From Mucidula mucida (Eukaryota > Basidiomycota > Agaricomycetes > Agaricales > Physalacriaceae), in contig JADNYV010000068.1 in the NCBI GenBank assembly GCA_015501055.1, positions 1 to 64,000 of the forward strand: 64,000 nucleotides of DNA, in the 5' to 3' direction. The position numbers were made by a program, and so were the translations under genes. Shown here in pieces: positions 1-64,000 of the stretch (within the stretch, counting starts at the first letter, position 1; each line of letters opens with the position of its first letter). A model generated the notes under the pieces. It did no database searches, had not been told where the DNA came from, and was given only the letters and a program-made list of their open reading frames with translations.

Positions 1-999
1 TGCAGCAGCAATTGCGGCCTCTAGGTGTTCCCGGTGAGCCTGGGACCTCGGTGCTTGATCATCTAGCAGTAAATCGATTTTGTCATACTCAACGATGAGA
101 GTTGGGATCTCAAGTGTCTTGTCCGTGATCGATGGCGCAGAGAAGGCATATCCGGGATGACATTTTCGCGCGTCAAGAAGGCGGCGCCTATCGGTTATGG
201 GAACTACTGCCGAGAAGACAACGTCTGGAACGATGACAGGCGACTCGTCGATGTCACCCGGGAACAAATTCCATCGAGGGCGGAAGCTAGAAATGTCAGC
301 CGTTGAGAATGTTCGGATCCTATAAACTCACCTAATACTGACACCCGTATCCTGCAAGTCATCATGCCAGATAGATGCCATAAAGGAGTTGTAAAGAGCC
401 TCCCAAGGCGGTTGAAAGCATCGTACAAAGTTGACCGTTGTACAAAGAGCACGACTGAAGTGGCGTAAGGTGTCATCGGAGTTCGAATCTTGCTCCATCT
501 TGAGAGGATAGAGATTGTACACCGCTTTGTTTGAGCCAGCATGAGCGCGCATTCTCGGGATGGTGTTCTTTTGGTATTTCGCCATTGAAGCGGGTAGCAC
601 GAGGCATCGCAATCTCTGGCATTGGGCATATCAAAATGGGAAACGACATTTTCTTGAAGACACACCTTTGTCCCAAAAACGTCGGGCCAAGAGCAAATAA
701 ACATCTTGTTGACAGCGTCGACGAGGTATTCAATATCTGGCCATGACTGGACTGATTTTCTCGCAACAAAAATACGTCCTCCGGGTCGGTAGACTCTTGT
801 GATAGACACATCATGCCTTTGTTGAAGTCGAAAATTTTCACGTCGAAGGTCGTAAATAAACCTATTTCAGCCTTCAAAAAATGTTGGAATGAACGAACAA
901 TCACACATACTCCCGGACCTCGTCGTCAGGACAATAAGGGTACATTACCGAGATTTCCAGAGAGCTAAGGTCTCTGTGGTGGTGCGAGGAATAACTCAT
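1..999 (-). CDS. Family A protein, copy 1 (3' part beyond window)
   Basis: Multi-exon gene whose end lies outside the window. The likely start is the ATG at 999, giving MSYSSHHHRD, and the first exon ends in the conserved motif YPYCPDDEVRE. Later exons carry RPGGRIFVARKSVQSWPDI and FYTTS-like coding that matches copy 3 (25.7-28.6 kb) almost base for base. The homology runs on past the start codon to about 1150, so the promoter was duplicated too. A TTTTAAA box lies about 45 bases upstream of the ATG. The part encoding the nuclease-like core (the VEYDK region) is only just reached at the left edge. Function is unknown; the family reading is argued under copy 3. The window edge, not a visible break, makes this copy partial. 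Confidence 0.6.
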
Positions 1000-1358
1000 T
1001 TCGTGGGAAGACTTGGGAATGCTGCCAAAGGTCGAACTGTCGTGGTTTAAAAGGAAGCAGTCGGAGTTCGGGCCGAATACTTTTGAAGTCCGACACCTCC
1101 ATTCTTCATTTATGCACCCACTCAATCCATTACTGTCCCTATCTGATATGCTTTCCCACCTTACGCTCCGACACTGCTCTGGTCTTCTAAATCCACGCAG
1201 TGGTATGTATCGGAGACCGTGAAGCGCGCATCTACATACATGACTTGGTAAAAGGAATGTTGACTACCGCATGAATGAAAGTCTCCATACCCTGTTCACC
1301 ACCAGTATATATATTCTGGAATGACCCACGGTGTTCTGCTACAGTCGCCAACTGCAAC

Positions 1359-3540
1359 ATGGTTACACCTTCCACTTCCCAGGACACACCCAGTCTTCCG
1401 ACTATGGTTCCTCGCCCCAAAGGTGCCACCCCAAAAGGGACTCTGAGCGCCGATTCCAAAAGGGAAAAGACTCCCAACAGTAGGGCCCCAAGCGTTGCAT
1501 CGGTCTCTGAGTAAGTCGGGGACGCCAGTCGCGCACGCGTTCTGTGTGTTTATCCGACTGTGCTTACCTTCCATTTTACAGAATTGCCACGACGAATCCG
1601 CAAACCGAATATTGGCTTGGCTCTAGAGGTGTTCAATTTAAATCCAGCCGAAAGAACTTGAGCTTGAGCCGCCTCAGCAACACGGGACCTTCGCCGCTGT
1701 CTGGCAAATTTAAAAAGCCGGAATCGCGAGTAAAGGAAATCAAGCTTACCACAGTCGACAAGAATACGATTGTTGAGGTTAGGAAGAGGAATTCCTCTTG
1801 AGCTGAAGCACAGCTGACCTGCCTTGATACAGATTGCTTCTACAATCACACAAGCTCCTGATCCTGATCCTGCTGCCGCCAAGGCGTTTCTTGAGGAACT
1901 CTCACTTGAAGAAGACACAGATGACCCCACGGACTCGGACCATGACCCCACGGACTCGGACCATGACTCCACGGACTCGGACTCGGACCATGACCCCTCG
2001 GACTCAGACCGTGTACCTTCTACACAAAGCACGAGCGGCGCTTTGGACGTAAGCCCTGAGACCTTGATAGCGATGGTAGCTCTGCGTACCACATCTTATC
2101 GTCGCCAGGAGGATGTTGCTGGGAATGAGATCTTCTCAAGACACTCACGTCTAAATACTGCCCAGCAGGCTGCGGAATCTTATGGTTTATTGGCACAGTT
2201 CTCTTCGACACTTCCTCCAAAAGACAAGCTCAGTTTCGTCTCAAAGGAGTTCAATGAAGCCACCATCCGCCAACCCCTGGATGCCTTCATCAATTTTCTG
2301 GTGGATGTGTCAAGGTACAAGACAGACACCTATCTGTGAGTCATTCTATCGCGTTCCGGACAGACAATGACTGAGCAGTACTTCAGAAGCGAGCAGGCGG
2401 TTAAGCTGCCCACTTATCACATACCACTTCCAAAGTGGGACTTGAGGCCCCTGCTTGAACCTGAATATGCCATATTGGATTCCGGCTTGTTCGTTCGCGT
2501 CAAAGGCATAGACGATGTTACCGGGGACCCGGAAATAGGTTCAAAAAATTGGCAACTGCTTAGGATGTTGGGCGATGAAGACTGTTTCGCAGAATATAAG
2601 TCGACGGGCCAGTACCTTCTGGACACGTCTGCTCGACCACCGGAGGACACCGTTGCTGTGGCGGCCAAGATTTGGCCAACATGCGATTTGTACTTCTTGA
2701 TCATCGAGTACAAGAAGGAGGAGAACGTTTCTGCTGTCCGACAGCTCGCCATACAGATGACTTCCGTCTTACACCACAACGCGGTCTTCGGTTTACACGG
2801 CAATAAGTACCCCATCTACGGGTTTGCCATCGAAGACAGCGCTGTCGATATGTACCAAGGATGGCTGGTAGAGAATGCAGATATCAAAACTCCGGTGAGT
2901 GAGCCCAGAATGCGTCCTGAGAAATAGTGCTTACATGTTCCACAAGCACTCCATCTTCATCGAACAGGCAACCAACAAAGACAACAATCAAGCGATAACA
3001 TACAATTTGAGCAGAAGCGCGGATGTTGTAAAACTATATCGGAACTTGGATTCGATTCGGATTTACGGTTGTGGCACGTTCGCCCAAAAAGCGGAGGAAG
3101 GCGTTACTAAAATCTATCAGGACATAGCGGACAAGAAATGGACTAGGCTTACAAGGGGTTACAGTCCTTCATGGATTCCCGAACTGAAACGGATGAAGGA
3201 TGAGGAGAAAGCGGCTGCGAAGGCGAGGGCCGAAGAGAAAGCCGTCGCGAAGGAGAAGGAGAACGAGAAGGAGAAGGCGAAGGCGAAGGCAGCAGCAGCA
3301 GCAGCAGCAGAAGGAGAGGCCCAAGAAGTTGTAGAAGTCGGCGAAGAGGCACACGTAGAGGGTGATGCTCATACAGAAGAAGAGGAGGGCGCCAATCGCA
3401 AGGGCAAGGGCACTCGAAAGCAGAGTAAGCAAGCAGCATTGGATGCAGCAGAGTACCAAGGAGGGCCTGTCCAAGCGGGAACTAGTCGCCAGCCGATTAC
3501 TCGTGCAGCGAAGAAGTCTGTCAATCCTGGTGGTCAATGA
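1359..3540 (+). CDS. PD-(D/E)XK-nuclease-like protein with acidic repeats and basic tail
   Basis: Five exons join cleanly in frame: 1359-1510, 1582-1777, 1833-2335, 2387-2894 and 2947-3540, giving about 650 residues. The N-terminus is S/T/P-rich and disordered. Residues around 140-165 form DPTDSDHD repeats. The folded part (about 290-520) contains CFAEYKSTG and then LYFLIIEYKKEENVSAVRQ, an E-x-K motif followed by Q, and later YPIYGFAIED. This is the pattern of the restriction-endonuclease-like (PD-(D/E)XK) fold. The C-terminus is a K/E/A-rich coiled-coil or single-helix stretch with a poly-Ala run, ending in a basic tail. Similar single-module proteins are common in Agaricomycetes, without known function. 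Whether it cuts DNA is inference. It has the same EY-x-K ... P-I-x-G-F layout as the family A modules next door. Confidence 0.75.
1921..2013 (+). repeat. In-frame minisatellite (about 21-bp unit)
   Basis: Four to five copies of a unit like GACCCCACGGACTCGGACCA lie head to tail inside exon 3 of the 1359-3540 gene. They encode DPTDSDH repeats. The unit is a multiple of three, so copy-number change keeps the frame. Confidence 0.8.
3230..3310 (+). repeat. Trinucleotide-rich coding stretch (GAA/GCA)
   Basis: The run of GAGAAGGAG-type triplets followed by seven GCA codons encodes a K/E-rich helix and poly-Ala in the last exon of the 1359-3540 gene. Confidence 0.7.
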
Positions 3541-3551
3541 TCCGCACACGC

Positions 3552-4413
3552 AATTTTCCTATACTCTTGTAACATTTAGCAACTCGTGTAACGTACCTCA
3601 ACTGTACTTACGAATCGAATGATCAGACCCGTCAACCGGGCTGTACGCCTCCTGCTCAGCATATTCTACTTGTAGAAGATAGATAGGTGCGCTCGAAAAT
3701 AGATACGAAATACTCGTAAGAATACACTCTGGTATGTATGTCATCATAGTAAACATTATCACGAAGACCCAACATGGCGATGTCCAAAGCCCATCCGCCT
3801 CAACATTCCCATAAGTCCCTCCCCCGGCTGAGCCCCGCTCTCACAAAACGAACCCGGCATCACCAGGTCCTCGTCCTCTTCCACCACCACTTTCGCAGGA
3901 TGTGGCACATTGTTCGTCAGGACAGGCGGTGGAGGATCCGCGAGCGTCACGCTCTGGTGCCGCAGTGCATGTCCTTCCACCGTATCCGGCTCCTTTTCCT
4001 TTTCCATTTCCTGCACCTCAACCACCGAATCCTGTTCCACCTCCCCAACGTCGGTATCACTGCTATCGCTCCCCCAGCCGGTCCCACTCAGCGTCTTCGC
4101 CTTCTGCTTGCCGAGACCACTCCCCAACCGCCCAATCGCCCTCACACTGCGAATCGCAGTGCGCCAACGTTGCCGGGGATCAAAGTTCTCGCGCAGGCCA
4201 GCACCCACGTCCACCTCGGCATCGACTTCTTCCTTCAGCCACGCGTGCTCGAGCGCCTGCTGCGCGGTCAATCGTAGTACAGGATCTGGGTGCAACAGTG
4301 CCGTTATGAAGGCCTTGGCGGAGGGCGACACGTTCTTCCAATACCGGTCGTGAAATTCGATTTTCGCAGCAGTGGTTTCGCGTATGAGAGTCTTTATGTC
4401 CTCGCTTCCAAAG
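3552..4413 (-). pseudogene. Duplicated 3' end of the CaM-kinase gene
   Basis: This is a near-identical copy of the end of the kinase gene at 6524-8196 together with its 3' flank (compare 6339-7190). It encodes the last lobe of the kinase (EDIKTLIRETT onward), the HPDPVLRLTAQQALEHAWL motif, the calmodulin-binding-like RQRWRTAIRSVRAIGRL and the acidic tail, stopping at 3759-3761. It lacks the ATP-binding and catalytic exons. At about 4413 the sequence switches abruptly to family A copy 2 within a short shared stretch (GAAGCGAGGACAT). The frames do not match across the join, so transcripts from family A would read the kinase part out of frame to a stop near 4180. The differences from the parent (for example EDEDLVMPG against EEEDPVMPG) show it is not an assembly echo. 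Confidence 0.85.
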
Positions 4414-6135
4414 CGCAAGAGCGGACCGCATCGTCATAGCGAGGTGTGCAAGATGCTTGGCTCGCTCGTCGGAGTCGCCGGGCACCAAGACATATTCGCC
4501 CACCATCAGGGGAATATGAGCCGTGAACACATCACATAGTTCGCATCCTAAGCGATTAACTGTGAACTCCGACCCCAGATCCTGTACATCATCCGCCCCG
4601 CGATCAGGAGGAAATGTTCGCGTTATGACATGGTCCCGGTTGAGGACGTACGAGAGAGAACAGCTTGGACGGATTTCATCGAGGCAAGGTGTGCAAAGTG
4701 TCTCCGTCTCCGCGCTAAATGAATGGAAGTTCTTATGTAGATTCCATCGGGGGTAGGTTCTAGAAAGCGGTAAGTCGACGTTGTCCAAATACTTAAGTTC
4801 ATTGAGGACTGACTCGAAGAAGACGAACGGGTCCTGAGGATTCTGTATTGCGCGCGTAAAAAGGGAATTGTAGATCATCGACCAATGAGTGGAAGCTGAA
4901 TGAGGATTGAGCCCGTTTTTAGGTGTGTCATAAAGGTCTGAGGCATGCAAGCAGATCGTCAAGGACGCACGGACGTTGTAGTCTAAAACCACTTTTAGAG
5001 AGTCCGGGAGAGGCGTGCTCGAGGAAGTCGACGCGTATCGATATTTCGAGAGAAATTCGGATGCAAGGTCTCGAGCACGGTGAGACAAGCCTTTGAGGCC
5101 ATCTACTACGGCTTTCTGTTATTGGACAATCGTTAGTGAGACCAATGTCGGGAAATAAGCCACTTACACGAATCCAGGCGTCTGGGAGTCCTTCAGGCTC
5201 CCCGAAGAGATGCACCCAATTTTGAATCTCTTCTGGGGGTTCCAAGGTAACAGTGTCGGCGACAGTAATCTCTGCTTCAGAAAGCCAGCGCGCGACGTCC
5301 TCTAGATTGATTGAGAAGAGGTACCTAAGAAACCACCATCAACGAAGGCATGACCAAGCCGCGTCGACATACTGTAGAGTCTCGTCATCCACAACAACTG
5401 GTAGGCGTTTGGTATCCACTTGTCTGTCTGCTGCACATCGAAAGGTCTCGTCGACCGGGCATACATTAGGCCTCAAGCCCACGGACGTATCATTGCTGAT
5501 TTCATCAAGAACACTGCTGGCGCTCCCACCAAGGTTTGCGATGATGTTCTGCAAATGCAGGATATCAAGACGTCGGAGTCTAAAGTTAAGATACCTCTTC
5601 TTCCTAATTCCGACGCGATCCATGACTGGCTATAACATTTCGTTTAAGTTGTTCATTATAACAATTTGGAGCTCGCACTTGACTTGACTTACCCTTGTGA
5701 CACCTTCCACCTCGGCTATGCTACCTGCCCAGAATTCGCCTGTTTTAGACAAATCAAGGAAGACACCATATAACGGGGTCTTCAGGTCTAGTACAGAGTG
5801 CATCGGTAGGGCAGCAGCGACTGTGCCCTTTAGGTGTTCCCGGTGAGTCTCGGACCTTGGCGGTTGGTCGTCTTGTAATAGATTAATCTTATCATACTCG
5901 ACGATGAGAATTGGGATCTCAAGAGTCTTGTACTCCATTGATTGATCAGAGAAGGCATACTATGTTCCCCCACCCAGATCGGATCTCCCCTTCGACTGAA
6001 CCGCATATACGGCAAGTTTTTTTTCTTGGTTCGAACGCCATATAGAAACCTATAGGGAGTTAGAGAACGGTGCATTGAACGAATGGCTGCACATACTCGC
6101 GCACTTCGTCGTCGGGACAATATGGGTACATAGAT
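4414..6135 (-). pseudogene. Family A copy 2, internally deleted and fused to kinase fragment
   Basis: The first exon with YPYCPDDEVRE is present near 6130-6095. The DNA for exons 2-3 and the first part of exon 4 is missing: a short divergent segment joins directly to the TATGCCTTCTCTG point of exon 4. The remaining modules are recognisable: LEIPILIVEYDKI with LPMHSVLDLKTPLYGVF (5938-5690), LDILHLQNIIANL (5600s), and the long last exon with VGEYVLVPGDSDERAKHL (about 4500). The copy then ends mid-exon at the kinase junction, so the C-terminal YPI-G-F-like half of the second module is lost. Compared with copy 3 it is about 70-75 percent alike in protein, so it is an older paralogue than copy 1. 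A functional product is unlikely. Confidence 0.75.
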
Positions 6136-6523
6136 AGGTGCATTTCAAAGCACGGTGCGTGAGCAAACAACGTTTTGGAGGTCGATGGGTCGTTTGCTGA
6201 AAAGGAAGCAGGCCCGAGTATTTAATGTCCGATATATGTATTCTCCCAGCATCCTCGTGTGGATTTCTACAAACATGTAAATTCTTGTCCTCGTATAGGC
6301 AAGCAGCCTGTCCTGACCCAGGTGACGCCCGATCATTCTCCTGTACTCTTGTAACTTTTAGTAACTCGTTTGACGTACCTCAACTGTACTTACGAATCGA
6401 ATGATCAGGCCTACTACTGCTCATCATATTGTACTTGTAGAAGATATATAGGCGAGTCCGAAAATAGATACGAAATACTCGTAAGAATACACTCTGGTAT
6501 GTATGTCATCATAGTAAACATTA

Positions 6524-8196
<1,673 letters not shown>

Positions 8197-9185
8197 TGGT
8201 AGAACGTTAGAGGTTCAGCGGGCGTAGATGTCTGATACGAATAGGGTGGTCAGTCTGCGAAGGGGGAGAGTAGAATGAATAACACACGAGGACTCCGGCT
8301 AGATATGATATGATAATGATATGGACCTGTTCGCTTTCGATCGCGCTTCTATGAGCCTACTAGCACCACCATTCGACACGAGCGTACCTACCTCTGGTAT
8401 AGCGTATGTTCTTCCGGGTCTTTTCCGTTTCCGAGATGTCCTAGTCGTAATTCCACTGCCAAATTCCGTGCAGTCTGCTTCAGGGCCAAGTCGCGGTCGT
8501 TAAAGTCGCAGTGTGGCGTGGCCGGACGGAGCAGTCGCGCGCCCAGGAATAGTGGGTGGTCGTGGTGGTCGTATTTAGCTTCCGTCTCCGTTGCGCACAG
8601 CCTTGGCAACGACATGGCTTACCTCATGCCCCTGAATTTCATTTGTAGTGATCGCAATCGGGCCGATGTGCCGGCGGCTCTCGTTCCCCTTCTTGCCTTC
8701 TGAGTCTCTTCTCTCTCATTATGCTCGAAGTAAGTATACACCGTCCTTCTTCAAGTCGAGGAAGAGTAATGCGGAAAAATCATATAGCTGAATGGTTCTT
8801 CTTGGATCTGTACTCCGCCGTCTGTAAGGTTTCATTCGTTTCGCATTGGTCTAGATTCCAATTCTCCTGTGACTCTGAGTCTGGACTGTCATGTCTCTAT
8901 TGTAAACCAATGCGACTTTGTTCTTCATAATGTCGGCTGTCCACTTATCTGCCAACGCGACGAAAGTACTCTTTAGTTTCTCGACACTATCCGACTGCGC
9001 CAACCGAACTCACTAATCAATGTCAATCTTCTGTGTGCGACAAATGTACTAAGCCCTCCTCTTGCTCCTCATATCTGCGCTCCGAGTACTTGATGCGGAT
9101 CATCTACTGCTAGTCACCATTCCAATCGAGCCTCGTGGGCTCTCGTGGGTCCCAGTACTCTCAGGAACAGTGTACCCGCGTCCTC
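8197..9185. other. Divergent promoter region, no gene seen
   Basis: This lies between the start of the minus-strand kinase and the plus-strand gene at 9326. I see only short frames without family motifs. It presumably holds both promoters and 5' leaders. Confidence 0.5.
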
Positions 9186-9194
9186 TTCTATAAA
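9186..9194 (+). promoter_or_regulatory. TATA box for the 9326 gene
   Basis: CTATAAAAG lies about 135 bases before the ATG at 9326. A leader intron seems to separate them: GTTTGTGCC at about 9273 to the CAG just before the ATG. Confidence 0.55.
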
Positions 9195-9325
9195 AGCCTC
9201 GAACGCCTTTCGTTCACATCAATTTCTCCCAATTTTCATCGTCTGCCCTTCCGATATACAACGTTTCTGACAAGGTTTGTGCCCTCCGAAAGGCTGATCC
9301 CAACACACTTACACCGTTCTCACAG

Positions 9326-9694
9326 ATGAACGCCAGCTCGATACCGATTGCAGTCCCTGTCCTCAATTCGTCCCCGCTTCGAGTCTCCGAACCAGCGCTG
9401 GAAGACTATATCTCACACCTCGAGTCTCCTGTGGAAGATGTACCCTTTCCGCTGGGTAACCTACTCGATGCACTTGTCGACGTTGATCAGCATACAAGCA
9501 GTGATATCATCGCTTATACTACACCGCGCTCGGAGGCGGAGACTTTGGAAAATGGATGGGACGAAGAAACCCTCTTGGAGCTGGAACGTCAACTGGCAAA
9601 TGAACCCCTCGATGCGCTTTTAACGAAGCTGCTTTCTGACACCAAGGGGGACATGCGGTTTCTGACAGATTGTTGGACGAGTCATGAATTGTAG
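9326..9694 (+). CDS. Unknown small acidic protein
   Basis: A single coding exon of 122 residues starts MNASSIPIAVPV and ends with TAG. The ATG follows a probable leader intron whose AG directly abuts it, which supports this start. The protein is acidic, with helical stretches such as EETLLELERQLANEPLDALL. There is no signal peptide, membrane segment or known domain that I recognise. It has a TATA box and consistent codon use, so I regard it as a real gene without an assigned function. Confidence 0.55.
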   Translation: MNASSIPIAVPVLNSSPLRVSEPALEDYISHLESPVEDVPFPLGNLLDALVDVDQHTSSDIIAYTTPRSEAETLENGWDEETLLELERQLANEPLDALLTKLLSDTKGDMRFLTDCWTSHEL

Positions 9695-10058
9695 AGGGAT
9701 ATAGCGGACGAGGTCAGATTAATGCGCGACGTTAGCCACAAAATATACATTGGTCATTGAAACCACCATACATCCTTACTCCATCACTCGATCGGTCAGA
9801 GTGCAGTACCTTCTCCATTGCATCCTGCTTTTAGATACTTCCATGCCGTGTCCATTGATTGAACTCGAGCCCCCGTGTCTAGTGCCCGATATTCTGTGAA
9901 TACATTTCAAGAGCGTTTCATTTCGAAGCGACACTGCACTATCTGCTACAATGTTACTTGAATGCTTGATTCCGCCTACGCTAGCTAGACAGTATAAAAC
10001 CCCGACGGACCGTATATGGTAAAATGTCAAGTGAATGGCGACGCAGACCACGGGTGCC

Positions 10059-10860
10059 TCAGAACCCTGCCAGGAAAACCTCTGTGAGGATAAAACCTTC
10101 GTCAGGGAAAGCTACAGGGTTATGGTGGGAAGGAAGATAGAATGAATAAATCAGCGGCTTGTGCGGAAACGACGCGCAGATAGACCCATGATGAAGAAAT
10201 GTTTCGAAGAACCCTATCCCGTAGAATGCCACTGGAGAAGGCGTCACGAGGAATGGGTGCATCGAGCGGGGGAACATGACCTAGATAAAACTGAGTTAGT
10301 GACAGAGGCCATACAGCAGAATTATCGAGAAAGAGGGACTCAGCCGTGCATTCGAGCATGGAAAAGTCAGACAATTTGAAGTCTTTGTTTCCAGTCTTGA
10401 CGGCGTTTTCGGTCATGCGCTTAATGCCCTTGAGCGCGTTTAAGACTCTAAGCGGTACGCCGAAAAGCGAGGGCAATGCACTAAAGTTTTACGCGGAGTC
10501 ACCTTATGTAGCGCGTCCGACTCCAGTCTCTGGGCAACCATATCGAGATTCTTGGAGTCAGTTCCGTAGAAGTTGAATTCATTCGTCGGGTGCAACTGTT
10601 TTCCCTTACGGTAAAAAATCACAGTTACAATTAAGTCCTTTTGAAACATGGCTCATCGTCTTCCCAGAACGAATATGGCAAAAATGCCGTCGCATTGTCT
10701 GTAAAGACAGTCCAGCTGCATACAAGGCGGACGTGAAGGTGCACCTTGTACATATAGTGGGTGTAGAAAAGCCGGAACACGTTGTTACAGATACAAAGAT
10801 TACCCGCGAAGGTGCTTGACTACTCGTGTGATAACCGTCCAAAAACAGGGAATACATCTA
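10059..10860 (-). pseudogene. Unidentified coding remnants
   Basis: Three short minus-strand frames look coding but do not join: FRLFYTHYMYKVHLHVRLV (about 10780-10650), KGKQLHPTNEFNFYGTDSKN (10600s) and SLFGVPLRVLNALKGIKRM (10470-10120). Order and orientation are consistent with one older gene broken by indels. I do not recognise the family. It overlaps the 3' end of the BTB gene by about 40 bases. Confidence 0.3.
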
Positions 10861-11951
10861 TTACAACATTAGCGGGATGTCCTTCCAGTTCAAATACGCG
10901 AGTCACCACTGCGTCCAGCCTGGAAGGTCGAAATACGATGGAAGCAGACTCCACACAGGATATGATATCTCGCTCCTTCCAAAAGGAATAGCACTCCGAG
11001 CAAATGTAGCCCTCGTCGACATCGCTATCCCCGATATCGACATGGCCCAACGACCCACTATATCGAACATGAGGCATTGCATCGATGAAAAGCCTCGCAG
11101 CCCTGGCTCCCTCACGCAACATCTCCTGGATAATTTGCGCTCGGCTTTGCTGACAATTGAGATAATGACCATCCCCGAACTGGCAGCGAGAGAGCCAGGA
11201 GTATGCAGTACTGAAGGCAGCTTCGATGACAGCGCTTCTACGGCATACAACGCGACGATGATCGTCCTCGCAGAGTTTAGGAGTGAATGCGAAGTACTCT
11301 TTTGGTGCAAGCTGGGAGGCCAAGTAGAACACAGTAGGCAGGAAAGGCGCAACAGTGAGATTATTCTCTCGCGCCATGTTTATGGCGATGAGAGGGTGAT
11401 AATTTTTGTCAACGGTAGGGATGAGGACATGTTCCGTCGAAAGAGATTCCGGACGCTTCGATTTGGAGGGGTATATAGCGCAGAGGTGCTCGACGACGCG
11501 CGTGCGGAGTTGCGAGCAGAGATACTTGGTCGCCATCTGCAGAATGTTGCTTAACGTCTCAAAGGCGATCGCAGTATGTCCCGGAACGAAGAATCTGCGC
11601 GTCCAATTAAACTGAGGTGCCCAAGACTAGAGCGTGAAACTTACCCATTGATGTAAAGCGCGTATAGAAAATCACGAAGAGCGAACGCGTTGTCCTGTAA
11701 TTCCAAGACCTGCACCCCATCTTCGGTGCATGCCGCGCAAAACTGACGAGATCGTTGAAAAACTCGGCATTCAACGCTAAGATGCCGCGGTGAACGCGAA
11801 AAGCCAATCTCTCCGAGCCAGGAGCGTCGCCTACTAGGATAATATTGCCATCCTCAAGCCACAGTCGGGGATCACGAGTATAGGGCTTTATCGTTGTCCG
11901 AGCGCGTTTGGTTGGGCGCGTATCTGCGGCTTCGGAGCGCCGGTCAGCCAT
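10820..11951 (-). CDS. BTB/POZ-domain protein with a frameshift
   Basis: Two exons, 11951-11645 and 11594-10820. The start ATG at 11951 gives MADRRSEAADTRPTKRART, a basic, NLS-like N-terminus. Then comes a BTB domain: DPRLWLEDGNIILVGD, LAFRVHRGILALNAEFFNDL, VQVLELQDNAFALRDFLYAL, and after the intron FETLSNILQMATKYL. This is the pattern of the large Agaricomycete BTB family, often linked to protein-protein binding; substrate or partner is unknown. Between FFNDLVS and the VQVLEL strand (11724-11752) the frame slips by one missing base, next to a TTTT run. Exon 1 is 307 bases where 308 are needed. It is either a pseudogene or a base-calling error. The C-terminal region is the usual helical part of the family. 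Confidence 0.8.
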
Positions 11952-12333
11952 GGTGGTAGGTGAAAAGGGGCCTAAGCCATCCGGGCCGATCTTTGGGCGG
12001 GAGCTAGCCGCCGGCATTTGCCAGTGGCGCCAGCTTTCTGCGAGATAAGTACAATTATTGCATCTATTCCCCAAGAACTTGATCAACAACTTGAAGGGAA
12101 TTAAGCCATCTACACGGCGTCTCCAGCATTGACTTCTTCTGCGCGCTATCTGCCTTTTCACGGTATCAGAAACACGATCTTCAATATCTAGACTCTAGAG
12201 TCACTGGATGTGCTGATTTGCTGGCTTTTATATACTTCCCGTAGTGACGGAGGGTATTGTCCTCCTCTAGGCTTGTCCTCCTCCCATCTCTCCCTATGCC
12301 TTGACTGATGTGGCCGTTATGGTTCGAGTCCGG

Positions 12334-13012
12334 AGCAGAACTGTGATTGGCGAACTGGCGAACGGCGAATGGGTGAACGGGCAAATGGTAGGTATCTAAC
12401 GCGCTGTGCTTACAGGTGTATATGTATAGTAAAAGCACTCTTACCTGCTATCTGAGATGATGCAAGCAAACGTAAGCTGAGCAGGGTGGGGTGCTGACTA
12501 TGTCCTGAACAGGTCAGATCAAGGTCAGATGCGATCGCGCCTTCCCGCCACCATGATGTCCTTGCTTTTTCCAACGGTCTATTGGCTTCAGACAAACTCT
12601 CTTAAGTGTGCCGCCTTGGTTGATGTCTTTTCAGAACAACTGATGCTTTTATGCCCAATATTCTACTTAGCCCTCAAGCAACACCCTAAGTATCTGGGTT
12701 CAGCCTACAGTCACCCAGTTCCTTGCTTGAGTATGTCATAGGGTAGATTAGGATCTTATCCATGTAGTACAGCTGAGACAGGTGTAGTTCTATGTTGGGC
12801 TTTGGGGCTTGGCCATCCCAATTTGGAACGAAGCCGCCGCTGATCGCGCCCATGATGCCGCGTCACTCTACTTAGCTCAGGACGCGCAGTTACAGTTCAA
12901 TGTAAGTACATTGCACAAGGATATTTCTCAACAGGTTTGACTACCATTTCCCCGCTCGCCCGTAGTGTTCGCCAGTTCGCCAGTTGCACCGGTTCGCCGA
13001 TCACAGTTCTGC
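12334..13012. mobile_element. Non-autonomous element with terminal inverted repeats
   Basis: The left end GCAGAACTGTGATTGGCGAA returns inverted at the right end (TTCGCCGATCACAGTTCTGC). The match continues loosely for about 70 bases, including CGAACTGGCGAAC units and GGGCAAATGGTAG against CTACCATTTCCCC. The span is about 679 bases with no coding frame inside. I could not find a clear target-site duplication, so the superfamily is open. Confidence 0.55.
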
Positions 13013-13910
13013 CCAGTCAGTATGGTTCTCCATGCTACCCCTGATGGCAGTGAGAAGATATATACTGCCGAAGCCAGTGCTGTAGGAGGCGCATTCACGG
13101 GTTCCTTTCGTTGGCTTTCAATCAGCGACGGGATTATATATGATCCTTATCAATGCAATTCCTTATATTCGCATCTTCCATCTCAACGTTTATTACTTGG
13201 GTGCTCTGGTTGTCGCATGTACCGGTAGCCCGTCGATGGCGTCGAAGTTGAACGAATGCTCTTAACCTCTCTTGGCATAGGATAGCGTCAGAAGTGAGAT
13301 GGCTTCCTAAGCGCGAAAAAGCAATACGCGGGAATCGCGGGTCATGGGAAATGTTAGTAAAATCGCCTGTATCGGATGATGAGAATGGGCAATCGGTGAT
13401 CACATGCTCATGATTAGCGCCACCGTTGATTCAATCATTTGGGTACATCAGCACGGCTATCATCGATGACATTGCTTCGTCACGCCTAGATTGCGATAAA
13501 TTCTAGTCAAAGCAGCGTGGCGTGGCAGTACGAAGAGTATGGCGCCTGCAGTCAGTGCTACACGTTTCATGTTGTCTTCCTATCTTACGAAGACTGTCCA
13601 ATAGAGAGCGGCTCAATGGCAAATTTCCCTTATACAGCGCGAAGCCGAGAAAATGAATCATCTCAACGAGTAAGCATACAATAACGTTACTGAATTGACT
13701 ACTGGCCATCCGTCGTGAAGTCACCGCGGGCCCCAAACACTGGGAATGAAACCCGCCGTGGCATACTGGCGAAATGAAGGCCTCCCTGTCGTAAAGCTAA
13801 AAAGAAATATCCCCACGAAAATATATGTACATTGATATTGTGATCCTGTTGGTCACCGAGAAGCAGAGGGGAGAGATAGAGAAGGAGAGAAAACGAACAA
13901 CATCCATCGT
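13013..13910. other. Intergenic, nothing recognised
   Basis: Only short frames without motifs lie between the inverted-repeat element and the GATA gene. The 3' end of the GATA transcript probably lies here. Confidence 0.5.
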
Positions 13911-14986
13911 CTACTTCGTCGCCGCATGCTTCGCTCTTGGTTTGATCTTATTCTTCCTCAAGCTCAGCGGCCTGTCCTTCTTCCTCAATCGCGCATACAC
14001 GCCGCAGGCATTACAGACCTGGTCGCCCGCTTTGTTTCTCCTCCAGACGCTTGTCGTGCGCGTGTGACAGTGGCTACACTCGGGCCCATTCTTCGCACCA
14101 TCGCTACTGTCATCATCTGCCTCCGCGTCTTCCTGATCAGCATCGATGAGCTCTTGGGGACGCAGCTTGTGCCGCTGCTGTAGATATAGTCCGCACGCGT
14201 TACACAGCTGCCTCTGAGTACCTGGCTCGCGTCGCCACAAAGGCGTCGACGTGGCATGACAGTGGGAGCACGACTTTTTGGCAGGCTCTCCCTCGGAAGG
14301 ACTCCCGCCATGAGCTGGGGCTGTGTGAGAAGTCGAGGGTCTTCTCGCCCCCAATCGCGCCGACGTGGATACTAGGTCTTCGAGGTGCGACACGTCAGGC
14401 TTTTTTTCTTCGTGGTCTGGAAAGTCGCCAAGTACCGAAAGAGCGGGATCCCAGAATGTAGGATGGTCGTTCATAGACGACCATTCTGATGGGCTAACCG
14501 CAGGCGGCAGGGAAGGATGGTTGTTCGTCCATGGAGAGCCCACGTCGTCCCTCACGGACGAATATCGACGGCTGTAGAGCGGCATGTGCATGTCTGGGTC
14601 GGGGCCCAATGAATCCCCGCGATAGGCGGTGGACGACCAAGGGAGGGTCAAATCCATCGATGAACGACGTAGATTACTCATCGTTGACGCTGATGAGCTC
14701 GTAGCACCCCCACTAGTGATAGTTTGAGATTGACGTGGAAATGCAGTGCTGAGCTCGTCTGTGGTGGCGTGATATGTCAATGTCAAACGAGCCAAAACGT
14801 TAAGAATGTATACGTACTCATTTCAGCACCCGAACTAAAAGGCCACATATCCGCTGGTGAATCGGATGTGGGAAAGAGAACGGACTCGTCAGAGTATGAG
14901 AAATTCACGTCGCCACAGTCGTCAGGATATATTAGTGAATGTGGCAGGTTGGGATACATATCATGGACGTCCCAGACCAACCGCAC
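13911..14986 (-). CDS. GATA-type transcription factor with two zinc fingers
   Basis: Two exons, 14986-14818 and 14758-13911, join in frame to give about 338 residues. A disordered S/P-rich N-terminal two-thirds precedes two GATA fingers: CSHC...CNAC with an 18-residue loop (TSTPLWRREPG, about residue 217 on) and CSHC...CNAC with a 17-residue loop (TTSVWRRNKAG, about residue 283 on). Each is followed by a basic tail (HKLRPQ; LRKKDRPLSLRKNKIKPR, a likely nuclear signal). Such factors bind GATA sites in DNA. The two fingers are only about 25 residues apart, joined by an acidic D/E-rich linker without the cysteine-rich block that marks fungal siderophore repressors. The target pathway is therefore not assigned. 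An alternative start (MYPNLPHS) lies 27 bases downstream. Confidence 0.93.
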
Positions 14987-16804
14987 TTCTAAGCGGAGGA
15001 AGGGTGATGGGCGCGTGTTTTGGTCACGGCGGGCGCCTAAAAGTCGTCCTATAGGCGCGCTAACGGCTAAGCGTTAGTCATGACCTCTCCCGCGATTCGG
15101 GACACGTATGCACCTTGCGCGTTCGATATGGAGGGAAAACAAGGGAAAAAGAGAGCGCCTTCGCAACTGGAAACAAGTATTTATATGATCGTTGGTGATC
15201 TAACGCCGATTCCAGGATCCTCGCATCATGTTTTGGATTGATTGACGTGGGGGCAGGGCAAGGGTCCATTGTCACGTAAATTGAAATTTCCCATCGTATA
15301 TGGATGGCAGTGCCCTCGAACTGGCGCTGCACTGCCTAGAACGACGCCGGCGCTGAAAGAGAAGAGACACGCTGTGAGGTTACCTCGTCCCTATTATCGC
15401 GTCGAAGAAAACCATGTTGCGTTTTTCAATGAAGCCGATTCGGACGGTATAAGTAGATTGAGGGCACATGGCAGGATAATATCCAGGAGGTAAGCGAAGA
15501 CTCCTTCTAGTTGTTCCTTGGTGTCCTGTATTCAGTATATTCCGGCGAAAACAGTTGGCCGTGTAACATCCTAGTCGCTTCGCAATGTGTGGCGGATGAG
15601 CAGGTACAACTTATGGAAGAAATAGGCAAGCAGAATGACGAAAACGGACCTTCGAAACTTAGATTGAACTGATATTAGTGTGCGGTGTCGTGAATGGTCC
15701 AACCCAGACTCCCCATACATACGGGAAGTGAACAAAGTCCTCGAGGCGTAATCGGCTACAGATGCGGCGCGTCCATCAGCTCGGTCAGTATTTGTATACT
15801 TTGGAGGTCGGAAAGCTGTGACGGTAGCATGTGGTACTGGAAAACGGGTGCAGAACCGTGTCTCTCCCATCGTCGTTAGTCGTTTCCTAGCCGGCGAGAC
15901 AAGCCAATAGTTCAGAAGAAGGTTTCAGCAGAGGCCCAAACGTCGTTGCAGATCAAGATGGAGCAGAAGATGTAAAACGGCATACCCTACGCCCCGCTCA
16001 TCGTTCATGGTGGCGGCAAGGAGAAGAAGCCTAACATGAGCAAATAACACGACGCCAACTCGGATTTCCATCTCCTATTACTCCGTTTCGTTTATGCACC
16101 GCCTCAACCTCATTCTTCCATTCCCCTTCCACATGCACGCTGTGCTTATACCAACTTTGGCAGCCTTTGTTCCCGAAAAGTACGTCGCGGTGCGGTTACT
16201 TGATGGAGACGTTGATTACCCAAAACAGCTCAATGCCTATTTATTGTTCTCCATGGTCCTTGTTCCCCTTGATCATGATCGTCCGAGAACAAGAGCGACA
16301 TGAATACCTCTGATTGTGGGTTCATTTCTTCTCAAGAACGTTGATACTGACAATTGTAACAATAGGGAGGAAACGGTGGCGTGATGATTGATCAGCGCCA
16401 ATCAGGAAGAGTCTCATCTCATTATTATATCGTCTGAAGGCAGAATAGTCTTTCACATACTCGAGACCCGCTTATCACGCACTTAGGCGAAATGTGGCCC
16501 GCGCCTTCTTGGCCATCGTGGGACCGGCCATCTCGCTGGCTGTGTATTCAGAACTACGCATTCGGGTAAACGGAAAATGGAGTAGACTTCGAAGGCCAGG
16601 CCTGCATCTCTGATGGCCCTTCATACGGGTCCTTCCTTTCTGGGAATCTCTTTGTTCTTTTGTCTTTTGTTCCCGATCTTTTGGGCAAGCCCAATTGTTC
16701 TCCACAAACGGAGGCGGCACGTACATAAAGGTGTGTATGTCAGCCATTCCCTTTCTCATTCCTCATACCCCCTTCTTCCTCGTTTCGTCCCTTCTCCTCA
16801 TATA
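14987..16804. other. Long intergenic region
   Basis: No gene could be supported. One minus-strand frame (15571-15870, 99 residues) ends in a hydrophobic VFVILLAYFFHKLYLLI segment, but has no start context, homology or introns that I can defend. Confidence 0.4.
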
Positions 16805-17622
16805 ATGAATGCAGTCACGGATACTATCGCTACCGACGCCGGCCGTCTAGACAAGCATTACGAAACGCGATGCATCCTCGAGGGCCAGCGCCGCCTTTCT
16901 ATGAACATCTATGATGAGGATCTACAAGCATTCGCAGCGCTATTTAATGAAAGGTGTGTGATTCGTTCTCCCGTCTTGACGGTATCTCATCCACCTTTAG
17001 CCGATCTGCACCAGAAAGCGAACTCCAGCCACCTTCTGTCAAAGTCTCGTACATTCAGAAATGGCGTCAAGGTGTGAATGGCGTCGTATGCGTTGGCGCT
17101 CCCAAATCTCCGTGCGTCAATATCATGTCTGCGCCAGGGTGAAATATCTGACAGGTTATTTAGCGTTTTCGGATCCTTCTCAATGTCTATGTCACCGGTG
17201 GCTGCCATCCACCCTGATGCCCTGAATGTTACCTCTGCTTCTCCTTACACCATCACCCCCGAAGAACCTCTCCGTAGGGGTGGACAGCCTCAGGTTCTCA
17301 CCGACTTCGAGTTGGAAGAGTTGAATGGCCTGTGTTTGGATGAAGACGAGTTGACGTCGGAGGCGTGCACGACGACGGAGCCTTCTGAAGGTGATTCCTT
17401 GGTTATCGAGCATGTCATATATCCTGCTTCGGGTGCGTTTCTACTTCCCTCCGCTTGTCGTTCGTCTCAGTAACGACTTCTTCAGCAGTACCTACGCCAC
17501 TGCCGACGCGCAAGCCCGACACGACGTTTAACATCGCCAGCCGTGTTAAATGGATACCGGCCCAATTCAAATACAAGATCATGTCTGCCCAGAAGCGCAA
17601 CATGTACCTCTTTCGCCGTTGA
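16805..17622 (+). CDS. Unknown multi-exon protein
   Basis: Starts MNAVTDTIATDAGRLDKHY with a CATAAAGG box about 85 bases upstream. The exons are roughly 16805-16952, 17001 to about 17111, about 17164-17430 and about 17488-17622. The third exon gives a coherent acidic stretch (LTDFELEELNGLCLDEDEL). The last exon gives VPTPLPTRKPDTTFNIASR and ends KRNMYLFRR, a basic C-terminus. Donor choice for the second intron is uncertain. I recognise no domain; the acid-rich centre and basic end are compatible with a nuclear regulatory protein, but that is only a guess. Confidence 0.55.
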
Positions 17623-18103
17623 TTGGCGCACGTCTTTTTGACTCTACATTGAACCATCATGACATGCACACGGACGCTCTCTCCATCTTCATGACAGACC
17701 CTTACGCCGTACATACTGTCCTTCTTCTATGGTTTCTATACCATCTCACCGATTCTGGTTATCGGTCTATGTATTGAACTTGTACGTTATTCCTAGCATT
17801 ATTACTGTTACACGACTCTACCATCCTTTGTCACAACATTTCCTCCGTACATGTACGATTCACTGTAGCATTTCGCATTTTAACGCCTAGTCCTTTGTAA
17901 AATTACGTCGAGGTCTATTTATATGTTCATCTATGTATAAATTCGAATGAGCTCGCCCAACAAAGCGCCGATTTTCGTTTGTCTGGCCCCAATCAGTGCC
18001 ATGCGTAAAGGTTCAGATTGCTGTGAATAAGATGTAGGGTGCCAGTGGCCAACGAACGTACATAGGACTAGCAACAGTATGTATAGTGTGAAATTTCGCT
18101 CTA
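17623..18103. other. Intergenic between convergent genes
   Basis: No coding evidence was found. It should hold the two 3' UTRs. Confidence 0.5.
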
Positions 18104-19083
18104 TTAATGTGGCGCAATACAGGTCATGCGAACGGATATTCGTAGGCGATCGAGTTCCTTCAATAGTTCAGAGCCAACGTCCCCGCTCGTCACGTATAGC
18201 GTTTCCAAAGTACAAGAACCAAGCTGCAACGCGCGTAACGTCTTACACCACCACTTCTGCAGTGCACTGTTTTCGGTACCGGTATCGCATCGTAGAGATC
18301 GAATCGATCTGAGATCAAGAATGTCTAGGTTCTCATCGGGTTCAAAGCTGGCAGTGAAATGAACTAGTATCGAGAAAGATCAGCGGCCAAAGGGAAGGAA
18401 ATTGTCACTAGAGCGAACTTACATGCCAGCTCCTGCAAATTGTCCCCCGTGATGCTTATCAACGCGCCGAGTACAGGAACATCGCCGCTGTCAGCATCCT
18501 TCACGGTCATACTCCTCGCAACGAAGAGGGCAGGCCCGTGCACTATCAGCTCCAAGAAAGGTCTCAGACCGAGGCGCATGACCAGTACAATTTCCTCAAC
18601 CTCCAATCGAAATGCTGGCGCAATAGCCCAACTCCGAGCCTGCATATACGTTCGCAATTCAAGAGACCGCAGACCTGGAAATGCATGGATGAAGTCTTGA
18701 AGAATGCGGAGGTCGTACACGAATAGAGCTGGGCCAGACAAAGCGACAGTACGTATAGTGGTGCATCGCGTGAGGCCTTGAAGAAATGGATCGGAAATGT
18801 ACAGGATATCGCTGAAGGAAACAGATTTGACGTTCGAGAGGCGGATGGGGAAGTTGACTCCGATGAAAGTTGATATGTGGAGGTACTGTACGAATACAGC
18901 GAGTGATGTGCCGATGACGAGCTTGAAGATCTCGCAAGATTTTTGAGATTTCACAATGTACGAGCGGAATAGATGGATGCGGGTTTGGGGCAGGAAGACG
19001 CGCGAGACTAGCGACACGACTTTTAGGCTAGCCGTGTCACCCGAAAGCTGATCCACGATATGGTCGATGAGCTCCTGAGGCAT
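18104..19083 (-). CDS. F-box/LRR-like protein
   Basis: Two exons, 19083-18423 and 18363-18104, join in frame to 306 residues. The N-terminus MPQELIDHIVDQLSGD followed by LKVVSLVSRVFLPQTRIHLF is the short F-box-like helix pair typical of Agaricomycete proteins of this kind. The rest is leucine-rich: FPGLRSLELRTY, DNLQELA and TLRALQLGSCTLETLYV. F-box proteins usually recruit targets to SCF ubiquitin ligases; the target here is unknown. The ATG at 19083 fits better than the in-frame TTG 12 bases upstream. No breaks were seen. Confidence 0.85.
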
Positions 19084-19860
19084 TGCATTTGGCAATGTTT
19101 CTACGAGAAGACATATTAAGCGATATCGAGGAAGAAGAGAGGAACGTTTCGCGCACCTCTGAACACGTCTGATTGACGAGTCTCGGTCGTCTCGTTGGAG
19201 TCTAGCGCACTACGCGATGGGCCTTGATGTTGGCCATGATTCCAGGTCATGGTAGTGGGATTCCGAGTCGGATAGAGCCCATACTTGGCCGATACTTATC
19301 TGCCATGAAGTAGCATATGGGGATATCATTGCAAATGACACTGACGTGTAGAAGAGCATTGATCCTTTAGCATACACCACCCATCGCCCGGGGATGCCGT
19401 TGACGTTGCGTTATCGACGGTGTAACTTCTGGAGGGATAATAACCAGGTGACAGTGATGGTTATGGACAACCTTCGCAATGAACGGAGAACTACAATGTG
19501 TGGCGCACCAGAAGATAAGCACAGAGAGTCGGAAGACGTCTGTGTCACATCCTGAGCTGCTTACGCCCATAAAGATCAAGCCTCATCCAAAAGGCTTAGG
19601 TATTGTATTGAACATTGGGCTCGTCGAATCTTCAACGAATCGAAAGGAGAAATGCAAAAATCGCAGATAGTCATCTGTGAATGGTGCGGCACGCATGAAC
19701 GGATCGTTGAAAACTAATGCTGAGTGCAAAGATCGTTGGATCATCGGAGTTTCAAATCAACGCCCGGAATGTGCCGGCATGTCACTGACTGCTTCTTGGC
19801 CTGCTTCTCCTCAGTTACGCTAGACTAGACCAAATCACCCTCGTAACGACAGGCATTATC
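19084..19860. other. Intergenic, nothing recognised
   Basis: Short frames only, no motifs. Confidence 0.5.
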
Positions 19861-20879
19861 ATGAAGGTATATCTGGCTACCATCATCGGAAGGGCTCTGA
19901 CTTCGAGTTTGTCAGTGTCAGAAGCGGATATTGTTTCAACTTCGCCACTTCTCATCACACCGCTGGTTTCAGTACGTACCTGAGGAAACGTGAACTCTAG
20001 CTGACTCAATGCCTCAAGGTCTCCAGATGAATTTTATGAGCCCAATCGTATCCTTCCGATGACCTTGCCAAGGAATAAGTGCGTCGAGGCAAAAAGTTCC
20101 TCCCGTTCACTAATTCTGTTTGCATCTTGGTCGAGCCACTCCATCCTGTCCTCGGTCTTCCGCACATGCTCATCTGTAAGCTCGCTGACCGTCGAACTGG
20201 GGATCGTCGTGGGCCATGGAGCGTCGAGCTTGACAGACAGTTCCAAAAGAACCTTCCTACGTACATCGACGGCACTGGCGGACCCCCCGTAGTGGGAAAA
20301 CTTGGGCCGTCGGAAGACGACCCGCAATGGTTCTACGAGTTCTACCGATGGAGGTACATGAACGATGACCACCGCGCTGAGCAGAAGACGTACGAGAATC
20401 TCACCGAGGCGCAGAAGCTGGGTCTCGTGCCGAAATGCTTTGGACGTGTACGCATCGCTATGTCGTCCGGCACCTCTATCCATCCAGCTCTAGACGCCAT
20501 CGACGGTCTGTTGATGGAATACATTCCCGGTCGGCTTATGTCCTCCATTCGCCCAGGAACCGACATATCCGTGGCGGAAGCGGAGGTCATTTCCCAAAGA
20601 ATTCTTGATCTAGCGAGGCGGCTCCGCCGCTACGGCGTCTCCCATAATGACCTCCATTCCAACAACATCATCCTTCGCCATGGAAGCAATGACCCGGTCA
20701 TCATCGACTGGGGGCGCGCGGGCTTTGATGCCCTTTCCCACAAAACCTTTTCAGCACGATGGATGGATATCTCGATGCGACAGGACTTCTATTCCGATAT
20801 ACGCAAAGTCTTGAGGCGCTCGGATGGGAACATTTGGCATCGCTTTAGTACTCCTCTTTCGGATGCGGGAAACGATTAG
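19861..20879 (+). pseudogene. Kinase-like protein, copy 1 (C-terminally truncated)
   Basis: Exon 1 (19861-19971) encodes MKVYLATIIGRALTSSLSVS. The main frame runs from about 20079 to the TAG at 20877-20879. Kinase-like motifs are VSHNDLHSNNIIL (catalytic loop, D and N kept) and VIIDWGRAGF, the D-W-G metal site seen in protein-kinase-like and aminoglycoside-phosphotransferase-like families. LICKLADRRTGDR and LLMEYIPGRLMSSI fit the N-lobe and hinge. Compared with copy 2 the protein stops at SDAGND and lacks about 70 C-terminal residues. Compared with copy 3 about 10 bases are missing near 20095, which breaks the frame between LPRNKCVEAK and KFLPFTNS. It is the best-preserved of the copies but probably not fully functional. 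Substrate unknown. Confidence 0.7.
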
Positions 20880-21284
20880 AATTGTAGGTACGATGGAGGG
20901 CTCGGGTTAGGCCCGGTACCCAATGTGCATAGATTCCGTTGTTGAAGTAAGTAGTGTCGAGTGCGAGGTAGCACAGCCACAATCTGCATCGTCTTGCCAT
21001 CATCATCCTTCGCGTGCGGTCAGGCAGTCAGGAGTCCCCAGTACAACACTAGTAAGGGTAATGAAACACTGACGCGAGGCGGAGTGGCCACAGCCAGTCG
21101 CCACAGAACTACCATGTTTGGGCAACAATGCGATCGGTGTGGACCACTTGTCCTAAGCGATGTGGACTGTCTAGATGCACGTGATCAATCGCCTTTGTTC
21201 TCTTGTGGTATAAATTGACCAGCCTGCGCTTTGGACCTTCCCATTACATTCACATCCTCTCTTCCTGGTCCCAAACGTACAACT
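20880..21284. other. Short intergenic region with promoter
   Basis: A GGTATAAAT box at about 21206 lies 80 bases before the ATG at 21285. Nothing else was recognised. Confidence 0.5.
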
Positions 21285-22252
21285 ATGTCCCTTTCTCTCG
21301 AAGACATCAACGTCTCGCGTTTGTTTAGTGGAGCGCTCGACGTGCCTATTATTCAAGAGACGTCTTTATCAGTTAGTTCTCATTGTCGCGCTTTTGTCTT
21401 CCCATATTCTAATCAAAATTGTTTAGCTCGACAACTTGGAGTTTGCTTGGGGTCTCCACCGTGGCCAAATCATCTCGTACTTCAACCTAGTGCCCGGCAA
21501 TCTTCTTCGTCGTGAGTCCTTAATTTGAACGTTGAAGAGATTTAAGAGATTTAAGAGCTCACTTCTCTTTAGTTCAACCCGAATTGAAAACGGCCATCGA
21601 GTCTGAACAAGTCGCCCTGTGTCCCCCAAATGCTCTGATCAAGAAGCTCGCTGCGTTGCAAGATCGAAACATGAAAGAACCCATGCATAACAGGCGCATG
21701 TTTACCGAGGTACGCGATAGGTTTACCACCGCATTCGAACACTGCTGATTTCTTTCCGATTCAAAGGTATTTCCCTTCCAAGCATACGAATACCGTATTG
21801 TACCCTTGGTAAAGGGCCTCACCCTCTACGCCCGTGATCCCGCCACCCATACGGTCTCAGTTCTAAAGGGCACATCCAACTCCTTCCCCTCGTTCACCTG
21901 CAAAGCCAACCCTGCCTTTGTCCTCTCGTTCGCGAGCGACGGGCTTCTCGATCCTCCCGATGACATCAAGAGTAAACTTGGGCTGCGAAATGCGATGTAT
22001 GACTGCTTCCGGCCGTGGCAGACAGGCTGTCCGCCTCTCGACTTTTACAAGGATTCCTATGTTGGAGAGTTTGGGAGAAGCATCCCGATGAAGTATCGTC
22101 AGCTGCTTCCGACGACCGCTCCTGTGAGGAAGATGGATGTTGATTCAGACGACTCGGAGCTGCAGAAGGTGGTGGAAGACCTAGATAGTGTCATGGCAGA
22201 CGCTTCAATGGCAGACAATGACGATGCGGAGATGTGGATATGGCGTCGATAA
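21285..22252 (+). CDS. Unknown conserved-looking basidiomycete protein
   Basis: Four exons: 21285 to about 21369 (MSLSLEDINVSRLFSGALDV), about 21427-21511 (LDNLEFAWGLHRGQII), about 21574-21709 (QPELKTAIESEQVALCPP) and about 21767-22252. The last exon encodes VFPFQAYEYRIVPLVKGLTL through an acidic C-terminus (MDVDSDDSELQKVVEDLD) to the TAA. Introns of about 55-60 bases all fit GT...AG. The composition suggests an HNH-endonuclease-like or effector-type basidiomycete protein, but I see no catalytic motif and give no function. A TATA box precedes it. Confidence 0.6.
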
Positions 22253-23167
22253 AACCACGGTGGGCCGCCAATTGGCATCGCGCTAGCAGTGGAAGACGTC
22301 TTGGTTCGTGGTGCTTGACCTTTCTCTTCATTTATGTCCCTCTTCCATTTTTGTTTTCTGTAAATAAAATCCTATGTCCTATGTCGTGAATGAATTCCCT
22401 TTCAAGCAAGCTAGGTCTGCTATGGGCCGGGCTGAGGCATGATCTCGTCAGTTAGCATGGAATCAGTACGGAGTTCATTGTTCAATGTCTGATTTGAAGT
22501 GATCTCAGTTAACCTGCATTGTTGACTGGCATCGGGATCCCGCGTCAACCCTCATAGTCGGGATACCAACTCGATTCCGTACCCGTGTGCTTGGCCGCGT
22601 TAACTTGGCGTGGCGTGCACTTGCTATAATCACCAGTAACACACTCACCGTCGTAATGTCCTCAATGTTGTCTGAGTGTATTCTCGTTAATGCTGCTGTC
22701 TCAATCTGAGTCTTCTCGTTGTCGATTACCTGTCTTGATGCCAGCCGCGTCGAATTCTTTCTAATACTAGCCCTTGTTGTGCCGGTGTCCCGGTCCTAGT
22801 CATCTGTTGTTTCTTCTCGGAGCTTGCATCATAGGTCTCAGCACTCATTGTGCAGATCCTGAAGAGATCTCAATCAATCGGTGGTGGCGCGGTGGCGGCG
22901 GGGACCAATTTTTGGTATATACTCGGCGGGGTCACAATCAACAATCGTTCATGAATGTTTATCGTTTGGCTCCGAGTCTCGAAAGCGGTAGTCCAGCCTT
23001 CAGGTGTGGCAACCGCCTCTTAAGAAAACGTCACAATCAACGACACCGCGGGAAATCAGGACCGAGAGATACACGGATCTATGATGGCTTATTCGTACGC
23101 TGAAGAATTACATTGTACAAGTATCGTACACTCATTAATATACTACCTATAAACAATACATCGGCCT
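22253..23167. other. Intergenic, nothing recognised
   Basis: It holds the 3' ends of two converging genes. No supported frames. Confidence 0.5.
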
Positions 23168-24917
23168 CTACCACCAATCGCCGTGCTCCTTCATCGCGTC
23201 TGCCACTTTGATGAAGCCAGCGACATTTGCACCGCACAGCAGACTCGGGAGTACACTGCCAGATGAAAGGTCTTCGCCAGACCATTTACTTCCCGCAGAT
23301 AAACATGTCTGGAAAAGAGATAAGCCCGCGAAGAAGGAGCAAGAATCCAAGTACCTCGTAACACTCCTTCATAATCCCCTTCAGCTTCGCGTCAACCTCG
23401 TCAGGGCTCCACTTGAACCGCTGACTGTTCTGCGCCATCTCCAGTCCTGAGACAGCCACACCACCGCAGTTCGATGCTTCTATTAGACAGTCAGTCAAAG
23501 CCAATCCCAAGGAGCGCAGTACGTACTCCCAGGAGCGTACCACACCGGGCTTTTACCAGTCTTCCGCGATTTCTCGAATACTTCGATGGCTTCAGGAGTG
23601 CAGCCCTACAGAAACTTAGAGTACAACGAAAGATTATGAATCGAAACATACCATGTTGGATCCCTCGGCGACGATGCGTACACCGGCCTTGACAAGGGCC
23701 TCCGCCTCCTCACCAGACACTTCATTTTGCGTCGCTCCTGGGAGTGCGATATGTAATTTGGGAATCAAAGTCCATGGGCGAGCACCTGTGTTAACGTTAG
23801 TCAAGTCGGGTGAGGGAGTCTTTAAATAACCAGACCTGGATAGTATTTGTATTCGTCGCTGCTCGCGAACGACTCTGACAAGAATCCACCCTTGAGTTTT
23901 AGCTGTCCAATCTTCTCCACAACCTCCTTGGAGAACCCTTTGTCTGTGGTAGCAATCAACGCGCCCTTGGAATCGGAGAGCGACACGACCGTTGCGCCAA
24001 GCTCGATGACCTTGAGCGCGGTAAACTGCGCGACGTTTCCAGCGCCCGAGATGGCGACGAGAGTAGAGGGCTTGGAGAGACTGTATTCTGGGCAAGCCTT
24101 TGCGATCATCTAACAAGGGCATATGAGCACTCAACGTAAAGGAGGAGATAAGAGAACGCACATGTTCAACGTAGTAAATTAGACCATAACCAGTGGCTTC
24201 GGGACGAATAAAGCTGCCACCCCAGTTCCCTCCCTTGCCTGTGAGCACTCCGACGAATTCATTTCGCAGCTTCTTGTAGGCGCCGAACATGAAGCCGATT
24301 TCGCGTCCGCCAGTGCCGATATCGCCAGCTGCCAATACATTGAATGTAAGAATCTCGTCTTTGAAGAGAAACGCACCCGGCACATCGGTGTCCTGGCCAA
24401 TGTGGCGTGATAGCTCGGACATGAAGGAGACGCAGAATCGCCGTATCTCGCTGTCGCTCTTGCCCTTGGGGTCAAAGTCGGAGCCGCCTTTCCCGCCGCC
24501 CATGTTCAGTCCGGTAAGCGCGTTTTTGAACGTTTGCTCGAAGCCGAGAAATTTAAGGATGGAAAGGTTGACGGAGGGATGGAGACGAAGACCGCCTTTG
24601 TAGGGCCCAAGTGCAGAGTTGTACTGTTGAAATGAGCAACGCGAGTTGTTGCGAAAGATTCGGACATACCTGTACGCGATAGCCACGGTTAACTTGGGGC
24701 GCGCCCTGGTCATCCTCCCAGACGACACGGAACTGCACTATGCGTTCCGGGATCTGGACGATGGAGAACGCCTTTTGGTACGCGGGATTGGCGGCCAGGA
24801 ATGGTCCGAGACTGTCAGTGAGCTCGCCTAGAGCCTAAAGGGAAGAAGAATAAGCGAGACGAAGATATACCATGACAAGTCGCGGACCTGCTCGAATTCG
24901 GGTTCAGATGGGTACAT
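23168..24917 (-). CDS. gdhA: NADP-specific glutamate dehydrogenase
   Basis: It makes glutamate from 2-oxoglutarate, ammonium and NADPH: the main ammonium-assimilation step in the fungal cytosol. The ATG at 24917 starts [10 protein letters not shown], followed by an intron with an unusual GTCCGC donor that restores the conserved join to ALGELTDSL. Visible blocks are [60 protein letters not shown] (substrate lysines), [54 protein letters not shown] (NADP-binding fold), RIVAEGSNM, and the end [13 protein letters not shown]. About eight exons; total length near 450 residues, as expected for the hexameric fungal enzyme. All key residues are present and no frameshift was seen. Confidence 0.96.
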
Positions 24918-25412
24918 GATGGTGGTGGATGAAAAGAGGGGTGCATGGACGCCGGCTGCATGCCAATGACTCCTTTTATATGGCTCGGCTTTCGGAAGTT
25001 TGGCAAAAAAAAAAACTTAACAGATAACGACCAGACGCGTCGCGGAAAGATAACGACCTCGTGGCAAGTGAGCACAAGACCGAAAGCCCGAAATAAATTC
25101 CCGTTCCTATCCGAGGTCTGTGGCGGTGACATCCTTGAGTAAAGGGAGCCGCATGGCGCTCGTTCCGTATCAATTCCGTATTCGTCCGTTGGCCTGCGCG
25201 CAAGAGGTGGCCATGGCAGTTACGTTCACAAGTCGGCCGACAATTCATTCGCAGTCAAGGTGTCTCCATGAGGTCTCGACAGCATCAATGTGGTCGAGGG
25301 GAGGGGGTATGCGGCCGATGGAACCCAAGCAGGCGAGGATTATAATTAGCGCTTTGAAGAACGGATCAGGACAATCAAGGCAGAGACAATCAAGCGGGGA
25401 AGCCATACCTTG
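24918..25412. other. gdhA upstream region
   Basis: Promoter side of gdhA and the 3' side of family A copy 3 lie here. A CTTTTATATGG box (about 24972-24982) sits about 55 bases upstream of the gdhA ATG, followed by an A-run. No gene seen. Confidence 0.5.
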
Positions 25413-25694
25413 CTAGTCATCTAAAAAATACGCGAATCGGCCATTCTCTACATGCGAACCTATTGCTTTCCAGGTTTCTCCATCACGAGTATCCAAATAG
25501 TTCCTCCACGCGTTGAGCTTTAACGTGTGCCGTTGGAGCAGAAGCAAGACGGCAGCAACATGTGATATGTATTTGTGCCATGAGCGAGTGCGGATGGTTG
25601 AAGGGAAGTGTCGACAGTCCGTCCAGGTTGTCATCCGGGATGAGATCGAGAACAGGCAACCCTCAACGATGGCGCAGCTGGCGCGCGAGAAGCT

Positions 25695-28561
25695 CTATAC
25701 GCCCGTCCGGTTGAAGGTGTTCTGCGATGAGCTGTTACGCTCGGTAGTTCGTATGTTGATACAGGGAGTCGCAAGTTTGGCGTTGTCATAGTACTCAGAA
25801 TACATTCTCATGATTTCAAGAAGTGGCCAACCAGGGCTCACACTATAACAGTACAGATTCAACGGACCGATATCCTCCACATTTGGTACGAGGGATCAAG
25901 CAATCTTTGCATAGCCGTCGTCGCATGTGTGTCCATTTTCTCCGTCAGACCAATCCCAAAAGTCTCCGAACAAAAGACTCTCAAAAGATTATACAGGCGA
26001 AAAGTGTGGTAGGGATCCAGGAGATTGAATCTGTACTCAGACGCATCTCGGATGACACACTATCATAGTGTCAGTTCACGATGTTACGCTTCACTCGAAA
26101 AACACACCTTTCCGTCATCGTCTATCCAACCCAACTTTGTCTCGACAATGTTACGCTCCATCAGAAAACCGACGATAGGACCTCTAAGGCAATGGACCTC
26201 CCAAAGTGCAAGAGCGGACCGCATCGTCATAGCGAGGTGTGCAAGATGCTTGGCTCGTTCGTCGGAGTCGCCGGGCACCAAGACGTATTCGCCCACCATT
26301 AGAGGAATCGCAACAGTGTACACTTCAGATAATCTGCGTGCCAAGCGAGTGACCGTCAATTCCGGCCCCAGATACTCTACATCTCTCATTGTGCAATCGG
26401 AAGGAAAGTTCCGCGTTATGATATGGTCCCAACCAACCTTGTAGAGGAGAGCACAGCTTGGTCGAATTTCCTGAAGATCATTGGCAGAAGATTGGAGATT
26501 CCCGTGCAGTTTCCATTGAGGGTAAGACCTGGGAAAAGGTGAGGCAACGTTCATGTCACAGGCTGCACAGAGGACTGACTGAAAGTTGGTCAACGGTACC
26601 GTATCCTGCTGAGTTGCGCGCATAAAAAGAGAATCGTAGATTGCTGCCCAATGAGACGAAATTGAATGAGGATGGAACACGTTTGCGGACATCTTATCAA
26701 GATCAATAGCGTGCGAGCAGATCGTCAATGAAGCCCGGATGTCGAAGCTCAGAGACGCTTTCTGGGGTGCTGGGAGCGTCGTGTCCATGGTAGTCGAGGA
26801 ATGTTGATAGCCCGACAGAAACTCAGTTACGAGGCCTTGAGTACGATCGGACAATCCCTTCATGCTGTCCGTTACGACATCCTGTAATTTTACAATCATT
26901 CACGAAAGATCGTCTGGATAGATGCCCCCTACCTGAATACAGGCCTGTGAGAGTGGCTCGGGCTCCGTGAAGAGACCCATCCAGACCCGTATCTCTTCGG
27001 ATGGTTCCACAGTAGTTTGACGGTCCTTGGCACCAATGATGTTTGCCTCAGAAGCCCACCTCTGGACATCGCTCACGCTACGTGAGAAGATGTACCTGCA
27101 AGATCATAATCAATAGGGGCGAAAAAATCCAGTGGCTTACACCTACTGCAGGGTCTCATCCTCCACAAGTGGCGGGTGCTGAGTATCAATTGCCCATCTG
27201 TTCTTCGCACATCGAAAGCCCTCCTGTGAAGGCAGTTTGATGTACCTCAGTTCCGAGGAGTTATGGTTTCCAAGCTCGTCGAGAATACTAATCGAGCTCT
27301 GGCTGAGGTTGGCGATGATGTTGCGCAAATGCAAAACATCGAGCGTTCGGTGGTCAAAGTTAAGAACCGTCCCAGGATTAACGCTGATGTTATAAATGGC
27401 AGGCTATACGGTGTTGTTGAGAACACTTTGCTCAAGATTTCACTCCACTTACCATTGTAACGCCGCTTACCTCCTCCAGAACACCCGCAAAACAGTCAGC
27501 TGTATACCTGCCGAAGAAGAGGCCAAACACAGGTGTCTTGAGTCCTAGTGCAGCGTGCATTGGTAATGCAGCAGTAATTGCGGCCTCTAGGTGTTTCCGG
27601 TGAGCCTGGGACCTCGGTGCTTGATCATCTAGCAGTAAATCGATTTTGTCATACTCAACGATGAGAGTTGGGATCTCAAGCGTCTTGTCCGTGATCGATG
27701 GCGCAGAGAAGGCATATCCGGGATGAAGCTTGCGCGCCTCAAGGAGGCGGCTATCGGTTATGGGGACTACTGCCGAGAAGACAACGTCTGGAACGATGAC
27801 AGGCCACTCGCCCAGGTCACCCGGGAACAAGTTCCATCGAGGGCGGAAGCTAAAAAATGTCAGTCGTTGAGAATGTTCGGATCCTATAAACTCACCTAAT
27901 ACTGACACCCGTATCCTGCAAGTCATCATGCCAGATAGATGCCATAAAGGAGTTGTAAAGAGCCGCCCAAGGCGGTTGAAGGCATCGTACAACATCGACC
28001 GTTGTACAAAGAGCACGACTGAAGTGGTGTAAGGTGTCATTGGAGTTCGAACCTTGCTCCATCTTAAGAGGATAGAGATTGTACACCGCTTTATTTGAGG
28101 CAGTATCACGGCGCATACTCAGGATGGTATCTTGGTATTCCTGCATTGAAGCGGGTAGCTCGAGGCTTCGCAATTCCTAGCATCAGACAAATCAAAATGG
28201 GCAACAAACATTTTCTTGAAGACACACCTTTGTCCCAAAAACGTCGGGCCAAGAGCACATAAACATCTTGTTGACAGCGTCGACGAGGTATTCAATATCT
28301 GGCCATGACTGGACTGATTTCCTCGCAACAAAAATACGTCCTCCGGGTCGGTAGACTCTTGTGATAGACACATCATGCCTTTGTTGAAGTCGAAAATTTT
28401 CACGTCGAAGGTCGTAAATGAACCTATTTCAGCCTTTAAAAAATGTTGGAATGAACGAACAATCACACATACTCCCGGACCTCGTCGTCAGGACAATAAG
28501 GGTACATTACCGAGATTTCCAGAGAGCTAAGGTCTCTGTGGTGGTGCGAGGAATAACTCAT
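25695..28561 (-). CDS. Family A protein, copy 3 (complete): two degenerate PD-(D/E)XK-like modules
   Basis: At least eight exons from the ATG at 28561 (MSYSSHHHRD, YPYCPDDEVRE) to at least 25870. In order: an N-terminal region with RPGGRIFVARKSVQSWPDI and KAVYNLYPLKMEQ; a first module VIVPDVVFSAV, IPTLIVEYDKIDLLL, RKHLEAAITAALPMHAAL, TPVFGLFF; a helical linker (LDVLHLRNIIANLSQ); a VWMGLFTEP exon; and a second module LMVGEYVLVPGDSDERAKHL, AMTMRSALALWE, GPIVGFLMERNIVETKLGW. Both modules share the layout of the E-x-K region in the 1359-3540 gene, but catalytic lysine or acid positions are changed, so they may be binding folds rather than nucleases. The last part (25870-25695, SVSPGWPLLEIMRMYSEYY) is in another frame and may be a final exon. 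Flanking inverted kinase-like relics suggest a duplicated accessory segment. Confidence 0.65.
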
Positions 28562-28826
28562 TTCAGTGGGAAGACTTGGGAATGCTGCCAAAGGTCCAAC
28601 TGTCGTGGTTTAAAAGGAAGCAGTCGGAGTTCGGGCCGAATATTTTCGAAGTCCGATGCCTTCATTCTTCATTTCTGTGCCCACACAATTTGTTACTGTC
28701 CGACTCACACGGTCGAAGTCAATGGTACAGATCGCTAGTGGGGCGAAATGGTATACCGGCATTGGGATGGGGGTGTTTTGCGAGAGCTACTACCGCCGTA
28801 TTTGGACCGCTCGCGGCTTTGCTTTA

Positions 28827-29414
28827 GAGCCTGTTCGGATACTGCCGCTCGCGGAAAGTGGACGTGGAAAGTGGGCTCGGAGGTCGGACCGGGCGTTGTC
28901 CGAGGTCGCCGCTCCACAAAGAAACGCGCTCAAGTGTGCCAGAAATGCCATTGTTGTGCTTGTGCCAATGTAAATGACTAGTTCAAGTGCTATAAAACAT
29001 GTTATCAGTATAATTTGTCCAGAAGAAGTGCCGTGTCTGAGCATGTCATGACCATTCTAAGATCCTTGCTGGTGCCCCGTCCTCCAATCGTCCTCCTTGT
29101 TTCCCCCCATCCACGCCAAGCCCCATGTGGTTTCACAGACAATGAACACATCAGAATAACAATACATTCATGGCCCCTGCACAGTAAGTAGTAGATACAA
29201 GCTTGAAGACATGGAAGAACGCTACAGATATGATCAAAAAAGGGCAAGAGTAGTTCAAGCAGCTCCAAGAGGTCACTTTCACCATGTTTCTCAATGGTAC
29301 GCATCAGATATTCACCAATGCATCGCTCTTGGATGAGGTCGGACGCGCCCGGTCCGACCTCCGAGCCCACTTTCCACGTCCACTTTCCGCGAGCGGCGGT
29401 ATCCGAACAGGCTC
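28827..29414. mobile_element. Tourist-like (PIF/Harbinger-type) MITE
   Basis: A 588-bp element with terminal inverted repeats of about 74 bases. Both ends begin GAGCCTGTTCGGATAC and run on through CGCTCGCGGAAAGTGG. TTA directly flanks both sides (28824-28826 and 29415-29417), the 3-bp target duplication typical of PIF/Harbinger. There is no transposase inside. The arms differ by only a few bases, so the insertion is fairly recent. Confidence 0.85.
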
Positions 29415-29417
29415 TTA

Positions 29418-29986
29418 CTAGTAGCTTTTACAGCCCTTCTTAGCGTATGCTTTTCTGCCGAGACGCAGGATACCAAGACTTCTTTCGCGCTCGGCAATAC
29501 TGTTCTCATTCACATCCGATCAATCAGCCAGGCTTAGCACGAAAGCGCCGTGGCTTGCACCATCAAGGAGGAGGACAGAACAACGGTCCTAACTGTCAGA
29601 CGGCTAACAGTCTACTCCTTCAAAAATGTGCCGCAGGAACTTCCAAAATGTCGAAACCCCCTGACACCGCGAAGACTGTGTATTCCCAACAAGCGTCAGA
29701 TAGCCGCTATGGGAATCATTTGGGGACATCATCGTTGGATAGGTGCTCTGGTATTCCGTAAAAGACGATGGATGAACAGGATGCGCCACCTTTCGCTGTT
29801 CGGCCTCTGTGTGTATGCACCTTAACTCGCCTCTGTTCTACAATATGAGCATCTCTGTCATGACTAGAGCGGTATGCTGCATGTACTTACATGTGACGTA
29901 CCTAACACCTAGGAGGATGAATATCACGCAAGCTATGTAAGTACATATCACATGGAGACTAGCCATCAGGAACCTAAGACTTCATT
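29418..29986. other. Intergenic, nothing recognised
   Basis: Short frames on both strands without motif, start or splice support. Confidence 0.45.
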
Positions 29987-31193
29987 CTAATAAGGCGGCA
30001 CAGGATCATCCCAATCTAAGGTAGTAGTCTTCACGCCTGGTTTGACTCTCCACCTCAGCCCACGTTCCCGGTCAACGCTTAGATCCTCACAATACAACAT
30101 CTCCAGCTGTTCTTCGGACAAACGTCCAAGAACCGTGTTGATATCCCTCCATGACCACTCTTCCTTTTCAACCAGCATCTTCTGCGCCGCGTCGGACAAA
30201 GGAGTGCTGAAACGACGCCAGATGTTCCCGTCGGAGCGCCTCAGAACTTTGCGTATATTTGAATAGAAGTCCTGTCTCATCGAAACTTCCGTCCATCGCG
30301 CCGCAAATGTTCTCTCGGACAGGGCGTGAAATTCCGCGCGCCCCCAATCGATGAGAACCGGATCGTTACTCCCATGGCGAAGATCGATGTTGCTGGAATG
30401 GAGGTCGGTATGCGAGACGCCGTAGCGGCGGAGCCGCCTCGCTAGCTCAAGGATTCTTTGGGAAATGTCCTCCGCTTCCGGCACGGATATGTCGGTTCCT
30501 GGGCGAATGGAGGACATAAGCCGACCGGGGATGTACTCTATCAACAGACCGTCGATAGCATCTAGTGCTGGATGGATAGAGGTGCCGGACGACGTAGCGA
30601 TGCGTACACGTCCAAAGCATTTCGGCACGAGACCCAGCTTCTACGCCTCGGTGAGATTCTCGTACGCCTTCTGCTCAGCGCGGTGGTCATCGTTCATGTA
30701 CCTCCATCGGTAGAGCTCGTAGAATCATTGCGGGTCGTCCTCCGACGGCCCAAATTCTCCCACTGGGGGGGTCCGCCAGTACCGTCGATGTACGTAGGAA
30801 GGTTCTTTTGGAACTGTCTGTCAAGCTCGACGCTCCATGGCCCACGACGATCCCCAATTCGACGGTCAGCGAGCTTACAGATGAGCATGTGCGGAAGACC
30901 GAGGACAGGATGGAGTGGCTCGACCAAGATGCAAGCAGAATTAGTGAACGGGAGGAACTTTTTGCCTCGACGCACTTATTCCTTGGCAAGGTCATCGGAA
31001 GGATACGATTGGGCTCATAAAATTCATCTGGAGACCTTGAGGCATTGAGTCAGCTAGAGTTCACGTTTCCTCAGGTACGTACTGAAACCAGCGGTGTGAT
31101 GAGAAGTGGCGAAGTTGAAACAATATCCGCTTCTGACACTGACAAACTCGAAGTCAGAGAGCTTCCGATGATGGTAGCCAGATATTTCTTCAT
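29987..31193 (-). pseudogene. Kinase-like protein, copy 2 (nonsense and frameshift)
   Basis: Inverted relative to copy 1. Exon 1 starts at the ATG at 31193 (MKKYLATIIGSSLTSSLSVS). The C-terminal half is intact: VSHTDLHSSNIDL, VLIDWGRAEF, and a C-terminal extension EEQLEMLYCEDLSVDRERGL that copy 1 lacks, ending at 29987. Upstream, a CAG codon has become TAG (30641-30643) where copy 1 reads EAQKLGLVPK. A one-base loss in a run of C at about 30765 also breaks the frame, and the roughly 10-base gap near LPRNK is shared with copy 1. These lesions show copies 1 and 2 come from one already damaged parent. Confidence 0.8.
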
Positions 31194-31315
31194 GATCGTG
31201 CCCGACAGAGGAGTGCGAAAGCGATGCCAAATCGAGCGCCTCAGGAATTTGCGTATATCGGAATAGAAGTCCTGCCTTGTCGAATCTTCCATCCATCGCG
31301 CTGGAATTGTTCTCT
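31194..31315 (-). pseudogene. Kinase-like gene fragment (fourth copy)
   Basis: Directly upstream of copy 2 and in the same direction lies a piece that matches the region after the D-W-G motif (RQDFYSDIRK, LRRS, IWHRFRTPLS). It is the tail of a tandem neighbour, now fused to the head of copy 2. Confidence 0.65.
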
Positions 31316-31347
31316 CTTAAAAAGATGTTGTCCGTCACCATACTACC

Positions 31348-32275
31348 TCAGTAGGCGATAGTCATAGTCTTATCGCCAAACTCGTTCCATCTCTTCGACA
31401 CAGCGTCCACAATGAAATGCGCCACATCCTTCCTCGAAACTGTCCATCCCGAAATGTCGCCTTCACTGAGCCGATACGCCGGCTCATCAGCGCTATCTGA
31501 TTTGCAATCCCCATCTGTAAGGAGAGCCGGCCGCACCACCATAACATTCCTCAACGCGCCCGCCTTGGGCAGCCCTTCCCTCTCCTTCCAGTTCGCTCCG
31601 ATGACATTCTCAGCGGGTTCTCCGTCGGCATTTGCATTCCAAGACCGTCCGGTACAGTGTGCTATAACGCGTTCGGCGCCGACTTTGTCTCTGTGAGGTG
31701 CCGCCAGGCCATACGTGTATAGGGGCTTTAGTAGCGTGGGGACGTGTTTATGTGAGTCGTGGGTGACACCCAAAGATGTGACGGCGATGAGTTTCGGGGA
31801 CAGGTCGGAAGGGATGGTGCAAAGAAGGTTGAGCAGGCATTGGGTTACTAGGTTGTCGGGTGTTATAAAGACACCTCGTTTGAGACTGAACGACGGTGTG
31901 CCGCCTTGAAGACATGTCAGGAAGACTGAGTAGATAATCGAGAGTAGACTACTTACCGACTGTGAATATAATCACGTCTATTGGCCCGTGTTCAGACGCG
32001 GTGTCCCATGCGGATTTGATCTCATCTTGTTTCATCGCGTCGCCTTTGACCAGGATCGCCTTCCCGGACTCGATGAAAGGCGCGACTTCCGCGTTGCCGT
32101 CGAATATGGACGGGTTGCGGAGCAGAAAGGTTACGGACGAGCCGAGTCCTAGATGGAAATGAGTGCCATCGTCAAAGTAGGAATACACGAAAGACCTACG
32201 CAGGAGGCGAAGTGCCGAGTGGTAGCCAATGTTTCTCGAAGCGCCAATGGCGAGAACGTTGTTGAAGCCAGACAT
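31348..32275 (-). CDS. NmrA/SDR-like NAD(P)-binding protein
   Basis: Three exons. The ATG at 32275 gives MSGFNNVLAIGASRNIGYHS, a Rossmann GxSxxIG nucleotide-binding loop. Then come VTFLLRNPSIFDG, ILVKGDAMKQDEIKSAWD, GPIDVIIFTVG and, after an intron, LIAVTSLGVTHDSHKHVP, VMVVRPALLTDG and WTVSRKDVAHFIVDAV. This is the order of atypical short-chain dehydrogenases used as reductases or redox sensors. There is no classical YxxxK catalytic pair, so a regulatory or epimerase-like role is as likely as an enzyme. It ends in TGA at 31348-31350. No breaks seen. Confidence 0.85.
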
Positions 32276-33116
32276 TGAGAGTTGATTGAAGGTGGGTTGA
32301 TTGATGATGACTGCCAGCAGGACGAGGGCTCTTTATCTATGCTTCTCGATGGAGAGGTGGCGATGCGCGGAGGCAAATAGTGAACCAATGATGCTGACCG
32401 AATGCCGAGCTGCCGCGGCTGCGACACGCCTTCGGATGATCCGGCAATATTCAGACGCGAATATCGAGTATTCAATGGCACACATCAAGCACGAATGGTT
32501 TCGGCACTAGATCAAGCCTTTACACATCCAGGTCTACGTTGTGTCGCGGCAGCGCTGTACTCCCGCTAACAACCCGCTAATGGGTGTGCGATCGCTCGGG
32601 CTTGCTGCTTTCAACACTCTTTCCGGATCCTTGTAACTATCAGGAAAGAACGAGCTGCCTAATCCTCCTTGTATATATTGTATATACGACCATGAGGCCT
32701 GAGGATCCACTCTTGTCGGCGAAACCATACGCCGATGCGATGCAAAGCAATGTCCATACTCTGGTTCACACACGAGTGACGAGCTCTATCTCAGAATTAG
32801 ATGGTTTCGTTCACGGGAGGTTAACGTCCCTTGTTATCGCCCAAGTTTCTCTCTACGCCGTCCAGGGAGACTGTTTATTCGTAGCAGATCTCAATACACT
32901 ATCTGGATCGGAAGTAGACACCGGAGCAAGCAAGTCTTGTTTACAGGAACGATAACGCCACAACTTAAGTCGAAAAACACTCCCGGTATCATGTCTGCCC
33001 ATTTCAGGACTCTTCAAGAATCACGAGGATATCGACGTCGTGAATGATCTGTACAAGCTGGATTGATCTTCGACGTTGCCGAATGGTACAATGCGTCCGA
33101 GGCGGGGAATTCTGTA
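32276..33116. other. Intergenic, nothing supported
   Basis: A plus-strand frame at about 32693-32955 (MRPEDPLLSAKPYADAMQ) has no further support. A GTATATATTGTATATACG palindrome-like AT stretch (about 32672) may be a promoter element. Confidence 0.4.
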
Positions 33117-34590
33117 TCACGCCCAACCCAGTTGCTCGTATGTCCATCCCCACAGTGTCCGACCCTTTTCTCCATCGATTTCGTACTCCCTGTTGCTTAT
33201 TCTATCATTCCTATCCAAAGCACACAACTTTGCCACGTCGTCTGCCTCTAGTATAGGTAGCTTTACAGGTTCTGTGTCAGTACGACCAACAGTCGAATGA
33301 ATAAGATGGAAACAGACCTTCAAATTCTCTTTCTGCCTCCCTTCATGGGCGCTCTTCGGTAACACCGCCACGCCACGCGCGAGATGACCGGATAGGATAA
33401 TCTGTGTCGGTGTTGCATTGTATTTCTTAGCAATCTCAACGATGACGGGGTCTCGGCGGACAGTCTCCTTTCCTTTAGACATACAAAGGGTCAGTGAAAA
33501 TCAAACGCGACAGAGGGTACTCGCCTGTAGGGGTATAGGCGACAACAACGATTCCCTTGCTTTGACAGTACTTCACGAGCTCCTCTTGAACGAGATACGG
33601 GTGTAATGTGTGATGTTAGATGACACGAAGACACGACAAACCTTCCGGACGTACTCGACTTGGTTCACGGCAGGTACGACCTTCGCGGTCTCGAAGAGTT
33701 TCTCGAGGCTGTATGACACATTAGCTGGGGAAGGTTATCCACAGACACTAACTACTTCTTGATTGAGAAGTTGCTGACGCCGATGGCTTTGCACTTTCCA
33801 GTCTCCAAAAGTCCCTCTAGTACGGCGTATGACTGATTGAAGTTGAAGTCCTCTGTCACTCGCAAGCTTCCGTCGCGGTTCTGAGGCGTATAGTTTCCCT
33901 CTGGCCAAACATCAACAAGGATTCAGGGTACGATGAGATGAAAAGCGTGTACCTTCGTATACGACATGTTGCGGCCAATGCATGAGGTACTTTATGAGAC
34001 GTGAACCCGAGGACAAATATCGCGTGCGTAAACAAGGGCTTACCAAGTCGATGTAGTCCGTACCGAGATCCTTCAAACTCGTTTCGAAGCATTGCTTCAC
34101 GCGGCCGTGGCCATTCCAGCTGAATTTCGACGTATGAGACACGCGCAAACTGACATCAATATTGAACGTGAACTCACGGAAATTTGGTAGTTATCAACAG
34201 CTGGTCCCGAGGTATGCCAGAGTTCTGTATAGCGACACCGACAGATGTTTCCGTTTCTAAATTGCCAATCGTTTATAGCTGCAGCCTCAGAGCACCAGCA
34301 GGCACGTACGGTAGATTGGAGAAGTATCAATGTGTCTGTATCCAGTCTGAAGCGCGCTGAGCTAACGAGTTGGCGAATCAAGAAAAAGCCCACCTTCAAG
34401 GCAGTCAAGGTCCAATGTCTGACAGCTACTTGGTCTTCAGGATCTAGACCAGCCCATGCCCCGATACCTACAGCTTTTGATTAGAGCCCTGCCAACAGCA
34501 CGGTGCCACACAGGCGACTGGCTCACCTATGAGAGGCATCGATGCGCCGGTGTTGAGTTTCACAGTTCCAGTCGGATCGTGGAAAGTCAT
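33117..34590 (-). CDS. Aldo/keto reductase
   Basis: NAD(P)H-dependent reductase of aldehydes or ketones, in the cytosol. About nine small exons start at the ATG at 34590 ([20 protein letters not shown]). Catalytic tetrad positions are all visible: D and Y in [12 protein letters not shown] in LLITTKFP and H in YLMHWPQH. Further family blocks are [59 protein letters not shown] and the cofactor loop [17 protein letters not shown]. It ends WTYEQLGWA before the TGA at 33117-33119. Introns are 45-60 bases. It is closest in pattern to fungal glycerol/xylose-type reductases; the substrate is not predicted. Confidence 0.93.
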
Positions 34591-36021
34591 CGTTACTGTG
34601 AGAGTAGAGATCTCAATCGTTCTCGTTCTTGATTTATATAACTTTTACCGCTTGCTTATGAAGCATGGTCTTACTCAGGTTGATGCCGAATAGATTGGGG
34701 GTGACGAATACGCGCGGCACTAACGGTGGTGAACTCGTGGCAAGTGATTCGATGAAGAGCGTCGGGAAAAAAGGTCAAACGCACGAACGTCAACGAGCCT
34801 CCAGCCGAAAAGGGCGAAGTCTGACCAGACGCTTTTTGGTATCCCGGACGAGTCTCCTCAGATATATGAAAGCAGGCTATCGAAGCTGAAGCGGCTATGG
34901 TTGAAGGGGTTTGATTAGAGATAGACCTAAGTAGACGCCGCTATGAGTAGCAATGTAGCGAAAGGGCTTAGTACAGGCTATGGCGGTGAAGAACAAATCT
35001 CGAATGGTCGCTATTATCCGATGACATTCGATACAAACACCGCCCAATATGATCATCGTCTCGTTTTTGTCACGGTATTGTAGATTAAATCAGAACTGTA
35101 CTTAGTCTAAGTACTCTGGAGGTATCTAGAGTATCATTTGCGACTTCTCCCACATGATAACTCTCCCTGACCTACGCGGGGAACAAGGAAAACCTGGTGC
35201 ATAGTAAAAGCAAGCGCCAGGAGAGGTTCTACTACTACTATATACGTACTTCGTAGGGGAATGGGCATCAGCACTCAGAGAAGTTGCGGACTCGAATGTT
35301 CTCTTTACTGCTCACCTAACACACTGCTCTAAATGACTTCTATTGCTATGCTTCCCCACGGCGTCAGAGCATATCTCGCTGCGTTTGGCGCCTTTTCTCC
35401 GAGGCACGTAGTAGTAGCATGTACAGTACAGTGGTCTAGTCCTGACTTCTTTCTTAGTAATGGTAGCTTGATGCATATATACGGTGTCAGGTAGTCTGAA
35501 TGTCACCTTCTATCAGGTGGCGGTCTGTGCTGCTTCTGTTACGGCAACTCTGAGCACTGTCGAGGCACCCATGATCGCATTTTCTTCCCTTATAATGGTG
35601 AACGAGCTCCTATATCCTGTTTCGGGTCCATTGAGTTGCAGTAATGTGCTACCCGTAGTACCTTGTGGCTGACCTTCGTTCCCAGGAGCTATATTGCATT
35701 ACGCGTAGTTGTTCTTGGTAATCAGAGAAGAGGCGTTCTCATACACGGGCGCGTTCCCATACAGGGGCGGTGGCAGGTGTGCTCGACCTTGATGGACATC
35801 AAGGTACACACATATAGATGCCGACCGAACTTCCTTTAAAACCATCAGCTACTCCATCGTGCTGGGACCCGATTTCTTGCCCATGTTCAGGCCTCGATGT
35901 GCAAGCATACATCCGTTGTGCCATTTACGGCGACTCAGCGCTGTTCCATGTTCAATGAGTGAGCGGGTCGCGCTGACTTGGAATGCTAGCTGAGCGATTT
36001 CTAGTCAGACCATACTACCGG
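34591..36021. other. Long intergenic region
   Basis: No gene supported. TATA-like stretches occur near 34635 (TTTATATAAC) for the aldo/keto reductase and near 35240 and 35475. No repeats noted. Confidence 0.45.
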
Positions 36022-37551
36022 ATGGTTTCAACGTCTACAGCATCTCTCAAGACAAGCCTTCCCGGCACCTCCTTTCCTAAGGAAAACGTTCTCGTCATTG
36101 GTCTCGGAGCTGTTGGCGCTCTCTGTAATCAGTTCGACTTGAGCATAGGTTTCGACACGATTCTGACCGAGAGCCTACAGACGCCTTCCTATTGCAGAGG
36201 TCTGGTTTGGCCCACGTTACAGTCGTTGCTAGGAGCAATCACGACGTCGTATCGCGTAAGTTTTCTTTCCGTGTTGCGTACTGCATCTGACTCGATCAAC
36301 AGAACAGGGAATCAACATCCACACTCGGTCATTCGGGGATAGTCCTGGGTGGAAGCCCATAGGTGTAAGTTCTATCATCAACGTCGCTTCGTTTCAGTGT
36401 TTTGATTAGGCTTGATGTGAATGCAGTATGCCGTTCAGTTGCAGAGGCGGCGGATACCGCGTACGCGTATACGTTTCTCGCGACCAAGTGTGTCCCGGAG
36501 GTCTTGACGACGCCGAAGCTCCTCGAACCGCTTCTGGTGTCGCAGCTCGAACAGCCAACATACGTCCTCTTGCAAAATGGATTGGGCATCGAAAAGGATC
36601 TGTACGAACATGGTGTGAATGTTTTGAAGAAGCCGCTCAATATTGTCAACACTGCGATATATCTGTTCGCCTCTCAGGAGGGACCGAACACCGTCGCCGT
36701 CGATGATACGGTGAGATTGCTGATACTTCCAATTGTACGCGTCTTAGTAACCTCGCTTCATAGGAGAGAGTGGAACTCGGCATTTATCGACACAACGACT
36801 ACACCACGACTGTGAATTCTGATTCGGAGCTCCGAATACTTGACGGTGTGAAGAATCTCCTCGTTAAAGGTGGAAGCAACGCCTCGGTTGTCCCGGAGAT
36901 CCAGCGCCAGAAATTCCACAAGAACATGTATAACGTTGTGTTTGCTGCGACAACGCTCTTGACTCGGTACGCACTTCGTATGCATTTAGTTCTACTGACT
37001 GACAAGTGGCTAAATAAAGTTATGCCATGACTGCGGTTTTCCGCTCGCCGCCACCACCAGGCTCAGATCTCAAATACGCGCCTTACGTCTATCCCAACAC
37101 GGGCGAGCTTATCGATGAATACACTGTTCCCATGATGCGAGAAATGTTTGATGAGCTTATAACGCTGGGTAGGTCGATTTCAGCATACTCCAGACATTAT
37201 TAACACGTAGTTAGGACGCGCGCTCGGTTTCCCGGACTCTAAAGACGGGCTGCCTAGTGATGCTGGGGAGAAGGCGATCGTATTTAATAGAGCGAACCAT
37301 GACACTGTGCGTAGACTCTTGGTTACTTTTGCTGAGCTGACGATAACGTCGTATAGCCTTGGAGCTTTCACAAACCATCTACGCTGCTCGACTGTGAGAA
37401 GGGTGTGCCGATGGAGATCGATGTGATTTGGGGATCGGTAGTACGCTTAGCGCGGGAGCGTCGGGTTGCGATTCCAAGGATAGAGATGGCGTATAGTCTT
37501 CTGGTGGTTATGCAGAATCAGATTCTACGACAAAGAGCGGAGTCTTCGTAA
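36022..37551 (+). CDS. Ketopantoate reductase-like protein (PanE/ApbA family)
   Basis: NADPH-dependent 2-dehydropantoate 2-reductase fold, the pantothenate/CoA-pathway family, though fungi carry several paralogues of unknown substrate. Start MVSTSTASLKTSL at 36022. Motifs: VLVIGLGAVGAL (nucleotide loop), GLAHVTVVARSNHDVV, FGDSPGWKPI, AYTFLATKCVPEV (catalytic K), QPTYVLLQNGLGIEKDL, FHKNMYNVVFAATTLLTR (conserved K/N), and EIDVIWGSVVRLARER near the end; TAA at 37549-37551. Seven to eight exons. At the first intron (36128-36178) the exon ends join one base short, so either an odd splice site or a one-base deletion is present. Confidence 0.85.
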
Positions 37552-37579
37552 TAGGTAGGTAGGTAGGTAGCTAGGTAGG
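37552..37579 (+). repeat. (TAGG)n microsatellite
   Basis: Tandem AGGT/TAGG units immediately after the stop codon, with one variant unit (AGCT). Confidence 0.8.
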
Positions 37580-38597
37580 AGCCGGCACAAGGTCCCTATG
37601 AGGAACGGCCGGGTGTGAAAACGTTTAGGTAGCTAGTGTAGGTGTTCCAGCTGAACTGAGGTTCGAGAATCCACCTTGCGATTTGCCTGTGGTATCGTCA
37701 ATCCGCGAGGCAGAATGGGGACATTTGAGATGCGTGAATGAGAGATGGTGGGAGGATAGCCATTACGCCACACGTTACTTTTCCTTACGTGGATGAGAAC
37801 CAAGCATTTCGTTATTACTTCATGCACTTCATGTCGTATTGTTGGATTTTACAAAAAGCATGGGTCTACTTATTCCAGAAGACCGTTCCTGTTTCTCCAT
37901 GTGGGTCCGTAAATAATAGCTACTAGCTTCGTCGGAGGCATGGGGCATAACGCTTTCCTCGAACTGTCAGTCGAAGCATGCCTCTAGAGAACTAGTTGGT
38001 GGAAGCTAAATGGACCGGCTTAACATGTTACATTGGGTAAGAAAGCCAGACCAAATCGGAGCCCAGAACATTGGAGCAGCTCCGCCGGTCAATTGCGTCG
38101 AAACGAAAGGAGGAATCGTTGTTCTGCTGCAGCGGCCTTGACCCCGGTAAAAGCCAAAGTTAACAGTCCAGTTGACTGAGAATGAACCGAGAGTGTAGTA
38201 GGCTATGCTTTTGAGGCTCACGAATGAGTTTGCTATCAGAGTAGTGTAGCCAGACTTCGTTGTCTGACGTGCATTACGGACAGGATTAAGGTGTTACGAG
38301 TTAATTACTACATGAGTAAGCAATGCGCGTAGAGCAAGTCTGGCGCTATGGACAGTCAGAGGAAGCAAGACCCATATGTAGCACAAGTTCGCTGATTCAG
38401 AGCCTGGCGGTTTTCGCTGTAAAAAACGAGACTGCCGAGGTCGCACGCAAGATTAACGATGCTACAGGAAAGCGCGCACAGTTTTTGGGGCTGGAGAAAA
38501 GGCTTCGGCAATATTTCCTGCACTTGGATAGATAGTGAGAGTAGAAAGGAGATCACGATCGGAGTTTGAATTCCCTTTGCCTCCTACCATCATCGTC
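37580..38597. other. Intergenic, nothing recognised
   Basis: It holds the promoter of the 38598 gene. Short frames only. Confidence 0.45.
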
Positions 38598-41500
38598 ATG
38601 TCGGGAAGCGCTCCTCCGTCCGAGTCTACACCGCGAACCGTGCCTGTAGCTACCCTCAGGAAACGGGATATTATGACGCAGATGTATGCTGAAAAGGACG
38701 CGAGCATCTACGACACGGTAATTGACCGCTTTATTCTTATGATCGCGCTAACAATCCATCATTTTAGTTCAAAGACGTGTTTTCCGAGACTCCGACGCAG
38801 GCAGACCAGAAGATTACCTGGCTTACCAAGCTGCGCGGATTGCTGAACAAACTTGAACCTGAGAACCAAAAACTCGCGCGTAACCATGTCGGAGAGCAGG
38901 TTTGGTCAGAGCTTACCGCCCAACACCTTGATCGTATTGATTGGGTGAGTATGACTTCATGCGCGATACAGCGTTAACTGATTTGTCATTCAGTTCGATT
39001 CCGTATTCAAGTCCACAAATTGCAACAGTAACCGGCGCCAGTGGGTCGCGGATTTGCGGCACATAGTGTCCTTGATGACACCTAGTGAGATGTCACAAAC
39101 GCGTGCAAAATCGCGCCCGGAATTTTGGAGCGAGCTCGTCTTTCTTGGTATTCGGGCCGTCGACGGACGCAAGCTCAGCGGGGATACAGTTGGGCATGCC
39201 CTCGTCCTTGAATGGGATCTTTTCCCAACTCCCATGGCGGACCCTGTTAGTCGTCTTCTCGTCTTGTCAGTCATATCCTTACCGCATCCTGCAGTGCGAC
39301 AGGTGTAGAGAACTTCACTTGCCTTGCGAAGTTGCGTACAGCGCGATGACGAGCAGCTGTCGGGAGTGCCTCATCACGGGACAACAGTGCGCTTCGACGC
39401 TAGGGAAACGAAAAAGAGCCGATGACGATAGTCCTCCTCACGCAGCTAAGAGATTCGAGACCCAGTCGTCTATGGAGAGGAGAGACGTCACCCTAGACGA
39501 CGTCAGTAGCAATAACTCTTCCGTCTTCCTCGTTTGTCTAATATTATTATCCAGGTTGTAGCCCTGTTACCCCTTCATGAGGTTCTCTCCCTATTCAATA
39601 ATGTCGAGAAAAGATTCACCGACGAGAATGCATGGGTGAAGGGTCTGATGCAGCTTCTACTTGCTATGGACAGAAAACAACACGCAGCAGCACGCGAAAA
39701 AATTGGACCGGATGTGTGGGCAAAGATTGTTTACCAGACACTTCCACTCAATACCAACGGGCCTTATCCTTTCATCGATGGAAAACTCTACGGCGCCACA
39801 TCAATCGTCGATTGGGATCTCGTGCCAGTTCCCTCTTCTACTCCAGTTCGTTGGCTTTCTTCTTACCCTGTCTTCCCGTACTCATTACATGTTAAAACAG
39901 TGCCCTCACTGTGCCAAGCGTAAAATTGCTTGCCTGTTAACGAATGCGAATGCAATGCTCTGTCGAGCGTGCATATTTATCCGACGAGGTTGCGAGCTCA
40001 AGCGTCCGCACCCAGAGCGGAGGTCGATGCGGCAGGCCGGCTTAGAGTCGGATTTCCAGTTTGACGGCATTCGACAGCATATGAACATAGACGTGCAAGT
40101 ACCGCCATTCGCCGCCAATGTAGGCACTCATCGCTTTCCGTTATAAAAGCTGATATTTCGCCTAGGTCGTCGCATTGTACAAAGATACGAAAGCCCGTGA
40201 CAACCATCCTAAATGGATGTGCGATCTACGAAACATGCTGAAGGGTATGGACGATGCGACCCTGAACACGCTACAAGATGTCATCGCTCCAGAGCACTGG
40301 ACTGAGCTTGTGTTCGCTGGGATCAAGGACAGCATCCCAGAGGCAAAACTCGATAATAAACGAGTATATATAACAGATTGGGATTTGTTTCCCACAAAGA
40401 TGAGCTTGGCCGTATGTCATGGCAGTGTATCCTTCTTATACGCGACCTGATGTTGTTACTTGTAGTGTCACAACTGTGTCGAAAAGGAAGTCGAGTGTCA
40501 AAATCGACGCCGGGACAATGTTGGACGTCATGTAAAGTGCAGGCGGTGCGTGATGCTAGGGATGAGGTGTTCGCCTAGCGACGAGCCCCGACCGACGCAA
40601 GATATGTCGGTAGAAAATGTGCGTGTCTTCTCTCCTTTCCTTTCCCTCCAGTTACCCTCATCGCCTCGCCAGTTCATCGCCGTCTATTACGACAAAACGA
40701 AAGTTCAAAGACTTCCTGACAGCGAGTGGATTGGGGAATTACGAGATTGGGCCGCGAAACTTGACGCACAGGCACACGCGAAAATCAAGGCAGCGGTGAC
40801 ACGCGGACATTGGGTCCAGATGGTGCTTCTCGGGCTACCAGGACGGAAGACCGTCAAGTTGACTTCGAGTGTAATTTACGGGAAGCGGAGTGTTTATGAC
40901 TGGGATTTGGTCCCGACGGCTGCGCTCAAGGCGGTATGTTATCTCCCTTCGTATGCGTATGTCGTATTGAGACAAATCTAGTGCGATGCGTGCACGAAAC
41001 GGAAGACCCAGTGCGAGTACATTGTCGCGGGGAAGAAAGAGAAGAGACCTTGTAGAAGCTGTCATCTTGCAAAGCAGGACGAAGAGTGCTGGGAATCGAG
41101 TTTGAAGCCTGCTTCGAAGGCTAAATCTCAATCGCCGGTCAAGGCCCAGTCGTTGGCGGAGGAGACGCCAGTTCAAGCCCTACCGCCCCCTAGTGAGCCG
41201 CTGCCGATTATGGAGACGACTGGATCTATATCTCGGGCGCATTCTGCACATCCAGAGCCCTCCTCCTTACTCCAATCATCTCAGGTACCTACAGCGACTG
41301 CCAGCAACGATGTACTCGCTCAAGTGAGTTCCACCCCCCTTGGTTTCTGATGATCTCGTTCTGACTTACCTCTTCCATGATCAGTTCACGAACCTTTACG
41401 AAACTCCCCCGCTGGAAGATCCCCAAAGAAAGGCTTGGTATACTGCTTTGCGCGATCTTGTGCCGAAAATGTCGGAGCATGAAGAAGCGCAGGCAAAGGC

Positions 41501-42975
41501 GATAGTCAGCGCTAATGATTGGAGTGAGATGGTCGCGTTGTCGATTGACTACAACGCGCCTTTGGTAGGTACCATGATGGCGCGGACCAACATCAAGTCA
41601 TGGGACCTGATTCCTACGGAATGGGAGAAAAAGGTATGTAACGGTTAACATGTGCCGATTAGTCGTTCATCAAACTTGCGCGCAGTGCCCAAACTGTGCA
41701 CCAAGGGGACTGCCATGTCATTATCCCATCAAGGGCTCCAATAGGACGGTGAAGTGTCGGCGTTGCAGACTCGCACATCGGACGTGTCCTGGACCTCGAA
41801 AAAGGGTTGCAGGTAATGAAACAGATGAGGACGAGGAAGTGGACGAGGAAGCGAACAAGGAACATGACGAGGAAGAGGAGCAGTCGAGCTCATCGTCATC
41901 TGAAGACGACGAACTGCCGTCGCCACCGCCGCCACCCCGACGAAGGACAATCATGATGGCAACGCGCAGCACCTATGGCCGGCGCAAGCCTCAGGCTGTC
42001 CAGTCACACGTAAACAGTAGTCCATCTAGCGAAAGACGGATGACCAGGACGGCGTCAACAGGAAACGAACCGCTTGTGGCGCTCCCTATGGATCCAAGGA
42101 AGAGGCTTCCGAATGGGGTACTACCGCCGAAGTCACCTGTGAAGCAGGGTGAGAAGGGCAAAGAGGTGGCGGTGGATTTGGATAATCTGGAGAATAACGC
42201 CAATCAGACAACCGAGCGCACGGATGGGTTGGAATTCAATTCCACACTCTCCACGGCGAGATCGAGTGGCGTTCCTAAAGCGACCCCTTCGCAGGTGGCT
42301 ACGTCCCAGGATCGGACTCCTTCTACGAGCACGCAGGCTACGGCTCCAGCTCGTCCGCGTCCTGAATCGTCGCCTTCTCGAGAAGAATATCCGGAGTATC
42401 GATTGCCGACCCCGTCACCTCAACGAACGATTCATCGGTCACTACCGCCACAAATTCAATCAGCGTCAAGTATATCCATGTCCGGCCCTCCTCCGACACT
42501 TCAGCCTCCCGTACCACCGCCGTTCTCAGGCTCGACAGCGGCTAGCCCACATTCGCAAGCAATGGACGTTGACGACTCATCGTTCCGTGTGCCTGACCCT
42601 CCGCAATGGCATTCTCGTCCGTCGTCGGGACAGTCGAGTGCGTTTGAAAGGCAGCCGTCCTTGTTCAGCGAGCGCTACATGTCCCCGATTGCGAGTATGG
42701 CTGAATCGCGGATGCTGGATCGGTTGGAACGCGAGCTCGATAGAAAGGAGCGTGATTTGGAGAGGAAGGAGCGTGAGGTCGAGAAGCTGCATGCGGCGAA
42801 GGATGACTGGGAGGTCAGGGAGCGGGGCTTGATGGAGGAAAATAGGAGGTTCAAGGAGGAGAGCGAGGCGCTGAGGCGACGGGTCAAGGAATTGGAGGAT
42901 TTGCAGGATGGTGCGCGTAAAGAGGAGGATAGTCTGAGGGATCGGCTGAAGGTGTTCTTACAGCTCAAGGAGTGA
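38598..42975 (+). CDS. Tandem [W-D-L-P helical module + Zn2Cys6-like cluster] protein with coiled coil
   Basis: Twelve exons, all introns phase 0: 38598-38717, 38768-38944, 38994-39245, 39295-39501, 39555-39845, 39901-40119, 40166-40411, 40466-40618, 40673-40933, 40982-41323, 41385-41633 and 41686-42975; about 1268 residues. Exons 3, 5, 7, 9 and 11 encode an about 83-97-residue helical module (W...LR..., then WSELV/WSEMV-like, then D-W-D-L-x-P-T); exon 2 is a short form lacking the W-D-L end. Exons 4, 6, 8, 10 and 12 each begin with C-x2-C-x6-C, then 9-13 residues, C-x2-C-x6-8-C: CDRCRELHLPC, CPHCAKRKIAC, CHNCVEKEVEC, CDACTKRKTQC, CPNCAPRGLPC. This matches the Zn2Cys6 spacing of fungal transcription factors, five times over. 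Exon 12 adds an acidic/serine stretch, a P/S-rich region and a terminal coiled coil (LERELDRKERDLERKERE). Nuclear DNA or RNA binding is inference; I know no described protein of this layout. Confidence 0.85.
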
Positions 42976-43405
42976 GGTGCTTTACTGTTTACTGACCTAC
43001 ATTCACTGTAACACGTACATATGACACATATAGATCTGTAACCGGTCCCTGTATGAGGCGGGCATATTCCAGGCGTATTCACATCGACACCTGCGCATGT
43101 AAAGGGACACTGACAGGGCTACTGCGATCACTCTTTAGTTTCTTGTTCAACGGTTCATCTTTCTTTGTAAAATAACAGGACATTACGACGCCGATAACGA
43201 GCATTCGAAGTCGTAAGTCACGTGAACTTTGTGCGCACGACTACGATGATACCCCAAACTCTTTAGAGTCCCAAAGGACAAAGCGCACTCGGAGCAGAAG
43301 AATTCTATAGAAGACAATCAACGGTCAGGCATCGGAGAGAAAAACATGGACCCACCTGCGGTAGAATGGGCTGATCTTTCGTGTCTGTTCAATTTATCGT
43401 TAGTC
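42976..43405. other. Gap between convergent genes
   Basis: It holds the 3' ends. A plus-strand frame at 43346-43555 overlaps the next gene and is likely a shadow. Confidence 0.5.
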
Positions 43406-45008
43406 TCAAATGTCATTTCGCACATCAAACATTCTAAGGCGGATATCAGCTATCGAGGACTCGAACAGGTATGGAAGGATGCTTGTACCTCTCAAGGTAT
43501 CCTTTCTACGCGCAAGGGCAGTATTTCGTTTCTGTCGAAAGGCGGAGCCTCTTGACAAGCGTGGGGAAGATCCAATGGTCGTCGAACTCGATGCAGCCGT
43601 CGCCGGGTCGGATACGGAGGTAGCAGACACCCGAAATGTAGATGTGCTACAACCCATAAAATTTCCGGTTCTCGGAGTAGGAGTTATCATTGAACTGAAT
43701 CGGCTGTCCATACCCAAATGACTGTTGTGTGGCGCATGATCATTATATCCGATGTTCTGTGATGGATGACCTTGTGGGCGCGATTTGTGCGATGAAGGAC
43801 CTGAAGAACTCGATGGCTCAGAGAATGACTGTGAAACTGTTTGGTAGTACGAGGAGAAGTCATCGTCTTGGTGGTCTGCCAGCATGCCTGTATCTTCAGC
43901 GTCAGCACATGGAGGTGTCAAGAAGCATTTGAATACCTTTGTCGGTAGTGGATTTCTGCGCATAAGGATGGTTCCGTCCCTGTCCAAAGACGGAGCTTTC
44001 CGACGACGGAGGAGCGGATCCAACAGGAAGCTGTAATGTATCACTACCCTTAGATTCTGTCGATGTTATCGCAGATGAATGAGGAGTGATCAACAGGCTT
44101 TTATTGTCTAGTTCATTGTGCCGCGGCGCCTGGGGGATTACGTCTGGTGTGGCGCAATACTGGACTGTACCATGATCAAACATCGGACCCATCCAGGACG
44201 GATTGTGCCCAAAGCTTGTACTGGTGACTAAGTCCAGAGCGCTGTGTATGTCCTCCTTATGTACCACATCAAATGTGGCGCAACTTTGCATGAGAGATGG
44301 ACTAATGCAAGGCGCATTCTGCGAGCGAGATGGAGGATGCCATGAATGAGGGAAATTCCATGAAGAGTTGGCAAAAGGAGGGGCTGGCTGTAATACAGCT
44401 TCGTAAAACGAGGAGAAGGCGGCGGCGTCGTCGTCGTCGCGCTGCAGTCCAGGAAGAACGTCGAGATCTTGAATGCTAGGAGGATAGAGGTGAGTGTGCT
44501 GCTGCTTCGAGAGCGCATTTATGGAGGATTCCAGCATCTCTCTTTCGTTTCCGGAAGGTAGCTGGAGGTCGGGGAAGAGATCAGGAAATTGTTTGTAATT
44601 CTCGAGCAGAAGATCAGCATCGTTCTGTTCAGGGAGAAGGCGGGATCTCCAGGGTGCCTCAGATTTGTCCTGCAAAGTCGGAGGATGCGCTAGATTCAGG
44701 TGGGAGCCGGAGCCAGTCATGATGGTAGGAGCGGAAGGAAAGTGAGGTTTGTTCCAGAATTCGCTCAATCCAAGCCTTATAAGTGTACGGGGCTTGATGC
44801 CTTCAGTGATGAGGTCCCATTGACAACAGGCCTTTGACGGGGCATTTGTTCTCTTTTCGTCACAAGCATGTCTACAGTCCGGGATGAACGAGCCAATTCC
44901 GTCGCTAAGGTTTAATCGCGAGGGGCACCAGGCAACAGGAAGGTAGTAGCCTACTTCAAGAGGTTTTGTACTCTGGTAATCAGGAGGAGGATAACCGTAT
45001 CTTGAAAT
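43406..45008 (-). CDS. Unknown low-complexity (transcription-factor-like) protein
   Basis: A long open minus-strand frame from about 45008 to 43950, then an intron (GTATTCAAATG at about 43946) and a last exon ending at 43406. The N-terminal part has a cysteine/tryptophan-containing piece: VAWCPSRLNLSDG, DCRHACDEKRT, KACCQWDLITEGIKPRTL, SEFWNKP. The rest is S/P/N/H-rich (LQLPSGNEREMLESSINALS, FSEPSSSSGPSSHKSRP) and ends with a basic stretch (FRQKRNTALARRKDTLRG). The first exon and true ATG were not found; the frame opens after a likely acceptor near 45015. The composition suggests a disordered regulator. The C-C-x-W-D-L piece recalls the module of the neighbouring gene, but similarity is too short to claim kinship. 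Confidence 0.55.
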
Positions 45009-45390
45009 CAACCGGCTACAAGTACTTGAATAATTTCAATTAAGCCTTGACATCATTGGATCATACACGTTTCTCAAGGCCTTCCCAATGTGCGTCTTTC
45101 TGAACATGTTCAGATCGGCCAGCCAAGACGACCTCTATAGTGTGCACATTATCGTTACAATTATGGCCACCGGCCAGCATGCACTGGGTTTGGCGGTTCC
45201 ACCAAGACCTCACAACTCTTGAAGATTTCGTTTGATAAAGCAGCAGCAGTTATAGACGGACGGTGCGACCTTGAGTAGTGCGAGAATGAGGCGCCGACCA
45301 CATCGACATGTCGAGTTCGGAGTTCGGAACAAGTCGTTGATCGTTGATCAACAATCGGAGTTACAAATCGCCTCGGAATGTTCCGGGGTA

Positions 45391-45956
45391 CAGCGCGTTG
45401 CGATCCAATGTAGAGTCTCCACACTAACTTTCCTTCAGAACTTGCCTTCAGGGAACTTCAAACCCTGCAAATGGCATCACCGAGCTTCACACTCTCCAGC
45501 AACTTCAAGAATGGTCATGACGGAGACAATGTCGTCGGCGCGAGACAAACCACACCTTACACCAAAAGACTTCATCCAGTGCAGTCCGTTCCTGTCGATG
45601 TTGCAGATTATTGAGAAAGTCCGTGTATGATGGTCCTCAGAAGTAGGCCCAGCACAACGCGTCCGTGGAGCGCCAGATGGACCAACAAGGTCACTGTGGG
45701 CGCTTGAAGGAATGGGGCAAAGGTGATGTTGGCCAAAATGGGCGACGATACCACGCAGAAAGCAGTACTATTCTGTAGATCTTTGTATGAGAATCACAAC
45801 AAAGCCCTCAAGATGAGACGAGAGCATAAAATCCACAAAAACATGCACATAAAGACAGGAAACTAAATTGAGATATGGAGAAGGGTCTTGTTGCCCTGAG
45901 CGTAAATTCTGAAGGATAGTTAGTGTGGAGACTCTACATTGGATTGCAACGCGCTG
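45391..45956. mobile_element. MITE with TA target duplication (mariner-like ends)
   Basis: A 566-bp element whose ends are inverted repeats of about 48 bases, starting CAGCGCGTTGCRATCCAATG. TA flanks it on both sides (45389-45390, 45957-45958). No transposase inside; the frame at 45271-45630 crosses the left end and is not a gene. A TA duplication and a CAG start fit Tc1/mariner-type non-autonomous elements. Confidence 0.8.
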
Positions 45957-46139
45957 TAGTTTCTCTTCGCGTTATAGCTGTTCGGCAGTTCTATGTGCTC
46001 CGCTTCGCTCGACAAAGTCGACCACTGAAAGAGAAAAGCATGTTCATTAAAGTATATCTTTCTGTCATCCTGGAACCGCTCTAACTTCCAGTTTTTCTCG
46101 TCCCAGACGCGAAAATCTACTACCAAAAGTCTCCACCTC

Positions 46140-47036
46140 TCGCAAGCTATAACACATAGCTGGTTTCGGTACGTACCTGAGAAGACGTGGACCTCATCTG
46201 AATGTGCTACTACTTAAGATCTCCCGAAGTCTTCTACGCACCCCACAGCATGCTTCAGACGTCGCTGCCAAGAAACCAATGCGTCGAAGTCAAAGTTCTT
46301 AAAATGTTCCTCCCATTCACCAACTCTGCTTGCATCTTGGTCCAGCCAATCCATTCTCTTCCTGGTTTCCCAGACCGGCTCATCTGTAAGCTTGCTGATC
46401 GCCGGACTGGAGAGCGTCGCGTGCCCTGGAGTGTCGACCTCGAGGAGCAGTTCCAGAAGTCCCTTCCTATGTACATCGAACGCACTGGCGGACCGAAGTC
46501 GACAAATATGGTCTTTCGGATGACGATCCACAGTGGTTACACGAGCTCGACCAGTGGAGAGACTTGGATGACGCCCGCCGACCGAACAGACGGCGTACGA
46601 GCTCTCACCGAGGCTCAGGCATTGGGTCTTGTGCCAAAATACTTTGGTCGTGTGCGCATTGATATGAATGTGGGCACCTCTATCCATCCAGCACTAGATG
46701 CCATTGACGGTCTGTTGATGGAGTACATCCCTGGGCGACTTATGTCCTCCATTCGCCCTGGAAGGGATATATCCATAGTCGACATTTCTCAACGAATTCT
46801 CAATCTGGCGAGGCGCCCCGCCGCTACGGTGTCTCGCATAACGACCTCCATTCCAATAACATCATCCTACGCCACGGGAACAATGATCCTATTCTCATCG
46901 ACTGGGGACGCGCGGCATTTCACGCCCTATACGAGAAAACATTTGTGGATGCATCACGCAATGAGCACCGACTTTCATAGGACGTACGGAAAATCTTGAT
47001 GCATTCGGATGGGAACATCTGGCATCGCTTTACCAC
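46140..47036 (+). pseudogene. Kinase-like protein, copy 3, 5' part
   Basis: Recognisable from the conserved leader-intron region (about 46140) onwards: LPRNQCVEVK, FLPFTNSACILVQP, LICKLADRRTGER, GLVPKYFGRVRI and LLMEYIPGRLMSS. It has frameshifts near 46495 and, by one lost base, at about 46815, just before the catalytic loop, so HND...DWG is only read in another frame. It keeps about 10 bases near 46295 that copies 1 and 2 lack, so here the N-terminal frame is continuous. It is interrupted after IWHRFTT by an insertion at 47037. Confidence 0.75.
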
Positions 47037-48298
47037 ATCAGGAAGGAAAAACCCTCTTTCCGGACACCGAGGAATATGTCAGAAACTGTCGGGTCCAACA
47101 GTTTCTGACGTTTTCCGACTTTTCTGCTCTCCGACCGGAAAACGTCATAAGACAGCAGGTGTCACAGTAGGTCCGACAGAAAATGGTGATATTCTGACAT
47201 TTTCCGACGAAATCCTGACAGGAAAATGGCCTAATATTTCCTGATAATACTCATTGAAGCATGCAAGAGAGGATAATAAATGGATCTCATTGGCGCTACA
47301 CAAATACATGGACCTAGTACTACATGGAATATATGCTAAATACTCCAAACACAAGTTGCCGCGAAGCGATATGGGCAAAACTGGATGGACGTTCTATCAG
47401 AGAGAATACAGAGAAATAGAGATTCAGCGCTCACTAGACAGTGCTTTGGCGCGAGCAGGTTTTCTAGGGAACGACGTCGTACAGGCAACAAAAGGTGAAA
47501 TCAACATGCGACGCAAAATGAACAAAACGATTGCCGGGCCTACTTTCCCGCCTTAAGATGCCAAGAATGCTTACAGCATTCAGCACACGTACATGGCACA
47601 AACAAGCATGGGAGAACTCACTCTTCTCATAGTGGTACCGGTACGCTTTCGCCCAATACTGCATCTGATCGTAAATGAATGACTCGTGGAAGAACACTGA
47701 AGGAACGTACATTAACAAGCCAGTCGGGGCATCCGGAGGCCGGCGTTCATTCCGACAAGCAATGACATTACGCGCTGCGCATCTTCACGTATTCGTCAGG
47801 TGAGGTTCCTCGGAGAAAGCGTCGACGGCAGGAAGTGTTCGCTTATGCGTGGACCGTCGTAGGTCGGTTTGTTTATGGTCGACGTCGCCCGGGCGCAGGA
47901 GAAGACGATTGGAAAACAGGGCTGCGCCATTGCGCGCACCTAAGTAAAAGATTTTGAAGGCGAATCAAGCAAAAGGTAATAACAAACTGACCGGTCTGCG
48001 TTCCAGCGCGCGAATGGTTGCGCGCTGGTAAAGGCTAGCTGACACGCTAGAGAGCGAAGTCAGCGCTGACACGTCGGAGGTAAAAGCGGGTGCGAATGAA
48101 AGAAACGCACCTCAACGCGTTGTTGAGAATGCCTCCAAGATAACCACCATTGCAGCTGTGCACCAACGTCAACGCAAGAAGTATGTGGCCGTGGCACTCA
48201 GTGTCGCAAGTATCCCGTAAGTAGGTCGTGGAGGGAAGGCAAGGTTAGTTGAAACGCATTTGGCCATGGTTCGTTTTGATGAAAAAGAGGCCTGGCAG
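47037..48298. mobile_element. Insertion of unknown type splitting the kinase-like relic
   Basis: About 1.26 kb separates the IWHRF block from its natural continuation LLSDAAQ. The left edge begins ATCAGGAAGG and the right edge ends GCCTGGCAGG. The interior has a hairpin cluster (47078-47232) and one 100-residue frame (47254-47556, MKHAREDNKWISLALHKYM) of unknown nature. No clear terminal repeats or target duplication, so class is unassigned. Confidence 0.5.
47078..47146. repeat. Overlapping perfect hairpins
   Basis: GTCAGAAACTGT (47078-47089) pairs with ACAGTTTCTGAC (47098-47109) around an 8-base loop. Overlapping it, GACGTTTTCCG (47107-47117) pairs with CGGAAAACGTC (47136-47146). More TTTTCCGAC and CCTGACAGGAAAA pieces follow to 47232. 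Confidence 0.85.
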
Positions 48299-48452
48299 GC
48301 TTCTTTCGGATGCGGCGCAGATTAAGCTGGTGCAAGAGGACGCGCGGTCCTGGAAGAATATCAACCGGGCCATTAGGCATCTGCCTGATGAGCAGTTGGA
48401 AATGATGTATTACGAGGATCCAACTGTCCACGCGGAACGTGGGTTGACATGA
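48299..48452 (+). pseudogene. Kinase-like protein, copy 3, 3' part
   Basis: LLSDAAQIKLVQEDARSWKN and LPDEQLEMMYYEDPTVHAER match the C-terminal extension of copy 2 and finish the relic begun at 46140. Confidence 0.75.
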
Positions 48453-50349
48453 AGAGTCAAACAGGCGTGAAATGGCAAGTATGGAGTTTTCCGCGTAAAT
48501 GGAAATTCTCGGTGTGGTATCGTGGTCAGTCAGCGTTCTGCGCACTCTCAAGTTTACATCTGGATCAGTGCAAGGCACATCGTGTTGAGCTCACTATCAA
48601 GAAAAACGAAGGTAGAGAGGTCATAGTATCCGCCAGCGCTAAACAAGCGACTAAATTAAACGAAAAGATGTCTCCGAGAGGACAGTTGGTCACGTGAGCC
48701 TTGTGAGCCATTGAAACACAACGATACCGAGACTTCTGGCGTCAAAGCATGTTCCAAAGTTCATAGCTGAGAAGCTATAGATGACTATCACTGGTGCAAG
48801 TGATAGTCATCTGAACATCATCGACAAATAGGTAGCGCTACCCTCCAAGTCAGAGTCCGACGAATGAATACCCCATTTCGCTGGGACTATCGATGTATGA
48901 TGGTAATCAAGGCGAAACAAGTCATCACAATTGCTGTACATTTCTGAGTCAACAAACTTCTGTGGAGCCGCTAATTAGGTTGAGCGAGTGCACAGGCCCG
49001 GGCACCCCGGCCAGAGGATAGCTCTGCTGAAGTACAAGACGACGACTCATCATAGGTCGAAGTAGCAAACCAGATGGTTCGAAAACCCAGTGTGAACCCA
49101 CAAGAGTTTCCGTGAATTCGGGCGCCGTGCTAGAGAGATGGGCGCCTACCTCTGTAGATGATGTTTTCTCTCAAAAACGCAAGGCGTTATCTTGATGAAC
49201 TCGGAGCATTCGTCCGATGATTGCGGAGCCAGAAGCTCATGGGAACCGCGAGTTCCACTCCATACAGTTTCGACGAGTCCGTGCCATGACGACCACATGC
49301 GACGACAACTGTTGGCGTTATATACTCGCAGGATGTACCCGAAAATCACTGCGACCTACAAGAGCGCCGCGCAACTATCACTTCATCATCAAGAGATCTA
49401 CAGGTAGCGGCGAGTATTCTGCCTGAAGGACATGAGATCGACGGCAGATTGTTGCCCTGTCGTGAAAGTCGCGGCGTGTCAAGCGACCACATGGCTATCA
49501 TAATAGCTCTCGTTTCGCTGGACACTTTGCTATAGAAGTTAGGCGCCTAAGAAGCGCCTCGCAGGTTCCGCGACCGGGGGAGGGATAGCGTAGCGCCTCA
49601 GGCAGAAAGCTTTGCCGAGTTTGCTGTATTCCAAACGACGAAGAGCATTGTCCAACAGGCAGAAATAATTGTTAAGCAAACAAGTGATCGTGGGAGTTAC
49701 AAACAAATCGGTAAACCGCGGACCAGATTCTGACAAAAGCCTTTTCGGGACGACGACTTGGATGAAACCGCGTCAAAGCAGCATATACGACGCGTAGCTG
49801 TTACCGTCGTTCCCTACCATGCACAACTCTGTGATTGCACCTTTGATCTTTCCTTCCCAGTAGGGCGATCATTTTAATGGGAAGATGGCTATCGACCCCG
49901 TGGAACTTTGCAGTGATTTGCTCGGCCCAAACTGTTCTGAGAATGACTGTGGACGAGCACTCCAAAACCGCATCGCGCTGAATGCATTGGCACGGTTGTC
50001 CTTTTCCTCCTCATTTTGTATAGATGACTCATAGACACCGAAGACGAGACACAATGTTGGTTCTCCCTGGCCGCGCTCTAAACGAGAGGGATCAGCAGCT
50101 GTGCCTTTGCTGTGAACGGCTATTCCCAGACGTATCTCAGTCCCTGAAAATGGTAAGCATTGAATCACGTTGTATGGAATGGTCTCCTTCACGTCATCAT
50201 TTGATCCCCCGTTAGCTCTAAATCAACTCGTCGTGTGTGCATTCCGATCAAATCTAGGAGAGCACTATGATTTCAATTATGGCAACCAGTCCGGGGTCAA
50301 CAGCTTAGCTACGATTTTACAGCCAATGAGCCGTTTAAATACGCTCTGA
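48453..50349. other. Long intergenic region with one hairpin
   Basis: No gene supported; frames such as 49192-49407 lack motifs. It contains the perfect hairpin at 48779-48812. Confidence 0.45.
48779..48812. repeat. Perfect 14-bp hairpin
   Basis: AGATGACTATCACT and AGTGATAGTCATCT flank the loop GGTGCA. No T-run follows and no gene end is near, so it is not called a terminator. Confidence 0.9.
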
Positions 50350-51558
50350 ATGGTTGGATTCGACTCATTCGCAGCTACTCTTCTCACCTGTCTGACATCC
50401 CTACCTCGCATCATGCCCGTTCCCTCTACGTTATCTGGCATCTTTTGCAGCATTTACCGCTCCGCTAGTGCGCTCCCCAGCGAATTCTGGGATGCCGCCA
50501 GGACAAACCCTACACACTTCAACGTCATCCTCCCCACCGCCCAAAAATCTCGCGACCGCGAGCGTGCCGGGTATCCTAGTGCGTCAGGACATCTGTGGGT
50601 TATTGTCTGGACGCATTACCCCCAGAAGCGACTAGAGCTAGTGCTTTCTTGCACGTCCACAGAAATGGGGACGTACCCTATATTCATTGCATCTACGGTG
50701 CCGACACCACTCCTCACGGAACAATTTTTGAGTTCACGAATCCCCTTCTCGCCAGTACATTGTATCAGGAAGTTCCCAAGACGAGGGTGTACTCCGCCTT
50801 TGGTCCCGACACCATTGTCAACTCCTTCGCTTCTTTCTGGAGCAGTCTGAGTGGGATTGCGCAGTATGAAAAACCCTACTACGCAGCCAAGCTATCTGTA
50901 TGCACATCACGGACCATCTCGAAACGTTCTGCGAGCATCATTCCCGGGCTCCAGATGGACCTGCGTCCAGCAACTCCTGCTGATCTGCAGGCTGTGGCTG
51001 AGTTATGTTACGGGTTCGCATCGGAATCTGTACGTCCGTTTTACTCTATCGAAGATCATCATTATTGACCATTCCTACACAGGTACCGTTTACGCTCACC
51101 CACGAGGCGGCATTCAAGGAGGCGTCGCTCTTGATCTATAACAAGCAAGTCTGGGTTCACGGGATTCGCCAGGAAGGCACGAATGGTCCTTTTGAGATCG
51201 CGTCCATCGTCGCCTGCACACGTAACGTCGACGAGTGTGCGACTATCACCAAAGTCTACACCAATCCTCGATGGCGTCGTCATGGCTGCGCCGAGCGTCT
51301 CGTTCGTCGAGTCACTAAATTGTATGTGGGAAGTCATTGTTTCGTATTCCATTCATACTTATGACGTATCTACAGTCTTCTGTCCACCCGATACGAGAAA
51401 GTCGCGTTGTATGTCGCGCATAACAACCCGCGGCTGCCAAGGTGTACCATCGCGTCGGATTCGCCGGACTCGGTGATGACAGCATGGATGGACTTAATTG
51501 CGAACATTGGTCTGAGATCGGCTTCAACCGCAAGGTAGTTGAGCTGGGTCATTGGTAG
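50350..51558 (+). CDS. GNAT-family N-acetyltransferase, frame broken twice
   Basis: Acetyl-CoA-dependent acetyltransferase of a type frequent in Agaricomycetes. The N-terminal half (ALPSEFWDAARTNPTHFNVI, SGHLWVIVWTHYPQKRLELV) is followed by YEKPYYAAKLSVCTS and the GNAT core: FEIASIVACTRNVDECATIT, VYTNPRWRRHGCAERLVRRV (acetyl-CoA loop R-R-x-G-x-A) and VYHRVGFAGLGDDS with WSEIGF at the end; stop TAG at 51556-51558. Two single-base losses break the frame, both in runs of C: about 50745 and about 51432. Introns at about 51029 and 51322 are normal. The start could also be an internal ATG at 50413. Substrate unknown. Confidence 0.78.
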
Positions 51559-53098
51559 AAAGTTCTTACAATAACCGTATGAAAAGCATAAAAGTAAGCA
51601 ATCTACACTTAGTATAGTAGTTTACTAGAATAATACACCACTTTTCGCTATATAAATGTCCGTTCCGAGTGCCTGAGCGGCAAACATAGAAATATGATTG
51701 CTACGTGTAATGGACTATCTATCTCTATTTGAGCCTTTCTTGAACACAAGAGAATGTCATGGACAAGTATCTTCTTTGAAATGTTAGATCTGCCTCTTCT
51801 CGGCACTCAGATGGACGTCGCTTTGGGCTCAGTATCGTTATGGTCGCGCGGCGCGCCTTCATGGCGGTGGTATGTAAATGATCCAAATCAATCTTGCGAG
51901 CGCTTGCTCTTCTCGCGATCAACAACCGGGAGAGGTACGCGTTTTGAATTCTGCAGTGCATAATGATTTACATGACTACGGATACACCATTAGGACGTGT
52001 AGAATACTCCCACGATTGCTTCGGTAACTCATTGTTGTTGTCCGCAACTCTCATACATGAGGGCCCTGGCAGCTGATGGCGTTTCACAACTGTGAGGTCC
52101 GTACCAAGGTCCCTTTATTAACGAAAGCTCTCCCGCCCAGTACGTGGGGCTTCCCGCGTCAACCATGTGGAATCGTAGACTGCCATGAGGAGAGCTTGAT
52201 TCGCCATTCGGAACACAGCAGCGCCTCAGAAATTCCTGTAACTCTTACTTATTGGAGCTAATGCAATGTCTGTGTGTTTCCTCAATGCTGAATATGATTG
52301 TGCATTACATGTCGCAGTGCTCCTGGAGGCCTTGTGTCCAACTGTTTCTATCTCTAATCGTTGCCTGAGCTCTTGCTAGGGCGTCTATATTTTCCTCGAC
52401 CACCCGAGGCTCGTTGATACGTCGACCTGCCGGCTGTTCAAAGTTGACACGTTGTACCAAACCCGAGAAGCCAAGCTGTCAAAGTATGATGGACCCCCAA
52501 GAAGTATTTTCATAACATCGATGCGGCCGAAGTCGATTTTTGTGCGTTTCGTAACCGGCGTATCCAGATACGTTTATCGAGGTGCTCAGATTAGCAAATA
52601 CAAGCTTTGTGCGTAATCAAAGATTCTACATGCTTTCTCCTCCCCTGACGACGTTCTTGGGATCCGTGAGCGGGTGGCGCGCTGCGCTACTGACTGCTAT
52701 CCTACATATATCAAGTCAACCGTTGAAACCGGACTGAAACAAGGTGCGCTTACTAGTGATGCCATCGCCCACCTTACGTTCGTTCAGCCTAGTCCTTGAG
52801 TACAACATCTCAATCAGGACGACCAGCATAAATTTTGAGCCTCAAAATGCTCAGGCATCTTGATGAGGTCGCAAGCTCATGGGTCGCCGCCACATCGATC
52901 TCAGGCCAAGAGTTGTTGTCCTATGTCCTCCGTGGGTCTAGGATTAGTGACGAGTGAAAGTCGAAGTTGGTGTGACAGTGCGCGAGCGCATTGTTCAGAA
53001 TGTCTGATCCTGCTGACGTATGTAGTCCGTTAAAAGGCACGCCAAAATGTGCCGCCGGCATCATCTCTGGATATTTCCGGCCACCTCTCCTTAGTCTT
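51559..53098. other. Long intergenic region, nothing recognised
   Basis: No coding evidence on either strand. Confidence 0.45.
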
Positions 53099-54657
53099 CT
53101 ACTTCACCGACACAGGCACCTCCGGCTTTGCATTCGCGAGTCTGCACCGAAATTTAGTATGGAACGGACGAGATACCTTTGTACCAACCTCTACCAGGAG
53201 CATACGCAGCATGTCATGTGTAGTCCTCTGGCCCTCGAACAGGTCGTCCACGCGCGTCATGAGGCAGGCGTGCATTGTGTGTAATTCAGTGAGCAATCTT
53301 GAAATAGATGTGTCATTTCGAATCTTGAATACAAGTTCAGCGTGAATACAGGGACATTGAATGCGGAAAGGTACCTGGAACGCGACGCGGGCATTGTCCA
53401 CTTTTTGTCGCAACGTCATTACCTCCGCACTTATTCTTCCTCGTGAGAGAAAATACTCCATCTTCCTCACACTGGATAGGGTGGTAATATCTCGCTCAAC
53501 CTCGTTAGGTACGTGTCAAATTTCAACGCGACTCGACGTACACCCAAAGGTCACAGATTCTCTTGACTTCAGCCCAACCCACAGTATGTGCTAGCCCAAT
53601 TTCGTTGACGATGGCAAGAGTTATACACGCCGTGTGTTCCGCGATAGCCCTACATATGTCGCGAGTAGCGCGCGCACTCTGTTGTGAGCACTATCAGTTT
53701 CAAATTGCTTTGTTTCGAAGTTACTCACCTCTGCAGCCTGGACAATCTTACGATGAACCCCACACGCTCCCTCAAGGACGTTCCCGACAAGCGGAACCAA
53801 TTTAGCGACGCTCTCTGCTATGTCGAGGCATGTCATAATGTTCGCCATGTTCGTTTGTCCCACGACTGACGACGAATCAGCGAAATTTGAGACATAACCC
53901 GCGTTGTACATCGTTTGTAGACGGACGCTCATCTCCCGAAAGCGCGGTAGAGCAATCTGCATGACTTGCACAAGATCATTCCATGGTCTGTCTGGTGCGT
54001 AATTGAACAGAATCCTCCGGTCGAGCGTACTTGAACGGAATGAGCAGCGATAGATGCCTAGAGTGGGAATATAGAGGTGTTGGAATTGCCACCAATCGCT
54101 GGCGGTCCAATCGTCACCAATCGCTGTAAGTAAACAGAGGAAAGATTGTAGTGGAACGCCGTATTCGACCATCTGTGAGGGACTACATTAGCAACTGATA
54201 GCGAATGTGCTTTATACTCACGAGATGGTATCTTTCCCTGATCAGAAGCACAACATATTCTCTCGCTACTCCGCTAACGGTCTCAGCAAGTACCGCCAGA
54301 GCATCAAGGCCTCTTTCTCGAACCGCTACTCTCGCGCGAAAATATCGCTGATATTCGATTATTAGGCGCCATCCGGCATCGCTAAGAGAGGCATCGTCGT
54401 AGAAGATGTTGGGTGTTGCGCTTTGGTGTTCGTGAGCGCTGATACACTGTTTAAACGCAGAAAATCATTCACCTTGACACCCACTTATCATCGTTTCCGT
54501 ATTCAAGAACCTCAAGCTGATCGCCCTTCTTCAAATTACGTGGTCCTTCATGTGAGATACAGGATCTGCAACTCCAGTCCGAGTGTTCAGGACTCGAGTG
54601 CTCACTTTGAGAGACCCCAAACGGTATGGCATTCAAGAACAAGGAAGGGAAGCTGGA
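53099..54657 (-). CDS. MLKL/NLR-N-terminal-like helical domain protein
   Basis: Multi-exon gene. After a variable N-terminal part (possible first exon MSSFPSLFLNAIPFG; then DDASLSDAGWRLIIEYQRYF and a W/F-rich exon, DWWQFQHLYIPTLGIYRC), the C-terminal half reads CLDIAESVAKLVPLVGNVLE, IVQAAE, then DICRAIAEHTACITLAIVNE, ERDITTLSSVRKMEYFLSRG, LRQKVDNARVAFQ and SISRLLTELHTMHACL. This order (glycine/proline-interrupted amphipathic helix, long helices, brace) is that of the four-helix N-terminal domain found in fungal NLRs and MLKL-like cell-death proteins. No NACHT or kinase part follows; it stops with TAG at 53099. Cell-death or membrane activity is inference. The first intron and start are uncertain. 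Confidence 0.6.
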
Positions 54658-54700
54658 CATGTCGAGTGTTCTTGACCGCGACGAGCGCCTTTTGAAGGTC

Positions 54701-55409
54701 TCACGACAGCACTAACTGACTCCTCTCGGAGGAAGCAAGGCGTAGCTGTAATAGAAGCACAGGAAGTAATTCAAAGAAGTTGCATGCACTGCCAACCCGA
54801 AGCAAACTTAACTTTCGGGGATAGGACGCCTCAGAGTAGCGTCCCCAACCAGATTTTGATTGATAGAGAAGACAGGAGATGAGAAACCGCCTGATTTCAG
54901 CCAAATTAACCAGTTCGGGTAGTAGGATGGCACGGGTGTAACGAAGTGAAAAGATCATCTATCACAGCCTTTGCTGCTGTCATCGTAGGACTCATACGGC
55001 GAAAGCGTAGTAGCTGAAAGGCTCTGTAAAAACGCGGTGTTGATAAGATTATGACACGCGCTCAATGGACGTCACCCAAGTGGGGAGTACGAGGCTGAAA
55101 TGATGACTCTATAAGCTTTCTCGTACCCGCTACAGCCACATACACGCTGTCTACTGCTGAGTAATATGCAGATCCTCTATCAAAATGCTGTGTGATTGAT
55201 GCAAATCGAATCAATTCCACCAAGTCAGACTTGGAACCGCGATCTATATCTCCTCGGACGTGGGAGTAGACCAACAGGTCTCTCGTGGTCTCCTTCTTTG
55301 TATTGAAAGCGGGAGAACCGGAGAGGGTGAATCCGAGGGTACAATACAATGCAGAATTTTGAACATCGGTGTAAGGATGGACTCTGGACAATTTTTTAGC
55401 ACATTTCAT
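54701..55409 (-). other. Possible gene fragment(s)
   Basis: A 115-residue frame (55409-55062, MKCAKKLSRVHPYTDVQ ... AYYSAVDSVYVAVAGTRKLI) and an 85-residue frame (54958-54701, VNLAEIRRFLISCLLYQSK) have coding-like composition, in the same direction. No splice path or family was found. Confidence 0.25.
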
Positions 55410-55690
55410 ACGGATGCGTAAGGATTCAGAAATGGCTCAAAAGAGCAATGGATGCGTATAGATTATACGTATTGAACAATAAAAGTGCGATCGCGGGTAT
55501 CGTGAGATTCTCCTTCCGAAAACAAACTCTAATTACGCCTCAACGCATCTTGGCAACGCCCCGGGACCGAAGTCGCCTCGTACTCTGAGTCTCGCCGTCA
55601 ATACTGACCATATCTGTTCAACACAAATCGCTGCACCCCAAACACCACCTCAATGCTTCTTAACACCGCGAGCTCCTCCCTCAACAAATT

Positions 55691-56480
55691 TCATGTTTCC
55701 GCGTCACTGGGGTCATACCCATTCTGGCGTAGGATGGGGCAGTTGACGAGTTTGAGATAGGAGAGAGTTTCCGCGTGGGACAATATGAATGATTGCGCAG
55801 ACTGCTGATTCCCCAGGAGGAATCCCTTGAGATAGAGAGATTCCAAGCGGGGGAACTTCCATACGCCTTGAAAGGATGTCATACGAGCAAGAACGGGCCC
55901 GTCCGACCGGATGGAAAGGGTATGAACGTTCGGTACATTCACGAACAAGTCGTTCTTATTCCAGAACGCCACATACGCCCGAGGACCGTATGATCGTCCC
56001 CCATTGAAGAAGGTAACATGGAGATGGAGAGAGTGCACTGAGCAAAGAGTCTCTAGGAGACATGGATTGGCTACGGCAGGACGATTATCGACGGGAAAGT
56101 TTGTGATGGCAAGCGTTTTCAAAGTCCTCGGAGGCAGGAAACGCAGTCCTCGCAAGTAAGTGTTTTGCAGGTCTCCGTCTGCGGGCAGGCAAAGGGTGAG
56201 GGAAGAGACGCGCACAAGCTCGGCAAGTCGCGGCCATGGCACGAGAGAAAACGCGAACACAATGTTCATGATTACTACATCGACGATCTGAGCTCAGGAA
56301 AGGAAGAGAGAGGTTGACGCACAAAGTCTGCAATCATAGGGATCTGGTGGATCGTCTTTCGTTTTTATCACGAGATGCTGCACGTAGTGAGTGACACGGG
56401 GACTCAGCTCAAACATTCTCTGTAGCTTCCTTGCGCCGTTGACTGATCCTTCGATCTCGACCACGTGAGAGAGCTGCAAA
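55691..56480 (-). CDS. F-box-type LRR protein (N-terminus unresolved)
   Basis: The upstream frame has GARKLQRMFELSPRVTHYVQ HLVIKTKDDPPDPYD, the usual region just after the F-box in Agaricomycete proteins. The last exon (56269-55691) has leucine-rich blocks: LAELVRVSSLTLCLP, TLKTLAITNFPVD, VHTLSIRSDGP, FPRLESLYLKGFLLG, TLSYLKLVNCPIL. The intron between them near 56300 is either very short (about 30 bases) or uses a site I did not identify. No F-box helix was found upstream, so it may be truncated or its first exon lies before 56600. Confidence 0.55.
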
Positions 56481-56596
56481 GCTCGCGAAGAGACCCGCTA
56501 CCAGCGCGGAGCGAGAGGAGAGACCCTGTCGGCTAGCGGTTTCCTCGCCGCGTTCAAGAAGCAAGGATGAAAATGCCTTATCCCTAGTTTCACTGC

Positions 56597-56971
56597 TCAA
56601 GTTTCCACGTGGCAAGATGCTGATTTTTCTCGCGTGGCAATTTCCAGTGCTGACTTTGCCACATGGGTGTCCTCTCTTGTCACCATATCTTGCTCCTCGA
56701 GTTTCTGGAAGATGTCCTCGGCACGCTCATGGTCGCCATCTGCACGGCGTCCATCCGATATGCGCCGTATGCGCTTGCATATGCGATATTCCCATCCAAT
56801 CTCCTTTAGAATCTCCGCGAACACGTTGCCGCCTCTCATCGCGCCCTCAAGGCGGCCTCCCAAGTGTGGCGTTGAGCGGCGGGGTAGTGTCCTTCGTGTC
56901 TCTCTGACGTATCTACTCAATTTATCAGTCTTGAATGGGAAGTAATCTTGTAGCACCACCTCTTTGCCCAT
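56597..56971 (-). CDS. Unknown small charged protein (doubtful)
   Basis: An ORF of 124 residues from MGKEVVLQDYFPFKTDKL, R/E-rich with GWEYRICKRIRRIS and EDIFQKLEEQD. No family recognised; it could be the first exon of the F-box-like gene downstream or chance. Confidence 0.25.
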   Translation of the reverse strand: MGKEVVLQDYFPFKTDKLSRYVRETRRTLPRRSTPHLGGRLEGAMRGGNVFAEILKEIGWEYRICKRIRRISDGRRADGDHERAEDIFQKLEEQDMVTREDTHVAKSALEIATREKSASCHVET

Positions 56972-56999
56972 TGTAGCAAGTAGAATCAGTGTAGACCAA

Positions 57000-57374
57000 G
57001 TACTTTAAAATTGTCCTTTTAATTCTCCCTCCACAAGTAACAGTACATAGTAGATGGCCATAGAAACAGAATTCAGTGCATCTACGAGAATAACGCCTTG
57101 TCCGACGTTGAGCAGCTTGCCGTATCAAGGCAGGTTCGTCTCGGGCAAGTCTCGGGAACTCACTTTAAAACTCCAAAGTCGACTTTCTCGCCATAGGCAC
57201 AGATGCCGGCGCGATGTCGAAGGACGAAGTCGATCCATCGTAGAATATAAACGTAGCGGGAGTCGTCGGCGAGACAAGCGAGTATAGAGATGTAATCGGT
57301 AGAGTGCGTAAGTCAGATGAATGATGTCAAATCGTGTTTTCAACGATGGACGAGAATCCAACGTAGGGATGTGC
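57000..57374. other. Intergenic, nothing recognised
   Basis: Frames here lack motifs and starts in good context. Confidence 0.4.
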
Positions 57375-57407
57375 GCCGTACCGTATGTACGGTGCATACG
57401 GTACGGC
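57375..57407. repeat. Palindrome in a TACGG-rich tract
   Basis: GCCGTACCGTATG pairs with CATACGGTACGGC around a 7-base loop. TACGG/CCGTA words continue to about 57433 and resume beyond the retrotransposon at 63964-64000. Confidence 0.9.
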
Positions 57408-57449
57408 ATACGGGTTACGGTACCCGTACCGTGAGCAATCTTGGAGTAC

Positions 57450-57979
57450 TGTTATGAATCGCCATATTTTCACATTTTCACATCTTATCATATCTTATCG
57501 GGAGCCTTGTCTTATCAATCAACGGACCGTTTCATCATCTGTTTCATCACCGATCATACCCCTTTTCATTACCGAAGCCGTACTCATGTCGGACACACGC
57601 CCAACACATGGATGACATCATACATGCCGATACCTCATGGACTCCCTATTGTATACACACCACCGACACTCGTAGCACACATGGTCGTTTCAGTATTATT
57701 ACTTACATGCAGTCACCACTCGTATTTAATGGTTTCACGGACTAGTAGCATACCACACTGGGTCAAGGGCGTGGAGCATCCCTAGTGGAAACGCGTATGG
57801 ACAAGGAGCTTCAAACACAGACTTACTAGTATATAAGCAGTAGTGTAGTATCATTGTACTTTAGTTCCGATCTCGTTTATACACCTGGCCTAGCCTAGTC
57901 TTACGAACGCGAACGCTCCCTCCTTAAGTTTCTTGCTGTGGTACCTGGTTGAGTCTCGTGGCTTAGTCAGTCGCTAACA
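57450..57979 (+). repeat. 5' LTR
   Basis: Starts TGTTATGAATCGCC and ends GTCGCTAACA. Differs from the 3' LTR by TCAATCAACGG against TCAACCAACGG and by one A in TTTCATCACC. Confidence 0.95.
57830..57837 (+). promoter_or_regulatory. LTR TATA box
   Basis: TATATAAG, 32 bases before TAGTTCCGATCT (57862), which is the likely RNA start because it pairs with the primer site. Confidence 0.7.
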
Positions 57980-57981
57980 GA

Positions 57982-57993
57982 AGATCGGAACTA
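57982..57993 (+). other. Primer-binding site, self-complementary type
   Basis: AGATCGGAACTA begins three bases after the LTR and is the exact reverse complement of TAGTTCCGATCT at 57862-57873 in the LTR. It does not look like a tRNA 3' end complement. Confidence 0.75.
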
Positions 57994-58576
57994 CTTTCTA
58001 CCACCTACCACACATCCCTGATCGTCGATCAGCACTTTGCTGTCTGATCATCGTACATTCCCCATTCCCTTTCCTGTTTACAGATCGACGGATTCCTAAT
58101 TCCAGCGCACGTCCGCATACGTGTGTATTGGTCCCAGTAGCGCCGGCTAACAGTTAGAGATAACTGCCTCGGGTGCTGGAAGTAGCCGCTCTCACGAGAA
58201 CGAACTTTTGGCAGTTGCACTTCAGTGGGCGCTGTTTACGGGTCAATCCCCGTTCCCAGGAAAACTTCGGCTTACCTCACACCAGAGGGACGTTGGCTGG
58301 GCAATTGCGAACTTGTGACGAGCTCTTGGGCTCCGTAGATACGTAGTCAGTAGTCGGTAAAATAGCGTAGACAGTTACGATACTTACCTACCTTACTTAC
58401 CTTACGATACACACCATCATTCCCCACCCTACCAAGTCCTGGATTCTATCTCAGATCTAGGCGACTCCTCCTTATTCATCCAAACCTCTATTCCCTCACC
58501 CGTTTCATCAAAATCCGCATCTCCTATATCCCCACTTTCACCCTTTCACTCTCCGATCCTATCACCCCGACTCATC

Positions 58577-59505
58577 ATGTCCAACGAAGCACCCGAAACC
58601 GCTCCTCACACACCCGCTCATCACGCCGATGTCGAAATCAAAGGCCGATCCCTTGTCAACAAGCCTTACGACTATGACGGGGACAAGTCCAAGTACAAGA
58701 GCTGGTGGCGATCGATGTTCACATACATCCGGACAAGAAGAACAACCTCACGTCCGACTCCGAAAGGATCGATGTTGTTCTCTCTTACATCCGAGGAGAT
58801 CACGTAGATGCATGGGTCCAGAACTACTCGGACCAGAACTTCGATGAGGAAGAAGAGGAATGGACAGTCTCTTGGACGGAGTTCAAGGAAGACTTGAAGG
58901 AGCGATTTGTGGATTCCAACCTCGCGCGAGACGCGCAAGACCAGATCGAGCGGTTGCGCCAGGGGCAAGACACCGCTCAAGACTTCTTCCAGAAGTTCGA
59001 GGTCCTGCTCACTCAGGCAGGATACTCAAAGGATGACGCATTCGTCGTACGACTTCTCGAGACCAATGTCAACGAGAAGATCATCGACCAGATCTATGGC
59101 AGCCGAGACGGGTTGCCAGAGAAGTACAAGGATTGGAAGGCACAGATCCTTCAGATCGATCAGCTATGGAGAAGGCGGGCGGCGAGCAAGAGGTCCGGCA
59201 TGCAGTCCCGGCCTCAAGCTCCGCAGGTGGCTACATCGAGAGCTAATCCTACAAACCCACCTCCAACGCCGATCACACGACGAGATGCTACCGGTGTTAC
59301 CTATGGAGGAGCCGGCAGGCCGATGGACATCGACAACGCACGTCGAAGAGGACTTTGCTTCAGCTGTGGCAAACACGGCCACGTCAGCAGGTTCTGTCCG
59401 AAGAAGGGTCGACCCCAGACGATTCGGGGTTTATGGACCGAGATGAATGACGAGGAGAAGAAGAAGCTGGCCGAAGAGTTGGGTTTTGCGAAGCTCCCGC
59501 AGTAG
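58577..59505 (+). pseudogene. Gag of the gypsy element (frame broken)
   Basis: Starts MSNEAPETAPHTPAHHAD. The capsid-like part has KYKSWW, then after a one-base slip near 58700 SYIRGDHVDAWVQNY, FKEDLKERFVDSNLARDAQD and QDFFQKFEVLLTQAGYSKDD. The nucleocapsid knuckle is CFSCGKHGHVSRFC (C-x2-C-x4-H-x4-C, about 59360). The stop at 59503-59505 is probably also a slip product, because the pol frame is open straight through this point in the -1 frame, and Tf1-like elements have one gag-pol frame. Confidence 0.85.
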
Positions 59506-62500
59506 ACGCAGTCCTGCCGGAGCAGTCATCAAGGGAAGGGTCGTCAGATGCAGCATTTATTTACAGTACGGGTACTGAAACATCTAAAATATCATCGACG
59601 ACTTCACCAACAAAACCTGCGAAAGAAAGATTTGAGCCAAATACGCCCGAGTGGATTGCACAACGGCTAAGAGAGGATGACGTGTCGAGAGCAGTGGGAA
59701 TTTTGAGAGCATGGATGCCGGAGCGGAGAGAGAGAGAAGCGACGGAGGAGAAGGTGATGGCGATCAGAGCGTTGACAAAGGAAGCTGCGGTGGAAGTTGT
59801 GACAGAGTTGAAAAAGTTGAGGAAGTACATCCGGGGAACAAAGGGGCAGGACATGAAACTCCGAGTAACCATAGAGAGCGTACACAGAGGCTCTGAATGG
59901 GCAACGAGTGCCCTTCTTGACAGTGGAGCAACGGGTTCTTGTGTCAATAAAGAATTCGTCGAGAAGAACGGACTCCCGATCAAGGAGTTACCGGTCAAGC
60001 TCCCTGTCTACAATGCGGATGGAACCCTAAACGAGGGAGGAGCAATCGAAGGTTTTGTGGAGGTCCGGATGAAGATCGGAGATCACGCTGAAAAGATTGA
60101 GTTGGCCGTTACCAATCTCGGCAAAACAAGTATCTTTTTGGGGCTAGATTGGCTACGATATCACAACCCCACGATCAACTGGACGGAATCCACATTGACC
60201 TTTGAGCGATGCCCAGACCGCTGCGGCTATCTACCCGAGTACGACTCACCGGAAGATGAAGGAGAAGACGTAGAAGAGAAGTTGGAAGAGGGAGAGTGTT
60301 TGTTCTGGATGGACTGGGACAACTATCGCAAAAGCGGAGAAAAGCTGAGATCACAACAGCCTTCATCTGCTGCTGCACCTTACATCGAGGAATTCTCCGA
60401 TGTATTCAGCAAGGCGGACTTTGACAAGTTACCGGAGCGAAGACCCTGGGATCACGCGATAGAACTTACGCCTGGTTCCAAACCGGTTGACTGCAAGGTT
60501 TACCCCTTAGTCCATCCGAGCAGAAGGCGTTAGATGAGTTCCTGGAAGAAAACATACGGACGGGACGTATACGGCCATCAATTTCACCCATGGCATCACC
60601 CTTCTTCTTTGTCAAAAAGAAGGATGGAAGCCTTCGGCCAGTACAAGATTATCGGAAGTTGAACGACATGACAATCAAGAACCGATACCCCTTGCCGTTG
60701 ATTCAGGAGCTTATCGACAAGTTGAAGGGAGCAAAGGTTTTCACAAAGATGGATGTCCGATGGGGTTACAATAACATCCGGATCAAAGAAGGTGATGAGT
60801 GGAAAGCGGCGTTTAGAACAAACCGAGGCCTGTTCGAGCCCTCAGTCATGTTCTTTGGACTTACAAACTCGCCGGCAACGTTCCAATCGTTCATGAATCA
60901 CATTCTGAAGGAGTTGATTGACGACGGACATGTTATGTTACTTGGACGATATACTTATCTTTACGAACACTCTCGAGGAGCATAGACAGATTGTACGAAG
61001 GGTATTAGAAATATTACGAGTAAATAAGTTGTATTTAAAACCCGAGAAATGTAGTTTTGAGGCACATACTGTAGACTACTTAGGAGTTATTGTTGGAGGA
61101 GGAGAAGTGAAGATGGATCCGGCAAAAGTGGCCGTAGTGAAGGAATGGAAGGAGCCGACGAAGAAGAAGGAAGTACAGTCATTCCTGGGCTTCTGCAACT
61201 TCTACCGACGTTTCATCCGGGGATTTGCGGGAGTAGCGAAGCCATTGACATCGCTAACCGGGAAGGGCGAGTGGGTTTGGGGCATGGAGCAGCACGAGGC
61301 GTTTGAGGAGTTGAAGCGGAGGATGACGGAAGAACCCGTTCTGATCGTACCACGCGACGACGGCAAGTTTCGAGTGAGGCAGACTCCTCGAACTATGCGA
61401 ACGGGGCGGTTCTTTCCCAGTTGGTGACGGAAAATGGAGACCAGTAGCCTTTCGGTCTCGCGCGCTGAACGAAGTAGAGCGCAATTATGAGATCTACGAC
61501 AAAGAGATGATGGCTATTATGGACTCGATTGACGACTGGAGACAATATCTCCTTGGAGCAAAGGAAACGGTGGAGGTGTTTACCGATCATCAAAACCTCC
61601 AGTACTTCCGGAAGCCACAGAAGTTGAATCGGAGGCAGGCGAGATGGGTTACGGAGTTAGCGGAATATGACATACAGATGATTCACAAGCCGGGCAAGAC
61701 GATGGGGAAAGCTGATGCCTTGTCAAGGATGACAGGCCTTGAGAAGGGGGAAAAAGATAACGAAAACGTTGTTTTGCTCAAGCCGGAGTTTTTTATTTCA
61801 CAAATTCAATTTTCTTTACATACAGTAGATACACCGGAGGACGAATTACTTAACAAAATCAAACAAAGAAAAGGAAACAAAGACAGATACGTACAAAAAG
61901 CATTAGAAAACAAAGAAAAAGGATGGGAAGAGAAGGAAAATGGACTTATTATGTGGAAGGATCGTATTTACATACCGAAGGACAAGGAATTGCGGGGAAG
62001 AGTTATTGGAATGCACCATGATGCACAGCTTGCAGGGCATCCCGGACGATACAAGACCCTCGAGCTGATCACACGCACCTATTGGTGGCCAGGAATCAGC
62101 CGAGACGTCCGGAATACGTAGAAGGGTGTCAAAAATGCCAGGTCACCAAGTCACATCGCACGAAGCCGGCTGCACCTCTTCATCCTATTGATGTGCCAAG
62201 CGAGCCATGGGAATAGTAGGGACGGACATGATTGGAGACTGCCGGAATCGGAGGATACAACGCATCAGCACGTTTGTGGACCATTTCACAAAGCGATTAC
62301 GCATCATACCGACACACACCACTCTGACGTCAGAAGGCATGGCCCGCATCTACCGTGATCGCATTTTCCCCATACATGGGATGCCACGACAGATGATACA
62401 TGATCGCGGTCCACAATACCACTCGCGTTTTATGAAGGAGTTGTACCGGTTGTTGGGCATACAAGGAAACTTTACAACGGCGTATCATCCACAGGCAAAT

Positions 62501-63440
62501 GGGCAGACGGAACGGCTGAACCAAGAGATAGAACATTTCTTACGGTTATTTGTCAACTACCATCAGAACGACTGGCACGAATGGCTACCCTCTGCCGAAT
62601 TTGTTTACAATGATCGGGTACACTCGGCAACCAAAGTCACTCCGTTCTTTGCAGACATGGGCAGACACCCTACAAAGGCACCGCTCCGAAAACGGCATCG
62701 AGAAATGAGACTGCGCAGGAGTTTGCCGACGGCATGAGGAAAACATGGGACGAAGTGGGTCAGCATTGAAGATGGCAAAAGAAGACATGAAACGGTTTTA
62801 TGACAGGAAGCGGACAGAGGCAGTAGAGTACAAGGAAGGCGACAAAGTATGGCTGGAAGGGACGAATCTCAGCACGGACCGACCAATGAAGAAGCTCGAT
62901 GACAAACGCTTCGGGCCGTTCAAAGTGATCAAGAAAGTCGGGACGAGCTCTTACAAGCTCCAGATTCCTCACACGTGGAAAAGCATCCATCCCGTGTTCA
63001 ATGAGGCCCTGTTGACGCCTTACCACGAGCCCCAATTTCCGACGCAACCCCGAGACACGCGTCCACCACCTGTGCTGGAAGGAGCCGAACCGGAATGGGA
63101 GGTTGAGAAAGTGGTTAATTCCCGAAAGTACCGCGGGGGTTTTCAATACAAGGTTCACTGGAAGGGTTACGGCACACACGAGCAGACATGGGAACCGGCA
63201 TGCAATCTCAAAAATGCCGACGAAGCTATCAGCGATTTCCACCAACAATATCCGAACAAGCCGAAGCCACCCGCGCTTGCTCGCATTGAAGTCCCCATGT
63301 CGCAATTTCCATCACATCTATTCCAACCCATGCCACCGCCGATACCGAACCCCTCGACGTCACGCTACCCTCTGCAGCCCTCATGGAGCGACTCTGGCGC
63401 AGAATGGAACTTGCGCCTTAAGGAGGGGGTGATGTTATGA
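59506..63440 (+). pseudogene. Pol of the gypsy element: PR-RT-RH-IN-chromodomain (frame broken)
   Basis: In order: protease ALLDSGATGSCVNKEF (about 59920); reverse transcriptase with [55 protein letters not shown] and YLDDILIF; RNase H with VFTDHQNLQYF and GKADALSRM; integrase with HHDAQLAGHPGRY, CQKCQ, VGTDMIG, IHDRGPQYHSRF and QTERLNQEIEHFL (zinc and D-D-E residues present); VHPVFNEALLTPYH (GPY/F-like); and a chromodomain EWEVEKVVNSRKY, YKVHWKGYGTHEQTWEP (about 63100-63230). Frame slips lie near 60510, 60938, 61376, 61426, 62119, 62213, 62685 and 62752. The final stop (63438-63440) lies inside the 3' LTR. Chromodomains direct integration to modified histones in related elements. Confidence 0.9.
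63420..63432 (+). other. Polypurine tract
   Basis: AAGGAGGGGG followed by TGA directly before the 3' LTR; primer for second-strand synthesis. Confidence 0.8.
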
Positions 63441-63961
63441 ATCGCCATATTTTCACATTTTCACATCTTATCATATCTTATCGGGAGCCTTGTCTTATCA
63501 ACCAACGGACCGTTTCATCATCTGTTTCTCACCGATCATACCCCTTTTCATTACCGAAGCCGTACTCATGTCGGACACACGCCCAACACATGGATGACAT
63601 CATACATGCCGATACCTCATGGACTCCCTATTGTATACACACCACCGACACTCGTAGCACACATGGTCGTTTCAGTATTATTACTTACATGCAGTCACCA
63701 CTCGTATTTAATGGTTTCACGGACTAGTAGCATACCACACTGGGTCAAGGGCGTGGAGCATCCCTAGTGGAAACGCGTATGGACAAGGAGCTTCAAACAC
63801 AGACTTACTAGTATATAAGCAGTAGTGTAGTATCATTGTACTTTAGTTCCGATCTCGTTTATACACCTGGCCTAGCCTAGTCTTACGAACGCGAACGCTC
63901 CCTCCTTAAGTTTCTTGCTGTGGTACCTGGTTGAGTCTCGTGGCTTAGTCAGTCGCTAACA
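63433..63961 (+). repeat. 3' LTR
   Basis: TGTTATGAATCGCC ... CGCTAACA; followed by the target duplication AGTAC and TACGG-rich host sequence. Confidence 0.95.
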
Positions 63962-64000
63962 AGTACGGTCAACGGATCGGTCATACGGCCGTGATACGGT

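What the first reader, a model, noticed from the sequence alone, without database searches (positions are those of the whole stretch)
38598..42975. Five Zn2Cys6-like clusters in one protein, each paired with a W-D-L-x-P helical module
Seen: cysteines follow C-x2-C-x6-C-x(9-13)-C-x2-C-x(6-8)-C five times, each directly after a module ending in (D/E/S)-W-D-L-x-P. Known: fungal Zn2Cys6 factors normally carry one such cluster, near the N-terminus, with a linker and coiled coil. Here the clusters form a beads-on-a-string array with a C-terminal coiled coil. Such an array could read spaced CGG-like half-sites, or bind RNA or protein. This layout is, to my knowledge, undescribed. Basic residues vary (CAKRKIAC, CTKRKTQC against CVEKEVEC), so the clusters may differ in binding.
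Basis: partly seen in the sequence, partly recalled or inferred. Interest (0 to 1): 0.85.

Follow-up and report, generated by a model that had tools for sequence, protein, structure and literature searches.

The report
Mushroom protein with five zinc-cluster repeats
A mushroom gene encodes a protein built from repeated units, each pairing a small helical domain with a six-cysteine cluster resembling the zinc cluster of fungal gene regulators, and it belongs to a small gene family with one to about seven such units.

Summary
Window 38598-42975 (+) reads as one 12-exon gene (1268 aa). It has five C-x2-C-x6-C-x(9-13)-C-R-x-C-x(6/8)-C clusters, each exactly six residues after WDLxP. The modules are homologous repeats (42.8-53.5 bits leave-one-out, 0/1000 shuffles each); a sixth, N-terminal module has no cluster. 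Each unit is one pair of phase-0 exons. The same assembly (Mucidula mucida or very close) holds relatives on contigs 305, 126, 86, 416 and 198 with 1, 1+1, 1, 4 and about 7 units; one reads as fused to two PHD fingers. The clusters resemble Zn2Cys6 beyond cysteine spacing (12/18 versus 5/54 shuffles match Zn_clus). But the best reaches 18.4 of Pfam's 21 bits, the basic DNA-contact loop is kept in 2 of 13, and all 18 compared carry CRxC, seen in 1 of 16 ordinary clusters. So this is a divergent Zn2Cys6-like repeat family, not clearly an array of Gal4-type CGG readers. Best guess, untested: a nuclear, oligomeric, multivalent chromatin or DNA scaffold. Six paper searches on multi-cluster proteins showed no such array in what I saw. 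Species range stays open.

The parts
38598..42975 (+). Whole gene, 12 exons: 38598-38717, 38768-38944, 38994-39245, 39295-39501, 39555-39845, 39901-40119, 40166-40411, 40466-40618, 40673-40933, 40982-41323, 41385-41633, 41686-42975
   Evidence: open frame, GT-AG introns, all phase 0; intron 40619-40672 has no stop, so its retention cannot be excluded
38768..38944 (+). Sixth helical module (module 0, aa 37-99, beginning in the last codons of exon 1), without WDLxP or cluster
   Evidence: 35.2 bits to the profile of modules 1-5, 0/1000 shuffles
38994..39245 (+). Unit 1 helical module (WDLFP at 39213-39227)
   Evidence: 53.5 bits leave-one-out
39295..39390 (+). Unit 1 Cys6 cluster; a KRKR stretch follows at 39406-39417
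   Evidence: (Zn_clus 17.5 bits, cut-off 21)
39555..39845 (+). Unit 2 helical module (WDLVP at 39813-39827)
   Evidence: 42.8 bits
39901..39993 (+). Unit 2 Cys6 cluster, loop AKRKIA (keeps the basic pair)
   Evidence: (12 bits)
40166..40411 (+). Unit 3 helical module (WDLFP at 40379-40393)
   Evidence: 51.7 bits
40466..40570 (+). Unit 3 Cys6 cluster, acidic loop VEKEVE
   Evidence: (18.4 bits; best stretch aligns the first triad to the profile's second half)
40673..40933 (+). Unit 4 helical module (WDLVP at 40901-40915)
   Evidence: 48.0 bits; AlphaFold2: helices 16-27, 32-41, 44-53
40982..41089 (+). Unit 4 Cys6 cluster, loop TKRKTQ (keeps the basic pair)
   Evidence: (18.3 bits)
41385..41633 (+). 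Unit 5 helical module (WDLIP at 41601-41615)
   Evidence: 45.8 bits
41686..41787 (+). Unit 5 Cys6 cluster, basic second triad CRRCRLAHRTC
   Evidence: 12.7 bits; first triad aligned to the profile's second half
41788..42708 (+). Low-complexity tail (S+P+E+T+D 51%), presumed disordered
   Evidence: composition only; no disorder predictor was run
42709..42972 (+). C-terminal coiled-coil-like stretch (aa about 1181-1268), similar to the C termini read at contigs 305, 416 and 198
   Evidence: by inspection; (six pairs, 0 to 3 of 300 shuffles as high); weak DUF3450 match, E 0.046, 13.5 bits of 32.6, aa 1187-1261

Best explanation
A modular nuclear protein. Each unit is one piece: a small helical domain, WDLxP, a fixed 6-residue connector, and a divergent binuclear (Zn2Cys6-like) cluster. 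Units were multiplied as symmetric phase-0 exon pairs. The C-terminal coiled coil makes the protein an oligomer, so many weak cluster contacts add up. It most likely sits on chromatin and binds DNA or chromatin multivalently with low sequence specificity, organising or recruiting a regulatory complex, rather than reading CGG sites one by one. Shown: one open gene, homologous repeats, fixed spacing, exon pairing, a gene family, similar C termini, sub-threshold similarity to Zn2Cys6 above that of shuffles, and PHD fingers in frame with a unit at a paralogous locus (on my splice model). Inferred: zinc, nuclear location, oligomerisation, mode of duplication, DNA or chromatin as ligand.
For: Repeats. 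Connector of exactly 6 residues in 15 of 17 units examined, of about 20 seen. Resemblance beyond cysteine positions: 12 of 18 clusters match Zn_clus at E<=10 (best 0.0023) against 5 of 54 shuffles with cysteines fixed (best 0.009), Fisher 4.5e-6. AlphaFold2 model of P0001: in VIA-align 2 the 5 listed rows over the cluster are GAL4 (two), LEU3, PUT3 and PHO7. Weak PDB profile hits are LAC9 and PUT3 (E 0.31-0.92). Chromatin link: the contig 305 paralogue reads as two PHD stretches (PF00628 34 bits, cut-off 24; PHDvar_NSD 28, cut-off 27), weak module, unit, coiled coil. C termini. K(K/R)x(K/R) stretches exceed shuffles in C305 (0/1000) and P0001 (12/1000).
Confidence: 0.4

Rival explanations
1. 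The units are protein-interaction domains: the zinc clusters stabilise the helical module, and the array is a scaffold whose ligand is a protein, with no nucleic-acid binding.
For: The fixed connector (15/17) suggests the cluster packs on the module; basic contact loop lost in 11 of 13; clusters differ widely in charge; low-complexity tail plus coiled-coil-like end.
Against: Several clusters are strongly basic (window cluster 5; C416 unit D second triad), and the Arg of CRxC (18/18) has no explanation in a purely structural role.
Confidence: 0.33
2. RNA-binding array: each cluster makes weak contacts to RNA, in a nuclear RNA-processing factor.
Confidence: 0.1
3. One reading: a true array of CGG half-site readers that recognises several spaced triplets.
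For: Cysteine spacing as in Zn2Cys6; clusters 1, 2 and 4 match PROSITE PS00463 as I recall it; clusters 2 and 4 keep basic residues at both loop positions.
Against: 2 of 13 array clusters keep a basic residue at the Gal4 Lys18 position, against 14 of 16 ordinary ones; mean first-triad charge 0.4 against 3.5; clusters 3 and 5 fail the pattern.
Confidence: 0.08
4. Gene-model artefact or decaying gene: several genes or a pseudogene rather than one array protein.
For: No transcript data; at paralogous loci one cluster each (C416 unit B, C198 unit 6) lies in two frames.
Against: 1268 open codons, six Cys kept in 5 of 5 units, 11 GT-AG introns of one phase, exon pairing, C-terminal similarity to paralogues; module homology 0/1000 shuffles.
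Confidence: 0.07

Closest known systems
Fungal Zn(2)-Cys(6) binuclear cluster, Pfam PF00172 (GAL4, LEU3, PUT3, PHO7)
   Same: Six-cysteine spacing; weak similarity beyond cysteines; predicted paralogue cluster overlays weakly on solved Zn2Cys6 domains; coiled coil in the protein
   Different: Five clusters, the first at aa 184; basic loop kept in 2 of 13; CRxC in the second triad in 18/18 against 1/16; longer linker, Pro in 8/18 against 16/16; below the Pfam cut-off; a helical module before each; PF04082 not listed
Transcription factor with two Zn2Cys6 domains (Alternaria, mentioned in PMC10305253; one passage seen)
   Same: More than one Zn2Cys6 cluster in one protein
   Different: Two clusters and a transmembrane domain; the passage says nothing of a repeated module-cluster unit
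DUF3716 (PF12511), a Pfam family of unknown function
   Same: Sub-threshold match to the C305 cluster (E 0.24, 11.8 bits of 22)
   Different: Matched by 1 of 18 clusters; no hit in the own genome at E<=1, but the tool's controls were silent too
PHD-finger chromatin readers (PF00628)
   Same: One paralogue (contig 305) reads as two PHD stretches before its unit
   Different: No PHD match listed for the window protein

Membership tests
Zn(2)-Cys(6) binuclear cluster (PF00172) | C-x2-C-x6-C-x(5-12)-C-x2-C-x(6-8)-C spacing (recalled) | tested here: met
   4 of 5 clusters strictly; cluster 3 has a linker of 13, one over
Zn(2)-Cys(6) binuclear cluster (PF00172) | Score over Pfam's curated cut-off (21 bits) | tested here: not met
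   Whole protein 8 bits; best single cluster 18.4 bits, which has the best E of the 18 scanned
Zn(2)-Cys(6) binuclear cluster (PF00172) | PROSITE PS00463 pattern (recalled from memory) | tested here: inconclusive
   Met by window clusters 1, 2, 4; not by 3 and 5, nor by 9 of 9 paralogous clusters tried; 15 of 16 ordinary clusters fit, tested without the first residue
Zn(2)-Cys(6) binuclear cluster (PF00172) | Basic DNA-contact loop in the first triad | tested here: not met
   Basic at the Gal4 Lys18 position: 2 of 13 (window clusters 2 and 4) against 14 of 16 ordinary clusters
Zn(2)-Cys(6) binuclear cluster (PF00172) | Binuclear-cluster fold | tested here: inconclusive
Zn(2)-Cys(6) binuclear cluster (PF00172) | Two zinc ions per cluster; sequence-specific DNA binding | not testable with these tools
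   Needs purified protein
Fungal-specific TF middle region (PF04082) | Domain present C-terminal to the cluster | tested here: not met
   Not among the 3 families listed at E<=10 for the 1268-aa protein; HMMER filters drop most weak matches
CTD-interacting domain (module) | Fold match | tested here: inconclusive

The most novel reading that the evidence does not exclude
A previously unnamed fungal repeat family in which a helical domain and a Zn2Cys6-like cluster form one transferable unit, spread by symmetric exon-pair duplication to give arrays of one to about seven units, one of them joined to PHD fingers: a modular, tunable chromatin reader outside the one-cluster rule of fungal zinc-cluster proteins, comparable in logic to C2H2 arrays.
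Probability: 0.35. Interest if true: 0.75.

Novelty: new variant of a known kind. Interest (0 to 1): 0.55.

Why it matters
Fungal zinc-cluster proteins normally carry one cluster, and many bind DNA as dimers (recalled). A lineage that multiplied a divergent cluster with its own helical partner, in step with exon structure, and in one case joined it to PHD fingers, would show a new route to multivalent chromatin or DNA reading in mushrooms. It would also mean that counts of transcription factors by the Pfam cut-off miss such proteins.

Tried and rejected
Half-swapped cluster: of 11 clusters whose Pfam rows were shown singly, 10 matched Zn_clus; in 5 the best stretch is in register, in 5 the first triad aligns to the second half of the profile. 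Position weights from 16 ordinary clusters: 8 of 12 scored first triads lie nearer the ordinary second triad. Suggestive only, not claimed.

Dropped rows: the contig 571 match (E 1.04) is an ordinary-looking cluster with a basic loop and was not counted as family. Of 37 Pfam-matched ordinary places I fetched 33, leaving out 4 that looked like copies; 18 of 33 fitted my strict cysteine pattern, 16 distinct. Where several matches lay in one locus the script kept the one with most K/R, and the places had been chosen by Pfam score, so the ordinary set leans basic. A7 holds 18 of about 20 clusters; C416 unit B and C198 unit 6 were left out, as their second triads lay in another frame. The connector count left out three C198 units. 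A tree of 15 units had 9 of 12 inner branches open and an unsettled bootstrap.

Papers: eleven texts could have spoken of several clusters in one protein. Passages seen in PMC11750091, PMC10734572, PMC11656773 and PMC5573122 concern several factors or domains in general, in PMC12915358 and PMC12997857 reference lists; PMC5415576, PMC3998117 and PMC10141177 passages name no array; PMC10305253 mentions a two-cluster factor. PMC1594591 (a review) is not held.

Full report
What is there. Reading the + strand from 38598 gives an open frame of 1268 codons over 12 exons, with 11 GT-AG introns of 46-61 nt, all of phase 0 (boundaries chosen by me). The five cysteine sets begin at aa 184, 350, 505, 643 and 840. 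A six-frame scan of the window finds five matches to the pattern, all in this gene; 20 Markov-simulated windows hold none. Between WDLxP and the first cysteine there are exactly six residues in all five units.

The repeats are homologous. A profile of four modules finds the fifth at 42.8 to 53.5 bits, against at most 17.3 bits in 1000 shuffles, for each of the five. The profile of all five finds a sixth module at the N terminus (35.2 bits, 0/1000) that has neither WDLxP nor a cluster. Each unit is one pair of exons (module exon, then cluster-plus-linker exon), and all introns are phase 0, so a unit can be duplicated without a frame change. That such duplication made the array is an inference.

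A gene family. Single-protein searches of the window's own assembly (59.9 Mb, 1047 contigs; counts are lower bounds) find relatives at contigs 416, 198, 305, 126 and 86, plus a near-copy of part of 126 on 351. By reading frames, 416 has four units, 198 about seven, 305 one, 126 two neighbouring genes of one unit each, 86 one. I made no complete gene models for 416, 198, 126 or 86; that the 198 and 416 units each belong to one gene is inferred from their order. Of 17 units examined (of about 20), 15 have the six-residue connector; two at 198 have 5 and 7. The C termini read at 693 (window), 305, 416 and 198 are alike (six pairs, 0 to 3 of 300 shuffles as high); coiled coils are low in complexity, so this is moderate evidence. 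A tree of 15 units groups the four 198 units included (99/99) and the 126 pair (99/99), leaves the rest unresolved, and does not group the five window units.

A PHD-bearing member. At contig 305 a seven-exon reading gives 759 aa: two PHD stretches (PF00628 34 bits, cut-off 24), a degenerate module (1.8 bits, 1 of 1000 shuffles, so weak), a good module (48.4 bits, 0/1000), a cluster and a coiled-coil-like end. A sub-threshold GPS2_interact match (17 of 27 bits) lies in the C-terminal part. The alternative is two genes: without the fourth intron the PHD frame runs on to a stop that lies past the first Met codons of the module frame, so the two would overlap or the second would start inside a module. 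I judge the fusion likelier, but it is not proven.

The organism. P0001, named in nr as CPB85DRAFT_250707 of Mucidula mucida, agrees by eye with the pieces read at contig 126. The window is therefore from this species (Agaricales, Physalacriaceae) or one very near. P0001 is also an annotated model, made by others, that splices a unit just before its first cysteine.

How they differ. In ordinary clusters of the same genome (16 distinct, a set that leans basic, see Tried and rejected) the position of Gal4 Lys18 is basic in 14 of 16; in the array family in 2 of 13 with a six-residue loop (window clusters 2 and 4). An Arg after the first Cys of the second triad (CRxC) is present in 18 of 18 array clusters and 1 of 16 ordinary ones. 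Mean first-triad charge is 0.4 against 3.5, the linker is 9-17 residues against 5-11, and a Pro in the linker is found in 8 of 18 against 16 of 16. That Lys17 and Lys18 of Gal4 read CGG is recalled. These differences speak against an array of CGG readers, though window clusters 2 and 4 could still do it.

Mechanism. The fixed connector suggests that module and cluster are one folded piece. With several pieces per chain and a coiled coil, weak contacts would be multiplied. The PHD fusion and the K(K/R)x(K/R) stretches of C305 and P0001 (0/1000 and 12/1000 shuffles as many; not so for the window protein, 471/1000) point to the nucleus. I commit, at 0.4, to a multivalent chromatin- or DNA-bound scaffold; a protein-binding scaffold is nearly as likely (0.33).

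Novelty. Six searches of an open-access library were on multi-cluster proteins and four on side questions (56, 77, 78, 89). I saw capped listings and starts of abstracts, and passages of ten papers. In these I saw one mention of a factor with two Zn2Cys6 domains (PMC10305253) and none with more. Subscription journals are mostly not held, so this is not proof. I rate it a new variant of a known kind.

Noticed in passing
window 43183-45035 (-): Convergent neighbour on the minus strand with two C2H2 zinc-finger matches near its 3' end (zf-C2H2_6 26.1 bits, cut-off 25; zf-C2H2 22.6 bits, cut-off 25.2) and no Pfam match in the two long frames upstream.
   Followed up: partly
window 13911-14822 (-): Protein with two GATA zinc-finger stretches (PF00320, 91.5 bits).
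   Followed up: no
window 58678-63440 (+): Frames that look like a Ty3/gypsy-type retrotransposon (zinc knuckle, polyprotein-like stretches, chromodomain-like end); named by eye only.
   Followed up: no
window 4180-5118 (-) and 26084-26899 (-); 20079-20879 (+) and 46202-46999 (+): Two pairs of open frames that look like copies of each other by eye. No Pfam match for the two of these four that were tested, 26084-26899 and 46202-46999.
   Followed up: no
L029 (contig 305), minus strand: Two PHD fingers apparently fused in frame to a module-cluster unit and coiled-coil-like end.
   Followed up: yes
L028 (contig 416) and L032 (contig 198): One cluster in each (C416 unit B, C198 unit 6) continues in another frame after the first triad; an unrecognised intron or a frame change, left unresolved.
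   Followed up: no
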